NCBI GenBank assembly: GCA_902769055.1
Contig: CACXNL010000001.1
Location: 1 to 56,550 of the forward strand
Length of the DNA: 56,550 bases
Source of the DNA: an uncultured Pseudomonadota bacterium
Lineage (GTDB): Bacteria > Pseudomonadota > Alphaproteobacteria > RUG11792
Direction: 5' to 3'
Shown here: one piece after another, positions 1 through 56,550 of the stretch
How positions within the stretch are numbered: the stretch's first letter is position 1
How the letters are laid out: each line of letters starts with the position of its first letter
Position numbers and translations under genes: made by a program
Notes under the pieces: generated by a model
The model's database searches: none
Told to the model about the DNA's origin: nothing
The model's input: only the letters and a program-made list of their open reading frames with translations

Positions 1-1
1 G

Positions 2-148
2 GATGATTTGGGCATGGATAGCCTCGCTCAAGCTGAACTTATTATGGAGTTCGAAAAGGAATTCGGTATCGAAATCCCGGAGGAAGATGCCGAAAAATTG
101 ATCACGGTCGCTGATGCCGTTAAATACTTGGATGAGCACGTAAAGTAA
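2..148 (+). CDS. acpP: Acyl carrier protein, C-terminal part (5' end outside window)
   Basis: The open frame entering from the left edge ends at a TAA at 146-148. It reads as the second half of acyl carrier protein, which carries growing acyl chains during fatty acid synthesis in the cytoplasm. The DSL motif (Asp-Ser-Leu, near the start of the visible part) holds the serine that receives 4'-phosphopantetheine. It is followed by the acidic helix II/III pattern with [11 protein letters not shown] and DAVKYLDEH, typical of ACP. Only 48 residues are inside the window, so the start and upstream neighbours cannot be seen. Confidence 0.93.
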
Positions 149-167
149 GTGAGAAAAGTGAAATGTA

Positions 168-210
168 TCGCCGAGCTGTAGTATGCCGTAAGGGGGCTGT
201 AGCTCGGCGA
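168..210 (+). terminator. Stem-loop downstream of acpP
   Basis: A perfect 10-bp inverted repeat (168-177 and 201-210, arm TCGCCGAGCT) encloses a 23-nt loop, 20 nt after the acpP stop codon. No T-run follows, so it may be a transcript-end or processing structure rather than a strong intrinsic terminator. Confidence 0.4.
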
Positions 211-324
211 GTATGGCGCTCGGATGTTTCATTAAAGGACTTTACCCAGGGGATCGAAATCTTGTGACTAGCGTTCTGGCTGTTATTTCGTTATATCTTT
301 AGGTCTACAAAACTCCCATGAAGT

Positions 325-345
325 ACGCCTGGAACAGGCGTGTTT
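325..345 (+). terminator. Small hairpin with short T-run after acpP
   Basis: A 7-bp stem (325-331 with 335-341, arm ACGCCTG) with a 3-nt loop is followed by GTTT on the plus strand. It could end a plus-strand transcript from acpP. The T-run is weak. Confidence 0.35.
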
Positions 346-354
346 AACCTTATA

Positions 355-397
355 GAGCGACAGACACAAGGTGCAAGATTTGCACCTTGTGTCGCTC
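355..397 (-). terminator. Terminator hairpin of the secreted Lys/Glu-rich protein gene
   Basis: A perfect 14-bp stem (363-376 and 380-393) has a 3-nt loop. An extra GAGC/GCTC pairing lies outside it (355-358 with 394-397). It begins 17 nt beyond the stop codon of the minus-strand gene 414-1301, so it most likely ends that transcript. The U-run on the minus side is poor. Confidence 0.6.
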
Positions 398-413
398 AAA
401 TGAAGTCGCAACT

Positions 414-1301
414 CTAGAATTTAAATAAAGACTTTATGTAACCCCACAAAGTTCTCTTAAAAAAATTCGTTATTTTGTCCCACGTCCTACTTAGCATACT
501 CGTGTTCGGGGAATTATCTTTCGCTTCCTTCAAGACAACTTTGTCTTTTACTTCGTTCTCTTTTTCGTGTAGTTCTTTTTTATCATTTAAAGCCGGCTTG
601 ATATTTGAAGTATACTTAGCATTCTGTAGTTGAAACTTGATTGTGCCTCCTTCTCGTGCCGTTTTGACCGAGTTATCGAATGTTAGTTGTTTATCTTCTA
701 CTTCCTGGCGCAGCGTTTCTATTTTATCTTTTTTGCTTGTTTCCTCCTTTAGCCCGCCTTGTTCAGGTAATTTATTTACGCTGGTCGCCAAACTTATTTC
801 ATCTTTTAGCTTTTTCTTATTTTCTTCAGACCCACTGGCTTTATTAAACTTTATATCATCTGTGGAAAGCTGCTCGTTTATCGTTCTGTTATTCACCTCA
901 TCTAGAATTTCACTTTTCTTTTCTTCGTTATCAACGCTCACTACTTTTTTCTTCAGCTCAAGTGCCAATTTTGGTCTGTTGCTTTTATTACCTCCGCTTG
1001 TTGAATTTCTCTTCTTCTTCTTTTCTTGTATTTTATTTTTGATAGACCAATACGCATTTTTGTCTTCCTGTATCTTCTCCTCCCAGAAGCTAGGACCATA
1101 ATGACGTATTGCAATTTCTCGTGTTATTCTGTCAATCTCCTTTAAATCGGTTTCATCTGCGAGGGCTTCATTAAGTTCTTGCTTATATTCAAGATAGTGC
1201 AATGCACATTCCTTTTCGTATTGGCTGCCATGCGCCACACTGATGCTGCCCATTATTATCAGTGGCACTGCTCCAACTACGCCTAAACTCCTGCTTTTCA
1301 T
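414..1301 (-). CDS. Secreted Lys/Glu-rich protein of unknown function (paralogue A)
   Basis: I do not recognise a known family. The protein starts with a basic, hydrophobic signal peptide (MKSRSLGVVGAVPLIIMGS, then ISVAHGS). A short conserved N-terminal domain follows, then about 190 residues that are low-complexity, charged and rich in Lys, Glu, Asn and Ser. The aromatic amphipathic C-terminus has the pattern LSRxWxKxxNFFxxxxWGxIK. Signal peptide, N-terminal domain and C-terminal motif are all shared with the gene at 11038-11968, so the two form a family. The ATG at 1301 is chosen because the paralogue starts at the equivalent place with the same GTGGG/GAGG spacing; TTG and ATG codons 5 and 2 codons upstream are alternatives. 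At the place where the paralogue has (CT)11, this copy has an imperfect CTT-type tract and stays in frame. Export is inferred from the signal peptide only. Confidence 0.75.
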   Translation of the reverse strand: MKSRSLGVVGAVPLIIMGSISVAHGSQYEKECALHYLEYKQELNEALADETDLKEIDRITREIAIRHYGPSFWEEKIQEDKNAYWSIKNKIQEKKKKRNSTSGGNKSNRPKLALELKKKVVSVDNEEKKSEILDEVNNRTINEQLSTDDIKFNKASGSEENKKKLKDEISLATSVNKLPEQGGLKEETSKKDKIETLRQEVEDKQLTFDNSVKTAREGGTIKFQLQNAKYTSNIKPALNDKKELHEKENEVKDKVVLKEAKDNSPNTSMLSRTWDKITNFFKRTLWGYIKSLFKF

Positions 1302-1334
1302 AGCCATAACCCACAACTCGAAACCATCATGGCA

Positions 1335-1363
1335 ATTCTAATACATCTTGTTTCTTAGGTCAA
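1335..1363 (-). promoter_or_regulatory. Sigma-70-like promoter of secreted-protein paralogue A
   Basis: On the minus strand, TTGACC (1358-1363) is separated by exactly 17 bp from TAGAAT (1335-1340). About 50 bp around it are nearly identical to the region upstream of the paralogue (12001-12029), while the flanks are not. That conservation argues that this is the functional promoter. Confidence 0.7.
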
Positions 1364-1530
1364 TGCGTTATCTGATTTAATGCTTTTTTTGTAATCACTT
1401 TGCAAAAATGAAAATCGACAATGTATGTTATATCCAATACAGCAACGCCCCGCAACAAACGTAACTGACCTTCATTGTACATGAGAATTTGCCTTGTTAT
1501 TGCTCTAATTGTATTATTTTGCTGTTCTTC

Positions 1531-3015
1531 TTATGCCCTATTGTGTAGCAGGCATAGCGATGCAATCATTGGCAATATTTCAAGGCGTCCGGCTATCATA
1601 TCGAGGATCAGGATGGCTTTTGAACCAATGTGTAATGCCGCGAAATTTTGTCCGTATCCTAGATTGAAAAGACAGGATGTGACGTGGCGAACTGCTTCCG
1701 GAAAGCTCGCATTTTCTGTAAGTCCCAACAGGACACAACTGGTTACAAAGGTGAGAGTTAATGCAAGTATGTATGCAATTACCGAATGTGTGAGGTTTTC
1801 ATCTATTCTTTTGCCCTGATATTTCGGCATGCTGGCGTCGTACGGGTGAGATAGTTTCTTTATATGTGCGGCTAGAATTGCGAATAGTATCTGTATGCGG
1901 AATATTTTTATTCCAGCTGTTGTTGAGCCTGAGCAACTACCGATTACAGCTAATGTAGCCAAAATTGTATCGGAGTGCATGTATCCATCGGAGAAATCTA
2001 ATCCAGTTGTCGTGATAGCTGAAATTGTAAGGAATATGTGTGATGTTATTCCATCAAATGTTATGTCGTTATTTACTATTGTCTCAACTATAATTGGAAC
2101 AAATATTGTAAAAAACACCAATTTTAAATACCCGTTTGTTTGCGTATTTCTTAAGAAGGAATTTATACCGTTTTTGAAGCATTTTATAATTTCAAGAAAC
2201 GTTATGCCGCCAATGAACATTCCAATCGACATAATCAGTTTGATTTGATTACTGTTGAAAAATTCTATTCCTGAATTTTTGGTTGAAAATCCACCAGTAG
2301 AAATAGCTGAGATACCATGACAGACTGAATCAAACAGGGGCATGCCGGATAACCTGAGGCAGAGTGCGATAGTTCCGATAAGTAGGACGTACAGCCATAT
2401 AAAAAAACCTATTGTTTGGGTGGCTTTGGGAAAAAATTTTTGAGATTTATCTGAATTTTCGGTTTGAAATAGCTCCATCCCTCCGATTTTCATAATCGGC
2501 AGAATTACGATTCCAATTGCTATTATTCCGACCCCGCCAATAAAATGAAGTATAAAACGCCATAGATTTAGCGCTCTTGGTAATATTTCGACGTTTTGAT
2601 AAACAGTAGCACCTGTTGTTGTGATGCCTGAAACAGCTTCAAAAAGAGCGGATGCGAATTTTAAGTTAACACCAGGGTAAACATAAAACGGAAACGCGCA
2701 AACAATTGCGCTGCTAATCCAAATTGAGACAACTAATAGGGATAAATCAGTTCGCTTTATGTTTAATTTTTCGTTCGTTCTACATGACAGAATTATGAGC
2801 CCACCTAAAAAAACGCTAGCCAATATAGCTGGCGCGAAAATCTTAAAGCACCGACCGAAATTTATAAAAAAGTCATATACCAACGGAATAAGCATTGCTC
2901 CTGCTAGACAACAGATGACGATCCCGTTTATGTAAGATATGGCTCTTAAGTCAATTTTCATGCGGTTCAGCGGACTTCCTAAGAGGTTCATCAAACATCT
3001 AAGCATTTTTTCCAA
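1531..3015 (-). CDS. trkH: Trk-type potassium uptake membrane protein TrkH
   Basis: Inner-membrane K+ translocating subunit of the Trk system, which takes up K+ and normally works with a cytoplasmic TrkA regulator (not in this window). The 494-residue protein has the four M1-P-M2 repeats of the SKT superfamily. Pore loops are visible as GITTTGATV, ISTGGFST, ITTTGLDFSDG and SCLFNLGYG. The length matches the family (about 480). The last filter loop carries Leu-Gly in place of the commoner Asn-Val-Gly. Several Met codons near the N-terminus (positions 1, 4, 9 and 19) make the exact start uncertain. It is divergent from dapA. Confidence 0.9.
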   Translation of the reverse strand: MEKMLRCLMNLLGSPLNRMKIDLRAISYINGIVICCLAGAMLIPLVYDFFINFGRCFKIFAPAILASVFLGGLIILSCRTNEKLNIKRTDLSLLVVSIWISSAIVCAFPFYVYPGVNLKFASALFEAVSGITTTGATVYQNVEILPRALNLWRFILHFIGGVGIIAIGIVILPIMKIGGMELFQTENSDKSQKFFPKATQTIGFFIWLYVLLIGTIALCLRLSGMPLFDSVCHGISAISTGGFSTKNSGIEFFNSNQIKLIMSIGMFIGGITFLEIIKCFKNGINSFLRNTQTNGYLKLVFFTIFVPIIVETIVNNDITFDGITSHIFLTISAITTTGLDFSDGYMHSDTILATLAVIGSCSGSTTAGIKIFRIQILFAILAAHIKKLSHPYDASMPKYQGKRIDENLTHSVIAYILALTLTFVTSCVLLGLTENASFPEAVRHVTSCLFNLGYGQNFAALHIGSKAILILDMIAGRLEILPMIASLCLLHNRA

Positions 3016-3123
3016 AGCACTTCAATTGCGACGCTAGAGCCTTAAATATCAACTTTTGCAGAAGTTTACAGCTAAAGGTGCGGTACAATGAAACTCGAGT
3101 TCTGATTTAAACGTGTGTCGCGT

Positions 3124-3993
3124 ATGTTTTCTGGTTCAATGGTGGCGCTTGTTACGCCTTTTCGCGATGGAGCTGTGGATTATGTTGCATTGGAAAATTT
3201 AATTGATTTTCAAATAAAATCTGGTACTGATGCAGTTTTGGTGTGTGGTTCAACTGGGGAAGGTTTGTTGTTATCTGATAATGAGCGCGAAAAAATTATT
3301 ACACATTCGCTCAAAGTTGCGAATAAGCGCGTTCCTATTATCGTCGGGTGTAGTTCATGTTGGACTGAAGATGCGATAAAGCTGACAAGGCAGGCTGAAG
3401 AGCTGGGGGCTGATGGGGTTTTGCTAATTGCCCCATACTATGTCAAACCAACGCAATATGGCATTATTCAACATTTTACTACTGTGCATGACAGCACGAA
3501 TATATCGATCATAATGTATAACAATCCGGGACGTTGTGCCGTTGATATGTCAGTTGACACGATAGCCGAAGTTGCAAAATTGCCCAGAATTGTCGCGCTG
3601 AAGGATTCGAATACGAATTTATCGAGGGTGAATTTTTTAAAACAAAAAACTCCGGAATTAAAACTCCTTTCTGGAGATGACGCGAGTTTGTTAGGTTATC
3701 TTGCCCATGGAGGAGATGGTTGTATTTCGGTTACCGCAAACATTGAGCCGGCATTAGTTAAAAAACTGGTTACTTCCTATCAAAACCGAGATATAGCAAC
3801 GGCGCAGGCAGTCGCGAATAAACTTGCACTGATAAATGAAGCAATGTTTATCGAACCAAACCCAATACCAGTAAAGTACATCTTATCCCGAATGGGTTTT
3901 ATAGCAAACGAGTTGCGTTTACCACTATGTCCTGTGTCGCACCAAGCAATGACGCGGTTAGATGAGATGTGCATTCTTTCTAAGAAAGATTAG
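3124..3993 (+). CDS. dapA: 4-hydroxy-tetrahydrodipicolinate synthase
   Basis: Condenses pyruvate with aspartate semialdehyde, the first committed step of the diaminopimelate/lysine branch that feeds peptidoglycan synthesis. The protein is a full-length TIM barrel of 289 residues. Visible active-site residues are the Schiff-base Lys160 in ALKDSN, Tyr132 in IMYNNPGR, Thr44 in CGSTGEG and Arg137. The start at ATG 3124 (MFSGSMVALVTPF) matches the usual family N-terminus; a GTG three codons upstream is possible. With lysC (14018) and dapE (19715) it gives three steps of one pathway, but the genes are scattered. Confidence 0.95.
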   Translation: MFSGSMVALVTPFRDGAVDYVALENLIDFQIKSGTDAVLVCGSTGEGLLLSDNEREKIITHSLKVANKRVPIIVGCSSCWTEDAIKLTRQAEELGADGVLLIAPYYVKPTQYGIIQHFTTVHDSTNISIIMYNNPGRCAVDMSVDTIAEVAKLPRIVALKDSNTNLSRVNFLKQKTPELKLLSGDDASLLGYLAHGGDGCISVTANIEPALVKKLVTSYQNRDIATAQAVANKLALINEAMFIEPNPIPVKYILSRMGFIANELRLPLCPVSHQAMTRLDEMCILSKKD

Positions 3994-4121
3994 CTTAAGG
4001 AGTAGTAGTAATACCTTTTATCTTTCATATTGGCAGGCCTGTTTCTCTTCTTTAGAGGAACGCTGGTGAGGACGAAAGATGTTATAATGAGCAGATACCG
4101 ATATGAGTTTCGATTGAAGAC

Positions 4122-5078
4122 GTGGCGCTTTTAAGAAGGAGAAATCAAGAAGAAGTCAATATTTGGTCTGGTTTTGTTGACGCTTTGTCGACAGTTTTAT
4201 TGGTTTTTATATTTGTTTTAGTTGGTTTCATAGCGTCGCAGGTGTATCTATCTGGCATAATTTTTGATAAAAATTCTTCGCTCTCCGATGCGCAAGGGAG
4301 GTTGTCGGATGTGTGTCGGTTACTGAATTTAGAGAAGGATAAAAATTCGGAATTGTCAAATAAAAATGCCGATTTGGCAAAGCAAATCTTGGAATTAAAT
4401 GAAACAATAGCAAATTTACAGAGTATGTTTGATAAAGAAGCTGCACTAAAGAATAAAGAGCATGAAGCAAAGCTGACTTTGGAAGAAAAAATCGAAGAAT
4501 TGACGAAAAATCTGAAGGACGTTATGGCAGCACTGGCGGCAGAGCATAAAACTACCGAGGAACAGAGGGCGGCACTGGAGTATATCAAAAAAGAAAATGT
4601 AAAATTGAATGAATTGAAGAAATTGAGTTCATATCGGTCTGAGTTTTTCGATAAATTACAAAGTATAGTTAAAGGAAAGAGCGGAATAAAAATATCTGGT
4701 GATCGTTTTATATTTCAGTCGGAACTATTTTTTGATTCAGCCTCCGATGAACTGAGTGACGATGGGAAGAAACAAGTTTCCGAATTAGCGAAAGTCGTTA
4801 AGGAAATTGGAAAGAAAATTCCCAAGAACATAAAGTGGATTTTGCGAGTGGACGGACATACCGATGCGCGACCGATAAACAGTGGCAAATTCAAATCGAA
4901 TTGGGCACTTTCTGCTGCGCGCGCAATTTCGGTCGTGGAATTCTTGAAAGGGGAGGGGATATCCCCGAAAAATTTGGTAGCCGCTGGATTTGGAGAACAT
5001 CAGCCGATTACTAATGGGAGAAGTTCAGAAGATTTAGCAAAGAATAGGCGAATAGAATTTAAATTGGATGAGATATGA
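4122..5078 (+). CDS. MotB/OmpA-family cell-wall-anchored membrane protein
   Basis: An N-terminal membrane helix (about residues 17-40) carries an Asp at its start (FVDALSTVLLVF), in the place of the proton-binding Asp of MotB/TolR/ExbD stator proteins. A coiled coil follows (about 50-165), then a C-terminal OmpA-like peptidoglycan-binding domain (about 195-318) with GHTDARP, the WALSAARA helix and NRRIEF. Such non-flagellar MotB-like proteins are common in alphaproteobacteria and usually pair with a MotA/ExbB-like partner, which is not adjacent here. The start is GTG at 4122, preceded by GAAGA. Its stop overlaps the gmk start by 4 nt (ATGA), so translation is probably coupled. Confidence 0.8.
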   Translation: MALLRRRNQEEVNIWSGFVDALSTVLLVFIFVLVGFIASQVYLSGIIFDKNSSLSDAQGRLSDVCRLLNLEKDKNSELSNKNADLAKQILELNETIANLQSMFDKEAALKNKEHEAKLTLEEKIEELTKNLKDVMAALAAEHKTTEEQRAALEYIKKENVKLNELKKLSSYRSEFFDKLQSIVKGKSGIKISGDRFIFQSELFFDSASDELSDDGKKQVSELAKVVKEIGKKIPKNIKWILRVDGHTDARPINSGKFKSNWALSAARAISVVEFLKGEGISPKNLVAAGFGEHQPITNGRSSEDLAKNRRIEFKLDEI

Positions 5079-5650
5079 AGAAGAAGTTAACAATTATTTT
5101 TTCTGGTCCTTCTGGGGTCGGAAAATCAACTTTAATAGATTATTTACTAAAAATGTTTGACTATGCAGGCTTAACTGTTTCGCATACGACGCGTTCTCCT
5201 CGCAACGAAGAAGTGGACGGGGTTAATTATCACTTTGTTACATTTGAACAGTTCAACCGAATGGTAGAAAACGATGATTTTGTTGAATATGTTGAATGTT
5301 ACGGTAATTTTTATGGGACATCTAAGCAGGCGATAATCGAAGTCTTGCGAGACAAAGACATTTGCGTGCTGGATTTGGAATATGAAGGTGCATACAGACT
5401 TTTGTCTGAGGGGATAGCTGGCAGCAGGTGTGTCGGTATTTTGGTTTTACCTCCGTCCCTCAGAATATTAAAGCAACGCTTATGTGAGCGTAAATCTGAA
5501 ACATCAGAGAGTTTGAGTATGAGAATAAACGAAGCATTCAAGATCAACAAAACAGTGAAATACGATTACGTGATAATAAACGACGATTTAAAGACCTCGG
5601 AGCAAACCTTGCTTCGTCTTATAGAGAAGGAGTTGAATCAGTTGCTTTAA
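5075..5650 (+). CDS. gmk: Guanylate kinase
   Basis: Phosphorylates GMP to GDP with ATP in the cytoplasm. The P-loop GPSGVGKST is at residues 11-19. The GMP-binding segment reads HTTRSPRNEEVDGVNYHF, and the EYVECYGNFYGTSK segment matches the family. The lid Arg-rich region (LCERKSETSE) and total length (191) are normal. One departure is LDLEYEGA where most members have LDIDxQGA. It overlaps the upstream gene by 4 nt. Its 3' end overlaps the convergent MBL-hydrolase gene by about 32 nt. Confidence 0.93.
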   Translation: MKKKLTIIFSGPSGVGKSTLIDYLLKMFDYAGLTVSHTTRSPRNEEVDGVNYHFVTFEQFNRMVENDDFVEYVECYGNFYGTSKQAIIEVLRDKDICVLDLEYEGAYRLLSEGIAGSRCVGILVLPPSLRILKQRLCERKSETSESLSMRINEAFKINKTVKYDYVIINDDLKTSEQTLLRLIEKELNQLL

Positions 5651-6749
5651 CATCGTCTACCGCTTTCCACCATTCAGAAAAATTTTGTTCTGGCTGTGTT
5701 AAGTAAACTGTTTCACCGATTTTGGGTGTGATCAGTTTAAATTTTGCACTTCTAGCCATTTCACTTATTTTCTCTAGTGGCTCAAACCAAGGATGTTTTG
5801 CTAAATTAAATTTCGAGTTATGTCCTGCAATCACCCGTTTTGCCTTCAAGTCTTTCGCCGCTTGCACAGTCTTCCCTGGACTTTTGTGTATATACTGCCA
5901 GTCCTCATTGTATTGCCCAGCTTCAAGTAATGCTAAATCGATGCCCCGAAATTTATAGCCATATGTTTTATAATGTTCGTCATATCCAGAATCTCCATCG
6001 ACGTATATTTTAAATCCATTTATGTTTATCACAAATGATGCCCACAAAGTTTTGTTTCTAGTCAGCCATCGTCCAGAAAAGTGGCGCGCTGGGATGCACG
6101 TGATTTTTCCATTTGGAATTTCAATTTCGTCATCCCAATCCATTTCTGTGATCTTCTCTTTATCAAGTCCCCAATATCTCAAATGAGAGTCTACACCAAG
6201 GGGTGTTATTACGTGTCTGATCTTGGATTTCAAAGCCTTCACTGTCGGATAATCGAGATGATCCCAGTGGTCGTGAGTGATAATCAAAAAGTCTATTTCA
6301 GGAAAGTCATCCGCTTGGTAAACATTAGTTCCAGGAAAAGCCCTTATCATAAATGGAAATGGCGATGCATGATTACTTAAAACTGGGTCAACCAAAAATG
6401 TTAAACCACCAAGCTGTATATAATATGATGAATGCCCTAACCAAATAACTACATTTTTACTCTTGTTAATTGATTTTATGTCAGTTTTTACAGTAGGTAT
6501 CGCCTTTGTGGGAACCGTATTCGGATATTTCTTGAACACAAAATCCAGCCTAGCTTTTATGGCAGAACGTTTTTTTGTCGGTTCTGGAATAGGGTATCGG
6601 TTTTGAAATTGTCCGTTTTTGTAATTCGGCGAATTTTTTATTTTTGCCAGGCTAATTTCATCTGGCATCTTTCCAAATTTAGGCAAATTTAAATACGCAA
6701 AGCCCATTCCCACGATAAACAGGCAAAATACCAAACATTCTTTGAGCAT
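5619..6749 (-). CDS. MBL-fold metal-dependent hydrolase (NAPE-PLD/UlaG-like)
   Basis: A metallo-beta-lactamase fold hydrolase. The metal-binding motif HDHWDHLD is visible, with the upstream WLGHSSYYIQLGG strand, LVDPVLS, the ARHFSGR segment, VDGDSGYD and IAGHNS, all typical of the NAPE-phospholipase-D-like/UlaG-like group. The substrate cannot be read from sequence. A hydrophobic N-terminal segment (about residues 3-20) suggests membrane anchoring or export. The start is ATG 6749, with a GGAGGA ribosome-binding site at 6754-6759. The longer open frame upstream only reads through the tRNA-Ser gene and is rejected. The stop lies inside the 3' end of gmk (convergent overlap). Confidence 0.8.
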   Translation of the reverse strand: MLKECLVFCLFIVGMGFAYLNLPKFGKMPDEISLAKIKNSPNYKNGQFQNRYPIPEPTKKRSAIKARLDFVFKKYPNTVPTKAIPTVKTDIKSINKSKNVVIWLGHSSYYIQLGGLTFLVDPVLSNHASPFPFMIRAFPGTNVYQADDFPEIDFLIITHDHWDHLDYPTVKALKSKIRHVITPLGVDSHLRYWGLDKEKITEMDWDDEIEIPNGKITCIPARHFSGRWLTRNKTLWASFVININGFKIYVDGDSGYDEHYKTYGYKFRGIDLALLEAGQYNEDWQYIHKSPGKTVQAAKDLKAKRVIAGHNSKFNLAKHPWFEPLEKISEMARSAKFKLITPKIGETVYLTQPEQNFSEWWKAVDDVKATDSTPSL

Positions 6750-6766
6750 TTTTTCCTCCAATATTA

Positions 6767-6856
6767 TGGCGGATGGGGTGGGATTCGAACCCACGAAGGA
6801 GTTGCCCCCTTGCCGGTTTTCAAGACCGGTGCCTTCAACCACTCGACCACCCATCC
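6767..6856 (-). tRNA. tRNA-Ser (anticodon UGA)
   Basis: The minus strand folds into a class II tRNA. The acceptor stem GGATGGG pairs with CCCATCC. The anticodon loop CTTGAAA gives TGA, which reads UCA-type serine codons. A long variable arm (AAGGGGGCAACTCCTTC) is as expected for tRNA-Ser. The T-arm is GTGGG-TTCGAAT-CCCAC. The discriminator is G, and the 3' CCA is encoded in the DNA (6767-6769). Only 17 nt separate its 3' end from the MBL-hydrolase start, so the two may be co-transcribed. Confidence 0.95.
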
Positions 6857-7213
6857 GCGCTCATGTTGCAATTCTAAGCGAATATCAAAAATAAATCCAC
6901 AACCGCTGTTACCGCTTAGATGTCAGGCAGCAATTGTGGAGAAGGGAAGTAATAAGCGCTGCGTTGTGCCTGGCTATACTCATATTTTTGCGATATGCCT
7001 AAAAGTTTTTACAAGGTGCTTTATAGATGCTGAGTGGTTTTCGGGGTATTAGCTATTTATTCAAATATACTCAAGGCGCAGTGGTCTGTGTGCTATTGAA
7101 ATACGGGGTGTTATTTTATAACATCAGCTTATGAGCGTTGTTCTCATTGTGGGAACTGTATGTTGGTTTCCATAATATATATTATGAGGAATTGTTAGAG
7201 AGGAGAAATTTTG
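6857..7213. other. Non-coding gap between tRNA-Ser and ndk
   Basis: About 357 bp without a convincing gene. An imperfect nested inverted repeat lies near 6896-6940 (outer arms TCCACAA/TTGTGGA, inner GCTG/CAGC). The 3' end holds the ndk ribosome-binding site (GAGAGGAG). An AT-rich ATAATATATATTAT stretch just upstream may include a -10 region, but no -35 element is convincing. Confidence 0.5.
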
Positions 7214-7633
7214 ATGATTGAGAGAACTTTTTCGATAATTAAGCCGGATGCGACGAGGCGTAATTTGACTGGCGAGATAAACGGAATGATTGAGTCGGCA
7301 GGCTTTAGGATAGTTGCGCAAAAACGTGTACATATAACGCTGGAGCAAGCAAAGCGCTTTTATGCCGTACATGCGGAAAAGCCGTTTTATGATGACTTGT
7401 GTAAGTTTTTAAGTTCGGAGCCGATCGTAGTACAGGTGCTGGAAAAAGAGAATGCCATTGCCGATTATAGGAAACTTATGGGCGCTACCAATCCGGCGAA
7501 CGCCGAAGAAGGCACGATTAGGAACAAATTTGCTTTGTCGATTGACCAAAATTCAGTGCATGGTTCAGATGCGCCCGAAACAGCGGCAAACGAGATAAAA
7601 TTTTTCTTCAGCGATGTCGAGATTGTTGGATAA
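7214..7633 (+). CDS. ndk: Nucleoside diphosphate kinase
   Basis: Transfers the gamma phosphate of ATP to NDPs through a phosphohistidine. The 139-residue protein has the catalytic His116 in NSVHGSDA, the KPDATRRN N-terminal motif and the [14 protein letters not shown] nucleotide-binding segment. The start is ATG 7214, placed by the strong GAGAGGAG ribosome-binding site; a TTG one codon earlier is less likely. It is followed after 21 nt by the phosphatidyltransferase gene, so ndk, that gene and the glycosylase gene look like one operon. Confidence 0.96.
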
Positions 7634-7654
7634 ATTAAAAAGAAATCCTGGACA

Positions 7655-8311
7655 ATGTTTATAAAATATATTCCAAATATATTGTGCTTATTTAGGATTC
7701 TTTGTGCATTTCTCTTTATGTATTTTTTAATATTCGGAAATAGAGTTGGCACTGTATCGTCTGTTGTGTTAGGCGGGGTAAGTGATTTTTTTGATGGTTA
7801 CATCGCCCGAAAATGCAAGTGTGAAACAAGGATTGGCGAATTGCTCGATCCCTTGGCAGACAAGGTTTTTGCGAATATCGTGCTTTGGGGAATGGCGCTA
7901 TTTCATCAAGTGAGTTTTCCCTACTGGTGCGCATATTTGATATTGGCTGCTGCCCTATCCTTCCGGGATGTTATTTTGCTTTTAGGGTCGATTTTCGTTT
8001 TATTCAAACGGGTTGCGTTAAATTTAAAGCCGCTTTACATAAGCAAAATATGCACTACATTAGTTTTTATTTTTATTGGTTATTCGATAATTTTTATGGG
8101 GGCAAATTTTCGATCTTCTGCCCTTCCCTATTCTCTATACGAATTATTGCAGCAATTTGGACTGGATTTTGGATATAGTTTTAGTTCTTTCTATAGGTTT
8201 CTGGAACGCATTGGATTATACGTCGGATATACGAGTGTCTTAATGGTGATTGCAACATTTGTTGCTTATATAGTGCGATTTGTTAAAAATATCATAAAAA
8301 ATGGTCAGTAA
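7655..8311 (+). CDS. CDP-alcohol phosphatidyltransferase family protein (PgsA-like)
   Basis: Integral membrane enzyme that exchanges CMP of CDP-diacylglycerol for an alcohol in phospholipid synthesis. The family signature D-x2-DG-x2-AR-x8-G-x3-D-x3-D is complete (SDFFDGYIAR, then GELLDPLADK). About six membrane segments are visible. Members acting on glycerol-3-phosphate (PgsA) are the commonest with this layout, but another alcohol acceptor cannot be excluded, so no symbol is given. The 3' end overlaps the next gene by 11 nt. Confidence 0.8.
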   Translation: MFIKYIPNILCLFRILCAFLFMYFLIFGNRVGTVSSVVLGGVSDFFDGYIARKCKCETRIGELLDPLADKVFANIVLWGMALFHQVSFPYWCAYLILAAALSFRDVILLLGSIFVLFKRVALNLKPLYISKICTTLVFIFIGYSIIFMGANFRSSALPYSLYELLQQFGLDFGYSFSSFYRFLERIGLYVGYTSVLMVIATFVAYIVRFVKNIIKNGQ

Positions 8312-9089
8312 AACTTTATATGATTTTGATATAGAACAAATTGCCAACTCCGGGCAATGTTTCAGAATGTCGAAAATATCTCCTGCAATATGGATGGTTA
8401 AAGCGTTTGGACGAGTGCTTCATATAACGACGATAAGTGCAAGTGAATATATATTCGATTGTTCTGAAGAGGAATACAAGAAACTTTGGTATAATTATTT
8501 CGACTTAGGCGCCGACTATTCCACATGCAAAGAAGTAATAAGGCGTTCTCAGGATCCGTATTTGATAAAAGCAATCGATTTTGGCTATGGCATTCGAATA
8601 CTTCGCCAAGATCTTTGGGAAACTATAGTTAGTTTTATAATTTCGCAACGAAATAATATCGCAAGGATAAGAGGTATTATAGATCGGCTATGTCGTCCTT
8701 TTGATGATGTGTTTCCCTCCCCTACTCTCCTCAAGGACTATTCCGAAGACGATTTCAAAATGCTCGGATTGGGGTATAGAGCAAAGTATATTGTTAGTCT
8801 TGTGAAAGCGGTTTTAAATGGCGAACTTGATTTAGATTATCTCAAAACATTATCAACACAAGAAACAATGAAGTATTTACAGAAATTTAATGGAATAGGT
8901 TCAAAAGTTGCAAATTGTATTGCCCTGTTTTCATTGCATAAAATCGATGCTTTTCCAATAGATGTCTGGATAAAACGTATCATCGATACGCATTATAACG
9001 GTGAATTTCCCATAGAGAAGTATGCACCATTCGCAGGCATTGTCCAGCAATATATGTTTTTTTATGCACGTTCTTTGCATACATCGTGA
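8301..9089 (+). CDS. OGG1-like 8-oxoguanine DNA glycosylase/AP lyase
   Basis: A base-excision repair enzyme that removes oxidised guanine. It contains the HhH-GPD core. The hairpin FNGIGSKVANCIAL carries the probable catalytic Lys202, and the following PIDVWIKR carries the essential Asp221, matching Lys249 and Asp268 of human OGG1. The N-terminal domain has NSGQCFRM, the GQCFRW-like motif of OGG1 (beta-clamp) proteins rather than MutM or AlkA. At 262 residues it is close to bacterial OGG1 forms. Most alphaproteobacteria rely on MutM (Fpg), so this family is a less usual choice. It overlaps the upstream gene by 11 nt, which suggests an operon. Confidence 0.8.
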   Translation: MVSKTLYDFDIEQIANSGQCFRMSKISPAIWMVKAFGRVLHITTISASEYIFDCSEEEYKKLWYNYFDLGADYSTCKEVIRRSQDPYLIKAIDFGYGIRILRQDLWETIVSFIISQRNNIARIRGIIDRLCRPFDDVFPSPTLLKDYSEDDFKMLGLGYRAKYIVSLVKAVLNGELDLDYLKTLSTQETMKYLQKFNGIGSKVANCIALFSLHKIDAFPIDVWIKRIIDTHYNGEFPIEKYAPFAGIVQQYMFFYARSLHTS

Positions 9090-9147
9090 ATAAAACATTA
9101 TTTGTAAATAAATTTTTAATGCTTTATTGCTTTATATTATCCTCATA

Positions 9148-9176
9148 TTGACATTATGAGTACCTTTGTGTTAGCC
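9148..9176 (+). promoter_or_regulatory. Possible promoter of the SPFH gene
   Basis: A consensus TTGACA (9148-9153) lies 55 nt upstream of the SPFH gene start. At the proper 17-bp distance the -10 region is poor (TTAGCC), so this is only a candidate. Confidence 0.3.
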
Positions 9177-9207
9177 TGACAATGAGTGTAAGTTTCGGGA
9201 GTGCTCC

Positions 9208-10110
9208 ATGCTCATATATTTGCTTTTGGCTTTATTGCTGTTTATGATTTTTGCTTCCGTATTTATTGTTGATCAGCAGACGTGTGCAATAATCGAACGG
9301 CTTGGGAAATTTGAGCGGCTGGCATATCCGGGACTGAATTTCAAAATACCTCTAATTGAAACCAAAAGGGCTAGTCTATCAATGCGAATACATCAATTAG
9401 AAGTGGTCGTTGAAACAAAGACGAAGGATAATGTTTTCGTTAAAGCAGTAATAGCTGTGCAATATAGGGTGCTACAATCCAAGATTTATGAGGCATTCTA
9501 TATGCTGCATGACCCGGTCGGGCAGATTAAGTCATTTGTCTTCGATTTGGTCAGAGCGCAGGTGCCATCGATGGATTTGGATGATGTTTTTGCAAGGAAG
9601 GACGATATTGCAGATGCAGTGAAAACAGAGCTTGAAAAGCCGATGTCCGATTTTGGCTATGAAATAATAAAAGCACTTGTGACTGATATCGATCCGGATG
9701 CGAATGTCAAAGCGGCGATGAACGAAATAAATACAGCGCAAAGGTTGAGAGTAGCTGCTACAGAAAAAGGCGAAGCGGAGAAGATACTCAAAGTGAAGCA
9801 GGCTGAAGCTGAGGCGGAATCTTGCATACTCCATGGGAAAGGTGTTGCTGGTCAACGGCAAGCAATAATTGAGGGGCTATGCCAATCCGTTGATGAATTT
9901 GTGAAGCAGACGGGAACAACTCCGGCTCATGTGATGGACATGGTTCTTTTAATTCAATATATTGATACACTGAAGGATATTGGTTCAAATTCAAAATCTA
10001 ATGTAGTATTCGTTCCACATTCTCCGAATGGAGTTGCTAGTATAAGCGACCAGCTTCGTGAGACAATTTTTGCGGCGGATATTCTGAAAGGTGATGCGAA
10101 GAAAAAATAG
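9208..10110 (+). CDS. SPFH/band 7 (stomatin-like) membrane protein
   Basis: One N-terminal membrane helix (residues 1-22) is followed by a full SPFH/band 7 domain. Features are DQQTCAIIERLGKFERLAYPG, PLIETKRASLSMR and VKAVIAVQYRV. The C-terminal coiled coil is Ala/Glu-rich (AEKILKVKQAEAEAES). It resembles the hypersensitive-induced-response/stomatin branch, whose members oligomerise in membranes and often modulate proteases. The length of 300 residues is normal. No NfeD or protease partner is adjacent, so the role is open. The Bax-inhibitor gene follows after 45 nt. Confidence 0.88.
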   Translation: MLIYLLLALLLFMIFASVFIVDQQTCAIIERLGKFERLAYPGLNFKIPLIETKRASLSMRIHQLEVVVETKTKDNVFVKAVIAVQYRVLQSKIYEAFYMLHDPVGQIKSFVFDLVRAQVPSMDLDDVFARKDDIADAVKTELEKPMSDFGYEIIKALVTDIDPDANVKAAMNEINTAQRLRVAATEKGEAEKILKVKQAEAEAESCILHGKGVAGQRQAIIEGLCQSVDEFVKQTGTTPAHVMDMVLLIQYIDTLKDIGSNSKSNVVFVPHSPNGVASISDQLRETIFAADILKGDAKKK

Positions 10111-10155
10111 TTGTGTTAGAGTAAAACCGATGGTTAGAGAAAGGATGTATGGATT

Positions 10156-10845
10156 ATGAATTACAATTTTAATCGAAGCCCTATACAAATAGATACGGGG
10201 TTAAACGGGTATATGTCGTCCGTATTTAGCAAGATGTTCATGGCGCTGTGCCTGACCGGTGGGGTGTCGTATGTGTGTAGCACGAATGCGCGGGTTCTTC
10301 AGGTGCTGTCGGGTGGGGTTTCGACCTTGCTGATGTTGGTAACTTTGGGAATAGTGTTTTACCTGTCCTCATGCATACATAAAATTTCGGTAGAGCGCGC
10401 AAGTGCATTCTTCTGGATCTACGCGACGCTTATAGGACTTTCTTTTTCGCCTTTATTCGCTGTCTTCACCGGAGAAAGTCTTGCTACAACGTTTTTCACG
10501 ACATCGATATTTTTCGGAAGCATGAGCCTGTATGGGTACGTGACGAAGAGGGATTTAACTGGGCTAGGTTCGTTTATGACCGTCGGATTGTTCTCGGTAG
10601 TCATAGCGACAATAATAAACATTTTCCTGAGAAATTCATTTTTGCAAATGGGATTGTCAGCAATAACGATAGTTGTGTTCTGTGGATTAACAGCTTATGA
10701 CATACAAAGGATAAGAGACCTTTATGTCAGGGCTGACAATAGCGAAACAGCAAGCAAATGTGCAATCCTCGGCGCGTTGTCGTTGTATCTCGACTTTATA
10801 AATATATTTTTGGCATTACTGAGGTTCGTCGGAAATAGAAAATAG
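10156..10845 (+). CDS. Bax inhibitor-1 family membrane protein (YccA/YbhL type)
   Basis: A 229-residue protein with about seven membrane segments. It has the family's C-terminal signature GLTAYDIQRIRDLY and a final SLYLDFINIFLALLR helix, as in the TMBIM/YbhL group. Bacterial relatives are thought to be H+-gated Ca2+ leak channels or FtsH modulators; which applies here cannot be told. A clear ribosome-binding site (AAAGGATG) and ATG at 10156 fix the start. A good intrinsic terminator follows at 10870. Confidence 0.9.
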   Translation: MNYNFNRSPIQIDTGLNGYMSSVFSKMFMALCLTGGVSYVCSTNARVLQVLSGGVSTLLMLVTLGIVFYLSSCIHKISVERASAFFWIYATLIGLSFSPLFAVFTGESLATTFFTTSIFFGSMSLYGYVTKRDLTGLGSFMTVGLFSVVIATIINIFLRNSFLQMGLSAITIVVFCGLTAYDIQRIRDLYVRADNSETASKCAILGALSLYLDFINIFLALLRFVGNRK

Positions 10846-10869
10846 CTGTTGAATGTACCTTTGATTATT

Positions 10870-10893
10870 GGCGTCGTTATGGCGCCTTTTTTT
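10870..10893 (+). terminator. Intrinsic terminator after the Bax-inhibitor gene
   Basis: A 6-bp stem GGCGTC/GGCGCC (one T-G wobble) with a 5-nt loop is followed directly by seven Ts (10887-10893) on the plus strand. Confidence 0.8.
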
Positions 10894-10987
10894 ATATCCG
10901 TCTTGTTTTTTCTTGTGTGGCTTCGCCCACAACTATACACCAAATGTGGACTTACACCATCCAGCACATCCCTACACCTTAACAAAG

Positions 10988-11016
10988 AGGGCGTCGGCTG
11001 CTGAAACCGACGCCCT
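10988..11016 (-). terminator. Terminator of the phase-variable secreted-protein gene
   Basis: A perfect 10-bp GC-rich stem (10988-10997 and 11007-11016) with a 9-nt loop lies 22 nt past the reconstructed stop codon at 11038 on the minus strand, followed by CTTTGTT. Its position fits the full-length reading frame, not the truncated one that stops near 11627. Confidence 0.75.
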
Positions 11017-11037
11017 ACCCTGCCTTTATCTCGAATA

Positions 11038-11968
11038 TTATTTCCAGATCTTATGCTTAATGCTTCCCCATGCGCTCCAGAAGAAGTTCTTCACTTTGCT
11101 CCAGACTCGCGATAGCAACGATTGTTGCGTAGGTTTTTGCTGTCCTGTGTTATGACCACAACTTTGCTTTTGACTTGTAGCCTTATTTTCTTTTATTTCA
11201 ACGGAATTATTCTCTTGTTTAATGTTTACTTTATCTTGCTCTTTAATGGTTTGTTCTTTTTCGGATGTTAGTTCAGACTTATCAATTACTACTGTTTTTC
11301 CAGAGACAGTCTCTTTGTCCGTGCTTTTTTGATCCTCGGGCGCCTCAATTGTTGTTTTGTTCTCACTTTGGACTTGTTCTGTTAACTTATCTAGTTTTGG
11401 TTCTTCTTTTTGGTCTTCACCTAATTCGTCGTTTAAACGATCCTTATTTTCCTCAGGTTTATTGATTGTATCAGATACATTTTTTATTGTGTTAAGCTCT
11501 TCTTCTTTCTTCGGAGGCTGCTCCTTTAGTTCATCTTTAATATCCTGTGCAAGATTTTCCGCTTTTTTAGTATCATCGCCTACTGCTTCTTTTTTTAATT
11601 CAATTTCTAACTCTGACTTTTTGCTTTTAGTTCCCTTGCCTATTGAATTTCTCTCTCTCTCTCTCTCTCTCTTGCTGTTCTTTCTTTTTCTCCAGATCTA
11701 AATACGCATCACGAGCTGCTTTATATTTCTCTTCAGTGAATGGGTATCCAAAATGCTCTTGTTTCAAGTTATCTTCCATCTCGTGCACTTCATTTATCGG
11801 ATAACCATTCCAATCACCTCTTTCGGCAATCGCGGCAATCTCGTTGTTGTACTTAGCATATTGCCTTGCAAGCTGCCGTTGATACTTTTCGCTGCCGCTT
11901 GCCACACTGATGCTGCCCGCCACCGTCAACAGCACTGCTCCATGTGTTATCAATGTTCTGTTCTTCAT
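11038..11968 (-). CDS. Secreted Lys/Glu-rich protein (paralogue B), frameshifted at a (CT)11 repeat; probably phase-variable
   Basis: Paralogue of 414-1301. The first frame (11968 down to the stop at 11627) encodes a signal peptide (MKNRTLITHGAVLLTVAGS), a conserved N-terminal domain and then a run of Glu-Arg codons from the GA repeat, stopping after FNRQGN. One frame over, translation stays open from the repeat to a TAA at 11038-11040. It begins RNSIGKGTKSKK and ends LLSRVWSKVKNFF plus WGSIKHKIWK, the same C-terminal motif as paralogue A. The repeat sits where paralogue A reads AGA AAT TCA ACA in frame. Adding one CT unit (12) or removing two (9) joins the frames into about 310 residues. Promoter, ribosome-binding site (AAAGAGG) and terminator are intact, so this looks like a switchable gene in the OFF state. 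A sequencing or assembly slip in the repeat would look the same. Function unknown. Confidence 0.8.
11651..11672. repeat. Dinucleotide microsatellite (CT)11 inside a coding region
   Basis: Eleven uninterrupted CT units (GA on the coding strand), extended by one T on the left. It lies about 100 codons into the secreted-protein gene, exactly at the breakpoint between its two open frames. It is by far the longest simple repeat I see in the window. Confidence 0.95.
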
Positions 11969-12000
11969 TTTCATAACCTCTTTCAAAGATTTACAGGGTA

Positions 12001-12029
12001 ATTCTAATACCCCTTGTTTCTTACGTCAA
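12001..12029 (-). promoter_or_regulatory. Sigma-70-like promoter of secreted-protein paralogue B
   Basis: On the minus strand, TTGACG (12024-12029) is followed by a 17-bp spacer and TAGAAT (12001-12006). Sequence and spacing match the promoter of paralogue A (1335-1363) almost base for base, including the spacer core AAGAAACAAG. Confidence 0.7.
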
Positions 12030-12165
12030 TACATTATTTGATTTTATGTTCTCCTTTGAAACTTCCTCAAAGAATAAGGTGTGGATTGATGAATTGCGGC
12101 TAGTGCCGATATTCGAATAATGTGATAACATCTAAGAATGGGTGAGCTTTGACTAAAGATTAGGT

Positions 12166-12594
12166 ATGGCGAGAGTTACTGTAGAGGATTGTCTGGATAA
12201 GGTTCCTAATAGGTTTGAGTTAGTTATGATGGCTTCAAAGCGGGCTAAGGATCTTGAGAGAGGGGCGATAGCGTCTATACCGAAGGAGGACGACAAGTCA
12301 ACGGTCGTAGCGCTTCGAGAAATAGCCGAAGACACTATATCGTTGAGCGGATTAAGGGAACTTGCTAAGCGGTCGACATACGAAGATGCCGATTTGGAAG
12401 AAAGTTATAACGATGATGCAGCAAGGACTGTTGAGGAATTGATGCAGGAGCCGGATAGTCCCGGTTTGCCGGAAGAAGAGGATGGGCAGATCGAGCTTGA
12501 TGAAGAAGACCTGAAGGCGCTGGAGGATTTAGATACGGTATTGGATGAGGGAGAGGAATCTCAAGACGGAGAAGGCAAGCAATGGCACCTATAA
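12166..12594 (+). CDS. rpoZ: RNA polymerase omega subunit
   Basis: Small subunit that chaperones beta' into RNA polymerase. The N-terminal half has the family pattern [20 protein letters not shown] and [12 protein letters not shown], with an IALREIA-like segment ([13 protein letters not shown]). The C-terminal 60 or so residues are strongly acidic ([15 protein letters not shown]), making 142 residues in all; extended acidic tails are usual in alphaproteobacterial omega. Its 3' end overlaps gltX by 13 nt, so the pair is probably translated together. Confidence 0.92.
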
Positions 12595-13976
12595 GAGTAA
12601 GGTTTGCGCCTAGTCCAACCGGAGTTTTGCATATAGGATCAGTGAGGACTGCGCTGTTTAATTGGCTTTTTGCTAGGCACAATAATGGGAAGTTTTTGTT
12701 GCGTATTGAGGACACCGATAAGCTGAGATCGACTGATGAGAATACTAAATCTATATTCGAAATATTGAAATGGCTTGAGATAGATTGGGACGAGGAGCCG
12801 GTTATACAATCGGGCAATATTGAGCGACACAAAGCAGTGGCGCATGAGTTGGTTGAAAAAGGACGGGCGTATTATTGCTATTGCACTCCTGAGGAACTTG
12901 CACAAAAGAAAGAAGAAGCACTGAAGGCGGGGAAGTCTTATAAATATAACGGAAAATGCCGAAATATAACGCACCCGGTTGCCGGAATAAATCCAGTCAT
13001 ACGATTGAAGGCGGATACCGAGGGAACGACAACAGTTGATGATATGGTGCAGGGGATCGTGACGATAGAAAATTCCCAAATGGATGACTTGGTTTTGTTG
13101 CGTTCTGATGGCACTCCGACATATATGCTTTCGGTTGTTGTTGATGACCACGATATGGGAGTAACTCATGTCATACGTGGTGATGACCATCTGACAAATA
13201 CCTTTAGACAAATACAGATATACCGTGCTTGCGGATGGGATATTCCGAGATTTGGTCATATTCCACTTATATATGGTCCAGATGGGGCAAAGTTGTCAAA
13301 AAGGCATGGGGCTGCGAGCGCTGAGGATTATCGGAGCTTGGGTTACCTCCCGGAGGCAATTTCAAACTACCTGTTGCGTCTTGGCTGGAGCCATGGCGAT
13401 TACGAGATAATAACGCGAAAACAGGCTATTGAGTGGTTTGATTTCGATAACGTGGGGAAGTCGCCTTCCAGGTTTGATATGGCGAAGTTGCAAAACCTAA
13501 ACGCGCATTACATGAAGGAGCGGGGTAACCAATCGCTTCTGGAATATACGAAGCCATTCTTTAAGCAAAAATTGGACAAAGTTCAAGAAGAGCGAATATT
13601 GGCGGGTCTCGATAGCTTAAAAGAGCGTGCAAAGACGGTTGTAGAATTGGCTGAAGCTGCAAAAGTATACATATGTGCTCCTGAGACGTATGCTGAAGAA
13701 TGCTCTAAATACGCGACTCCAAATCATCTGAAATGGCTAAAAGAAGTTGCGAAGATAATAGCTGATTCCGATGAGCTAGTTGAAGCGGATCTGTGCAATA
13801 AAGTGAAAGAGCTAGCAAAGACCAATGGCACAAAGTTGGTAGAGATAGCACAAGCTATTCGTGGCGCCCTTTGTGGCAAGTTGGTTTCACCTAGCGTATT
13901 TGAAATAATAGCGATACTTGGCAAAGAGGAAGCTCTGAGAAGGATTAACGCATATATTGAATATTTTGCAAAATAA
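12582..13976 (+). CDS. gltX: Glutamyl-tRNA synthetase
   Basis: Class I synthetase charging tRNA-Glu (in some alphaproteobacteria also tRNA-Gln, to be amidated by GatCAB). The HIGH-type motif is HIGS near residue 17 within [14 protein letters not shown], and the KMSKS-type motif is KLSKRHG near 240. The Rossmann insert and C-terminal anticodon domain are present, and the length of 464 is normal. Alphaproteobacteria often carry two gltX copies, and which this is cannot be decided here. It is convergent with lysC, with a 41-bp gap. Confidence 0.95.
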
Positions 13977-14017
13977 TTCGGGGTAGTGAATTGGTTTATG
14001 TGGCTATCCGATTTTGC

Positions 14018-15139
14018 TCACGTTTCTTCGAATAGCGTCTTGTGCAGTGTCGCAACAAGTGGAAGTGTTTGTTGCAGTGGCACGACAAATGTTTGTGAGC
14101 GCGTCCCTGAAATGGTTTTCTTTACATTGAAAGCATCGTACACTGTTTTTGCAGTATTGTTTCCAACGACAGTTACGGTGCCTACGTCGTTATCTGCTTT
14201 TGCAACAATGTTTGCATTTGATAAGGTTGCCTGTATTTCCGACTGGATTGTCTTCGGAATAAGGCATACGCCCGGGAAGAGTTTTACCACGGATTTAACA
14301 GGTTCTAGTAATAACTTTAGATTTTGTTCTTCGGCAACATCTGTGTAAATTGCAAACATATCAATATTATGAGCAATTCCAATAGCCCCATAATTTGAAG
14401 TGGATAGTGTTTGATTTGTTATTTTTGTTCCCTCGCCCTCTGAGAAACTAGATGAAACTCTGAGATTTACGTTATATTCTTTAGCAATTTGTACTGACTT
14501 TGTTTGAAGAACCTTAGCTCCCCACGATGCTAGTTCAATCATATCGTCATATGACACTTCGTTCAATCTATGCGCATTCAGTACCACTCTTGGATCCGCA
14601 GTATAAACACCATCAACGTCGGTATATATAAAGCATTCGTCTGCATTTATCGCTTTCGCCACGGCGCATGCTGTAGCATCAGAGCCGCCCCGCCCTATCG
14701 TACAAATATCTCCATTCTTCAAAATTCCCTGAAAGCCAGTCACAATCGGCACCGCTTCCTGTGAAAGCGTCTCAAAGATTTTCTGTCTAGAAATATGGGT
14801 TATGCAGGCTTCTGAATGTTTCCCTGATGCCGTTATTGGGATTTGCCATGCATTCATTGATTTTGCCGAAATGCCTTTAGAATTCAGAGCTAAAGCCAAC
14901 AGTCCCGCTGAAATTTGTTCTCCAGAACTAATAACTGCATCGTACTCTCGGTTAAAAGGTGTATCTGTAAATGATTTTGTCAGCTCTATAAGACGATTCG
15001 TTACACCTTGCATGGCGGAGGTCACCACGACAACACGAGCTCCCTTTTTAACAAATTCAACTATGATATCCGCAACATGAGAAATACGCGCCGTCGTCGC
15101 AACCGATGAACCACCGAACTTTAGGACGTATAAACTCAT
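14018..15139 (-). CDS. lysC: Aspartate kinase
   Basis: Phosphorylates aspartate, the entry step to lysine/DAP, threonine and methionine. The N-terminal motif KFGGSSV is at residues 7-13. The FTDTPFNREYDAVISSGEQ region and GRGGSDATA (substrate/ATP site) follow, then a C-terminal regulatory part with two short ACT-like segments. At 373 residues it is somewhat shorter than the usual 400 or more, mainly at the C-terminus. The start at ATG 15139 is preceded by AAAGGA and shares its first base with the stop of hpf (TAATG), an arrangement that favours translational coupling. Confidence 0.93.
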   Translation of the reverse strand: MSLYVLKFGGSSVATTARISHVADIIVEFVKKGARVVVVTSAMQGVTNRLIELTKSFTDTPFNREYDAVISSGEQISAGLLALALNSKGISAKSMNAWQIPITASGKHSEACITHISRQKIFETLSQEAVPIVTGFQGILKNGDICTIGRGGSDATACAVAKAINADECFIYTDVDGVYTADPRVVLNAHRLNEVSYDDMIELASWGAKVLQTKSVQIAKEYNVNLRVSSSFSEGEGTKITNQTLSTSNYGAIGIAHNIDMFAIYTDVAEEQNLKLLLEPVKSVVKLFPGVCLIPKTIQSEIQATLSNANIVAKADNDVGTVTVVGNNTAKTVYDAFNVKKTISGTRSQTFVVPLQQTLPLVATLHKTLFEET

Positions 15140-15696
15140 TATCCTTTGTAATCTATCCAACCGATGTGGTTGTCGGGACGTTTATACACAACGTTAATTC
15201 TTCCGGAATCTGAATTTTTAAACATCACAACCGGCATTTCAGTTAAATCCAGTTTCATTACAGCCTCGCTGACGCTTAGTGGTAAAATCAGGCTTTCTTG
15301 CTCTGCAATAACTAGATGCTCTTCATCGGCATCGTTAGATGACGGTTTTCTTTCGATAATATACCGGGTTGCCTCAGTTGCCCTTGCCCATTCAGAACGC
15401 CGGGATTTGTCTTTTATTCTGTTCTTGTGCTTTTTTATACGTTCCTCCAGGCGCTCGAGCGCTATATCAACCGCTCGATATGGATCATCCGATGCTCCAT
15501 TTGCTTTTATGACAAACCCTTTGTTTAGATATAAACAAACTTCCGTCTCAAATATCCTGCTATCTTTGTGCACGGTTACATTTGTGTCGATTTCTTCCGC
15601 AATATACTTTTCAATCAAATTTTCGGTTCGACTTTCCGCATATTCCCTCAGACTTTCACCGAGATCTACACCTTTTCCAAAAACCTTTATAGTCAT
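15139..15696 (-). CDS. hpf: Long-form ribosome hibernation promoting factor (HPF/RaiA family)
   Basis: Binds the 30S subunit and promotes 70S dimer formation in stationary or stress conditions. The N-terminal S30AE domain (about 1-100) reads MTIKVFGKGVDLGESLREY and later RAVDIALERLEERIKKHK. The C-terminal dimerisation domain (about 125-185) has the EMPVVMFKNSDSGRINVVY signature of the long form. ATG 15696 is chosen from the GGGAGAAATTT ribosome-binding site; the frame runs seven codons further upstream. Its pairing with lysC through a TAATG overlap is unusual. Confidence 0.92.
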   Translation of the reverse strand: MTIKVFGKGVDLGESLREYAESRTENLIEKYIAEEIDTNVTVHKDSRIFETEVCLYLNKGFVIKANGASDDPYRAVDIALERLEERIKKHKNRIKDKSRRSEWARATEATRYIIERKPSSNDADEEHLVIAEQESLILPLSVSEAVMKLDLTEMPVVMFKNSDSGRINVVYKRPDNHIGWIDYKG

Positions 15697-15903
15697 AAAT
15701 TTCTCCCAAAAACTCACCCCTTTTATAAGTTGATGGTAGCAAATTCAGAACTTTTTGTGTAGATATGAGATTAGAAAGCTGTTGGCATGTCGGTATATTA
15801 CTTCGATTGCGCACAAGTCCCGGTTCGTCGCTTTTACTCGCAGTTCGTCTTAAATCCTAAGCTATCGGCGTCTTAACTGTTCGCGGTATTTCATATATGT
15901 GAA

Positions 15904-15930
15904 ATGCACACCTCATCCGGAGATGTGCAT
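15904..15930 (-). terminator. Hairpin after BspA-type gene 1
   Basis: An 11-bp stem (15904-15914 and 15920-15930) with one mismatch and a 5-nt loop lies 17 nt beyond the stop codon of the minus-strand gene 15947-17215. Confidence 0.55.
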
Positions 15931-15946
15931 ATTTGGGTGAGCGTTA

Positions 15947-17215
15947 CTATAGCACATCTCCATAACGATCAATGGCAATTAGCCGCATTGTGCCCAGATC
16001 GGCATCCCATACCCAGTTTGGGTAGTACGTCAGCTGCGTGCCAGCACTTTCATCCAGCTTGATATAATTCTTCAGTATTAAACTGTTGCAGTCCCTCAGC
16101 ATAGTTCCATCATATCCAGGGTATTTTATGCTGTTCTTGTTGAAATCGCTTATTTCTAGTTCAATTAAAGAATTGCAGCCTTCAAGTATATATTTCATTT
16201 TTGCTACCTTTTGTGTATCAAAATTTGTCAAATCTAATCTGGTGAGACAGCTACACCCCTTGAACATCATGCTTATGTCTGACACATTGCTAGTGGTAAA
16301 GCTACTTAAATCCAAGCTAATGAGGCTACTACATCCTTCAAACATACTGTGCATTGTCGATACGTTACTTGTGTTGAATGTGCTTAAATTTAAGTCAATG
16401 AGACTTTTACATCTTGAGAACATAGCTTCCATTTGCGATACCTTTCCTGTGTCAAACTTCGTTAAATCTAACTTAATGAGACTACTACACAGGTTGAACA
16501 TGTGGCTCATATTGGATACGTTGCTTGTATTAAAATTGCTCAAATCTAAGTTAATGAGACTATAGCATGATGAAAACATGCTTGACATATTAGTTACTTT
16601 ACCTGTACCAAGATTTTCGAGGTTTAGTACCTTTAGATTACTACAACACGCGAACATTGATTCCATATCCGTTACGTTTTGTGTGTTGAGATTTCCAAGA
16701 TTTATAGTGTGTAAATTACTGCAAAAAGCAAACATGCTATTTGTATTTGTGATGTCTGTCCTGTCTCTTATGCCGCCAAGATCGATTTTTCGGAGAACTC
16801 TAGCCCACTGAAACATTGCCGATAAATCTTGTGGGAAATTTACATATTGACTATCATTTTCCTGAAAACTTAATTCTACAAGTAAATTGCGTGTATCTGT
16901 GTCTAAACCTAAATACTCGAATGCTTTTGGAGCTATAGATACTGTATATTTTTTCGTTCCATTTTTATAGCTTCCAGGAATAATTAGTCTGATCTTTTGA
17001 GGTTGGTCAGGTATAACCGCGTCTTCCTGCATAGAGACTTTTTTTATACAGAAATCGTTAATTTCTTCGCCAGTGTTATTTTTTACGACACTGTAATCTC
17101 CAGTAAATGTAAAATAGCCATTTTGAGTGTCAGACCCATTAAATGTTATCGTGGTTGCACAAACCGTAACTGAGCTTAAGCACGAGAGTGCCATCACTTT
17201 GTTTATCCTTTTCAT
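15947..17215 (-). CDS. BspA-type leucine-rich-repeat surface protein 1 (26-residue repeats)
   Basis: Exported protein with a hydrophobic signal segment (residues 4-20), then a short domain with ATTITFNG and YFTFT that recurs in BspA-type protein 3. From residue 165 there are seven complete 26-residue repeats of the bacterial surface type (DUF285/BspA-like), consensus CxxLxxLDLSxFxTSxVxxMxxMF, and an eighth partial one. A roughly 60-residue C-terminal cap follows. No membrane anchor, sortase signal or autotransporter barrel is seen. BspA-like repeats in other microbes bind host matrix proteins or other bacteria; the ligand here is unknown. The gene is complete, 422 codons. An 18-bp AT palindrome lies about 90 bp upstream. 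Confidence 0.88.
   Translation of the reverse strand: MKRINKVMALSCLSSVTVCATTITFNGSDTQNGYFTFTGDYSVVKNNTGEEINDFCIKKVSMQEDAVIPDQPQKIRLIIPGSYKNGTKKYTVSIAPKAFEYLGLDTDTRNLLVELSFQENDSQYVNFPQDLSAMFQWARVLRKIDLGGIRDRTDITNTNSMFAFCSNLHTINLGNLNTQNVTDMESMFACCSNLKVLNLENLGTGKVTNMSSMFSSCYSLINLDLSNFNTSNVSNMSHMFNLCSSLIKLDLTKFDTGKVSQMEAMFSRCKSLIDLNLSTFNTSNVSTMHSMFEGCSSLISLDLSSFTTSNVSDISMMFKGCSCLTRLDLTNFDTQKVAKMKYILEGCNSLIELEISDFNKNSIKYPGYDGTMLRDCNSLILKNYIKLDESAGTQLTYYPNWVWDADLGTMRLIAIDRYGDVL
16178..16723 (-). repeat. Seven tandem 78-bp BspA-type LRR units
   Basis: Coding repeats of 26 codons with a Cys at each register start (codons 165, 191, 217, 243, 269, 295 and 321). They are diverged at the DNA level and function as protein repeats. 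Confidence 0.85.
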
Positions 17216-17537
17216 AAAAGTTTTCCAAAAAATAACCTATGCCCCATGATATATTGCTTTTCATAAAGACACAATATTTATTTCTGGCAAAACAAAAATA
17301 TTTTATATAAAATTTTATATATTTGATGCAATATCTTGTATTTCGCCTTCTCCTCCTGGATCGTATCGGCAATTAGCCAAAAGTAAATGTACGGTTTCTA
17401 TTGAATGAATTATGAAAGCTGTTCTGAAAAATCAGAATATTTGAAACGAAATCTTTCGGAAAGGTTTCCGCTGTGATAAAGTCACGATTTTTGCTAAACT
17501 GACGCTAGTTTAATTTTTGTCAAAAATTGAGGTTTTG
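17216..17537. other. Divergent intergenic region between BspA-type gene 1 and hppA
   Basis: 322 bp, very AT-rich on the left side. It holds a perfect 18-bp palindrome TATATAAAATTTTATATA at 17304-17321. Nearer hppA is the imperfect element TGTGATAAAGTCAC. No clear -35/-10 pair could be assigned to either gene, and I see no gene in it. Confidence 0.5.
17304..17321. promoter_or_regulatory. AT palindrome upstream of BspA-type gene 1
   Basis: Perfect 18-bp inverted repeat with core ATAAAATTTTAT followed by TATTTGAT. The same core and the same TATTTGAT extension recur at 24873-24894 upstream of BspA-type gene 2. A near copy, GCATAAAATTTTTATGC, lies upstream of the porin gene. This is a candidate operator. 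Confidence 0.35.
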
Positions 17538-19622
17538 ATGTTATCTTTCATCGACATAGGGATCGTGGCATGTGGCGTTCTAGCTGTCTTGTTCGCGATG
17601 TCTAAAATTGGTTCTGTTTTCAAGCTGCCTTGCGGAAATGACAGAATGGTTGAGGTTTCTAATGCGATACAGATCGGGGCAAAAGCCTACCTAAACAGGC
17701 AGTACTCTACGATTGCCATGGTCGGCATTGTCGTGACGATATTGCTTGGATTTTTCCTGTCTCCTTACGTTGCTGTTGGCTTCGTGTTGGGAGCTGTGCT
17801 TTCTGGAATTGCGGGATACATCGGCATGAATATATCTGTTCGTGCAAACGTTAGAACGGCAGAAGCAGCGAGAACTTCGCTCCAAAAAGCGCTTACTGTT
17901 GCGTTCGATTCTGGTTCGATAACTGGCATGCTCGTTGTGGGCGCTGGACTTATCGGCGTCTCTTGCTACTATTTCGTTTTGCAATCGATGAATTTGGAGC
18001 TGAGGGTAGTCACTGAATCGTTGGTGGCACTGAGTTTCGGAGCCTCACTGATTTCGATTTTCGCGCGACTTGGTGGCGGAATTTTCACGAAAGGCGCTGA
18101 TGTCGGTGCTGATTTGGTTGGAAAGGTTGAGTCAAATATTCCGGAAGATGATCCGAGAAATCCGGCAGTTATAGCAGATAATGTCGGAGACAACGTTGGG
18201 GATTGTGCCGGAATGGCGGCGGATTTGTTTGAGACGTATGCTGTGACAATAGTTGCTTCAATGGTTTTGGCGAGTATACATTTTGCAGATGACGTTAAAT
18301 CGACAATGATGCTTTATCCTCTTGCAATAAGCGCTGTATGTATAATCGGTTCAATAATTGGTACGTTCTTCGTCAAGTTGGATGCTTCAAAAAAGATTAT
18401 GAAAGCACTATACAAGGGGCTAATTGGTTCAGGTATTGCTTCAATAATTCTGGTGTATGCGGTAACGAGCTTGATGTTTGATTCATTGAATACTGAAATC
18501 TCGTTTGCTGGTGGAATCTTTACTCCAATGAATTTGCTTCAGTGTTGCTTTGTTGGAGTAGCTGTGACCGGGTTGCTAGTTGTAGTGACTGAGTTCTATA
18601 CATCTGTTTCATACAGACCTGTCAAAAGCGTTGCAAGCGCATCGCAAACAGGACATGCGACGAACATAATACAAGGGCTTGCAGTTTCTATGGAGGCACC
18701 TGCGATGCCAACAGTTGTGATTTGTGGCGGTATAATTTGTGCTTACATTTGCGCCGGATTGTTCGGTATTGCAATTGCTGCAACAACAATGCTTGCATTT
18801 GCAGGGATAATAGTTGCTCTGGATGCCTACGGTCCTGTAACAGATAATGCCGGCGGAATTGCCGAAATGTCGGAGTTGCCAGGTGAAGTGCGAGAAATTA
18901 CAGATGCTTTGGATGCCGTCGGAAACACGACAAAGGCTGTGACAAAGGGATATGCAATAGGATCGGCGGGACTTGCGGCACTGGTTCTGTTTGCCACGTA
19001 TGTTGAGGACTTAGTGCACTATTTCCCGAATTTGCATGTGGAGTTTAACTTGCAAAGCCCATACGTTTTGGTTGGGTTGCTGTTCGGAGCAATGTTGCCG
19101 TATCTCTTCGGTTCTTTCGGAATGAAAGCTGTCGGGAAAGCTGGAGGCGCAGTAGTGCTTGAGGTGAGACGGCAATTTAAAGAAATCAAGGGCATAATGA
19201 CAGGAGAAGCAAAGCCTGATTACAAGGCAGCTGTGGATTTGCTAACTAAATCGGCAATTAAGGAAATGATCGTGCCGTCGATTTTGCCGCTGTTTGCTCC
19301 GGTTGCAGTCTATTTCGCCATAAATGCAATAGCTGGGCAAGATGCCGCATTTTCAGCGTTAGGCGCAACGTTGATTGGCACCATAGTTTCTGGGCTTTTC
19401 GTTGCTATTTCGATGACCTCGGGTGGCGGAGCTTGGGATAATGCCAAAAAGTATATAGAAGATGGCAACTTTGGCGGAAAAGGATCAGATGCCCATAAGG
19501 CAGCGGTAACTGGAGATACTGTTGGCGATCCATACAAAGACACCGCAGGTCCAGCCGTGAACCCGATGATAAAGATAATCAACATAGTGGCTCTGTTATT
19601 GCTTGCAATGCTTGCTGCATAA
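17538..19622 (+). CDS. hppA: K+-independent H+-translocating membrane pyrophosphatase
   Basis: Integral membrane pump that couples PPi hydrolysis to H+ export. The catalytic signature [19 protein letters not shown] is present, as are [14 protein letters not shown] and [19 protein letters not shown]. About 16 membrane helices are expected over 694 residues. The diagnostic segment reads [16 protein letters not shown], with Lys and Thr at the two positions that are Ala and Gly/Ala in K+-dependent enzymes, so K+-independent H+ pumping is inferred. The start at ATG 17538 (MLSFIDIG) follows GAGG; a TTG seven codons earlier is possible. A terminator follows. Confidence 0.95.
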
Positions 19623-19631
19623 TGAATGAAA

Positions 19632-19658
19632 GACGCGGAGTTTGTTTCCGCGTCGTTT
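19632..19658 (+). terminator. Intrinsic terminator of hppA
   Basis: A perfect 8-bp stem GACGCGGA/TCCGCGTC (19632-19639 and 19647-19654) with a 7-nt loop and then GTTTTG. Confidence 0.75.
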
Positions 19659-19714
19659 TGCAACGTTTATGTTAGTATAAAGGCGAGAAAATTTTTAAAT
19701 TGATATACATAAAG

Positions 19715-20821
19715 ATGGATGTAATAAAAGTTCTATCTGATTTTGTGTCGTTTAAGACAGTAACCCCGGATGGTGAAATAGCGATTGATTATTGCGCAGA
19801 TTTTCTTGCGAAGATTGGATTTAAATGCAAGAAGCTGAATTTTGGGAGTGTTTCAAATTTATATGCAAAATACGACAATGGCGAGAAAAACATTTGCTTC
19901 GCGGGACACGTAGATGTCGTACCGCCACTTGATGGCTGGGACAGTGATCCTTTTGTTTTGACTGAACGAAATGGTTTGCTTTATGGTCGTGGTACAAATG
20001 ACATGAAAGGCGGTTTGTCGGCTTGTTTATCAGCGATTTCGGATTTTTTACAGACCGCTACTCCTAATTTTTCCATTTCTGTTATTTTAACGAGCGATGA
20101 AGAAATAATGGGCAATAACGGGACAAGTAAAGTCGTGGAGTGGTTACAAGAGCGTGAGGAAAAAATAACCGGTTGCGTTTTGTGCGAAAGTTGCTCACCA
20201 GATAAAACCGGCGAGTATATAAAAATAGGTTGCAGAGGGAGTTTAAATGTTAATTTTTATTCCACTGGAACGCAGTGCCACATTGTAAGCGGGAGCAAAT
20301 TTGGTAACCATTTGCACAAATTTATTAAATTTTTGACTCAATTTTCAAATATAAAATTGGATGAAGGGAATGAAAATTTTTCACCATCTGATATAGAAAT
20401 GACGTCTGTGGATGTAGGGAATACAGTTCGAAATATCATACCAAGTTCAGCTAGTGCGAAATTTAATATCAGGTTTAATGACTGTTGGAATTTCGATAAA
20501 TTGGAAAACTTTGTAAAAGAGAAATTACCTCAAGGTATATCCGCAAATTTTGAACGATTTGGATTTCCATTTATCGGCTCAGACAAAAACTTTATAGATT
20601 TTCTTTCAAACAGCCTGGAAAAAACACTCGGTTTTGTACCGAAAGTAGGTACAGCAGGAGGCAACTCAGATGCTTTATCTTTGCATAAAATAACGAATGT
20701 TGTGGAAATAGGAACACCAATCGCAAATGCTCATATCGTAAATGAGTTTATAGCAAAAGAAGATCTCGAGAAATTGCATAAAATTTACTTTAACATCTTG
20801 CAGGATTTTTCAAAAATCTGA
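19715..20821 (+). CDS. dapE: Succinyl-diaminopimelate desuccinylase
   Basis: Zn-dependent M20 hydrolase removing succinate from N-succinyl-LL-diaminopimelate, a late step of DAP synthesis. Metal and catalytic motifs are visible: GHVDVVPP, GRGTNDMKGG (bridging Asp), DEEIMGNNGT (general base Glu and metal Glu), GGNSDA and IANAHIVNE. Two motifs differ slightly from the most common form (GGTSDA, NATIHKVNE). The length of 368 is normal. The start ATG 19715 is preferred over the TTG five codons earlier. Confidence 0.92.
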   Translation: MDVIKVLSDFVSFKTVTPDGEIAIDYCADFLAKIGFKCKKLNFGSVSNLYAKYDNGEKNICFAGHVDVVPPLDGWDSDPFVLTERNGLLYGRGTNDMKGGLSACLSAISDFLQTATPNFSISVILTSDEEIMGNNGTSKVVEWLQEREEKITGCVLCESCSPDKTGEYIKIGCRGSLNVNFYSTGTQCHIVSGSKFGNHLHKFIKFLTQFSNIKLDEGNENFSPSDIEMTSVDVGNTVRNIIPSSASAKFNIRFNDCWNFDKLENFVKEKLPQGISANFERFGFPFIGSDKNFIDFLSNSLEKTLGFVPKVGTAGGNSDALSLHKITNVVEIGTPIANAHIVNEFIAKEDLEKLHKIYFNILQDFSKI

Positions 20822-20873
20822 GATTTAACGCATATGGTACAATACGTACGGTGTAATCGTTTTCGATGAAATT

Positions 20874-21728
20874 ATGAGTTGGTTGAGTGAAGTTATTACT
20901 CCGAAAATTAAATCTTTCTTAGGAACTAATTCAAATATTGAGGAAAACCTTTGGACGAAATGTCCTTCGTGTGAGCGAATGATATATTCAAAGGAGCTCG
21001 AGGAAAATTTAATGGTTTGCGGGTACTGTTCGCACCATTTGTATTTACCAGTCCAAGCACGTTTTGAACTTGTTTTTGATGAAAAAAAATATGAAAAACT
21101 CAAGATAGTAAGAGTAAAGGATGACCCAATAAAATATAAGGATACGAAACGCTATATCGATAGGCTAAAGGATGCGCGAGCAAAAACCGGAGAAGAAGAA
21201 GCTATCTCTATAGCTCGAGGTAAAATTGGCGGGAAAAATGCTGTGGTTTTCGTTATGAACTTCGCATTTATGGGTGGTTCTATGGGGTTGTCCGTCGGTA
21301 AATCGATAGCGAGAGCCAGTCAAATTGCCCGTGAAACGAATTCTGCCCTGATTGGTTTTACCGCATCTGGAGGTGCCCGGATGCAGGAAGGGATGCTCTC
21401 GCTTATGCAAATGCCGGCGACGGTATGTGCAATAACTCAACTGAAAGAAGTTGGGCTTCCATATATAAATGTTTTTACGCATCCAACAACTGGTGGAGTT
21501 TTTGCATCGTTTGCAACGCTTGGTGATATACATATTGCTGAGCCTAATGCTTTGATTGGTTTTGCAGGCGCTCGGGTCATTGAAAAAACGATAAAGCAAA
21601 AATTGCCAGCAGGATTTCAAAAGGCAGAGTTTTTGAGGGATCATGGGCTTATCGATATGGTCGTACATCGTCATAATTTGCCAGAAACGCTGCAATTGAT
21701 TTTGAACTATACGATGGGGAATAGATGA
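20874..21728 (+). CDS. accD: Acetyl-CoA carboxylase carboxyltransferase beta subunit
   Basis: With AccA it transfers the carboxyl from biotin to acetyl-CoA, giving malonyl-CoA. A four-Cys zinc ribbon is at residues 30-52 (CPSC...CGYC). It is followed by the crotonase-like carboxyltransferase fold with ASGGARMQEG, HPTTGGVFASFA and the GFAGARVIE segment. The length of 284 fits. It overlaps rpiB by 4 nt (ATGA). The biotin it depends on may come from bioB at 32417, although no other biotin gene is seen. Confidence 0.95.
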   Translation: MSWLSEVITPKIKSFLGTNSNIEENLWTKCPSCERMIYSKELEENLMVCGYCSHHLYLPVQARFELVFDEKKYEKLKIVRVKDDPIKYKDTKRYIDRLKDARAKTGEEEAISIARGKIGGKNAVVFVMNFAFMGGSMGLSVGKSIARASQIARETNSALIGFTASGGARMQEGMLSLMQMPATVCAITQLKEVGLPYINVFTHPTTGGVFASFATLGDIHIAEPNALIGFAGARVIEKTIKQKLPAGFQKAEFLRDHGLIDMVVHRHNLPETLQLILNYTMGNR

Positions 21729-22192
21729 TTTTTAATTCCATTGCCATTGCTTCGGATCACCGTGGATGCCAACTAAGATCGCAGTTGGTGGAGCATTTTG
21801 AAGCGTGCGGATACGATTTTACAGATTTCGGAACAACATCAGATACCCCGTCGGTTGATTACCCAGATTATGCAAAAAACGTCGCAGAGTATGTACGTGA
21901 CAATGTTAACTCATGCGGAGTATTGGTTTGCTACTCGGGAGTTGGAATGAGTATTGCCGCGAACCGTTTTTCGGGAGTGCGTGCTGTTTTGTGCTATTCC
22001 GACGAGATTGCAAGGCTTTCCCGCGAACACAACGATGCGAACGTGATATGCTTCGGTGCTGGGTTTATAAGTACTGAAACTGCAATGAAATCATTGGAAG
22101 TGTTCTTTAATATTCCATTTGATCCAAGACACCTCAATAGGGTTCAGAAGATAGATGCGATACATAGCGAGTTAGCCTCTAATCTTGATTAG
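21725..22192 (+). CDS. rpiB: Ribose-5-phosphate isomerase B
   Basis: Interconverts ribose-5-phosphate and ribulose-5-phosphate. This is the RpiB/LacAB fold of 155 residues with IASDHRGCQLR at the phosphate site. The catalytic Cys69 is in CYSGVGMSIAANR (the family usually has CGTGIGM, so Gly is replaced by Tyr next to the Cys). The acid/base His region REHNDAN is also present. It overlaps accD by 4 nt. Confidence 0.93.
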   Translation: MIFNSIAIASDHRGCQLRSQLVEHFEACGYDFTDFGTTSDTPSVDYPDYAKNVAEYVRDNVNSCGVLVCYSGVGMSIAANRFSGVRAVLCYSDEIARLSREHNDANVICFGAGFISTETAMKSLEVFFNIPFDPRHLNRVQKIDAIHSELASNLD

Positions 22193-22303
22193 GGTTTTGC
22201 TTGTTCTTGCCTGTGGCGATGGAAGCCTCTCGTTCCTCTAGTCTTCAATTGAAATGCAAGCGTTATCGAGTTACAATCGCAAGGATAATTGGTGAAAGAA
22301 TAT

Positions 22304-24811
22304 ATGAGTATGTCGGATAGCATATACAATTTTCGTGCGGTAGAAAAGAAGTGGAAGCGATTTTTTCAGGAGTATTCGCTGTCTAATGAGGCGTTGCGAA
22401 AAAATAAAGATAAACTTTATTACGTCCTTTCGATGCTTCCGTATCCGTCAGGGAAATTGCATATGGGACATGTCAGAAATTACACGATAGGCGATATTGT
22501 TGCGCGGTTTAAGAAAATGCAAGGCTTTTCGGTCATACAGCCGATGGGCTGGGACAGTTTTGGTATGCCTGCTGAGAATGCTGCGATGAAGGACGGCGGG
22601 CACCCGAAAACTTGGACGAACGCGAATATTGCGAGTATGAAGGCGCAGTTGCAGTCGCTCGGGCTGATGTATGACTGGGCACGTGAGGTCAGCACTTGCT
22701 CTGAGGAGTATTACTCGAAAGAGCAGCAGATTTTCTTGGATTTGTATAAGAAAGGGCTCGTTTACCGCAAGAAATCGTACGTTAATTGGGATCCGGTTGA
22801 CCAGACGGTTTTGGCAAATGAGCAGGTAATTAACGGTCGTGGTTGGCGCTCCGGAGCTGTTGTTGAGAAAAAAATGCTGGAGCAATGGTTTGTCAAGATT
22901 ACCGCGTATGCCGAAGAATTGCTGGATGGTTTGAAGGACTTGGAAGGTTTTTGGCCAGACAAAGTTCTGAAAATGCAGGAGAACTGGATTGGAAAATCCA
23001 AGGGAGCTTTGATAAATTTCGAGCGCTTGGACAATGGTGAGAAAATACCTGTTTATACAACTCGTCCTGATACGCTATTTGGTGCGTCGTTTATAGCTAT
23101 TTCTCCAGACCATCCGATTTCGCAAGAGTTAGCTAAAAGTAATGCCGAAATAGCTGATTTTATAGCTGAGTGCAAGCAAACGGCGACGACCGAGGAAGCG
23201 CTGGAAAAAGCCGAGAAAAAGGGTATGTTTACCGGGATTTACGTCAAACATCCGGTCAAGAATGGCGAGAAATTGCCAATTTACATCGCGAATTTCGTTT
23301 TGATTGACTACGGTACGGGAGCAGTATTCGCGTGTCCGGCGCACGATGAGCGCGATTATGATTTTGCGAAAAAGTATGGTTTGCAAATAATTCCAGTGAT
23401 TGAGACAAGCGAGGATTTGCCGTATACGGGCGATGGAAAGCATATAAACTCCGAGTATCTCAACGGAATGGATACAGCGGCGGCGAAGTCGTGTATGATA
23501 AAGCGCCTCGAAGAAATGGGAATTGGCAAGGGACAAGTGACGTACCGCATCCGTGATTGGCTCGTTTCGAGGCAGAGGTATTGGGGATGCCCTATTCCGA
23601 TAATTCATTGCGAGCATTGCGGCGACGTTCCGGCGCCACTGCCAGTTTTGTTACCGGATGACGTAACGTTTGACGGCAAGGGAAATCCGCTGGAAAAGCA
23701 TCCGACTTGGAAACACACAAAATGTCCGGTTTGTGGCGCTGAGGCATTGAGGGAAACCGATACCTTAGATACTTTCTTCGAGTCATCCTGGTATTATTTG
23801 CGCTACCTCGACCCGCATTGCAAAACGCCAGTGAATAGGGAAATCGCGGATGTTGTGATGCCTGTAGACATTTGCATTGGCGGCGTAGAGCATGCGGTAT
23901 TACACTTGCTATACGCACGTTTCTTTATGTTGGTTTTGCGCGATATGGGGTATGTGACTTGTGGAATACCGTTCAAGCGGCTATTAACGCAGGGCATGGT
24001 CTGCCATAAGTCGTATAAAAATTCGGACGGCGATTGGGTGTACCCGGAGGATGTGACGAAAAATGAGGATGGTCGGCTGCTTGACAAGGATGGAAAGGAA
24101 GTCACTGAGTTTTCGGCTGAGAAGATGAGCAAATCCAAGAAAAACGTGATTGATCCCCAGAAGATCATCGATTCACACGGTGTAGACGCGGTGAGGCTGT
24201 TTATTGTTTCGGATACTCCGCCTGAGAAGGATTTGGATTGGAATACCGATGCACTGGATGGCTGTTGGCGTTTCTTGAACCGAATTTGGAAAGTCTTCAA
24301 TAAGGTTTTGGAGAAGTCTAAAGCGAATGTGGCTGGTTCTGATAATTTGATAAAGACAACGCATGTTTATCTGAAGAAAATAACTGAAAGCTACGAAGCA
24401 ATAGCCTTGAATAAGGCTGTTGCATTGGCACGTGAGTTGTTTAATGAAATCGAAGGGCATTTGGATACATCCTCAGCAGGAGCGTTAAGATTTGCTTTTG
24501 AGAGCTTTGTTAAAGCGTTTTCGCCAATAACTCCGTATATATGTCACGAAATGTGGGATGTTATGAAAAAAGCGAAGGCTATACGCGATGAAGATTGGGT
24601 CGAAATTGATGAAGAATTAGCATTGGTAGATACCGTTACGATAGCTGTTCAAGTCAATGGGAGGCTACGAGGCACATTTGAAATAGAAAGAAATGCTAAT
24701 AATGAAGCGCTTGAGGCGAAGGCATTGGAGGTGCTTGAAAAGAGCATAAAAAAAGATATGTGCAGAAAAATCATAGTAGTGCCGAATAAGATCGTGAGTG
24801 TGGTTATATAA
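22304..24811 (+). CDS. leuS: Leucyl-tRNA synthetase
   Basis: Class Ia synthetase for leucine. The HIGH motif is HMGH within YPSGKLHMGHVRNYTIGD and the KMSKS motif is KMSKSKKN. The CP1 editing domain carries the TTRPDTLFG threonine-rich site and GTGAVFACPAHDERDY. The zinc-like CEHC...CPVC region and C-terminal anticodon domain complete it. Of the possible starts, ATG 22304 is best spaced from GGTGA; TTG 22289 and ATG 22310 are alternatives. The body of the gene looks richer in G+C than its neighbours. Confidence 0.95.
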   Translation: MSMSDSIYNFRAVEKKWKRFFQEYSLSNEALRKNKDKLYYVLSMLPYPSGKLHMGHVRNYTIGDIVARFKKMQGFSVIQPMGWDSFGMPAENAAMKDGGHPKTWTNANIASMKAQLQSLGLMYDWAREVSTCSEEYYSKEQQIFLDLYKKGLVYRKKSYVNWDPVDQTVLANEQVINGRGWRSGAVVEKKMLEQWFVKITAYAEELLDGLKDLEGFWPDKVLKMQENWIGKSKGALINFERLDNGEKIPVYTTRPDTLFGASFIAISPDHPISQELAKSNAEIADFIAECKQTATTEEALEKAEKKGMFTGIYVKHPVKNGEKLPIYIANFVLIDYGTGAVFACPAHDERDYDFAKKYGLQIIPVIETSEDLPYTGDGKHINSEYLNGMDTAAAKSCMIKRLEEMGIGKGQVTYRIRDWLVSRQRYWGCPIPIIHCEHCGDVPAPLPVLLPDDVTFDGKGNPLEKHPTWKHTKCPVCGAEALRETDTLDTFFESSWYYLRYLDPHCKTPVNREIADVVMPVDICIGGVEHAVLHLLYARFFMLVLRDMGYVTCGIPFKRLLTQGMVCHKSYKNSDGDWVYPEDVTKNEDGRLLDKDGKEVTEFSAEKMSKSKKNVIDPQKIIDSHGVDAVRLFIVSDTPPEKDLDWNTDALDGCWRFLNRIWKVFNKVLEKSKANVAGSDNLIKTTHVYLKKITESYEAIALNKAVALARELFNEIEGHLDTSSAGALRFAFESFVKAFSPITPYICHEMWDVMKKAKAIRDEDWVEIDEELALVDTVTIAVQVNGRLRGTFEIERNANNEALEAKALEVLEKSIKKDMCRKIIVVPNKIVSVVI

Positions 24812-24839
24812 GCGCAATCAGCAGGCATGAAAAACATAA

Positions 24840-24873
24840 GCAATTTTGTGATGATGAGAAGTCACAAAATTGC
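24840..24873 (+). terminator. Hairpin after leuS
   Basis: A perfect 12-bp stem (24840-24851 and 24862-24873) with a 10-nt loop, AT-rich. It is followed by ATAAAATTTTA and probably ends the leuS transcript ahead of BspA-type gene 2. Confidence 0.6.
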
Positions 24874-24894
24874 ATAAAATTTTATGTATTTGAT
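24873..24894. promoter_or_regulatory. AT palindrome upstream of BspA-type gene 2
   Basis: 14-bp perfect palindrome CATAAAATTTTATG followed by TATTTGAT, 40-61 bp before the gene start. It shares core and extension with the palindrome upstream of BspA-type gene 1. Confidence 0.35.
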
Positions 24895-24933
24895 AACATA
24901 TGACTTAAGAATGAACGTTATAGGAATTCCCCT

Positions 24934-26067
24934 ATGAACAAAAAGACCCAAGTGGCAATTCTAATGGCAACACTGTCAATGCAAGTCGGAGCAATGGAAC
25001 AAATACACCCAGTAACGGTGAGATTTAACGGTTTCAGTAACAGCGAAAATCCATTTTTTGGATTTAAGGAAGCCAAACCGCATTTGCAAAATGAATGTAG
25101 AATAGCTGATATATACCTGAAGAAAAATATACCGCCCAAATCAGTTGCATATTTGGTTATCCCGGCTCGAACTTCAAGTGGTCATAAAGTAACACTAAGT
25201 TCAAAATTTGGTGCAGGTTGGAACAACGACAATATAAAGGTACACCTTATTCTTTCGAAAATACGAACATCAAAAAAACAAAAATTTCACAAAAAATCTC
25301 AAAAAAGATGCTGTGAGTACGTCGGAATTATCGGAGATAAATCAGGCTTATTTAAAGATTCGACTTCATTAGTCTCGGTTGATATGAGAGGAGTTGATCG
25401 AAAAAATGCAAGATGGCTCAAAGGTGGCAAAAAACAAAACTCTAGAAAAAATTATATGACAAGTATGTTTGAAGGGTGTACAGCTTTAACGTCGGTTAAA
25501 TGGGGTAAACTCAATACTCGCAACGTTACACGCATGGATTACATGTTTAAAGATTGCAAAAATCTAGAAAGATTAAATCTAAGTCATTTAAACACTTCAA
25601 AGGTAGCTACAATGAAAGGGATGTTTGCTAACTGTTACAAATTAGAGGATTTAAACATGAGGTTATGCAATACGTCAAAAGTACAAAACATGGAAGGGAT
25701 GTTTTTGAACTGCAAGGCGTTACCTTCTGTTAACCTGACAAACTTCGACATAGAGTTAGTTCAAAATATGAAACAGATGTTTGATGGATGTGAAAATATG
25801 ACATCTATTGAATTTCCAGTTTCTGATGCTCAAAATCTTGCCACTATGCAGAGTATGTTCGAGAATTGCACAAATCTCCTTGACCTAGATTTAAGTAAAG
25901 TACGCATACCAAATACAGTGATAATGACAGATTTCATTACTGGTTGCAAAAATTTGGACACTATATCATTCCATCCAGAAGTACCAAGTGAAAAGGTTGA
26001 AAATGCAATGAAAAATTGCACCAATTGCCCGGATCTTACCAGTGGTGAGACTTTTCATAATGGATGA
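24934..26067 (+). CDS. BspA-type leucine-rich-repeat surface protein 2
   Basis: Exported protein with signal peptide MNKKTQVAILMATLSMQVGA. A lysine-rich middle part (about 100-175, including KKQKFHKKSQKR) follows, then six 26-residue BspA-type repeats starting at Cys182. They are more diverged than in the other two copies, with fewer LDLS cores and loss of the Leu pattern towards the end. The protein is 377 residues with no anchor seen. The N-terminal VTVRFNG and FFGF echo the ATTITFNG/YFTFT block of the other two. No good ribosome-binding site precedes ATG 24934. A bidirectional terminator separates it from convergent ctpA. Confidence 0.82.
   Translation: MNKKTQVAILMATLSMQVGAMEQIHPVTVRFNGFSNSENPFFGFKEAKPHLQNECRIADIYLKKNIPPKSVAYLVIPARTSSGHKVTLSSKFGAGWNNDNIKVHLILSKIRTSKKQKFHKKSQKRCCEYVGIIGDKSGLFKDSTSLVSVDMRGVDRKNARWLKGGKKQNSRKNYMTSMFEGCTALTSVKWGKLNTRNVTRMDYMFKDCKNLERLNLSHLNTSKVATMKGMFANCYKLEDLNMRLCNTSKVQNMEGMFLNCKALPSVNLTNFDIELVQNMKQMFDGCENMTSIEFPVSDAQNLATMQSMFENCTNLLDLDLSKVRIPNTVIMTDFITGCKNLDTISFHPEVPSEKVENAMKNCTNCPDLTSGETFHNG
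25477..25944 (+). repeat. Six tandem 78-bp BspA-type LRR units
   Basis: 26-codon units with Cys at codons 182, 208, 234, 260, 286 and 312. Divergence rises towards the 3' end. Confidence 0.8.
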
Positions 26068-26098
26068 ATCAGATAAAGACAGTATATAAAACCAAACG

Positions 26099-26123
26099 AG
26101 GTGTAGTCGTGCAGGCTACACCT
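26099..26123. terminator. Bidirectional terminator between BspA-type gene 2 and ctpA
   Basis: An 8-bp stem AGGTGTAG/CTACACCT (26099-26106 and 26116-26123) with a 9-nt loop sits between two converging genes. Its right arm overlaps the ctpA stop codon. Confidence 0.55.
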
Positions 26124-27300
26124 ATTTCCCTGTCTTATCTATCGCCATAAGACCATGTAATAAGTCCATTGCGCGGAGAAGCATCGGATCTTTACCGTTT
26201 TGTTCTGGTTTTTCCGTCGGTTTTGGCGGCGTGATTTCAATATCCGGCGTAACGCCGCGATGATTTATGGCATTTCCGTTGGGTGACAGAAAGTAAGCCG
26301 TCGTCAATTTTATCGCGCCACGCCCCGGAATTGGTATAACCGTTTGCATTGAACCTTTGCCATACGTTTTTTCACCAATCAGCACGGCGCGTTTATTTTC
26401 GCCCAACGCTGCCGCGAGCAATTCCGCACCGGATGCAGTGCTGGAGTTGATAAGGACAGCCATAGGTAAATTATTTAACAAATCTCCTTTATCGGATACC
26501 ACAATCTTGGACTCCTCGACATTTCGCGACTTTAATTCAACAATTTTTTTATTTGACAAAAACAAATCAGCAACGCCAATTGCCTGGTCAAGAATACCAC
26601 CAGGATTATTACGTAAATCGATTATAACCCCAGTTGTTTTTTTCGCGTTGATTTTCTTTATAGCCTGAGACATCGCGAGCAAAGTCCCGTCGTTAAAATA
26701 ATTTATTTTTATGACCGCTATATCATCTATAAACTCGGTCTTTACGCTGCAAAGCTGGATTACAGACTTTTGTACGGTAATCTCCAGAGTTTCGTTTTTA
26801 TTGCGGAGCAAAGTCAGTTTGACCTTAAGCCCTGAATCCGCACCAAGTTTCGACGCAATTTGTTTGGGAGACATTTTCAAAACACTTTTGCCGTCGATTT
26901 GCGTAATCAAGTCAAACGGTTTTATTCCTGCAGTAGCCGCAGGACTTTCGTCAATAACCGAACATATTTCTATGCCATCAGACGCTTGCTTTATTTCAAT
27001 GCCTATCCCGAGAAACATACCATGCGCCGTTTGGTTGTACGCATTAAATTCCTCGTTCGGGATATACTGCGAATGCTCATCTAAAACTTGTAACATTCCA
27101 TTTATAGCACCTATTTCCAGCTTTTCTCGCACAATATTATCAGCGTAGTTCAGTTGTATTTCTTCGATTATCTCTTTTATCAAATCGCTTGTATTCAGCA
27201 AATCTATCGAAAATTCCAAATCACGTTGCTCTTTTTTACACGAGGATAGAAGTACTGGCAAAACAAACGCCAAATAAAATGCCTTGTGGAAATCCCTCAT
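26122..27300 (-). CDS. ctpA: Carboxy-terminal processing protease, S41 family (lipoprotein)
   Basis: Periplasmic Ser/Lys protease. The N-terminus is a lipoprotein signal with lipobox LSSC (Cys21). A PDZ domain (about residues 90-165, GMFLGIGIEIKQ to AGIKPFDLI) precedes the protease core. The core has DLRNNPGG, the nucleophile Ser in SSTASGAELLAAAL and the base Lys in GEKTYGKGSMQ. The length of 392 is slightly short for alphaproteobacterial CtpA (about 440), mainly at the C-terminus. It is divergent from the histidine kinase. Confidence 0.92.
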   Translation of the reverse strand: MRDFHKAFYLAFVLPVLLSSCKKEQRDLEFSIDLLNTSDLIKEIIEEIQLNYADNIVREKLEIGAINGMLQVLDEHSQYIPNEEFNAYNQTAHGMFLGIGIEIKQASDGIEICSVIDESPAATAGIKPFDLITQIDGKSVLKMSPKQIASKLGADSGLKVKLTLLRNKNETLEITVQKSVIQLCSVKTEFIDDIAVIKINYFNDGTLLAMSQAIKKINAKKTTGVIIDLRNNPGGILDQAIGVADLFLSNKKIVELKSRNVEESKIVVSDKGDLLNNLPMAVLINSSTASGAELLAAALGENKRAVLIGEKTYGKGSMQTVIPIPGRGAIKLTTAYFLSPNGNAINHRGVTPDIEITPPKPTEKPEQNGKDPMLLRAMDLLHGLMAIDKTGK

Positions 27301-27368
27301 TTTCGCTATGCGCTGAAAAACTTTTTATACATCCTTTCCCGCTTTTATGATACAAGATAAGGTGCGTC

Positions 27369-28703
27369 GTGGGAAATATCGATTTTATGCAAAATTATTT
27401 AAAAAAAATGTTGCCGAAAAGTTTGTTTTTGCGCTTCATACTGATTTTAATAGCACCAGTTATTCTTTCTCAATCCATCATCGGTATTATGTTTTTTGAA
27501 AAATATACTCAGACTATTCTTGGCATCATTTCGACTAGAATGGCGGGGGAGGCGTGCGCGATAACGCGTCTTTTGGATATGAATTGTGAAAAGGAATATA
27601 TAGATGAATTGAAACAAAGTATGAACGTAAATGTCGAAATTCTCAATGATGCAAAATTGAAAAAGCGGGGTATTGCGAAAAATCACCAAGCGTATAGGGC
27701 ACTGAGGCGGGCTACTCAAAAGAAAGGATTTACAAATTATTATATAGATACTGAAGATCAAAATATGAATATATACATCCCTTCCTGTAAAAATCCGGAG
27801 ATTTATAAAATATCTTTCTTGCGAAAAACTTTATATGTCAAAATAATAGCGATAGTTTTGGGAAGTGGCATCGTATCCAGCATCGTATTTCTTCTTATAG
27901 CCTTTATATTTTTAAAAAACCAAATCCGACCAATACGGAAATTAGCCGAGGCGATGACTGAATTTGGGAAAGGTTTAAATACCGAATACAAGCCTGAGGG
28001 GGCGCTGGAAATTAGGGAAGCCGGGACGGCGTTTTGCCAAATGAAAAGCAAAATAAATGAGCTTATGAATACTCGAATGCAAGTGTTGGCTGGTATATCG
28101 CATGACCTCAGGACGCCTTTGACTAAGATGAAATTGCAATTGTCGCTGATGCCGCAAACGAAGGAAACCGAGTGGCTTTCGAGCGACGTTGATATGATGA
28201 TACGTATGACCGAAAGTTTTACTTTGCATGCGTTCGAGCAGAATAAGGAAATTCCGGTTTTTAAGAATATCTATTCGTTAATAAAAGAAATTGCACAGGA
28301 TTATGCTGCGGATAACTTCGCAATTGAGATATCCGGGGATAAAAATACTGGCGCAGCAGTTAAATATATATCTTTAAAGCGAGCATTCGGAAATATTATA
28401 TCTAATGCGAAAAAACACGCTGATCACCTTTATATAAGTATAAAGGTTTCAAGCGATGATGTTGTTATAACATTTGAGGATAACGGTTGCGGGATTGATG
28501 AAGACAATGCGGATAGTTTGTTTTTGCCATTCAAGACAGAGAACGAGGCACGGACACATAGTGTAGATAAGGGCGTTGGCTTGGGTTTAAGCATTGCACG
28601 AGATGTTATAAATGCACATGGAGGAAGTATAAAAGCTACAAATTCCTCGAATTATTCCGGTGCTTGCTTTACTGTAATTTTGCCGCATACAGGAGCTATC
28701 TAA
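27369..28703 (+). CDS. Orphan sensor histidine kinase (EnvZ-like HisKA type)
   Basis: Membrane sensor with two helices (about residues 20-42 and 155-183) flanking a roughly 110-residue periplasmic region. A HAMP linker (NQIRPIRKLAEAM) follows. The H-box GISHDLRTPLTKMKLQL has phospho-acceptor His245. The ATPase has an N-box (GNIISNAKKHA), G1 DNGCGID and G2 GVGLGLSIA. This layout matches EnvZ-type kinases. No response regulator is adjacent, so its partner lies elsewhere. GTG 27369 follows AAGGTG; ATG 27387 is possible. An A8 run at 27401-27408 lies in the first codons. Confidence 0.88.
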   Translation: MGNIDFMQNYLKKMLPKSLFLRFILILIAPVILSQSIIGIMFFEKYTQTILGIISTRMAGEACAITRLLDMNCEKEYIDELKQSMNVNVEILNDAKLKKRGIAKNHQAYRALRRATQKKGFTNYYIDTEDQNMNIYIPSCKNPEIYKISFLRKTLYVKIIAIVLGSGIVSSIVFLLIAFIFLKNQIRPIRKLAEAMTEFGKGLNTEYKPEGALEIREAGTAFCQMKSKINELMNTRMQVLAGISHDLRTPLTKMKLQLSLMPQTKETEWLSSDVDMMIRMTESFTLHAFEQNKEIPVFKNIYSLIKEIAQDYAADNFAIEISGDKNTGAAVKYISLKRAFGNIISNAKKHADHLYISIKVSSDDVVITFEDNGCGIDEDNADSLFLPFKTENEARTHSVDKGVGLGLSIARDVINAHGGSIKATNSSNYSGACFTVILPHTGAI

Positions 28704-28706
28704 GAT

Positions 28707-29909
28707 TTATTGGTCTTTTCCCGGCTGCTTAAAAACCTTTGTGTATACTTTCTCAAATAGCATTGCAAACATACCATGTCCGAAAACATTTGATGACGTA
28801 GCTATTGGGTCAAATATCACATAAATTGCGGTGAGTGCTGTCAGCATTTCGGGAGAAAATCCAAACACACTTTCGAATATCGGCGCGAAAATTATGGCGC
28901 TCCCCCCCGGTATTCCCGCGGCAGCAAATTTAGCAATAACACCATATAGTGTAAAGGTCAAATATTGTCCAATTGTTGGTAATCCAAGACCGAACGAAGC
29001 CATAAGTGCCAAGCCTATTATAGGAACGGCGAAGCAGTCCCCGAGCAAGTGCATATTCGCTGTTGCGGGCACTACGATGTTAGCTAAATCTGGTAACTTC
29101 AGGTTTTTGCGACTACCCTCTATAGTTGTTGGAATTGCCGCCGCGCTTGACATGCCGAATAGTCCAATTAAGATGCTGGGTAATAAATTTTTAAATTTTT
29201 GTATCGCGCCACTGAAACTGTATCCCGACAGGAAAAATGTAATTGTAAACATATATCCGTAAGTCAGTATTGTGACAATTCCAAGCAATGCTGCGTATTC
29301 GTGAACTATAAGTGTCAATGTACCTTCATATTGCATCTTCACTATAAATCCAAATATAAAAAGTGGCAATGCCGGACAAATAAGCCTTTTCAAGATAAAA
29401 TTGGCTACAGTGTTAAAAAAAATATTTGCCTTTTCAAGAGCACTTGATTTTGCAAAGTTGCCCAGAATTCCGAAGAAAACACCTAAAACAAGAGCAATAT
29501 CATTTTTTATAAGAGGCATGATGTCTATGTGCCAGGCTGGCGACAAAGTGTTTTGAGGTTCCAGCTTAGAAATCGCGACAATTCCAGTTTTCAAAATTGG
29601 TGTTGTGCAAATGTATGACATCCAAAAACCTGTAAAATTAGACAGGCAAACTAGTGGTACTAAACATAAAATAACCTTTACCGATTCATTCTTTAGGTTC
29701 ATAAGCCCGTTCGACACAAATGAAAAAATTATCAATGGCAGAACGAAAACGATCATATCCTTCAGCATCAAGCTAATCGCGTATGCATGAGTTTTTATAT
29801 CTAAACTTATACTGTTACCAAACAGTAACACTACGATAAAGAGTGTTAAAACGACATAGGGAAGACTTAGTAACTTCTTCAAAACCAAAACAGGTACCCG
29901 AAAAATCAA
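28707..29909 (-). CDS. Dicarboxylate/amino acid:cation symporter (DAACS family)
   Basis: Inner-membrane Na+ or H+ coupled uptake of C4-dicarboxylates or acidic amino acids. About eight membrane helices are visible. The first re-entrant loop is serine-rich (GMSSAAAIPTTIEGS), a GIPGGSAIIFAPIF loop follows, and the FDPIATSSNVFGHG segment is near the substrate site. The length of about 400 is normal; the substrate is not readable. The TTG at 29909 is spaced 8 nt from AGGAG and is favoured over GTG 29918. A run of ten T on the coding strand lies about 28 bp upstream. Confidence 0.85.
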   Translation of the reverse strand: MIFRVPVLVLKKLLSLPYVVLTLFIVVLLFGNSISLDIKTHAYAISLMLKDMIVFVLPLIIFSFVSNGLMNLKNESVKVILCLVPLVCLSNFTGFWMSYICTTPILKTGIVAISKLEPQNTLSPAWHIDIMPLIKNDIALVLGVFFGILGNFAKSSALEKANIFFNTVANFILKRLICPALPLFIFGFIVKMQYEGTLTLIVHEYAALLGIVTILTYGYMFTITFFLSGYSFSGAIQKFKNLLPSILIGLFGMSSAAAIPTTIEGSRKNLKLPDLANIVVPATANMHLLGDCFAVPIIGLALMASFGLGLPTIGQYLTFTLYGVIAKFAAAGIPGGSAIIFAPIFESVFGFSPEMLTALTAIYVIFDPIATSSNVFGHGMFAMLFEKVYTKVFKQPGKDQ

Positions 29910-29937
29910 TAATCGCACTCCTGTATTTTGGCAAAAG

Positions 29938-29947
29938 AAAAAAAAAA
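29938..29947. repeat. Homopolymer A10 upstream of the symporter gene
   Basis: Ten consecutive As on the plus strand (T10 in the sense of the symporter gene), in the 5' leader or promoter zone. Mononucleotide runs of this length can change by slippage. Confidence 0.8.
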
Positions 29948-30007
29948 GTCAAATTGACGCTACATATGCTCGCACTAACAAAGTCTTGTTCTCTGTAATG
30001 CTGTTTC

Positions 30008-30026
30008 CACCTATTAACAATAGGTG
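30008..30026 (-). terminator. Hairpin after lptD
   Basis: A perfect 8-bp stem CACCTATT/AATAGGTG with a 3-nt loop, starting 4 nt after the lptD stop codon on the minus strand. A T10 run follows only about 60 nt later. Confidence 0.5.
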
Positions 30027-30029
30027 CCC

Positions 30030-32282
30030 TTACTCCACTGTGCCTATTCCTTCATTATATAAATTCCTTTTGCCTGAATGTATGAAGTTCCCAAGGTTTT
30101 TAAAGTGTATTGTTAGTATTATTCCGGTGTGTGGTTTAATATCCTTATATTTAAAATTTCTCCTATACGATCCAATATCTAAAGCAAAGCATTCGTCCGT
30201 GTAGTTCGCGAATATCGAATGCGCCAAGGTGTGTTTTCCGCCATGCGGTAATAAATTCAAAATTTGCGTACCAGAGATTTTCCAAAACTCATTTATTTTA
30301 TATCCGCAATGTAGTCCCAATTGCGATACACCGCGTTCCTCAACATAATTTATTTTTCTATCATAAAGGTAACTTGCTCCAGCGGAAATTTTCCCATATC
30401 CGCCATTTACTCCCATTTCAAATTGTCGCGAATTTTCAAAAATTGGCATTCCAACAAATCGCATTCTAAATGATAATGTTTCGATTGGCTTTACAACAAA
30501 TCTTCCCACAAATTTGTCTCTGCCCTTAAGTCGCTCATCGGTATCTTGTGAAATTGCAAAAAAACGTCCAACATAAAAATTCAGCCAGCGACGTTTACTG
30601 TTATATATCGAATTTTCAAATCCAGCTGAAACTCGCTCTCCTCGCTCAATGGAATCGTATCCTCCAAACCTATTTATCGCATGTAAATTTAAGTCGCTGA
30701 AATTATCGAAAACTGAATCTTCTCGTTGCTTTATTTTTATCCGTTTCGTTGAGGTTTGTACGCTAGTGAAAGATACTTTGGGAGCCCATATCGATGTATT
30801 ACCGTTTAGTCGTATTTTGCTCATGTATGGAAGGGAAAGAGCCACTTGATTTTCAAAAACTGGAAAAGTTTTCTGCACACTTTTTGCACTTTCGGTCTTA
30901 CTAGCATTAAAAGTATCTGCTCTAAAAGCCGAATTAACATCAAGCAAAAACGGAGCAAAATTTGCAGATTTTTGCCACCGTAGCGTATTCGAAGATCTGA
31001 AAAATCTTTCCGCAAGCATATCCGACTTTTTTTCATTTCTCCCCAAACATAATGTATCGCTATCAAACGATATTTCTCCATAAAATGCCTCCCTTCGTGC
31101 ATTGAAATTTATATGCGGACATATCATAGGCGCAGTCGCTTTGTCTTCAGTTTGATACATGTGCATATCCGTTGTAAGAAAATAATTCTTATCATAAAAA
31201 TCCATAATTATGCCAGAATCGTTATATTTCTTTTTCATAAAATCTTCGTGTCCGCGTATATGCTCAACTGGGTATTTTGCCTTATACGTCATATCGCTCG
31301 ATCGATTAAAGCGAAGCGTTATGCGCTTATTATCAAGTTCATGGGATTTGATAATCGTATCAATATGCCATCTAGTGCGTTTATCTCTTCTCTTTGCTTC
31401 CTCTTTTGCCTTTTCCGCTTCCGTCATCTTCGACACCTCAACTGAAGATTTTTTAGGAAGTTTGTTCTTTCCTTTTTCAAGAAAACTGGCTGAAAGCAAA
31501 AAATCCGCATTCGGGAAAAGTTGCTTATACTCAGTTGAGGCAAAAGCACGCCGTCTAGAGTTTATAAAAGGAGTAATTTTTAGAGATTTATCAGGACTAA
31601 TTGCTATATAAAATGGAAAACCAGACAAAAATCCAATATCGCTCGATTTTCTGAAAATTGGCGTCAAAAAACCAGTCTTTCGTTTTACATCAAATGATGG
31701 GTGCTCAAAGTACGGAGAAAACAAAATTGGCTTGCCTTTTATTCGCAGTTTTACGTTCTTATGAACAAATTTTTTTTCAGCCCTGTCGTACGTAGTTTTT
31801 TCCGCAACTAAATCCCACAATGGGGCAGAACACGCATTTTCTTTGCAAGGCGTATATGAAACATTTTCAAACACATAGAGATTTGATTTTTTTTCACCTT
31901 TCTCAGATTTTATTTTTGAAAAATCCTTCAAAACAACAACTAATGCCTCGGCTATCGCATCCTTAAATCCTTTCTCAAGGCTCATGTTACGAGCTGAGAA
32001 AATATCTCCATTTGGCTCTTTCATTATCGCTTCACCAATGAGCTTTATTTGCCCGGTTTTGCGATTGTATCTTACCGTTTCCGCATAAAGTTCACGCGTT
32101 TTATGATTTTCCAAATTTTGCACAACACGCACATCCCCGTCAGCGACAATTATTCCGCTTTTCGGATCATACGAAACAACGCCCGCATCCAAAATAATCT
32201 CTGCATTGGCTACAAAAAAACTATCGAAAAGAATGCAGATAAATATTCTTAACCCAGGATGCTTCAAGTAATTCTGTTGCAT
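30030..32282 (-). CDS. lptD: LPS-assembly outer membrane protein LptD
   Basis: Outer-membrane barrel that inserts lipopolysaccharide, working with LptE. A signal peptide (to about residue 27, ending FFVANA) is followed by the OstA/LptA-like jellyroll (YDPKSGIIVADGDVRVV to GEAIMKEPNGDIFSARNM). The large LptD barrel domain follows, with NVSYTPC and RKTGFLTPIF characteristic of the family. The length of 750 is normal for alphaproteobacteria. Its presence implies LPS is made. It is divergent from bioB. Confidence 0.93.
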   Translation of the reverse strand: MQQNYLKHPGLRIFICILFDSFFVANAEIILDAGVVSYDPKSGIIVADGDVRVVQNLENHKTRELYAETVRYNRKTGQIKLIGEAIMKEPNGDIFSARNMSLEKGFKDAIAEALVVVLKDFSKIKSEKGEKKSNLYVFENVSYTPCKENACSAPLWDLVAEKTTYDRAEKKFVHKNVKLRIKGKPILFSPYFEHPSFDVKRKTGFLTPIFRKSSDIGFLSGFPFYIAISPDKSLKITPFINSRRRAFASTEYKQLFPNADFLLSASFLEKGKNKLPKKSSVEVSKMTEAEKAKEEAKRRDKRTRWHIDTIIKSHELDNKRITLRFNRSSDMTYKAKYPVEHIRGHEDFMKKKYNDSGIIMDFYDKNYFLTTDMHMYQTEDKATAPMICPHINFNARREAFYGEISFDSDTLCLGRNEKKSDMLAERFFRSSNTLRWQKSANFAPFLLDVNSAFRADTFNASKTESAKSVQKTFPVFENQVALSLPYMSKIRLNGNTSIWAPKVSFTSVQTSTKRIKIKQREDSVFDNFSDLNLHAINRFGGYDSIERGERVSAGFENSIYNSKRRWLNFYVGRFFAISQDTDERLKGRDKFVGRFVVKPIETLSFRMRFVGMPIFENSRQFEMGVNGGYGKISAGASYLYDRKINYVEERGVSQLGLHCGYKINEFWKISGTQILNLLPHGGKHTLAHSIFANYTDECFALDIGSYRRNFKYKDIKPHTGIILTIHFKNLGNFIHSGKRNLYNEGIGTVE

Positions 32283-32351
32283 TAGTATCTGTTAGTTTAA
32301 GTATAGGCGATTCTGCCAAATGTGTAAATTTCAAGAACCTATAGGGCGTAC

Positions 32352-32381
32352 TTGTTCCAAAAGCGGAATGCAATGTATAAT
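32352..32381 (+). promoter_or_regulatory. Probable bioB promoter
   Basis: TTGTTC (32352-32357), an 18-bp spacer and a consensus TATAAT (32376-32381), 35 bp upstream of the bioB start codon. Confidence 0.45.
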
Positions 32382-32416
32382 GCTTACTGAGTTATTCCTG
32401 CGTTTTGAATTCCGCT

Positions 32417-33343
32417 ATGACAACTCTTGAAGAGGCTTTAGAGATTTTTAATCAGCCGTTTTTGGATCTTTTGTATCAGGCTCAAAGCATCCATCGAAAA
32501 AATTTTGATACAACAAAAATGCAGCTTTGCACATTGCTCAGTATACAAACTGGTGGGTGTCCTGAAGATTGTGCGTATTGTGCGCAATCAAAGCGAAACA
32601 AAAACCACCCTCCTATGGAAAGGATAACCGACATTAACGAGATAGTTAAGTCTGCGAAGGAAGCAAAAGAAATGGGAGCTTCGCGCTTTTGTCTTGGCGC
32701 ATCGGGACGGAGACCGAGCAATGAGCTCATGGGCATAGTTTGCAGGGCGCTTCCCGAAATAAAGAAATTAGGGCTGAAAGCCTGTTGTTGTATGGGGACT
32801 TTAGATGAGGAAGAAGTAGTTAAACTCAAGGAATTTGGCTTGGATTATTACAATCACAATGTTGATACTTCTCCAGAGCATTATAAAAACATAATTACTA
32901 CCCGCTCTATAGACGAGCGGATGGAGACCTTACGGTTGCTTCAAAAGCACGGCATAAAAATTTGCACCGGCGGCATTCTTGGTATCGGGGAATTGAACGA
33001 AGATCGTATAAATATGCTTTTGCTTCTGAAAAATCTGGATAAAGATCCCGATTTAATTACGATAAATCGTCTCGTCAAAATTCCTGGCACTCCATTGGAA
33101 AACGCACCAGATGTCGAGCCATTCGATCTTGTCAGATTTTTGGCTCTTGCAAGAATACTTATGCCAAATTCCTATCTAAAACTATCCGCTGGACGCGAAA
33201 CAATGTCAGATGAATTGCAGACACTGTGCTTCTTCGCGGGAGTTAACTCCATTTTCATCGGAAAGAAACTTCTTACCGTTGACAACTCTCGTTATACCCA
33301 CGACTTGGAGCTTTTGCAAAAACTTGGGCTCACCAAGTGCTAG
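32417..33343 (+). CDS. bioB: Biotin synthase
   Basis: Radical SAM enzyme inserting sulfur into dethiobiotin. The 4Fe-4S motif is at Cys48, Cys52 and Cys55 (GGCPEDCAYCAQ). HNVDTSPEHY, TGGILGIGE, the NRLVKIPGTPLE segment and the LSAGRETMSDE arginine site are all present. The length of 308 is normal. ATG 32417 gives the usual N-terminus; TTG 32405 is an alternative. No bioA, bioD, bioF or bioC is nearby, so the gene stands alone. Its 3' end overlaps the convergent RNase J gene by 4 nt. Confidence 0.95.
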   Translation: MTTLEEALEIFNQPFLDLLYQAQSIHRKNFDTTKMQLCTLLSIQTGGCPEDCAYCAQSKRNKNHPPMERITDINEIVKSAKEAKEMGASRFCLGASGRRPSNELMGIVCRALPEIKKLGLKACCCMGTLDEEEVVKLKEFGLDYYNHNVDTSPEHYKNIITTRSIDERMETLRLLQKHGIKICTGGILGIGELNEDRINMLLLLKNLDKDPDLITINRLVKIPGTPLENAPDVEPFDLVRFLALARILMPNSYLKLSAGRETMSDELQTLCFFAGVNSIFIGKKLLTVDNSRYTHDLELLQKLGLTKC

Positions 33344-34995
33344 GCGCACTGGTGAATATGGACGGCAGTCAGAGGTTTCTTATTTAACATTTGTGCAATC
33401 AGCTTTTTGACTGAGTAGCTAACATCTCGTTTCATTACTTCTATATCGCGCCCTTTTGCAACCTCGTTTTTCACAATTTGATATATGCCAGAATTTATCC
33501 TATTTAGCATTTTTTTATTCGCATTTATTCCATGCACACTGATCTCAGGATCATCAATCAACTCCTCACCAGAGATTACAAAACTAACGCTAACATGCCC
33601 ACCGTATGTCATAGAAAATCGCTCACGTATCGGTTCCGAATTAAGAGGTATAACCTCGCCGCAATCAACCGCGTTGAACACCATATCTCTATGGGCTACC
33701 TTCTGCAATTTACCATCGGCGTATGTCACAACATCTCCGGATTCTGCAACCAAAACCTCTGAAATCCCTCGTGTCTTAGCGAATGCCTCCTGTGCGTAGA
33801 GCATTCTAGCATCGCCGTGTACCGGCATCAACGTCTTCGGCTGCAGCCATCCATACATCTTCGCAACAGCGGCTTTGTTCGGGTGCCCGGAAACGTGGAT
33901 GTCGGCTTCAGTATCAGTCGTGACAATCTCGACACCTTGGCGCAATAGCATGTTCTGTAAATCACGTATACCAATCTCATTGCCTGGAATTACCTTCGAC
34001 GAGAAGATTACGACATCTTCGTCACTTAACTTGACGACTTTATTTTCGCCTTTCGCCAACTTATACAATGCAGACCTTGCCTCACCCTGAGAGCCAGTAC
34101 AAATCAGCAGAACCTTGTCCGCAGGCATACTCATCGCCTCTTCATCGGTCAAAATCGAATTGACGTTTTCTCTGAATTTCGGCGTGTAGTACGACGTCTC
34201 GGCAACGGCATCCAACATCTTATACATCGAACGCCCGATAATCGCTACACGACGTTTTAACTTCCTTGCAACATAAAATATCGTCTCAATTCGCGCAACG
34301 TTTGACGAGAAGCAAGTCACCGTAACGCGTTTGTGCTCGTATTTCGCTATCACGCGCTCCAGAGCCTCGCGCACCGTCGCCTCAGAGCCTATATGCGATT
34401 CCGTCAGCATATTTGTGGAGTCGCAGAGCAAACAGTCCACGCCTTCCTTGCCGATTTCGGTCAATCGCTCAACATCAATCACATCGCCAAGCAGCGGCGT
34501 CTCATCAATCTTCCAGTCGCCGGTGTGGAAAAGAGTCCCCGTTGGCGTCTTGATATACAATCCACAGGAACCCAGAACAGAGTGCGCCAGTGCAACAAAT
34601 TCAATCTCAAATGAGCCAACCTTAATGCGTTGCCTCCTATTGACAACGTTGATCTGCACGTCATCCTTCCACCGTCTATCGCTCAACTTCTGCTTTAGCA
34701 CTGCAGCTGGAAACTCCGTCAGATACACCGGGCATTTTATCGATTGCCACAGATGGTGTATTGCACCAATATGGTCTTCGTGCGCGTGTGTCACAAAGAT
34801 ACCCTTTATATCCTTTTGATGCTCCTTTATGTATGACATATCTGGCGTTAACACCTCTATACCCAACTTATCGTAAAAAGTTATTCCCAAATCAACGATA
34901 ATCCACTCGTGTCCCGAGCCAATCATAGTGCAGTTTGCACCAATCTGCTCAAGACCACCTATCGGGATTATTGTCAAATTATCATTTTTATTCAT
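33340..34995 (-). CDS. rnj: Ribonuclease J
   Basis: Metallo-beta-lactamase/beta-CASP ribonuclease with 5'-exonuclease and endonuclease activity in mRNA decay and rRNA maturation. The metal motif THAHEDHIGA is visible, followed by LAHSVLGS, HTGDWKID, the beta-CASP GSQGEARSAL, the SSKVIPGNE site, VSGHPNKAAV and LMPVHGDARM. The length of 551 is typical. ATG 34995 is preceded by AAAAGGAGA; a longer frame upstream overlaps the SH3 gene. It is the last gene of the apparent pfk-SH3-rnj run. Confidence 0.94.
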   Translation of the reverse strand: MNKNDNLTIIPIGGLEQIGANCTMIGSGHEWIIVDLGITFYDKLGIEVLTPDMSYIKEHQKDIKGIFVTHAHEDHIGAIHHLWQSIKCPVYLTEFPAAVLKQKLSDRRWKDDVQINVVNRRQRIKVGSFEIEFVALAHSVLGSCGLYIKTPTGTLFHTGDWKIDETPLLGDVIDVERLTEIGKEGVDCLLCDSTNMLTESHIGSEATVREALERVIAKYEHKRVTVTCFSSNVARIETIFYVARKLKRRVAIIGRSMYKMLDAVAETSYYTPKFRENVNSILTDEEAMSMPADKVLLICTGSQGEARSALYKLAKGENKVVKLSDEDVVIFSSKVIPGNEIGIRDLQNMLLRQGVEIVTTDTEADIHVSGHPNKAAVAKMYGWLQPKTLMPVHGDARMLYAQEAFAKTRGISEVLVAESGDVVTYADGKLQKVAHRDMVFNAVDCGEVIPLNSEPIRERFSMTYGGHVSVSFVISGEELIDDPEISVHGINANKKMLNRINSGIYQIVKNEVAKGRDIEVMKRDVSYSVKKLIAQMLNKKPLTAVHIHQCA

Positions 34996-35017
34996 TGTTT
35001 TCTCCTTTTCTAAAAAA

Positions 35018-35536
35018 CTAAGTTGTTTCGTTCTCGAATACTCCGAAAACATCCGATTTTTTTATCCACCCCGAATACTTTCCAGTGTTGCCGCGAAAAA
35101 TGACATTACACCAATTTCCGCGAACCGTCGCCAACTCCAAGACTACATTTTTTCTCACATACGCAACAACGTCTGATGTCTCGTTCGACTTTTGCATCAT
35201 TTTCGTCGGATTTTCGCATATTACTATGACGAACCGCTTAGGCGAAAGCATGCTCTTGTGTATCCAGCTTTCATCCCCATCGGGGTCAACCACTTTGCGC
35301 CAATGGTCGTATTTAGCGACTATCATAACGGGAGTACCCTTTTGGACATATTCAAAACTTATTTTGTATTCCTTTCCAGGTCCTCTATGTGAATTCACTC
35401 GGTTCGATTTTATCGAGGCGTAATAAGGTTTACATCGGCAGCTTTTGATATGCGCATCCAGTCCATCTGAACACGACAGCGTCAATAATAGCAGAAATGC
35501 GATTTCGTTCAGTCTTTTATGCTTTTCAAATTTCAC
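35018..35536 (-). CDS. Exported SH3-domain protein
   Basis: Signal peptide (about residues 10-27, FLLLLTLSCSDGLDA), then two bacterial SH3 (SH3b-like) domains. The first runs from about 40 with NRVNSHRGPGKEYK and WIHKSML; the second from about 115 with DVVAYVRKNVVLELA, NWCNV and GWIKKSDVFGV. This 'SH3-like domain' protein is a common alphaproteobacterial type, probably binding cell-wall peptides. It overlaps pfk by 11 nt and is 22 nt from rnj. Confidence 0.85.
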   Translation of the reverse strand: MKFEKHKRLNEIAFLLLLTLSCSDGLDAHIKSCRCKPYYASIKSNRVNSHRGPGKEYKISFEYVQKGTPVMIVAKYDHWRKVVDPDGDESWIHKSMLSPKRFVIVICENPTKMMQKSNETSDVVAYVRKNVVLELATVRGNWCNVIFRGNTGKYSGWIKKSDVFGVFENETT

Positions 35537-36629
35537 CTACATAAACTCCCAAATCTCTCGCAAGTCGAACGTACTTATCATCCTTCTGCAAGACCTTGTT
35601 CACGCTTCCGACGACCTCCCTTATGTTCACGATTCTAATCCTATTTTCAGAAAACGCAAGGATTTTTCCAAAAGTCCCATTCGAAATTAAATTTACAGCC
35701 TCGACGCCAAAAAGTGTGCCGAGCAACCGGTCGCTAATGCAGGTCTCACCACCACGTTGTATATGCCCCAAAGTCACACTACGACAATCGAAGCCTGCCT
35801 CTTTTATTTTCTCCGCCAAGTAATGTCCTATGCCTTTATACGAAATATGGGTATACTTGACGACGCCGTTGACTTCGCGTTCAGCGTGCTTAAAATCACC
35901 GGCTTCTACTGATTCTGCGACAACGATTATGCAGTAATTCTTGTTATTTTGGAAATTTTCTCGGATTTTATTTTGCACTCTCTTTAAGTCATACTTAAAT
36001 TCTGGAACTAAAATGACATCTGCTCCCGAGGCAATACCGGCGTATAAAGCTATAAATCCAGCATCTCGCCCCATAACCTCGACAACCATCGTACGCTCGT
36101 GGCTCCTCGCGGTCGAACGAATATTCTCGATAGCCTCGACCGCAACCTTAACCGAAGTCTGAAAACCAACGGCATAATCGGTGTAATTCACATCATTGTC
36201 TATGGTTTTAGGAACGAAAACCACTTTCAACTCATCGTTATCTGCAGTCAATTCATTCAACAATTTCAGGCTACCGTCACCACCAACGCAAATCAGTCCA
36301 TCAAGCCCGAGGTATCTGTAGCCATCGATGATTGATTTTTTAACATCCTCAACTGTACGACCATTTTCTACTTCAGAAGACATCCACTTTGTATCGGATA
36401 GTAATATGCTTCCGGACTGTATAAGCATACTCTCACCGCATATCGCATCAGTCAACTCGACGTAATCAGGCTGTTTCGTTTCGTTTAACGCCAATCCTCG
36501 AAAACCGCGCCTTATGCCAACCAGCGAGTACCCAAGTGCCTTGGCTCTCAAAAATGCCCCTCTGATGACCGAATTCAAACCGGAACAATCGCCCCCGGTG
36601 GTTAATGTGCCTATCCTTTTCATTGTCAC
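35526..36629 (-). CDS. pfk: 6-phosphofructokinase with mixed Gly/Lys specificity signature
   Basis: Phosphorylates fructose-6-phosphate. Motifs are GGDCSGLN near the N-terminus, GGDGS (Gly119, equivalent to E. coli Gly104), PKTIDNDV (Lys141, equivalent to E. coli position 124, with catalytic Asp next to it) and VEVMGRDAGFIA. Gly at 104 favours ATP, whereas Lys at 124 is the PPi-type residue. The Gly/Lys combination defines a separate clade usually regarded as ATP-using. The length of 367 fits that clade. Many alphaproteobacteria lack this enzyme and use the Entner-Doudoroff route. Class II aldolase lies at the right end of the window. Overlaps the SH3 gene. Confidence 0.9.
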   Translation of the reverse strand: MTMKRIGTLTTGGDCSGLNSVIRGAFLRAKALGYSLVGIRRGFRGLALNETKQPDYVELTDAICGESMLIQSGSILLSDTKWMSSEVENGRTVEDVKKSIIDGYRYLGLDGLICVGGDGSLKLLNELTADNDELKVVFVPKTIDNDVNYTDYAVGFQTSVKVAVEAIENIRSTARSHERTMVVEVMGRDAGFIALYAGIASGADVILVPEFKYDLKRVQNKIRENFQNNKNYCIIVVAESVEAGDFKHAEREVNGVVKYTHISYKGIGHYLAEKIKEAGFDCRSVTLGHIQRGGETCISDRLLGTLFGVEAVNLISNGTFGKILAFSENRIRIVNIREVVGSVNKVLQKDDKYVRLARDLGVYVGEI

Positions 36630-36684
36630 AAGTCCTACTACCCTACATTACAACCCGTTTTATCTTACCAGTCAGTTCCACCAA

Positions 36685-37611
36685 TCACTGTAGGTTTGCT
36701 GCAACCTGAGGTTTGTTCTCATCATCCCGCTTTATATTCAAGTACATCAGGAGTGGAGATGCGATGAATATCGAAGAAAATGTTCCGACCATTATTCCCA
36801 CCATTATCGGTAGAGCCAATGCAGCAATTATTTTGCCTCCAAAAAGGTAAAGAGCGAGCACGGACAATATAGTTGTCGTTGCGGTCATGGTTGTCCTTGA
36901 TAGAGTTTCATTCAAGCTCAAATCTATCAGTTCCTTTATGTTCATCTTTTTGTGGCGCTTCAAGTTTTCTCTGATGCGATCAAAGATAACCACAGTGTCA
37001 TTTATAGAATAACTCGCAGTCAGCAAAATTGCGGTAATCGATGTTTCGGTAAACTCCGTTGGAAACATTGAAAACATCCCGAAAACTATTGCACAGTCGT
37101 GTACCAACGCCACCACTGCGCAAACACCAAACTGCCACTCAAATCGTATCGCTATGTATACCAACATTGCTATCAATGCAAATGCCACCGCCTTTATTGC
37201 GTTCGAAACAAGCTCACCACCAACCTTGGGTCCAACGGTCTCGATCTTCTTGTATACAACTCCATCACCTAATGTTTGCTTTACCTTTTGTATCGCCGCC
37301 TCTTGACCTCTTCCTTCTTCCGGCTTCTCCAGCCTTATCATCAAATCTTTCTCAGTCCCGAATTGTTGAATAGCTACTTCACCCAATCCTAGTGTTCCCA
37401 ATTTGTCACGTAGCTCTTGCACATTGGGGGTTTCGGACATTGAAACTTCAAATATATATCCTCCCTTAAAGTCTATGCCATAGTTCATACCTTTAAAGAG
37501 TATAAAGGCAATGCTTGTTATTACCGCCAGAATGCCACAAGCAAAGAAGTATTTACTTTTAGATACAATGTTAAATTTTTTTCCGTATGGAATTAAGTGT
37601 AAACGAAACAT
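36685..37611 (-). CDS. secF: Protein translocase subunit SecF
   Basis: RND-type accessory subunit that, with SecD, uses the proton gradient to help SecYEG export. Six membrane helices over 308 residues. The large first periplasmic loop begins at GIDFKGGYIFEVSM. The SINDTVVIFDRIREN motif in helix 4 and the NETLSRTTMTATTTIL segment are diagnostic. It lies 13 nt downstream of secD. Confidence 0.95.
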   Translation of the reverse strand: MFRLHLIPYGKKFNIVSKSKYFFACGILAVITSIAFILFKGMNYGIDFKGGYIFEVSMSETPNVQELRDKLGTLGLGEVAIQQFGTEKDLMIRLEKPEEGRGQEAAIQKVKQTLGDGVVYKKIETVGPKVGGELVSNAIKAVAFALIAMLVYIAIRFEWQFGVCAVVALVHDCAIVFGMFSMFPTEFTETSITAILLTASYSINDTVVIFDRIRENLKRHKKMNIKELIDLSLNETLSRTTMTATTTILSVLALYLFGGKIIAALALPIMVGIMVGTFSSIFIASPLLMYLNIKRDDENKPQVAANLQ

Positions 37612-37624
37612 ACTATTCTCTCCT

Positions 37625-39223
37625 TTATACGATAATCTCTTTATCCTTGTTTTTCCTTACGTACATCGCTATCAACGATTTTGTTAATGAAAAAGTCGTA
37701 AATAGCGAAATGACTATTCCAAGAGCTAACGTTACCGCAAATCCTCGTATAGGTCCTGAGCCGAACTCATATAGCACGATGGATCCAATAAGTGTAGTCA
37801 AGTTTGAATCTACTATTGTCGAAAGCGCCATCTTATATCCCTGAGAAATTGCCATAGCGGTTCTTATGCCAAGACGCACTTCCTCCCTTATTCGCTCATA
37901 TATCAGGACATTCGCATCAACGGCTGTGCCAATCGTTAAAGCAATACCGGCTATTCCAGGAAGCGTCAACGTTGCGCCAAGTAATGTCAAGCATGCAAAT
38001 AGCAGTACTATATTCATAAATATTGCTACAACAGAGAACAGACCAAAGATGCCGTATGTCGCAATCATAAATGTCGCCACAAACAGAAATGCACACATCG
38101 TCGCATTCTTTCCGGCATTTATCGAATCAGTTCCAAGGCTTGGACCAACATTTCTTTCCTCAACAACGTTAAGAGGAGCCGGCAACGAACCAGCCCTTAA
38201 CAACAGAGCTAGTTCAGTCGCTTCCTTCATCGTAAAGTTTCCAGTAATCTGTGCATTCCCATCTGTTAATACAGCTTGAAATACCGGAGCACTGAGAACT
38301 TTTCCATCGAGCACCATCGCAAATTGCTTGTGCAAATACTTCGCTGAAAGCTCTGCTATTTTTCTTGTTCCATCAATTTTATCGAATTTTATAGACACCG
38401 CCGGCAATCCAGTCCGTGAGTCTATCGAAACCTGAGCATCCTCAAGCGACTTGCCAGTGAGCGATATCTGCTTCTTTATTGGCACGTAATACACTACTCC
38501 ATCGCCCTTTTCTTCCGGTAAATACATAACACCTGGCTTCTTTGGTAAGTTTATTTTTTGTCCTACCTTTGCCGGTATCGTCTCCAGCGTTTCATCAACG
38601 CCGTGAAATGTAAGTATTGCTGTTTTGCCAAGCAATCGTTTTACCTCTGACGGATCTTCAACTCCAGGAAGCTGTAGCACTATTCTATCTGTTCCTTGTC
38701 GTAAGATTGTCGGCTCCTTTGTGCCGGTCTCATCTATGCGGTGTCGTATAACTTCTATCGATTCGCCAACGATCCGCTTCGAGAATTCATCGGAACTTTT
38801 TTGAGTAATCCTCGCCGTTACACTTATGCCGTCAGCCTCTACCTCTAATTCACTTTCTACTTTTTTTAATATCTTTTTGACCTCCTCTATGTCGTTTCCT
38901 TCTTTTACTGAGATGGATATCGTCTGTCGTTTATCCTTTTCAAATACACTCAGCTTGTTGTATCTTATGCCCTTTTTTCTTAACTGCTTCCTCACCTCAT
39001 CAAGAATATTTTCTAAACGCTCGCGTTTGACTGAGCTTAAATCTACTTCAAGTTGCAAATGCGATCCTCCACGTAGCTCAAGCCCCAAATTTACCCCATT
39101 CTGTAGAGGCGTTGGTAGTTTGTCATATGTTTCTTGGTTTAGCATTGATGGAATCGTTATTAACAACCCTAATACGCAAACCGTTAACGTCGCTATAACT
39201 CTGAACTTCGATACAACTAACAT
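37625..39223 (-). CDS. secD: Protein translocase subunit SecD
   Basis: Partner of SecF. A first helix (about 8-26) and the GLELRGGSHLQLEVD start of the large periplasmic domain are visible. The ITGNFTMKEATELALLLRAGSLPAPL motif precedes the RND helices with GTAVDANVLIYERIREE and STIVDSNLTTL. The length of 532 is typical of alphaproteobacteria. The yajC-secD-secF order is the conserved one. Confidence 0.95.
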   Translation of the reverse strand: MLVVSKFRVIATLTVCVLGLLITIPSMLNQETYDKLPTPLQNGVNLGLELRGGSHLQLEVDLSSVKRERLENILDEVRKQLRKKGIRYNKLSVFEKDKRQTISISVKEGNDIEEVKKILKKVESELEVEADGISVTARITQKSSDEFSKRIVGESIEVIRHRIDETGTKEPTILRQGTDRIVLQLPGVEDPSEVKRLLGKTAILTFHGVDETLETIPAKVGQKINLPKKPGVMYLPEEKGDGVVYYVPIKKQISLTGKSLEDAQVSIDSRTGLPAVSIKFDKIDGTRKIAELSAKYLHKQFAMVLDGKVLSAPVFQAVLTDGNAQITGNFTMKEATELALLLRAGSLPAPLNVVEERNVGPSLGTDSINAGKNATMCAFLFVATFMIATYGIFGLFSVVAIFMNIVLLFACLTLLGATLTLPGIAGIALTIGTAVDANVLIYERIREEVRLGIRTAMAISQGYKMALSTIVDSNLTTLIGSIVLYEFGSGPIRGFAVTLALGIVISLFTTFSLTKSLIAMYVRKNKDKEIIV

Positions 39224-39238
39224 GGCAACCTCCTACGT

Positions 39239-39712
39239 CTATTGCTTTTTCTCGCTCTCATTCTTGGTGGTTACTTTCTTTAGTGCCGCTTTTCCTTTTT
39301 GTTTTGTCTCGCTAATTATCGGATTTTCTTCCTCTTTCCTTACGTTCTCCGTAGGTTTTTCTTCCTTGGCGGAAGTTGTTACTCCGTCGGTACTTGGTAC
39401 AGTGCTTGCAATAGCCGACTTAACAAATTTGCAATGCACGCCACTGGCTATTTCCAAAACAACTTCGTGTTCGCTCACAACCTTCGAGACCGTTGCAATA
39501 ATCCCACTATTCGTGACGACCTTATCCCCCTTTTTAATCGAAGCGATCAGTTCTTGATGCTGCTTCTGTCGTTTTTGCTGAGGTCGTATTATCAGAAAGT
39601 ACAAAATGACAACAAACCCGATTAAAGGTAAAAAGGCAAGCACTCCTCCAGATTGTGCGCTTCCAGCGTCGGCAAAAGCATCTGAAACAAAAAACATTAA
39701 CATCGTCCACAA
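39239..39712 (-). CDS. yajC: Preprotein translocase subunit YajC
   Basis: Small membrane partner of SecDF. One membrane helix (LAFLPLIGFVVILYFLIIRP) is followed by RPQQKRQKQHQELIASIKKGDKVVTNSGI, the family signature. The C-terminus is extended and charged (to about 157 residues). The start is unclear. A TTG at 39712 is spaced 7 nt from a perfect GGAGG, while ATG 39703 is further away. A possible cleaved segment precedes FADAG. Confidence 0.9.
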   Translation of the reverse strand: MWTMLMFFVSDAFADAGSAQSGGVLAFLPLIGFVVILYFLIIRPQQKRQKQHQELIASIKKGDKVVTNSGIIATVSKVVSEHEVVLEIASGVHCKFVKSAIASTVPSTDGVTTSAKEEKPTENVRKEEENPIISETKQKGKAALKKVTTKNESEKKQ

Positions 39713-39886
39713 AAAGAAACCTCCCACAGAATATCACCAATCACAGATTTACGGAAGAGAAATGCCAAAGCTAATTCTTCACAGTCTTGCCGATTTTGAA
39801 TTTTATTCAATGCGGCATTTACCCTAGCATGCCATACAAGTAATTAGGCGCTGCTGCCCGTTGGTTAACCAGCTCTCACAAAGAGT

Positions 39887-39903
39887 TCGCTTTTAGAAAG
39901 CGA
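39887..39903 (-). terminator. Hairpin after lpd
   Basis: A perfect 7-bp stem TCGCTTT/AAAGCGA with a 3-nt loop, 6 nt beyond the lpd stop on the minus strand. Confidence 0.5.
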
Positions 39904-39909
39904 GCCCCT

Positions 39910-41316
39910 TTATCCGTTTATGGAGATGCCGTAGGCTGACAAAACTGCTTCTTGTAGGCATTCGGATATCGTGGGGTGTGGGAACACCGCGGACATTAGC
40001 TCACTTTCTGTTAATTCTCCCGCAATTGCTAATGAAAATATTGGAAGCATCTCGGTGACCTCGTGACCAATCATATGAGCTCCCAAAAGTTCGCCACTAG
40101 CAGCATCAAATATTACTTTGACAAATCCGTCAGGTTCACCCGATGCCAGTGCCTTGCCGTTACTTCTGAAGTATGACCTTCCGATCTTTACTTCCTTTCC
40201 AGCTTCTATTGCCTTTTCTTCGGTCATTCCAATAGATGCTATTTGCGGGTGTGAATACGTACAAGCGGGAATCGCCTTCAGATTTATTGGCGTTATCTGT
40301 TGTAATCCCGCTATTTTCTCCGCAACCCTAACGCCTTCTCTTGACGCTTTGTGAGCTAGCCAAGGAACCTCAGCAACATCGCCTATGGCGTATATCCTTG
40401 CGACTGAAGTTTCATTATATTCGCCAGTCTCAATCGAGCCATTTGGCTTTTGCTTTATGCCAACTTTATCTAGTCCTAGCTCCCGCGTATTCGGAACAAC
40501 GCCGATTGCTAGCACTACAACATCAAATATATCGTGTGAAGTTCCCGCGTCGTTCTCAATTATGTTTACAGATATTTTCCCGTTTTCTTCAGCAAAACTC
40601 TGAACTTTTGCTCCGGTTATTATCTTTATCCCTTGCTTTATAAATGATTTTTTTGCCGCTTCCGATATTTCTCTATCTTCTTGAATTAAAATCCGCTCCA
40701 TCATTTCGACAACGGTCACATCGGAGCCCATCTCGTTATAAAACGAAGCCAACTCAATACCAATTGCACCCGAGCCAACTATCAACATTTTCTTAGGTAA
40801 GAATTTAGGGAAAACTGCCTCAGTTGACGTCCAAATTAACCCTTTTCGCATCAAATCATCTATCCCAGGAATTAGTCGCGGTCTTGCGCCAGTCGCTATT
40901 ACAATATTCTTCCCAGAAACTTCAGATATCTTCCCGTTACACTCAACAGACAGTGTATTTGGTGTTTTAAATCTTGCAGTGCCTTCAATCAAGGTTATCT
41001 TGTTTTTAGCAAACAACCCGGCTACCCCACTGTTCAGACCAGCTATTACCCCTTTCGCTCTTTCAATTATTTTATTAAGATTTGTGTTCGCTACATTGCC
41101 CTTAATACCAAACTCCGCTGAGCGGCGCACCAACCGCTTTATGTTCGCCGATTGAAGTATAGCCTTTGTTGGTATACATCCCCTGTTCAGGCAAGTTCCT
41201 CCTAATTCAGATTTCGACTTGTCTATAACTGCGACCTTTAGTCCCAGCTGAGAAGCTCGTATTGCACAAACGTATCCGCCAGGTCCCCCACCTATTACAA
41301 TTACGTCAAAATCCAT
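39910..41316 (-). CDS. lpdA: Dihydrolipoyl dehydrogenase (E3)
   Basis: FAD enzyme reoxidising lipoamide in 2-oxoacid dehydrogenase complexes or the glycine cleavage system. The FAD site GGGPGGYVCAIRA is at residues 9-21 and the redox disulfide is in GGTCLNRGCIPTK. The NAD site reads VGSGAIGIELA, with YAIGDV, and the C-terminal HPTISE base follows. The length of 468 is normal. No E1 or E2 genes are adjacent. The start directly abuts the hfq stop. Confidence 0.95.
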   Translation of the reverse strand: MDFDVIVIGGGPGGYVCAIRASQLGLKVAVIDKSKSELGGTCLNRGCIPTKAILQSANIKRLVRRSAEFGIKGNVANTNLNKIIERAKGVIAGLNSGVAGLFAKNKITLIEGTARFKTPNTLSVECNGKISEVSGKNIVIATGARPRLIPGIDDLMRKGLIWTSTEAVFPKFLPKKMLIVGSGAIGIELASFYNEMGSDVTVVEMMERILIQEDREISEAAKKSFIKQGIKIITGAKVQSFAEENGKISVNIIENDAGTSHDIFDVVVLAIGVVPNTRELGLDKVGIKQKPNGSIETGEYNETSVARIYAIGDVAEVPWLAHKASREGVRVAEKIAGLQQITPINLKAIPACTYSHPQIASIGMTEEKAIEAGKEVKIGRSYFRSNGKALASGEPDGFVKVIFDAASGELLGAHMIGHEVTEMLPIFSLAIAGELTESELMSAVFPHPTISECLQEAVLSAYGISING

Positions 41317-41646
41317 TTACTCTTCATCCTCTTCGTAGTCATATTCATACTCGTCATCACTTTCATCGTAGTCTTCATCCGGCTCATTTTTTCCAGAATA
41401 GGTATCTCCGTCAGAATTGTTTCGATCAAACAGACTAATCGTTCCTTGAGGGAAGAAATTTGATATAGCGTGTTTATATACCAACTGCGTATATTCACCT
41501 CGTTTTATCACGATGCAGGTTTTGTCGAAGCAAACGATAATGCCACATAATTTAACCCCGCCCATCAGAAAAACAGTCACTGGTCTCTTGTTTTTCCGCA
41601 TATAATTCAGAAAAGCATCCTGAACATTCATTACTCTTTCAGACAT
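41317..41646 (-). CDS. hfq: RNA chaperone Hfq with unusual acidic C-terminal tail
   Basis: Hexameric Sm-like chaperone for small RNAs. The Sm core spans about residues 5-65. The proximal-face Gln-Asp is in VQDAFLNYM, a basic rim in RKNKRP, Phe-Asp in VCFDK, and the Sm2 motif in VYKHAISNFFP with Lys-His. Unlike typical short alphaproteobacterial Hfq, about 35 residues follow that are almost all Asp, Glu and Tyr (DEDYDESDDEYEYDYEEDEE). ATG 41646 is chosen because MSERVMNVQDAF resembles the family N-terminus. It is directly upstream of lpd. Confidence 0.88.
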   Translation of the reverse strand: MSERVMNVQDAFLNYMRKNKRPVTVFLMGGVKLCGIIVCFDKTCIVIKRGEYTQLVYKHAISNFFPQGTISLFDRNNSDGDTYSGKNEPDEDYDESDDEYEYDYEEDEE

Positions 41647-42011
41647 ACAAAAACCACAAAATATCACAATCTAACATGCTTAAAATGTATGCAAAAATCA
41701 CAACTTTTGCAAGAAAATTTATGAAAAAATCGGATACCTTAATAGGGTTGACTGAGCTCTTTTTTATTTTGTTAGATGTGGTAAAGTCTTCTTGAGTGCG
41801 CCCTCAATTTTGCGATCTAAAAAACATTCTTTCGACATTTCCTATTGACAGACAAAGCGGGGGAAGTACACACTGGAAATGTACGGGGGTAGTCTTATGA
41901 GTTTGGAATTATATTACCTCTGTCATCACGGAGACGTTTCTGTGATAAAAAATTGAAACAATTGACATATTTTATGTAATCACAAAATCTATAATTTATT
42001 GGAGGATAATA
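41647..42011. other. Non-coding gap between hfq and the terminase gene
   Basis: About 365 bp with no convincing gene. It contains a weak hairpin around 41925-41945 (ATCACGGA paired with TTCTGTGAT), a short inverted repeat GTACA/TGTAC near 41866-41884 and a terminase promoter candidate. A TTGACA at 41845-41850 has no matching -10. Confidence 0.5.
41953..41980 (+). promoter_or_regulatory. Candidate promoter of the terminase gene
   Basis: TTGAAA (41953-41958), a 16-bp spacer and TGTAAT (41975-41980), about 31 bp before the ATG. A GGAGG ribosome-binding site follows at about 42001. Confidence 0.4.
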
Positions 42012-43283
42012 ATGAACAATTATAATAATGAAATACCTAATTGGCATGATATTGCCCGAGCTGAGCAGCGGTTGCCGCAGGATGCGGATGCGTGGCTGTG
42101 GCTGATTTTGGCGGGGCGCGGCTTCGGGAAAACTCGAACCGGCGCCGAGTCGGTAATGGAGCTAGTAAACAGCGGGAAATACAAAAGTATCGCGATAGTC
42201 GGCAAATCGATTTTGGAGGCGCGCGACATTATGGTCGAGGGCATTTCCGGGCTCCTCGCGACGACCGTGGCGAAAAAGATGTACCGAAATTCGGACGAAA
42301 AAATCGAGGACGCATCCGTCCTGAAATTCACGTATTACAGGTCGCGGAACCTGATAGTGTGGGAGAACGGCGCGCGGGCGTACCTGATTGGCGCCGACAA
42401 TTACGAGCGCATCCGCGGCTACCAGTTCGATTTGGTTTGGATGGACGAGTTCGCGAAATACCGCTATCCCGAGGCGACGTGGCGGCAGATTTTGTTTGCG
42501 ATGAGGCTCGGAGACGACCCAAAGTGTATTATTACGACTACACCTCGACCCCTGAAAATCCTGAAGACAATGGTCGAGTCGAAGTATACGTACCTGACTA
42601 AGGGCTCGACATTTCAAAACAAGGAGAATTTAAGCGAGAAATTCCTGAAATTTATACAGGAGACTTACGGAAATACTTGGATTGGTCGGCAGGAGCTTGA
42701 GGGCGAGCTGCTTTCGGAGAAGGAGAATAGCGTCTGGAAAAAGGCGGATATACGGTATCAGGAGGTCGATAGAGAGTGCCTGGAGCGGGTGGTAATTGGC
42801 GTCGACCCGGCGGTAAGTAGCACTGAAAATTCAGATGAAACTGGGATAATCGTTGCCGGGTTGGGGTACGATGAGAAGATATATGTTTTGGACGATCTGA
42901 GCGGGAAGTACACCGCGCCGGAGTGGGCGAAAACGGTGTGTCGCGCTTGTCACGACTATGGCGCGAGCTGTATAGTTGCCGAGACTAACAATGGTGGAGA
43001 TTTGGTTAACGAGATGATAAAGACGATTGATCCATACGCGCCATACCGGCAGGTGCGAGCAATACGCGGGAAGATTGCGCGGGCTGAGCCGATTTCGCTT
43101 TTGTATAGCAACAGCCGGGTGTTTCATACGCGGGAATTCCTGGAATTGGAGGAGCAGATGTGCAACCTGGCGTACGACGAGAAAATCGAAAAATCCCCGG
43201 ACAGGGTCGATGCGCTGGTCTGGGCAATACTGGAATTAAAGGCGAAAAAGGAGACGTGCAACCTATCAGTGCTGGCGGCATGA
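42012..43283 (+). CDS. Orphan GTA-type terminase large subunit (DNA-packaging ATPase/nuclease)
   Basis: Motor protein that pumps DNA into capsids. The Walker A motif AGRGFGKTRTG is at residues 34-44 and the Walker B motif LVWMDE at 141-146. The C-terminal RNase H-like nuclease carries acidic residues Asp265 (VIGVDPA), Glu324 (VAETNNGG) and Asp396/Asp400 (SPDRVDALVW). The motif spelling is that of the terminase in the Rhodobacter capsulatus gene-transfer-agent cluster. The length of 423 is complete. No portal, capsid, protease or tail gene follows; the next gene is an MFS transporter. The base composition looks richer in G+C than in neighbouring genes. Confidence 0.88.
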   Translation: MNNYNNEIPNWHDIARAEQRLPQDADAWLWLILAGRGFGKTRTGAESVMELVNSGKYKSIAIVGKSILEARDIMVEGISGLLATTVAKKMYRNSDEKIEDASVLKFTYYRSRNLIVWENGARAYLIGADNYERIRGYQFDLVWMDEFAKYRYPEATWRQILFAMRLGDDPKCIITTTPRPLKILKTMVESKYTYLTKGSTFQNKENLSEKFLKFIQETYGNTWIGRQELEGELLSEKENSVWKKADIRYQEVDRECLERVVIGVDPAVSSTENSDETGIIVAGLGYDEKIYVLDDLSGKYTAPEWAKTVCRACHDYGASCIVAETNNGGDLVNEMIKTIDPYAPYRQVRAIRGKIARAEPISLLYSNSRVFHTREFLELEEQMCNLAYDEKIEKSPDRVDALVWAILELKAKKETCNLSVLAA

Positions 43284-43376
43284 AAGCCATTCAAAAATGC
43301 GGCTTATGTCGTTTGATTGCGTTAATCGAAATTGGTATACTTCCCCCAGTGTGTTGGATTTCTCGAGGGAGTTCAA

Positions 43377-44621
43377 ATGACAGATTCTCAACAAAAAAGT
43401 GGGGCGTTTTTGTCCGTCGCCTTGTGTTGGATGTTTTACTTGTTTGCGTATGTCATTCGGGTTGAGCCCAGCGTTGTCGCGAAAAGTTTAATTGACGAAT
43501 TCGGTATAACATCATCGGTCATTGGTTTTCTAGGCTCGGTCGCCTATTTGCCGTACGTCGCTATGCAAATTCCTTGCGGCGTCATCGCGGATAAATTGGG
43601 AACGAAGACCGTAGTCTCAATCGGCTGCTCTATTTGCTCTCTTGGCGCTTTTATTTTTGGTTCAGCCAATTCGGTATTGCAACTGGAAGTAGGACGTTTT
43701 TTGATTGGTCTTTCGACTTCGTGCGCATTCCTCTGTTGCGGAAAAGTCGCCACCGAATTCTTCGACCGGCGCAAATACGCGATGTTTATGGGAGTAGCTA
43801 TGTGTATGGGGTGCCTTGGAGGAATCGCCGGAAGCTCACCTACTGCGTACCTGGTGTCGCAATACGGGTGGCGCATAGCGACGTACGTGATAGCAACATT
43901 CGGCGCTGTTTTATCTGTATTGATTATCCTGTTTATGAAGAAGAGCCCGAAAATTCAAGTATCCGAGGAAACTCACATATTGACTGGATTACGAACGATA
44001 GTCAAACAGCCGCGAGCGTGGGTATTAGGTTTCTACGGTGCGATGACATATCTGCCGTTGAGCGCTCTCGCAGAATTATGGGTAGTCCCTTTTATGGAGC
44101 ATAGATTTGGCATAAGCACTACTAAAGCAGCGAGTTCGTCAATCATAATATTCATTGGGTTCGCACTGGGTTCGGTTGTAGCGGCGTGGGTGGCTGAGAA
44201 AATCAACAGCTACAAGAAAACGATAATCGTGTTTACGTTGGGAATAGCGGTTGCGTTTGGAACCGCGATGTACAGCGACAGTATCGGATTTTACGTATGC
44301 CTGTCGTTGCTGTTCATAGGCGCGATTTGCGCTGGAGCAAACAACTTGGTTTTCCCGGTGGCGTATAGCCTCGTACCCCCTGCTTATGGCGGAACTTCCA
44401 CCGGTTTTACGAACGCTTTGGTTATGTCGAGCGGGATATTGTTCCAGCCGTTGTTAGGAAAAATACTGGATTTCGCGCGCAATGGCTTGGTGGATGAGGC
44501 AGGTGCGCCGATCTACAATCTCACGATGTATCGCAGTGCATTCCTGGCGGTGATATTCGGGCTATTCTTGGCAATTATATCGACGTTTTTTATAAATGAT
44601 TTAAAGAATAAGGACGAATAG
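43377..44621 (+). CDS. Major facilitator superfamily transporter
   Basis: Twelve membrane helices over 414 residues. Motif A-like GVIADKLGTK follows helix 2, GRFLIGLSTSCAF is in helix 4 and GAICAGANN is in the second half. It resembles the MFS branch of sugar-phosphate, dicarboxylate or nucleotide-like permeases of intracellular bacteria, but the substrate cannot be read. ATG 43377 follows GAGGGAG; the open frame extends 15 codons upstream. It is followed after 1 nt by rsmE. Confidence 0.85.
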   Translation: MTDSQQKSGAFLSVALCWMFYLFAYVIRVEPSVVAKSLIDEFGITSSVIGFLGSVAYLPYVAMQIPCGVIADKLGTKTVVSIGCSICSLGAFIFGSANSVLQLEVGRFLIGLSTSCAFLCCGKVATEFFDRRKYAMFMGVAMCMGCLGGIAGSSPTAYLVSQYGWRIATYVIATFGAVLSVLIILFMKKSPKIQVSEETHILTGLRTIVKQPRAWVLGFYGAMTYLPLSALAELWVVPFMEHRFGISTTKAASSSIIIFIGFALGSVVAAWVAEKINSYKKTIIVFTLGIAVAFGTAMYSDSIGFYVCLSLLFIGAICAGANNLVFPVAYSLVPPAYGGTSTGFTNALVMSSGILFQPLLGKILDFARNGLVDEAGAPIYNLTMYRSAFLAVIFGLFLAIISTFFINDLKNKDE

Positions 44622-44622
44622 G

Positions 44623-45339
44623 TTGGCAAGGCATATACCTAGGATATACTGTCCAGAACTGGAAAACGGTGTTTTTCGAGTTCCGGAATGTCAGGTTATA
44701 CATATGCTCCGGGTTTTGCGGATGACGCCGGGGGATAGGTTTTTGGCATTTAACGCTAACGCGGGAGAATGGGAGTGCGAGATAAAGGATAGCAGTAGAG
44801 ATTGCGTAATGGCTGTTATGATACGACAAATACGCGAGTGTAAATCTTCGAGAAAGCTGGCTTTAGCAATATGCCAGATAAAACCTGAAAATATGAGGCT
44901 GATATTAGAGAAATGCACGGAGCTAGGCGCGACTGACTTTTATCTTTTGACAAGTGAATATACAAATTATCATAGCGATATTGCGAAATTACGCCGGATA
45001 GCGATTTCGGCAGCTGAGCAGTCTGAGCGACTGGATATACCAACGATATATGAGGAAGTGCCGTTGGATAAATTTGTATCGGATTTACCGAGCGAATACA
45101 CGTGGTTCTCTGCAATAGAACGAGAGACCAATGCTTGCTCACTACTTGAGATTATTAACACACACTGTAAACCTTTCGGTTTTATAGTAGGTCCCGAAGG
45201 CGGATTCTCCGACGATGAAAAAACATTGTTGCACACCACCACAACACCCCTACGCCTTTCTCCTAACATACTCCGCTCAGAAACCGCCGCCATAATGTGC
45301 GCTGCTGCCGGAGGTATGGGGCAGTTTAACAAAGGATAG
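44623..45339 (+). CDS. rsmE: 16S rRNA (uracil1498-N3)-methyltransferase
   Basis: SPOUT-class enzyme methylating U1498 of 16S rRNA. The N-terminal PUA-like domain begins ARHIPRIYCP. The SAM knot is marked by VGPEGGFSDDE and SPNILRSETAAIM. The length of 238 is normal. The TTG start at 44623 is spaced 8 nt from AAGGA, one base after the MFS stop, so the two genes are likely co-transcribed. Confidence 0.92.
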   Translation: MARHIPRIYCPELENGVFRVPECQVIHMLRVLRMTPGDRFLAFNANAGEWECEIKDSSRDCVMAVMIRQIRECKSSRKLALAICQIKPENMRLILEKCTELGATDFYLLTSEYTNYHSDIAKLRRIAISAAEQSERLDIPTIYEEVPLDKFVSDLPSEYTWFSAIERETNACSLLEIINTHCKPFGFIVGPEGGFSDDEKTLLHTTTTPLRLSPNILRSETAAIMCAAAGGMGQFNKG

Positions 45340-45350
45340 TGTTTTTTTGT

Positions 45351-45396
45351 GGGGGCGCAATGTGGTATCCTCTCAACACTACCACATCGCACCCCC
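45351..45396. terminator. Long imperfect hairpin between rsmE and BspA-type gene 3
   Basis: A 17-bp stem (45351-45367 and 45380-45396) with a 12-nt loop. In the minus-strand transcript the two mismatches become G-U wobbles, which suggests it was maintained as RNA of the minus strand, downstream of BspA-type gene 3. T7 flanks it on the plus side (45342-45348). Confidence 0.55.
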
Positions 45397-46184
45397 GCAG
45401 CCGCTCAAGATACGTTATGTTGCAAGCACAGGAGCTAACTTCACTGGTCTAGGAAAGGCTCTTTGCATCGCAACAAATCGTGTCTATGCTTCAAATTTAA
45501 GCGTTGCACCATTGGCGATAGTAATGCGCTTTGATGCGTTTAAATGCCCACCGGATTTTAGTGTGAGGTTGTTGGACAATGTGTAATTTTCCGCGCCCGA
45601 GAAACTCAGAGTGCGTTTGATTCGACAATAGTGTCTGTTCGTGGGAGCGCTTTCGGATTGGTAAATACAATGGTCGTAGTTTTAACTCTGTCTCCGACTA
45701 TCAATGAGTTCTCGTTAAATTCCGTATTGTCTCCTGACACAATTATACTTCCAGTCAATAGCAAATTTGCCGGGTAATACCCAATTCCCGAGATCGTTTT
45801 ATTTATCAGATTTGTTGCGATAGTTTGTGTCGATCCATCGACTGCTATCGTTTGCCCAGAAGTACTCATTCCGATATATGCAGCATCGTTAAACGTTGCT
45901 CCAAACAACGCGGTAGGATCTATCTCCTCAGCGAACCTGGCGTCGGGAAGTTGCGTTGCAAGCGTTGTTCGTAAACTCTCAGAAATCCCCAAATCTCCAA
46001 ACACAACATAAACTTTGTTGGCTTCATCATTTATAGCACTTTTTACATTTCCGGATGTTTCAACAAATTCGAGCCCTCCATTTCCGATAACTCTCATATC
46101 AGATTTCGCATCTTCAAACATATATCCATTCACAGAAGGAATGACAAAATCCGGAGAAACCCGCAATAATTCCAAGTTTGTGCA

Positions 46185-47042
46185 GTTATCTAATAGCCAT
46201 TGCACGTTCTCTACCTGGCTGGTATCAAAGTTGCTGACGTCCAGTGTTTTTATTGCTGAACAATTGTAAAACATGGCATGCATATCCGTCACATTGTTCG
46301 TATCAAAGCTGCTTAAATCTAAATTCTCCAAACTAGAACAGCTATAGAACATAGCTTGCATTTTTGTCGCCAGGCTTGTATCAAAATTGCTAACATCCAG
46401 CACACTTACTCCCGAGCATCCATAAAATACATACGCCATATTGGTCACTTTACTTGTATTAAAGTTGCTTACATCCAAGATGCTCACACTGGAACATCCA
46501 TTAAACATATATGACATATCAGTTACGTTGCTTGTATTAAAATTACTTACATCTAGCTCCTCAAGATTAGAGCAGCCATAAAACAAAAGGTGCATATCTG
46601 TTACCTTGCCGGTATTAAAACGGCTTACATCTAAGTTTTCCAAGGTAGAACAGTTGTAAAACATATACGCCATATTGGTTACTTTACTTGTGTTAAAGTT
46701 ACTGACATCTAATATTCCCAGACTGGAGCAGCCGTTAAACATATAGGACATATCTGTTACCTTGCTTGTATTAAAGTTACTTAGATCTAATTCTTGCAAG
46801 CTCGAACATTTATAAAACATATACGCCATGTTTTTTACATTAGTCGTATCAAAGTTGCTTATATCCAAGTTTTTCAGACTGGAGCATCCATAGAACATAG
46901 AGCGCATAGTCGTAACCGAACTTGTATTAAATTTACTAACATCTATTGAATGTAATGCAGAGCAATAACCAAACATATACGACATTTCTGTGACATTACT
47001 TGTATCAGGATTGCCAAAATCTATAGACGATAACCTAAAACA
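46185..47042 (-). repeat. Eleven tandem 78-bp BspA-type LRR units
   Basis: 26-codon units with Cys at regular 26-residue steps. Repeats 4-6 and 7-9 are alike as blocks (both begin with DMSYMFNG-ending units followed by ILDVSNFNTSKVTNMAY units), pointing to a duplication of three units (234 bp). Confidence 0.88.
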
Positions 47043-47403
47043 GTTATAAAACATAGCTCTCAGTGTTGTTGCATTGGAAAGATTTGCCCCACTTAAATCA
47101 ATCTTTGTTTTTGATATTTTATTTGTTGCATCTTTACTTCCATCCCCACACTCTCTGAACATATCGCCTAATGATGTTGGAAATCCAACATATTCAGTGT
47201 TTCCTGTGCCCGGATTTTGCACTGGTCTAAACTCCAATTCAACATTCAATGGAGAATATACGTCTGTGTTAAAGACCTCCCATCTGAAAGCGTTTCCGAG
47301 CACGCTTACCTGATTGCCATTTACAAGCGCTGGAATGATGAGTTTCACGGTGCCTTCAGCATTATTTTGTTTGGGAATACATGTTGCTATACAGTATTCG
47401 CCT

Positions 47404-47409
47404 CCCCCC
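47404..47409. repeat. G6 (C6 on plus) tract at a frame break
   Basis: Six Cs on the plus strand, at the junction between the signal-peptide frame and the repeat-domain frame of BspA-type gene 3. Short compared with known slippage tracts. Confidence 0.75.
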
Positions 47410-47621
47410 GGAAGTAAATGTGAAGTATGAATTGTTAGGATTATTGTTTGTGTTCGTGCATCCATTGAATGTAATTGTCGTGGCATCGCATGATGCCAGA
47501 ACTGAAACAAATGCTAAAGTTTTTATAAAAATATTCATAATTCCCGCTCAATCAAAATTCCATACTCACGAATTTATTCTTTCACAAAATTGTTAATATT
47601 CCGTTAACGTTATAGAAATAT

Positions 47622-49505
47622 TCAATAATCATCCCAATATGCTGGGCAATATGGATGTTTCCGTTTCGCCAATTGTTGTGTCTTCCCAGACTTTGTCCAA
47701 ATATATAGCCCGTTTGAGTAATTTGAAACTTTCCATTTCCCATCTTGACACCCTTTTTTGCTTAGTTTCCCTGAAAATCCAAGATTTCTCTGCACCGAAA
47801 GAGCCACTCTACGTCCTTTTTTCAAAGAAGTTGTGTAGAAATTGTTGTTTTCTATAAAGCATGCAATTTCAACGCCTGGCGGAAATATGATGTCCGGTGG
47901 AGGTCGAAAAATCCATCCCAAAATACCTACAGCAATTGGGATAGTCCCAATAAGTCTCACTTTGGTTTTTAGTAAACACAATACTATACCTCCGATAATT
48001 ATTATATATAGGTCAGATATTTCTGGAGATTTTACGACTATATTTGAACCAGGAATTTCGGATATATAACTCAAAATTGTGTGTAATTTATTTAAAATGA
48101 AACTTAGCATGCTAACTAAAAAATCTGCGTGAAAAATAAGACAAATAATTCCCAGCGGGATAACAGCAAACGTAACCAAAGGAATTGCGACTAGATTTCC
48201 AACTACTCCTGAAATGCTCAGCCTGTTGAAAACCGCGATTGAAATCGGGAGAGTAGCCATAGATGCGATGATAGTGCTTGCGAGAGTTGTTACAATATAG
48301 GATGCTAGTTTTTGCACAATGCCAGAATGATTTTGCATAAAATTATGCAGTGCCGGCTGAAAAGCCTCGTAAAAGGCAACCAATGCTACGACTGCGCAAA
48401 ACGATAGCTGAAAACTGACGAGAAACAGCGCGCCTGGGTCGAAAAGCAGGATTAAAAATGCAGCGACCGAAACACTCCTGAGCGACAAACTCCCGCGCCC
48501 ACACATCACGCTGACTAAAAACACGGTAGTCATTATGAATGCCCGTGTTGCTGAGGGCGAAAATCCGGATAAAGCGAGGTATAAGAATGTTGCCGGGATG
48601 GTAACGGTTGCCGCACACTTCTTGGGATGTACGCGGCTATAAATGCAATTCAAATATTGAAAAAGTTTTGAGAACACTAAAAATATAATCGAAGCTACAA
48701 TAGACATATGTAATCCGGAAATGGCAAGTATATGTGCCGTGCCGGATGCGATGAATTTTTCGCGCACTTCTGGTGGAATTGCAGACTTGTCTCCGGTCAA
48801 CAAGGCGCTGGCTATGCCTCCGGCGGGAGACGACATTTTTTCTAATATACTTTGAGTTAATTTACGTCGCATTTTGTTTATCCAGTTATCAAAACCGTTA
48901 CTCTCCCCTAATTTTACGATGCTATACACAACTCCATTAGCGTCAATTCCGACCAACGAATTGTATTGAATTTGATCGAAAGCACCTGGAATTGCAGGGG
49001 GGTTAAATGGAATGAACTTACCTTTGACCCTGACGATATCTCCTGGCGAAATATGCTCAGTCATTTTGACCGAACAAGTCATCTTCGCTGTTTTTATATA
49101 ATTTAAATTGCTTATATTTATGTCCTTGAAAGTAATTCGTTGCATATTTTTCATAACAGGATGCGTCTCATCCATACTTTTTACAATTGCCTCAAACTTA
49201 ATATTGTCGTAGCCTCCGGAAATAAATTGCTTCTGAGAAAGTAAATTGGTGCATAAAATTCCTCCAGTTTGCACTATATAAAAGCCGAGTGTAAATACTA
49301 AACAGGCATAGCACAAGATTTTGGATTTTCTATAAAATATTATAGAAATTAACGCAACAATTGATATTGCGAATAATAAAGTGCGCCAAGAGGCAAATGG
49401 AAAAAATACACCGAATATTATGCCTATACCTAGTATTACCGGAACAAATAGGGGTAACCTTTCCCGTTCTGAAAATAAAAATTCATTAAAGCCCGTATAT
49501 TTCAA
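47622..49505 (-). CDS. comEC: ComEC/Rec2-family DNA uptake channel protein
   Basis: Inner-membrane channel for single-stranded DNA entry in natural transformation. The N-terminal helices and DUF4131-like region precede the competence domain with LLTGDKSAIP, AHILAISGLHMSI, SGFSPSATRAF and SFQLSF. About ten membrane segments are visible. No C-terminal beta-lactamase domain is present; the last 80 residues are short and charged. The length is 627. It lies 14 nt downstream of comM. Confidence 0.88.
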   Translation of the reverse strand: MKYTGFNEFLFSERERLPLFVPVILGIGIIFGVFFPFASWRTLLFAISIVALISIIFYRKSKILCYACLVFTLGFYIVQTGGILCTNLLSQKQFISGGYDNIKFEAIVKSMDETHPVMKNMQRITFKDINISNLNYIKTAKMTCSVKMTEHISPGDIVRVKGKFIPFNPPAIPGAFDQIQYNSLVGIDANGVVYSIVKLGESNGFDNWINKMRRKLTQSILEKMSSPAGGIASALLTGDKSAIPPEVREKFIASGTAHILAISGLHMSIVASIIFLVFSKLFQYLNCIYSRVHPKKCAATVTIPATFLYLALSGFSPSATRAFIMTTVFLVSVMCGRGSLSLRSVSVAAFLILLFDPGALFLVSFQLSFCAVVALVAFYEAFQPALHNFMQNHSGIVQKLASYIVTTLASTIIASMATLPISIAVFNRLSISGVVGNLVAIPLVTFAVIPLGIICLIFHADFLVSMLSFILNKLHTILSYISEIPGSNIVVKSPEISDLYIIIIGGIVLCLLKTKVRLIGTIPIAVGILGWIFRPPPDIIFPPGVEIACFIENNNFYTTSLKKGRRVALSVQRNLGFSGKLSKKGCQDGKWKVSNYSNGLYIWTKSGKTQQLAKRKHPYCPAYWDDY

Positions 49506-49519
49506 TTTCTGTCCTCATA

Positions 49520-51049
49520 TTACTTGGGAGCACCGGTCACCCGGTATTGGAGTGCCTCGGAGATGTGGTACGGTTTGATGGATGCTTCATTTTTCATATC
49601 CGCAATCGTACGAGCTACCCGCAAGATTTTGTAGCAGCTTCGGGCTGAAATACTCGAATTTTCAACTGCTTTTCGGAAAAAATTCGTCGTTTCTGCATCA
49701 AGTTTCGTTATCTCATCGAGGTATTTTCCTTGCGTCTTCCCATTAAGGTATGACAAATTTAAACCAAATTTTTTAGCACGGCATTTTTGCAATAACCTAG
49801 CCCCCTCGACACGACCACGTATTGTCGCGGAGTTCTCTTTCGGCATGTTTTGAAATAATTCAGATACTTTTACGCTATTTACATGTATAACAATGTCGAA
49901 CCTGTCCAGGATTGGTCCTGAAATTCTATTCCTATAGTCGACAGCGCATTTGGGCGCTTTGGCACATTGCCTCTCAGTCTCCCCGAAATACCCACATTTA
50001 CAAGGGTTCATCGCGGCTATCAGCTGAATATTTGCTGGGTAAGTTATATGCTCCTTGGCACGCGAAATAGTAATTTCACCAGTCTCAAGCGGTTGCCGCA
50101 GCGCTTCTATGACGGAACGCTGAAATTCCGGCAATTCATCTAAAAACAAAACGCCATTGTGTGCCAACGAAATTTCGCCCGGTTTCGCATCAGAACCACC
50201 GCCAACCATCGAAATTAGAGAAGCCGAATTGTGTGGCTCCCGGTACGGCGGATAGTACACCAGTCCCTCCTTAGGTAACATCCCGGCAAGGCTGTATATG
50301 CAGGTAGTCTCCAGGGCTTCGGCTGCTGAAAGTGCGGGCAAAATCGTCCTCATTCTTGATGCCAGCATTGATTTTCCAGATCCTGGAGAACCGATCATCA
50401 GGACGTTATGCCCGCCTGTCGCCGCAACTTCCAACGCTCGTTTGACGAACAACTGTCCACATACGTCTGCCATATCCACACCGAAGTCCAGCTCGTCCGA
50501 TCTCACTGCATTTGCTGAAATTTCAGGCGAACTTATTTGCGTAACGCCTCTTATGTGATTGAGCAGCGAAATTAGGCTAGGTGCTGCAATGATGTTATTG
50601 TTGCCACTCCAAAGCGCTTCGTTTTCGCATTTTTTCGGGCAAATTAGCGATAAATTCTTCTCGTTCGCCAACATCGCTGCACATATCGTTCCTGAAATAT
50701 ACGGCAGAGTTCCGTCAAGACCGAGCTCGCCAACTGACACCGTACTCTCCAGCATCAAAACATCGATTACGTCCATAGCGCCGAAAATCGCCAAAGCTAT
50801 TGGCAAATCGTAATGCGAGCCAGCCTTAGGAATGTCGGCGGGCGCCATATTTACAACGACCTTGCCGGAGGGAAAGCCGATACCAAGCTGAAAAAACGCG
50901 GAACGTACCCGCTCCTTCGCCTCGCCTACGGCTTTATCGGGCAAACCGACGATGCAAAATGAGCTCAATCCGGGCGAGATTTGCGCCTCCACGATTACCT
51001 CTATCGGCTTCATCCCGACGAATGCAACTGTTCTAACTTTGCTTACCAT
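49520..51049 (-). CDS. comM: YifB/ComM-family Mg-chelatase-like ATPase
   Basis: Hexameric AAA+ helicase that drives branch migration during integration of transformed DNA. The N-terminal Lon-like ChlI domain has GLPDKAVGEAKERVR and MAPADIPKAGSHYDLP. The Walker A motif is GSPGSGKSMLASRM, Walker B is GVLFLDELPEF, and a zinc-like CxC...C cluster follows (PCKCGYFG, then CAKAPKCA). The C-terminal Mg_chelatase_C part completes it, and the length of 509 is typical. The start at ATG 51049 is a usual YifB N-terminus. With comEC it forms a two-gene operon. Confidence 0.93.
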   Translation of the reverse strand: MVSKVRTVAFVGMKPIEVIVEAQISPGLSSFCIVGLPDKAVGEAKERVRSAFFQLGIGFPSGKVVVNMAPADIPKAGSHYDLPIALAIFGAMDVIDVLMLESTVSVGELGLDGTLPYISGTICAAMLANEKNLSLICPKKCENEALWSGNNNIIAAPSLISLLNHIRGVTQISSPEISANAVRSDELDFGVDMADVCGQLFVKRALEVAATGGHNVLMIGSPGSGKSMLASRMRTILPALSAAEALETTCIYSLAGMLPKEGLVYYPPYREPHNSASLISMVGGGSDAKPGEISLAHNGVLFLDELPEFQRSVIEALRQPLETGEITISRAKEHITYPANIQLIAAMNPCKCGYFGETERQCAKAPKCAVDYRNRISGPILDRFDIVIHVNSVKVSELFQNMPKENSATIRGRVEGARLLQKCRAKKFGLNLSYLNGKTQGKYLDEITKLDAETTNFFRKAVENSSISARSCYKILRVARTIADMKNEASIKPYHISEALQYRVTGAPK

Positions 51050-51133
51050 GGCGATAAGTCACAGCAATTCACCTTCCCAACATATCAGGTATTTATTAAA
51101 AAACAGTATTGTCAGTCGGCAGCATAACTACTA

Positions 51134-51174
51134 CGGCGACTAGTGCGTTTTCGTTGCCTAGTCGCCGGTTTTTA
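51134..51174 (+). terminator. Strong stem-loop with plus-strand T-run between comM and porin
   Basis: A perfect 10-bp GC-rich stem (51134-51143 and 51158-51167) with a 14-nt loop, followed on the plus strand by GTTTTTAT. Both neighbouring genes are on the minus strand. It may serve as the porin terminator from the other side without a U-run, or end a plus-strand small RNA. Confidence 0.55.
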
Positions 51175-51205
51175 TAGCATCAGTGTAAGCCCTATTTTAA
51201 ACTAT

Positions 51206-52678
51206 TTAGAAACTTACTTTAGCTCCCACAATAAATAGGTCGCTCGTTTGCTTCATTATAGCGTTTCTATCTGAAGCGTCTTTGTATATTCTGTTATACC
51301 TATCGCATGCCGTGTCACAGGATTTCGTCCATACGTGATCATATTCACAGAACACCTTTAGTCCATCGCATATCTTGTAATCCGCTGCCAAAGTTACTGC
51401 GCTTCCTTTTGTATTTGAACCACTATCTACTTTGCGCTTCATGTGATGGAATACTCCGGAGAATGTCCAGTTGTCATTTAAGCAATATTCAGCCCCAATA
51501 TTCCATGCTTTTCCAGCGTTTGAGTTCTTCGTCCCAAGGAAGTTACCAATGTAGCGTTCTTCAGTTTTTCCTGCAACTACACCTTGAGTTGCAGAACCAT
51601 CTCCCTCACCAACTATCTTTTCATCTATTGCTTCCTTCGGAGTTCTGGACTTTCCATTGTCTAAGAAACCAACGCCTATCTTCCACTGTTTATATCCAAC
51701 GGTAGCGCTTAGGTAGTACGCATGGGCGTTGTGTAATTTTATCTTCTTTTCGCCAAGATCGTCCCATTCTACGTTACCTCCACCTTCCGTATCGTATCTC
51801 TTCTTAAAGCTCTTCACTTTTACAGCCTTCGTATCCTCAAAAATGTATACTCCCGAAAGTTTCGTAGTAATACCGTTTTGAAATTCATACGAGTGCGCTA
51901 AAGCTAACGCTATATTGTTCCTTCCAGAAGGTCTCTCATCACCCTTCCCTTTGTTGAATATTCCGCCATCATTGCCATTTGAGGAATCGCCAGCGTGTCT
52001 ATCCCTAGCGCTGTCTCCATGGTGCTTAGTGTCTGGAGTTATAGCCCCAGCAATTTGAAAACCGCTTACTGTTGGAGAGTAGTACACGATTTTTGTTGCT
52101 TTATTGGTATATGCAACATTGTATAAAGGGGATATTACGCCGGTCGCAGGATCGAAGTCACCGGATATATTTCCGTCAAGTCCAGCTGATCCACCTAGTA
52201 GCTGCTGTCCACCATACATACACTTTGCATCAGGTCCCTTTACGTTACCGATCTGCAAAGTTCCCCATCCGTCTCTTGAAAAGGAGAGATACATCTTGCT
52301 AACCCCTGAGCTGCCTTTTATCACATCAATATCGATGTCAGCCATATACTTCGTTCCATTGCTGAGTTTTCCAACCGCCTTTACATCTATATTGGCATCA
52401 TCAGCACCAATCCTCGTCGCACTTGTATCTTTGTCGACCTTCTCATACCCCTCTGGATTGCCTTTATAATACGTGTAATCCGGATTTCCGAAATTCGCAT
52501 GAACCGTAGCAGCGCCTGAAACTATTATTTGAGGCTTTTCTGCTGAATCTTCCTGCTTAACCGATTTTTCTTTCGAGTACTCATCTTTCTCATTCGCATC
52601 GCAAGCTATGTTACAAACAGCCCCGGCAACAACCAACGCCGAAAATTTAGTCAACGAAACCTTACTCATATCCACCAT
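51206..52678 (-). CDS. Gram-negative general porin (outer-membrane beta-barrel)
   Basis: A signal region (residues 4-27, LTKFSALVVAGAVCNIA) is followed by a charged linker (EKDEYSKEKSVKQEDS) and then a barrel built of alternating hydrophobic/aromatic strands. Examples are GTLQIGNVKGPD, KIVYYSPTVSGFQIAGAI and WNIGAEYCLNDNW. It ends with a C-terminal strand closing in Phe (FIVGAKVSF), the outer-membrane assembly signal. This fits Porin_4-type trimeric porins; no specific substrate can be read. ATG 52669 is an alternative start. The linker before the barrel is longer than usual. Confidence 0.85.
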   Translation of the reverse strand: MVDMSKVSLTKFSALVVAGAVCNIACDANEKDEYSKEKSVKQEDSAEKPQIIVSGAATVHANFGNPDYTYYKGNPEGYEKVDKDTSATRIGADDANIDVKAVGKLSNGTKYMADIDIDVIKGSSGVSKMYLSFSRDGWGTLQIGNVKGPDAKCMYGGQQLLGGSAGLDGNISGDFDPATGVISPLYNVAYTNKATKIVYYSPTVSGFQIAGAITPDTKHHGDSARDRHAGDSSNGNDGGIFNKGKGDERPSGRNNIALALAHSYEFQNGITTKLSGVYIFEDTKAVKVKSFKKRYDTEGGGNVEWDDLGEKKIKLHNAHAYYLSATVGYKQWKIGVGFLDNGKSRTPKEAIDEKIVGEGDGSATQGVVAGKTEERYIGNFLGTKNSNAGKAWNIGAEYCLNDNWTFSGVFHHMKRKVDSGSNTKGSAVTLAADYKICDGLKVFCEYDHVWTKSCDTACDRYNRIYKDASDRNAIMKQTSDLFIVGAKVSF

Positions 52679-52755
52679 TTCCCATAAAAAGAGCGATCAC
52701 AGCTAATGGTAGCACATAATATGTCACTCCCATTTATTAAAAAATAATTAAATTT

Positions 52756-52772
52756 GCATAAAATTTTTATGC
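52756..52772. promoter_or_regulatory. Palindrome upstream of the porin gene
   Basis: GCATAAAATTTTTATGC, an inverted repeat with 8-bp arms around one T, about 80 bp before the porin start. The core resembles the palindromes at 17304 and 24873. Confidence 0.35.
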
Positions 52773-52857
52773 CACGTTCAAGTAAAGTATCAGGCATCTG
52801 TTTTTGCTTTATGGATAAACTACCTATTTTGCAGATTTATACAACTTTATATTTTTT

Positions 52858-53841
52858 TTACGTATCACTACCATCTGATTGAAAAATTTTGGTTAATATA
52901 CTAAACATTGCTGAAATTGTTGTAATAGAGTTGATTTCTTGGCGATATTTAGAAGCGTTGAACGTTCCGTAACAGTAGTACGACAAGACCTTCCGAGCGA
53001 GTTTTATAGCTGTCTGTTCATTGTAAAAACCTAACATATACTCCAAATGACGCTTAGCGATTTCGTATTTCTGTTGCCTCGTCATAGGTTCACTTGACAC
53101 CTTGCTGCTTCGGATGAACTCATCAACATCACGCAAAATCCAAGGTTTACCAAGTGCGCCACGCCCTATCATAACGCCGTCGGCTTGGCTCTCTTCTAAT
53201 GCTTGTCCAGCTGTTATTTCATCTATAATGTCGCCATTCGCTATAACTGGTATATTTACCGCCTCCTTCACTGCTCGAATATCCGCCCAATTTGCTGTTC
53301 CTGAATATAATTGCGAACGAGTACGCCCGTGCACCGTTATCATTTGGATGCCCGCATTTTCAGCAATGCGCGCGATAGTCGGGGCATTTTTATGCTCGAA
53401 ATCCCAACCTAAACGCATTTTTAATGTAACAGGAATTGGCACTGCATTCACAACCGCCTCGATTATCTCTGCGGCAAGTTTCTCGTTTTTCATAAGCGCT
53501 GACCCGGCATCCGATTTCACGATTTTTTTGACCGGGCACCCCATATTTATATCAAGAAACTTCGCCCCTAAATCGTAACTCAACTTTGCCGCATCAGTCA
53601 TAACAGCCGGTTCGGCGCCGACAATCTGGACAGAGGTCAACGGGTCATCCGCGTTGTCCATCATTTTGTGAGTTCTCGTAACATTGCGAATGACTGCCTG
53701 ACTGGCTACCATTTCGCTAAACATCAGGAAATCGCCAAATTCACGCACGATTTTCCGAAACGGCAAATCCGTCACGCCAGCCATCGGCGCAAGTATCACA
53801 CGACTTTTCAGCTCAGTTGTTCCAAGAATTAGCTTTTTCAT
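52858..53841 (-). CDS. dusB: tRNA-dihydrouridine synthase B
   Basis: FMN enzyme reducing uridine in tRNA. The TIM barrel begins VILAPMAGVTDLPFR. The catalytic Cys is in INMGCPVKKI, the substrate and FMN segment is KMRLGWD with TVHGRTRSQLY, and the phosphate site is ANGDI and MIGRGALGKPW. The length of 327 fits DusB. It overlaps the upstream lipoprotein gene by 4 nt and is the last gene of a tight cluster that includes fba, ABC-F and the lipoprotein. Confidence 0.93.
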   Translation of the reverse strand: MKKLILGTTELKSRVILAPMAGVTDLPFRKIVREFGDFLMFSEMVASQAVIRNVTRTHKMMDNADDPLTSVQIVGAEPAVMTDAAKLSYDLGAKFLDINMGCPVKKIVKSDAGSALMKNEKLAAEIIEAVVNAVPIPVTLKMRLGWDFEHKNAPTIARIAENAGIQMITVHGRTRSQLYSGTANWADIRAVKEAVNIPVIANGDIIDEITAGQALEESQADGVMIGRGALGKPWILRDVDEFIRSSKVSSEPMTRQQKYEIAKRHLEYMLGFYNEQTAIKLARKVLSYYCYGTFNASKYRQEINSITTISAMFSILTKIFQSDGSDT

Positions 53842-54410
53842 AAGTCAAACGTCACCACATCTACGTCAATTTTATCTGAAACATCTGTATCTATAGCCCT
53901 TTTCAACATCTGTAAATTTTGCGCATTTGTTTTTTGGTCACCTGCTAACACTGCTGCGAAGTGATACAAATTAGGGAAATTTCGTTTATTTATAAGAGCC
54001 AAAGTCGGATCAATATTTTTAATTCCGGCTCCGGGCTCTACATCCTGTGCACCGTAGTTATAGTGTATCCATTTTAATGATTGCCTAAACGCATGAGCAT
54101 TTGTAAATATTGACGCGATAAGTGAATTATTTAATCTAGACGTATCAATTACCAACACTGATTTCCGCGTCGGATGTTTGTGCAAAAATTCGTCTATATC
54201 GAGTGCTATGCCTTTGAAATCTGAAATATTTTGAGGCTTTAAATCAATCGCCAAAGTATATTCGTTTTCTTCAGGCAATGTAGTAAGGGCGATATGCCGT
54301 ACGCTAGATGGATATTTTTGTGACATTGAGTTCGCCCATTTTTGCTCCGTATCTATGCCATTCGAACAGGCAGTCACAAAAATCGCAATAGGTACCAATA
54401 CTTTTCTCAT
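53838..54410 (-). CDS. Lipoprotein of unknown function
   Basis: Not recognised. A signal peptide with lipobox VTAC (Cys15) predicts a lipid-anchored protein of about 175 residues. The rest is a mixed alpha/beta sequence with a LALxxLPEENEYTLAIDL-type strand and a central TRKSVLVIDTSRLN strand. It overlaps dusB by 4 nt and the ABC-F gene by 4 nt, so it is cotranscribed and translationally coupled. That position alone gives no function. Confidence 0.7.
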   Translation of the reverse strand: MRKVLVPIAIFVTACSNGIDTEQKWANSMSQKYPSSVRHIALTTLPEENEYTLAIDLKPQNISDFKGIALDIDEFLHKHPTRKSVLVIDTSRLNNSLIASIFTNAHAFRQSLKWIHYNYGAQDVEPGAGIKNIDPTLALINKRNFPNLYHFAAVLAGDQKTNAQNLQMLKRAIDTDVSDKIDVDVVTFDL

Positions 54411-55987
54411 ACGCTGTCAATCCCAATTAACTCTGCTTTCTTTATTTTATCCATCGCGAAGATATGCGTTGCGAATGAGTTGATAAATGAGCGATTGTGG
54501 CTGACGACCAGTACCGTGCCGTCGTACTCATTCAGCGCATTCGATAGAGCTTCGGCACTCGACATATCAAGGTGATTTGTCGGCTCATCCAAAACCAAAA
54601 AGTTGCTTTTTTGCGCCAGAAGAGCGGCAATGGCAACCTTGCTCTTTTCGCCCCCAGAAAGCACGTTAACCGGTTTTTTTACATCGTTTTTTGAAATAAG
54701 CAGGCAACCCAGAATAGCGCGTGCTTGCTGTTGATTTATACCTTGTGTCAATGCCATAACATTTTCAAGCGCGTCGAGTTTCGGGTCTAGGACATCCAAC
54801 TGGCTCTGCGCGTAGTATCCAATCGAAACATTATTACCCAATTGCATTTCACCGGAAATCAGCGGTATTTCACCAATAATCGTTTTTAATAACGTCGATT
54901 TTCCGATACCATTTGAGCCGATTACGGCAATTTTATTGCCACGTATCACGCGAAGGTCGAGGTTTTTATTTAGCGGAATATCATCATATCCAATGGTTAC
55001 GTTTTTTAATTCCAAAACAACTTTTGCGCTTTGCTTTTCAACTGCCATTTTAAACACCGGCTTCTGGTCTGTCTCTTCCGTATCTATACGTTCCTCAAGT
55101 TGCTTCAATCGCTCAATTATTTTCAGCTTACTTTGCGCCTGCTTAGCTTTAGATGCCTTATACCTGAACCTATCGACGAATTCCTGCAAATGGTCTTGCT
55201 TTTTCTTCAGCGATTCCTTTTGCTTTTTGGCAAACTCAGCATTCGCCTCCCGTTGCTCAACAAAGGCATCGAAATCGCCATTATAAACTTTAACATTGCC
55301 GTTCGATATATGAATTATTTGGTCGGACAAGTTATTCAAGAATTCTCGGTCGTGCGAAACAAAAAGCAACGTGCCGCGAAACGATCTAAGATATCCCTCC
55401 AGCCACGTCAAACTCGGTAAATCGAGGTGGTTTGTTGGCTCATCCAAAATCAGGAAATTCGGCTCATTTATGAGCAATTTTGCCAACTCTAACCTCATAC
55501 GCCAGCCGCCAGAAAGTATCAAGGGTGATTGCTCGAATTGCGATGCTTCAAAACTCAAGCCCGTCAAAACACCTTTCGCATCAGCCTCCAGAGCGTATCC
55601 GCCTTTGTCCGAAAACTCAGCCTCTACTTTCTCATAATTTGCATAAACTTCATCTGAATAATTTTCGGAGACTTCTTTTAATGCTTGATGCAGTTTCTGC
55701 TGTAATTCGCAGAGCGTCGAGTGTCCAGAAATGCACTCATCCAATATTGTATCTTTCGGATTTTCATTTGGGCTTTGCGGCAAATAACCCAAAACGCAAT
55801 CTTTTGGAATTACAATTTCGCCGTCATCGTATTCCTCCAATCCAGTCAAAATATTCAGAAGCGTCGTTTTCCCAGCACCATTTGCACCGACTATGCCAAT
55901 ATTTGTATTTTTCGGAAAATGGTATGAAAAATCGCGGATAATGACACGGTCGCCAAATTTTTTAACAAGATTTTTAACTATAATCAT
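54407..55987 (-). CDS. ABC-F family ATPase (ribosome-associated)
   Basis: Two ABC domains and no membrane segment. The first Walker A is GANGAGKTT with signature LSGGWRMRLELAKLL and LILDEPTNHLD; the second is GSNGIGKST with LSGGEKSKVAIAAL and LVLDEPTNHLD. The linker between them (about 240-330) is a long charged coil (KKQKESLKKKQDHLQEF), the P-site interaction motif of ABC-F proteins. Such proteins act on the ribosome, rescuing stalled complexes. The closest relatives look like YheS/YbiT forms. It is 3 nt after fba and overlaps the lipoprotein gene. Confidence 0.9.
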   Translation of the reverse strand: MIIVKNLVKKFGDRVIIRDFSYHFPKNTNIGIVGANGAGKTTLLNILTGLEEYDDGEIVIPKDCVLGYLPQSPNENPKDTILDECISGHSTLCELQQKLHQALKEVSENYSDEVYANYEKVEAEFSDKGGYALEADAKGVLTGLSFEASQFEQSPLILSGGWRMRLELAKLLINEPNFLILDEPTNHLDLPSLTWLEGYLRSFRGTLLFVSHDREFLNNLSDQIIHISNGNVKVYNGDFDAFVEQREANAEFAKKQKESLKKKQDHLQEFVDRFRYKASKAKQAQSKLKIIERLKQLEERIDTEETDQKPVFKMAVEKQSAKVVLELKNVTIGYDDIPLNKNLDLRVIRGNKIAVIGSNGIGKSTLLKTIIGEIPLISGEMQLGNNVSIGYYAQSQLDVLDPKLDALENVMALTQGINQQQARAILGCLLISKNDVKKPVNVLSGGEKSKVAIAALLAQKSNFLVLDEPTNHLDMSSAEALSNALNEYDGTVLVVSHNRSFINSFATHIFAMDKIKKAELIGIDSV

Positions 55988-55990
55988 ATT

Positions 55991-56550
55991 CTATAGAAAT
56001 GTCTTTAAGCGCTTCTTTACCATTTCTGTAGCGCTTTCACGCCCCGCATCGAGGTATTTCCGCATATCAATATTTGCTGGATTTTCAGACAAATATTTTC
56101 TCACGGCGCCCAAGAATGCGATGCGAATATCTGTATCAACATTTACCTTCGCAATACCATTTTGTATCACTTCCTTAATGTCCTCATCTGTTATGCCATA
56201 AGCATTTTGTATATTCGCGCCATAATTATTACACACTTCGATCGCATCAGCATAAACCGATGATGCGCCGTGTAAAACTAGCGGAAAATCGCCGACTTTC
56301 TCTTTGATTTTCTTCAGCGTTTCAATCGACAACTTCGGGTTTCCGGTTTTGCCTTTATTTACACCATGACTTGTCCCGATTGCTACTGCTAGGCTTGAAA
56401 TACCAGTCCTTTCAATGAACTCCTGCGCCTGACTTGGATCGGTATAGAGCGCCTTCCCTTCAGCAACACTGACTTCATCCTCTCCACTTTGTGGTCGCAT
56501 ATTCCAGAGGTTGATATGTTCCAAGTGCAAAGAGGGCTGAATGATTTTCA
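55991..56550 (-). CDS. fba: Class II fructose-bisphosphate aldolase, C-terminal part
   Basis: The open frame runs off the right edge; the 5' part is outside. Visible motifs are GTSHGVNKG (a zinc-binding His segment), FPLVLHGASSV (a second zinc His) and GIAKVNVDTDIR (substrate phosphate site), as in class II aldolases that cleave fructose-1,6-bisphosphate in glycolysis. The C-terminus ends in a usual helix (ESATEMVKKRLKTF). Together with pfk at 35526 it supports an Embden-Meyerhof route. It is first of a cluster with ABC-F, lipoprotein and dusB. Confidence 0.92.
   Translation of the reverse strand, partial: KIIQPSLHLEHINLWNMRPQSGEDEVSVAEGKALYTDPSQAQEFIERTGISSLAVAIGTSHGVNKGKTGNPKLSIETLKKIKEKVGDFPLVLHGASSVYADAIEVCNNYGANIQNAYGITDEDIKEVIQNGIAKVNVDTDIRIAFLGAVRKYLSENPANIDMRKYLDAGRESATEMVKKRLKTFL

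Follow-up and report, generated by a model that had tools for sequence, protein, structure and literature searches.

Introduction

Is a gene whose two halves lie in different reading frames on either side of a (CT)11 repeat a dead gene or one that is switched off? The locus that raises this question lies in a stretch of 56,550 nucleotides (hereafter the window) from contig 1 of an 807,469-base draft genome that consists of 20 contigs, is 76% complete, contains short N gaps and has a G+C content of 41%. The initial annotation of the window described a gene for a secreted protein that is broken only at the repeat and proposed that it is a phase-variable locus in the OFF state. The glutamyl-tRNA synthetase of the host genome finds its best matches in Alphaproteobacteria MAGs, several of which are from ruminant gut, with 73–81% identity. 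Genomes of the host's bacterial family measure ~0.5–1.1 Mb. The host appears to fit the order Rs-D84 (candidate genus Enterousia and relatives), whose reduced genomes have been described from farm animals (PMC12306168).

Results

Two reading frames that meet at a CT tract

The positions of the features discussed here are collected in Table 1. Analysis of the locus (designated the CT gene) confirmed that two frames meet at the eleven CT units (11651–11672) and overlap across them. The N-terminal frame yields a product of 113 amino acids that does not contain the C-terminal motif. The C-terminal frame, which the initial annotation had described as open for over 210 codons and as ending in the motif of an intact paralogue, consists of 218 codons and indeed has the tryptophan-rich, basic end typical of the gene family. 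At 11 units the two frames are offset by one position, whereas any unit count divisible by three produces a single frame; the earlier arithmetic, according to which one more unit or two fewer restores the frame, is therefore right.

Comparison with the intact paralogue reveals how the two frames are related. The N-terminal part of the CT gene aligns with residues 3–96 of the paralogue (E 3e-15, 34% identity) and the C-terminal part with residues 101–292 (E 2e-18), which leaves four paralogue residues between the two alignments. Because the paralogue spans both halves with a gap of only four residues, the alignments show that the N- and C-terminal frames are one gene, out of frame at one point only. 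A whole-genome tblastn search returned the identical two pieces. No second lesion was found across ~300 codons of the gene. The 203 codons downstream of the tract contain no stop codon, compared to a mean of 12.9 and a minimum of 3 in 2000 shuffles. Codon usage favours the expected frame over the other two frames of the same strand, but the opposite strand scores higher in this skewed sequence, and the measure was therefore left out of the assessment.

The tract itself is located ~100 codons into the gene, in a charged region, and was called by TRF at 11650–11672 with 100% matches. No dinucleotide run of comparable length exists in the 807 kb: this one measures 23 nt, the runner-up 10 nt, and the longest in simulated genomes 13 nt. 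CT/AG runs of 9 units are otherwise absent from the host genome, and the exact flank of the repeat gave no match in viral contigs.

The promoter, ribosome-binding site and terminator that the initial annotation had listed as intact are all present (Table 1). The promoter matches 10/12, a level at which chance is not small (3 such sites found versus 2.4 expected). It carries no long G tract, which would place the switch of this gene in the coding frame instead. Proteins encoded by the CT gene and its family are composed mostly of charged, low-complexity sequence and have few relatives. Neither half of the CT gene nor the paralogue matched any Pfam family at E <= 0.01, and membership in the Hop family of H. 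pylori was rejected on this basis. Assignment to the DUF285/BspA leucine-rich-repeat surface proteins was likewise rejected, since no DUF285 match or repeat was found in the CT gene or the paralogue.

Table 1 Features of the CT gene, its paralogue and related loci. Unprefixed positions refer to the window; those prefixed with C refer to contigs of the host genome (G000).
Feature	Position	Strand	Remarks
(CT)11 tract	11651..11672	-	(AG)11 on coding strand; both frames meet here
N-terminal frame	11627..11968	-	ATG 11968, stop at 11627; signal-peptide-like start; 113 aa, then stop
C-terminal frame	11038..11697	-	Open 11041-11697, stop codon 11038-11040; W-rich basic C-terminus as in gene family
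Promoter of CT gene	12001..12029	-	TTGACG, 17-nt spacer containing GGGG, TAGAAT; layout like family poly-G promoters, without long G tract
Ribosome-binding site	11977..11981	-	AGAGG, 8 nt before ATG 11968; by eye
Intrinsic-terminator hairpin of CT gene	10988..11016	-	12 pairs; -29.7 kcal/mol, z -5.9
Intact paralogue	414..1301	-	295 aa; short AAG repeat where CT gene has CT tract
Promoter of paralogue	1335..1363	-	TTGACC, 17-nt spacer, TAGAAT, no G tract; layout as in CT gene
Candidate phase-variable promoter	C3:42525	-	Poly-G (6-11)
Candidate phase-variable promoter	C3:56829	+	Poly-G (6-11)
Candidate phase-variable promoter	C3:65831	+	Poly-G (6-11)
Candidate phase-variable promoter	C4:9813	+	Poly-G (6-11)
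Candidate phase-variable promoter	C4:29801	+	Poly-G (6-11)
Candidate phase-variable promoter	C4:91430	-	Poly-G (6-11)
Candidate phase-variable promoter	C6:57383	-	Poly-G (6-11)
Candidate phase-variable promoter	C14:4272	+	Poly-G (6-11)
Sulfatase-fold gene	C13:10246-11836	-	Broken at G11 (11203); phosphoethanolamine-transferase-like by eye
Long secreted-type protein, no known family	C4:98470-100047	-	Poly-G ~ten codons after start, out of frame; paralogue of next
Long secreted-type protein, no known family	C6:23087-24739	+	Poly-G ~ten codons after start, out of frame
Outer-membrane-barrel-like gene	C3:89477-90278	-	Broken at G10; neighbour of next
Outer-membrane-barrel-like gene	C3:91520-92406	+	Broken at G10, same place

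Poly-G tracts in promoters of the gene family

A profile of the signal-peptide region, for which the CT gene was among the seeds, matched 18 places in the host genome (CT gene, 1.1e-15) and gave no convincing match in 34 other genomes of the bacterial family. Most members of the gene family are preceded by the sequence TTGACA, approximately eight bases, a tract of 6–11 G and AGAAT. About a dozen members carry poly-G between the -35 and -10 boxes (6–11 bases; in one, G23 into a gap). This promoter pattern matched 8 times in the host genome and 0 times when a reversed control was used. The -35/-10 spacing in the family promoters ranges from 13 to 18, with 17 being the usual optimum for such promoters. 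Three very similar promoters (53–57/59 nt identical upstream and 39–41/42 nt identical downstream, or 90–98% flank identity) carry G9, G6 and G7, and a fourth that shares their core carries G8; the upstream flank of C3_62467, which was misplaced by some bases, was left out of this comparison. The combination of similar flanks and differing G counts indicates that the tract evolves more rapidly than the sequence around it. At C4:38521-38585, G23 runs into a 42-N assembly gap inside a family promoter; the assembly probably broke at this tract.

The mature parts of the family members diverge, and some of them match DUF285 leucine-rich repeats. A basic, tryptophan-rich tail is found in most members, including the CT gene; the long frames of the host genome contain a mean of 0.4 tryptophans in their last 38 residues. 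Three members (C3:49504, C3:56885 and C4:42770) are broken by a frameshift or stop codon without a long repeat, and ordinary decay thus occurs in this family as well. The window further encodes, at 15947-17215 and 45606-47510 (-), DUF285 leucine-rich-repeat proteins with tandem repeats of 78 bp.

Poly-G tracts within coding frames

G/C runs of at least 9 bases occur 26 times in the host genome versus 1.1–1.4 expected, and those of at least 10 bases occur 15 times versus 0.4–0.6 expected. A/T runs of at least 10 bases, in contrast, are depleted (5 observed versus 29–43 expected). Long G/C runs have two main settings, promoters and coding frames, and the genes with poly-G spacers or coding tracts include secreted, lipoprotein-like, outer-membrane and sulfatase-fold types. 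Some twenty repeat-bearing surface genes in addition to the CT gene are candidate switches. Loss of mismatch repair was considered as a source of the long tracts and ruled out; mutS and mutL are both encoded in the host genome with scores over cut-offs, which argues against a general repair defect that raises slippage.

Ten genes contain a coding tract of 9–11 G and are readable on both sides of it. The tract is the exact point of breakage in seven of them, and the other three are in frame. The broken genes comprise the sulfatase-fold gene, two beta-barrel-like genes, a DUF285-type gene, C5:6255 (a member of the CT gene's family) and two long paralogues with lipoprotein-like starts. The two neighbouring paralogues of the sulfatase-fold gene, together with most of its relatives in the same genus, are single frames of 523–536 amino acids, which shows that the gene on C13 is interrupted. 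The position of the tract is shared by two DUF285-type paralogues, one with G9 (in frame) and the other with G11 (out of frame). The in-frame nucleoside transporter on C7 may be ordinary coding sequence. Starts with poly-G resembling those of the C4:98470/C6:23087 pair were also observed at L176, L178 and L179 of the bacterial family.

Repeats in other genomes of the bacterial family

Runs of ten G are present in 32 of 35 genomes of the bacterial family, although some lie at contig ends and are possible artefacts. Raw counts include overlapping positions and were used only for presence in these 32 genomes; contig-end poly-G in some relatives (e.g., G017) was not counted as it may arise from sequencing. 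At L183, G10 separates TTGACA from TATAGT with a 17-nt spacing, near position 1500 on the minus strand and before a long open frame. CT/AG runs of at least 8 units were found in three genera, those of the host, G011 and G047. In L213 (G011:C21:406-437), a signal-peptide-like start contains (CT)16, which encodes Leu-Ser repeats, and the ATG frame is not continued beyond the tract. The G047 paralogues L214 and L217 differ by one unit: the copy with (AG)8 is out of frame and the one with (AG)9 is in frame. Their tracts encode Glu-Arg repeats, as does that of the CT gene.

Searches of the 34 other genomes yielded no convincing relative of the CT gene, its N-terminal half gave no match against named genomes, and synteny of the rpoZ-gltX surroundings is not conserved within the genus. 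The lack of both a relative and this synteny leaves no orthologous tract for comparison.

Discussion

The CT gene is, with high likelihood, a phase-variable (contingency) locus that is OFF in the assembled consensus. The initial annotation is supported in this regard: the gene has the sequence-level features predicted for such a locus, and other genes of the same genome are also broken at repeats. The CT gene is very probably one switch of a genome-wide on/off system, as judged from the distribution of repeats. Slipped-strand mispairing during replication would add or remove CT units. Counts divisible by three would give the full protein with its tryptophan-rich C-terminus, other counts would give a truncated product, and the population would hold both ON and OFF cells. 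Relatives of the CT gene may be switched mainly at the promoter, where the length of the poly-G tract would determine how far apart the -35 and -10 boxes lie; in other genes for surface or envelope proteins, the switch may be poly-G within the coding frame. Such switching would probably serve to diversify antigens or binding properties at the cell surface.

A less favoured explanation is that a chance expansion of the tract shifted the frame of the CT gene, which is now a recent pseudogene drifting without reversal. The three family members broken without a long repeat illustrate such decay, and in a small genome the intact paralogue could cover the function. However, the CT gene has accumulated no further lesion, its tract is an extreme outlier in length, and repeats are the exact point of interruption in many other genes; we consider this explanation unlikely. 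We regard as still more doubtful that the interruption is an artefact of assembly or consensus, such that the true number of CT units differs and the gene is intact. The fragmented, incomplete and gapped state of the draft, together with the G23 tract that enters a gap, indicates that some repeats were hard to assemble. Yet one short read can hold the whole 22-nt tract, seven other tract-broken genes would each need errors, and a mixture of unit counts among reads would constitute phase variation itself. Neither decay nor artefact accounts for so many unrelated surface genes interrupted exactly at repeats.

The overlap of the N- and C-terminal frames across the tract would also permit the complete protein to be made at 11 units through programmed frameshifting at the AG tract, in transcription or translation. 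This is hardly credible: the sequence shows none of the classical slippery heptamers, dinucleotide tracts do not usually serve as slippage sites, and the rest of the genome points to variation at the level of DNA.

The proposed phase variation of the CT gene resembles established systems. In H. pylori, switching of exported proteins by CT repeats is established, and oipA/hopH and sabA are like the CT gene, whose product is putatively exported, in that the frame depends on how many CT units the coding sequence contains; sabA in addition has a promoter tract, which brings both kinds of switch together in one system (PMC10564699, PMC2715451). OipA is an outer-membrane protein and its tract falls within the signal peptide, whereas the CT gene encodes an unrelated protein and has its tract well downstream; the G011 gene with (CT)16 in a signal-peptide-like start is closer to oipA. 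The poly-G promoters of the CT gene's relatives recall those of N. meningitidis porA and opc, in which, as far as these are described in PMC5084427 (citing van der Ende 1995 and Sarkari 1994), a homopolymeric tract between the -35 and -10 boxes varies their spacing. Unlike porA and opc as described there, the host has roughly a dozen paralogous promoters that belong to a single family, the proteins are unrelated, the organism is an alphaproteobacterium and the CT gene itself is without a promoter tract. Repeat phasomes are known in Campylobacter and Neisseria (PMC6321876, PMC8355987, PMC5084427). Like the host, Campylobacter has a small, AT-rich genome in which many poly-G tracts, some intergenic and others intragenic, are associated with surface-related genes (PMC6321876, PMC8355987); organism and genes differ, and the host has mutS, mutL and a candidate dinucleotide switch.

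It is probable that the bacterial family of uncultured, small-genome gut Alphaproteobacteria possesses a large repertoire of such switches, in which a cassette comprising a promoter, whose poly-G tract acts as a spacing switch, and a signal peptide has been copied and placed before different secreted proteins, and to which coding-frame poly-G and CT/AG switches are added. Repeat-driven phase variation has been documented mostly in pathogens, including Neisseria, Helicobacter, Campylobacter and Haemophilus. According to a 2025 review, in which Alphaproteobacteria do not figure, this apparent restriction may reflect bias in the databases (PMC11868660). We found no reports of repeat phase variation in the host lineage in the open-access literature. 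The proposed mechanism is thus of a known kind, slipped-strand phase variation, in a lineage apparently undescribed for it, and the main interest lies in which organism is concerned and in how large its repertoire is. If true, these findings would extend the strategy of repeat switches to an uncultured, small-genome gut alphaproteobacterium with a different lifestyle. They also call for caution, as genes that look broken in drafts of such genomes may be OFF rather than dead.
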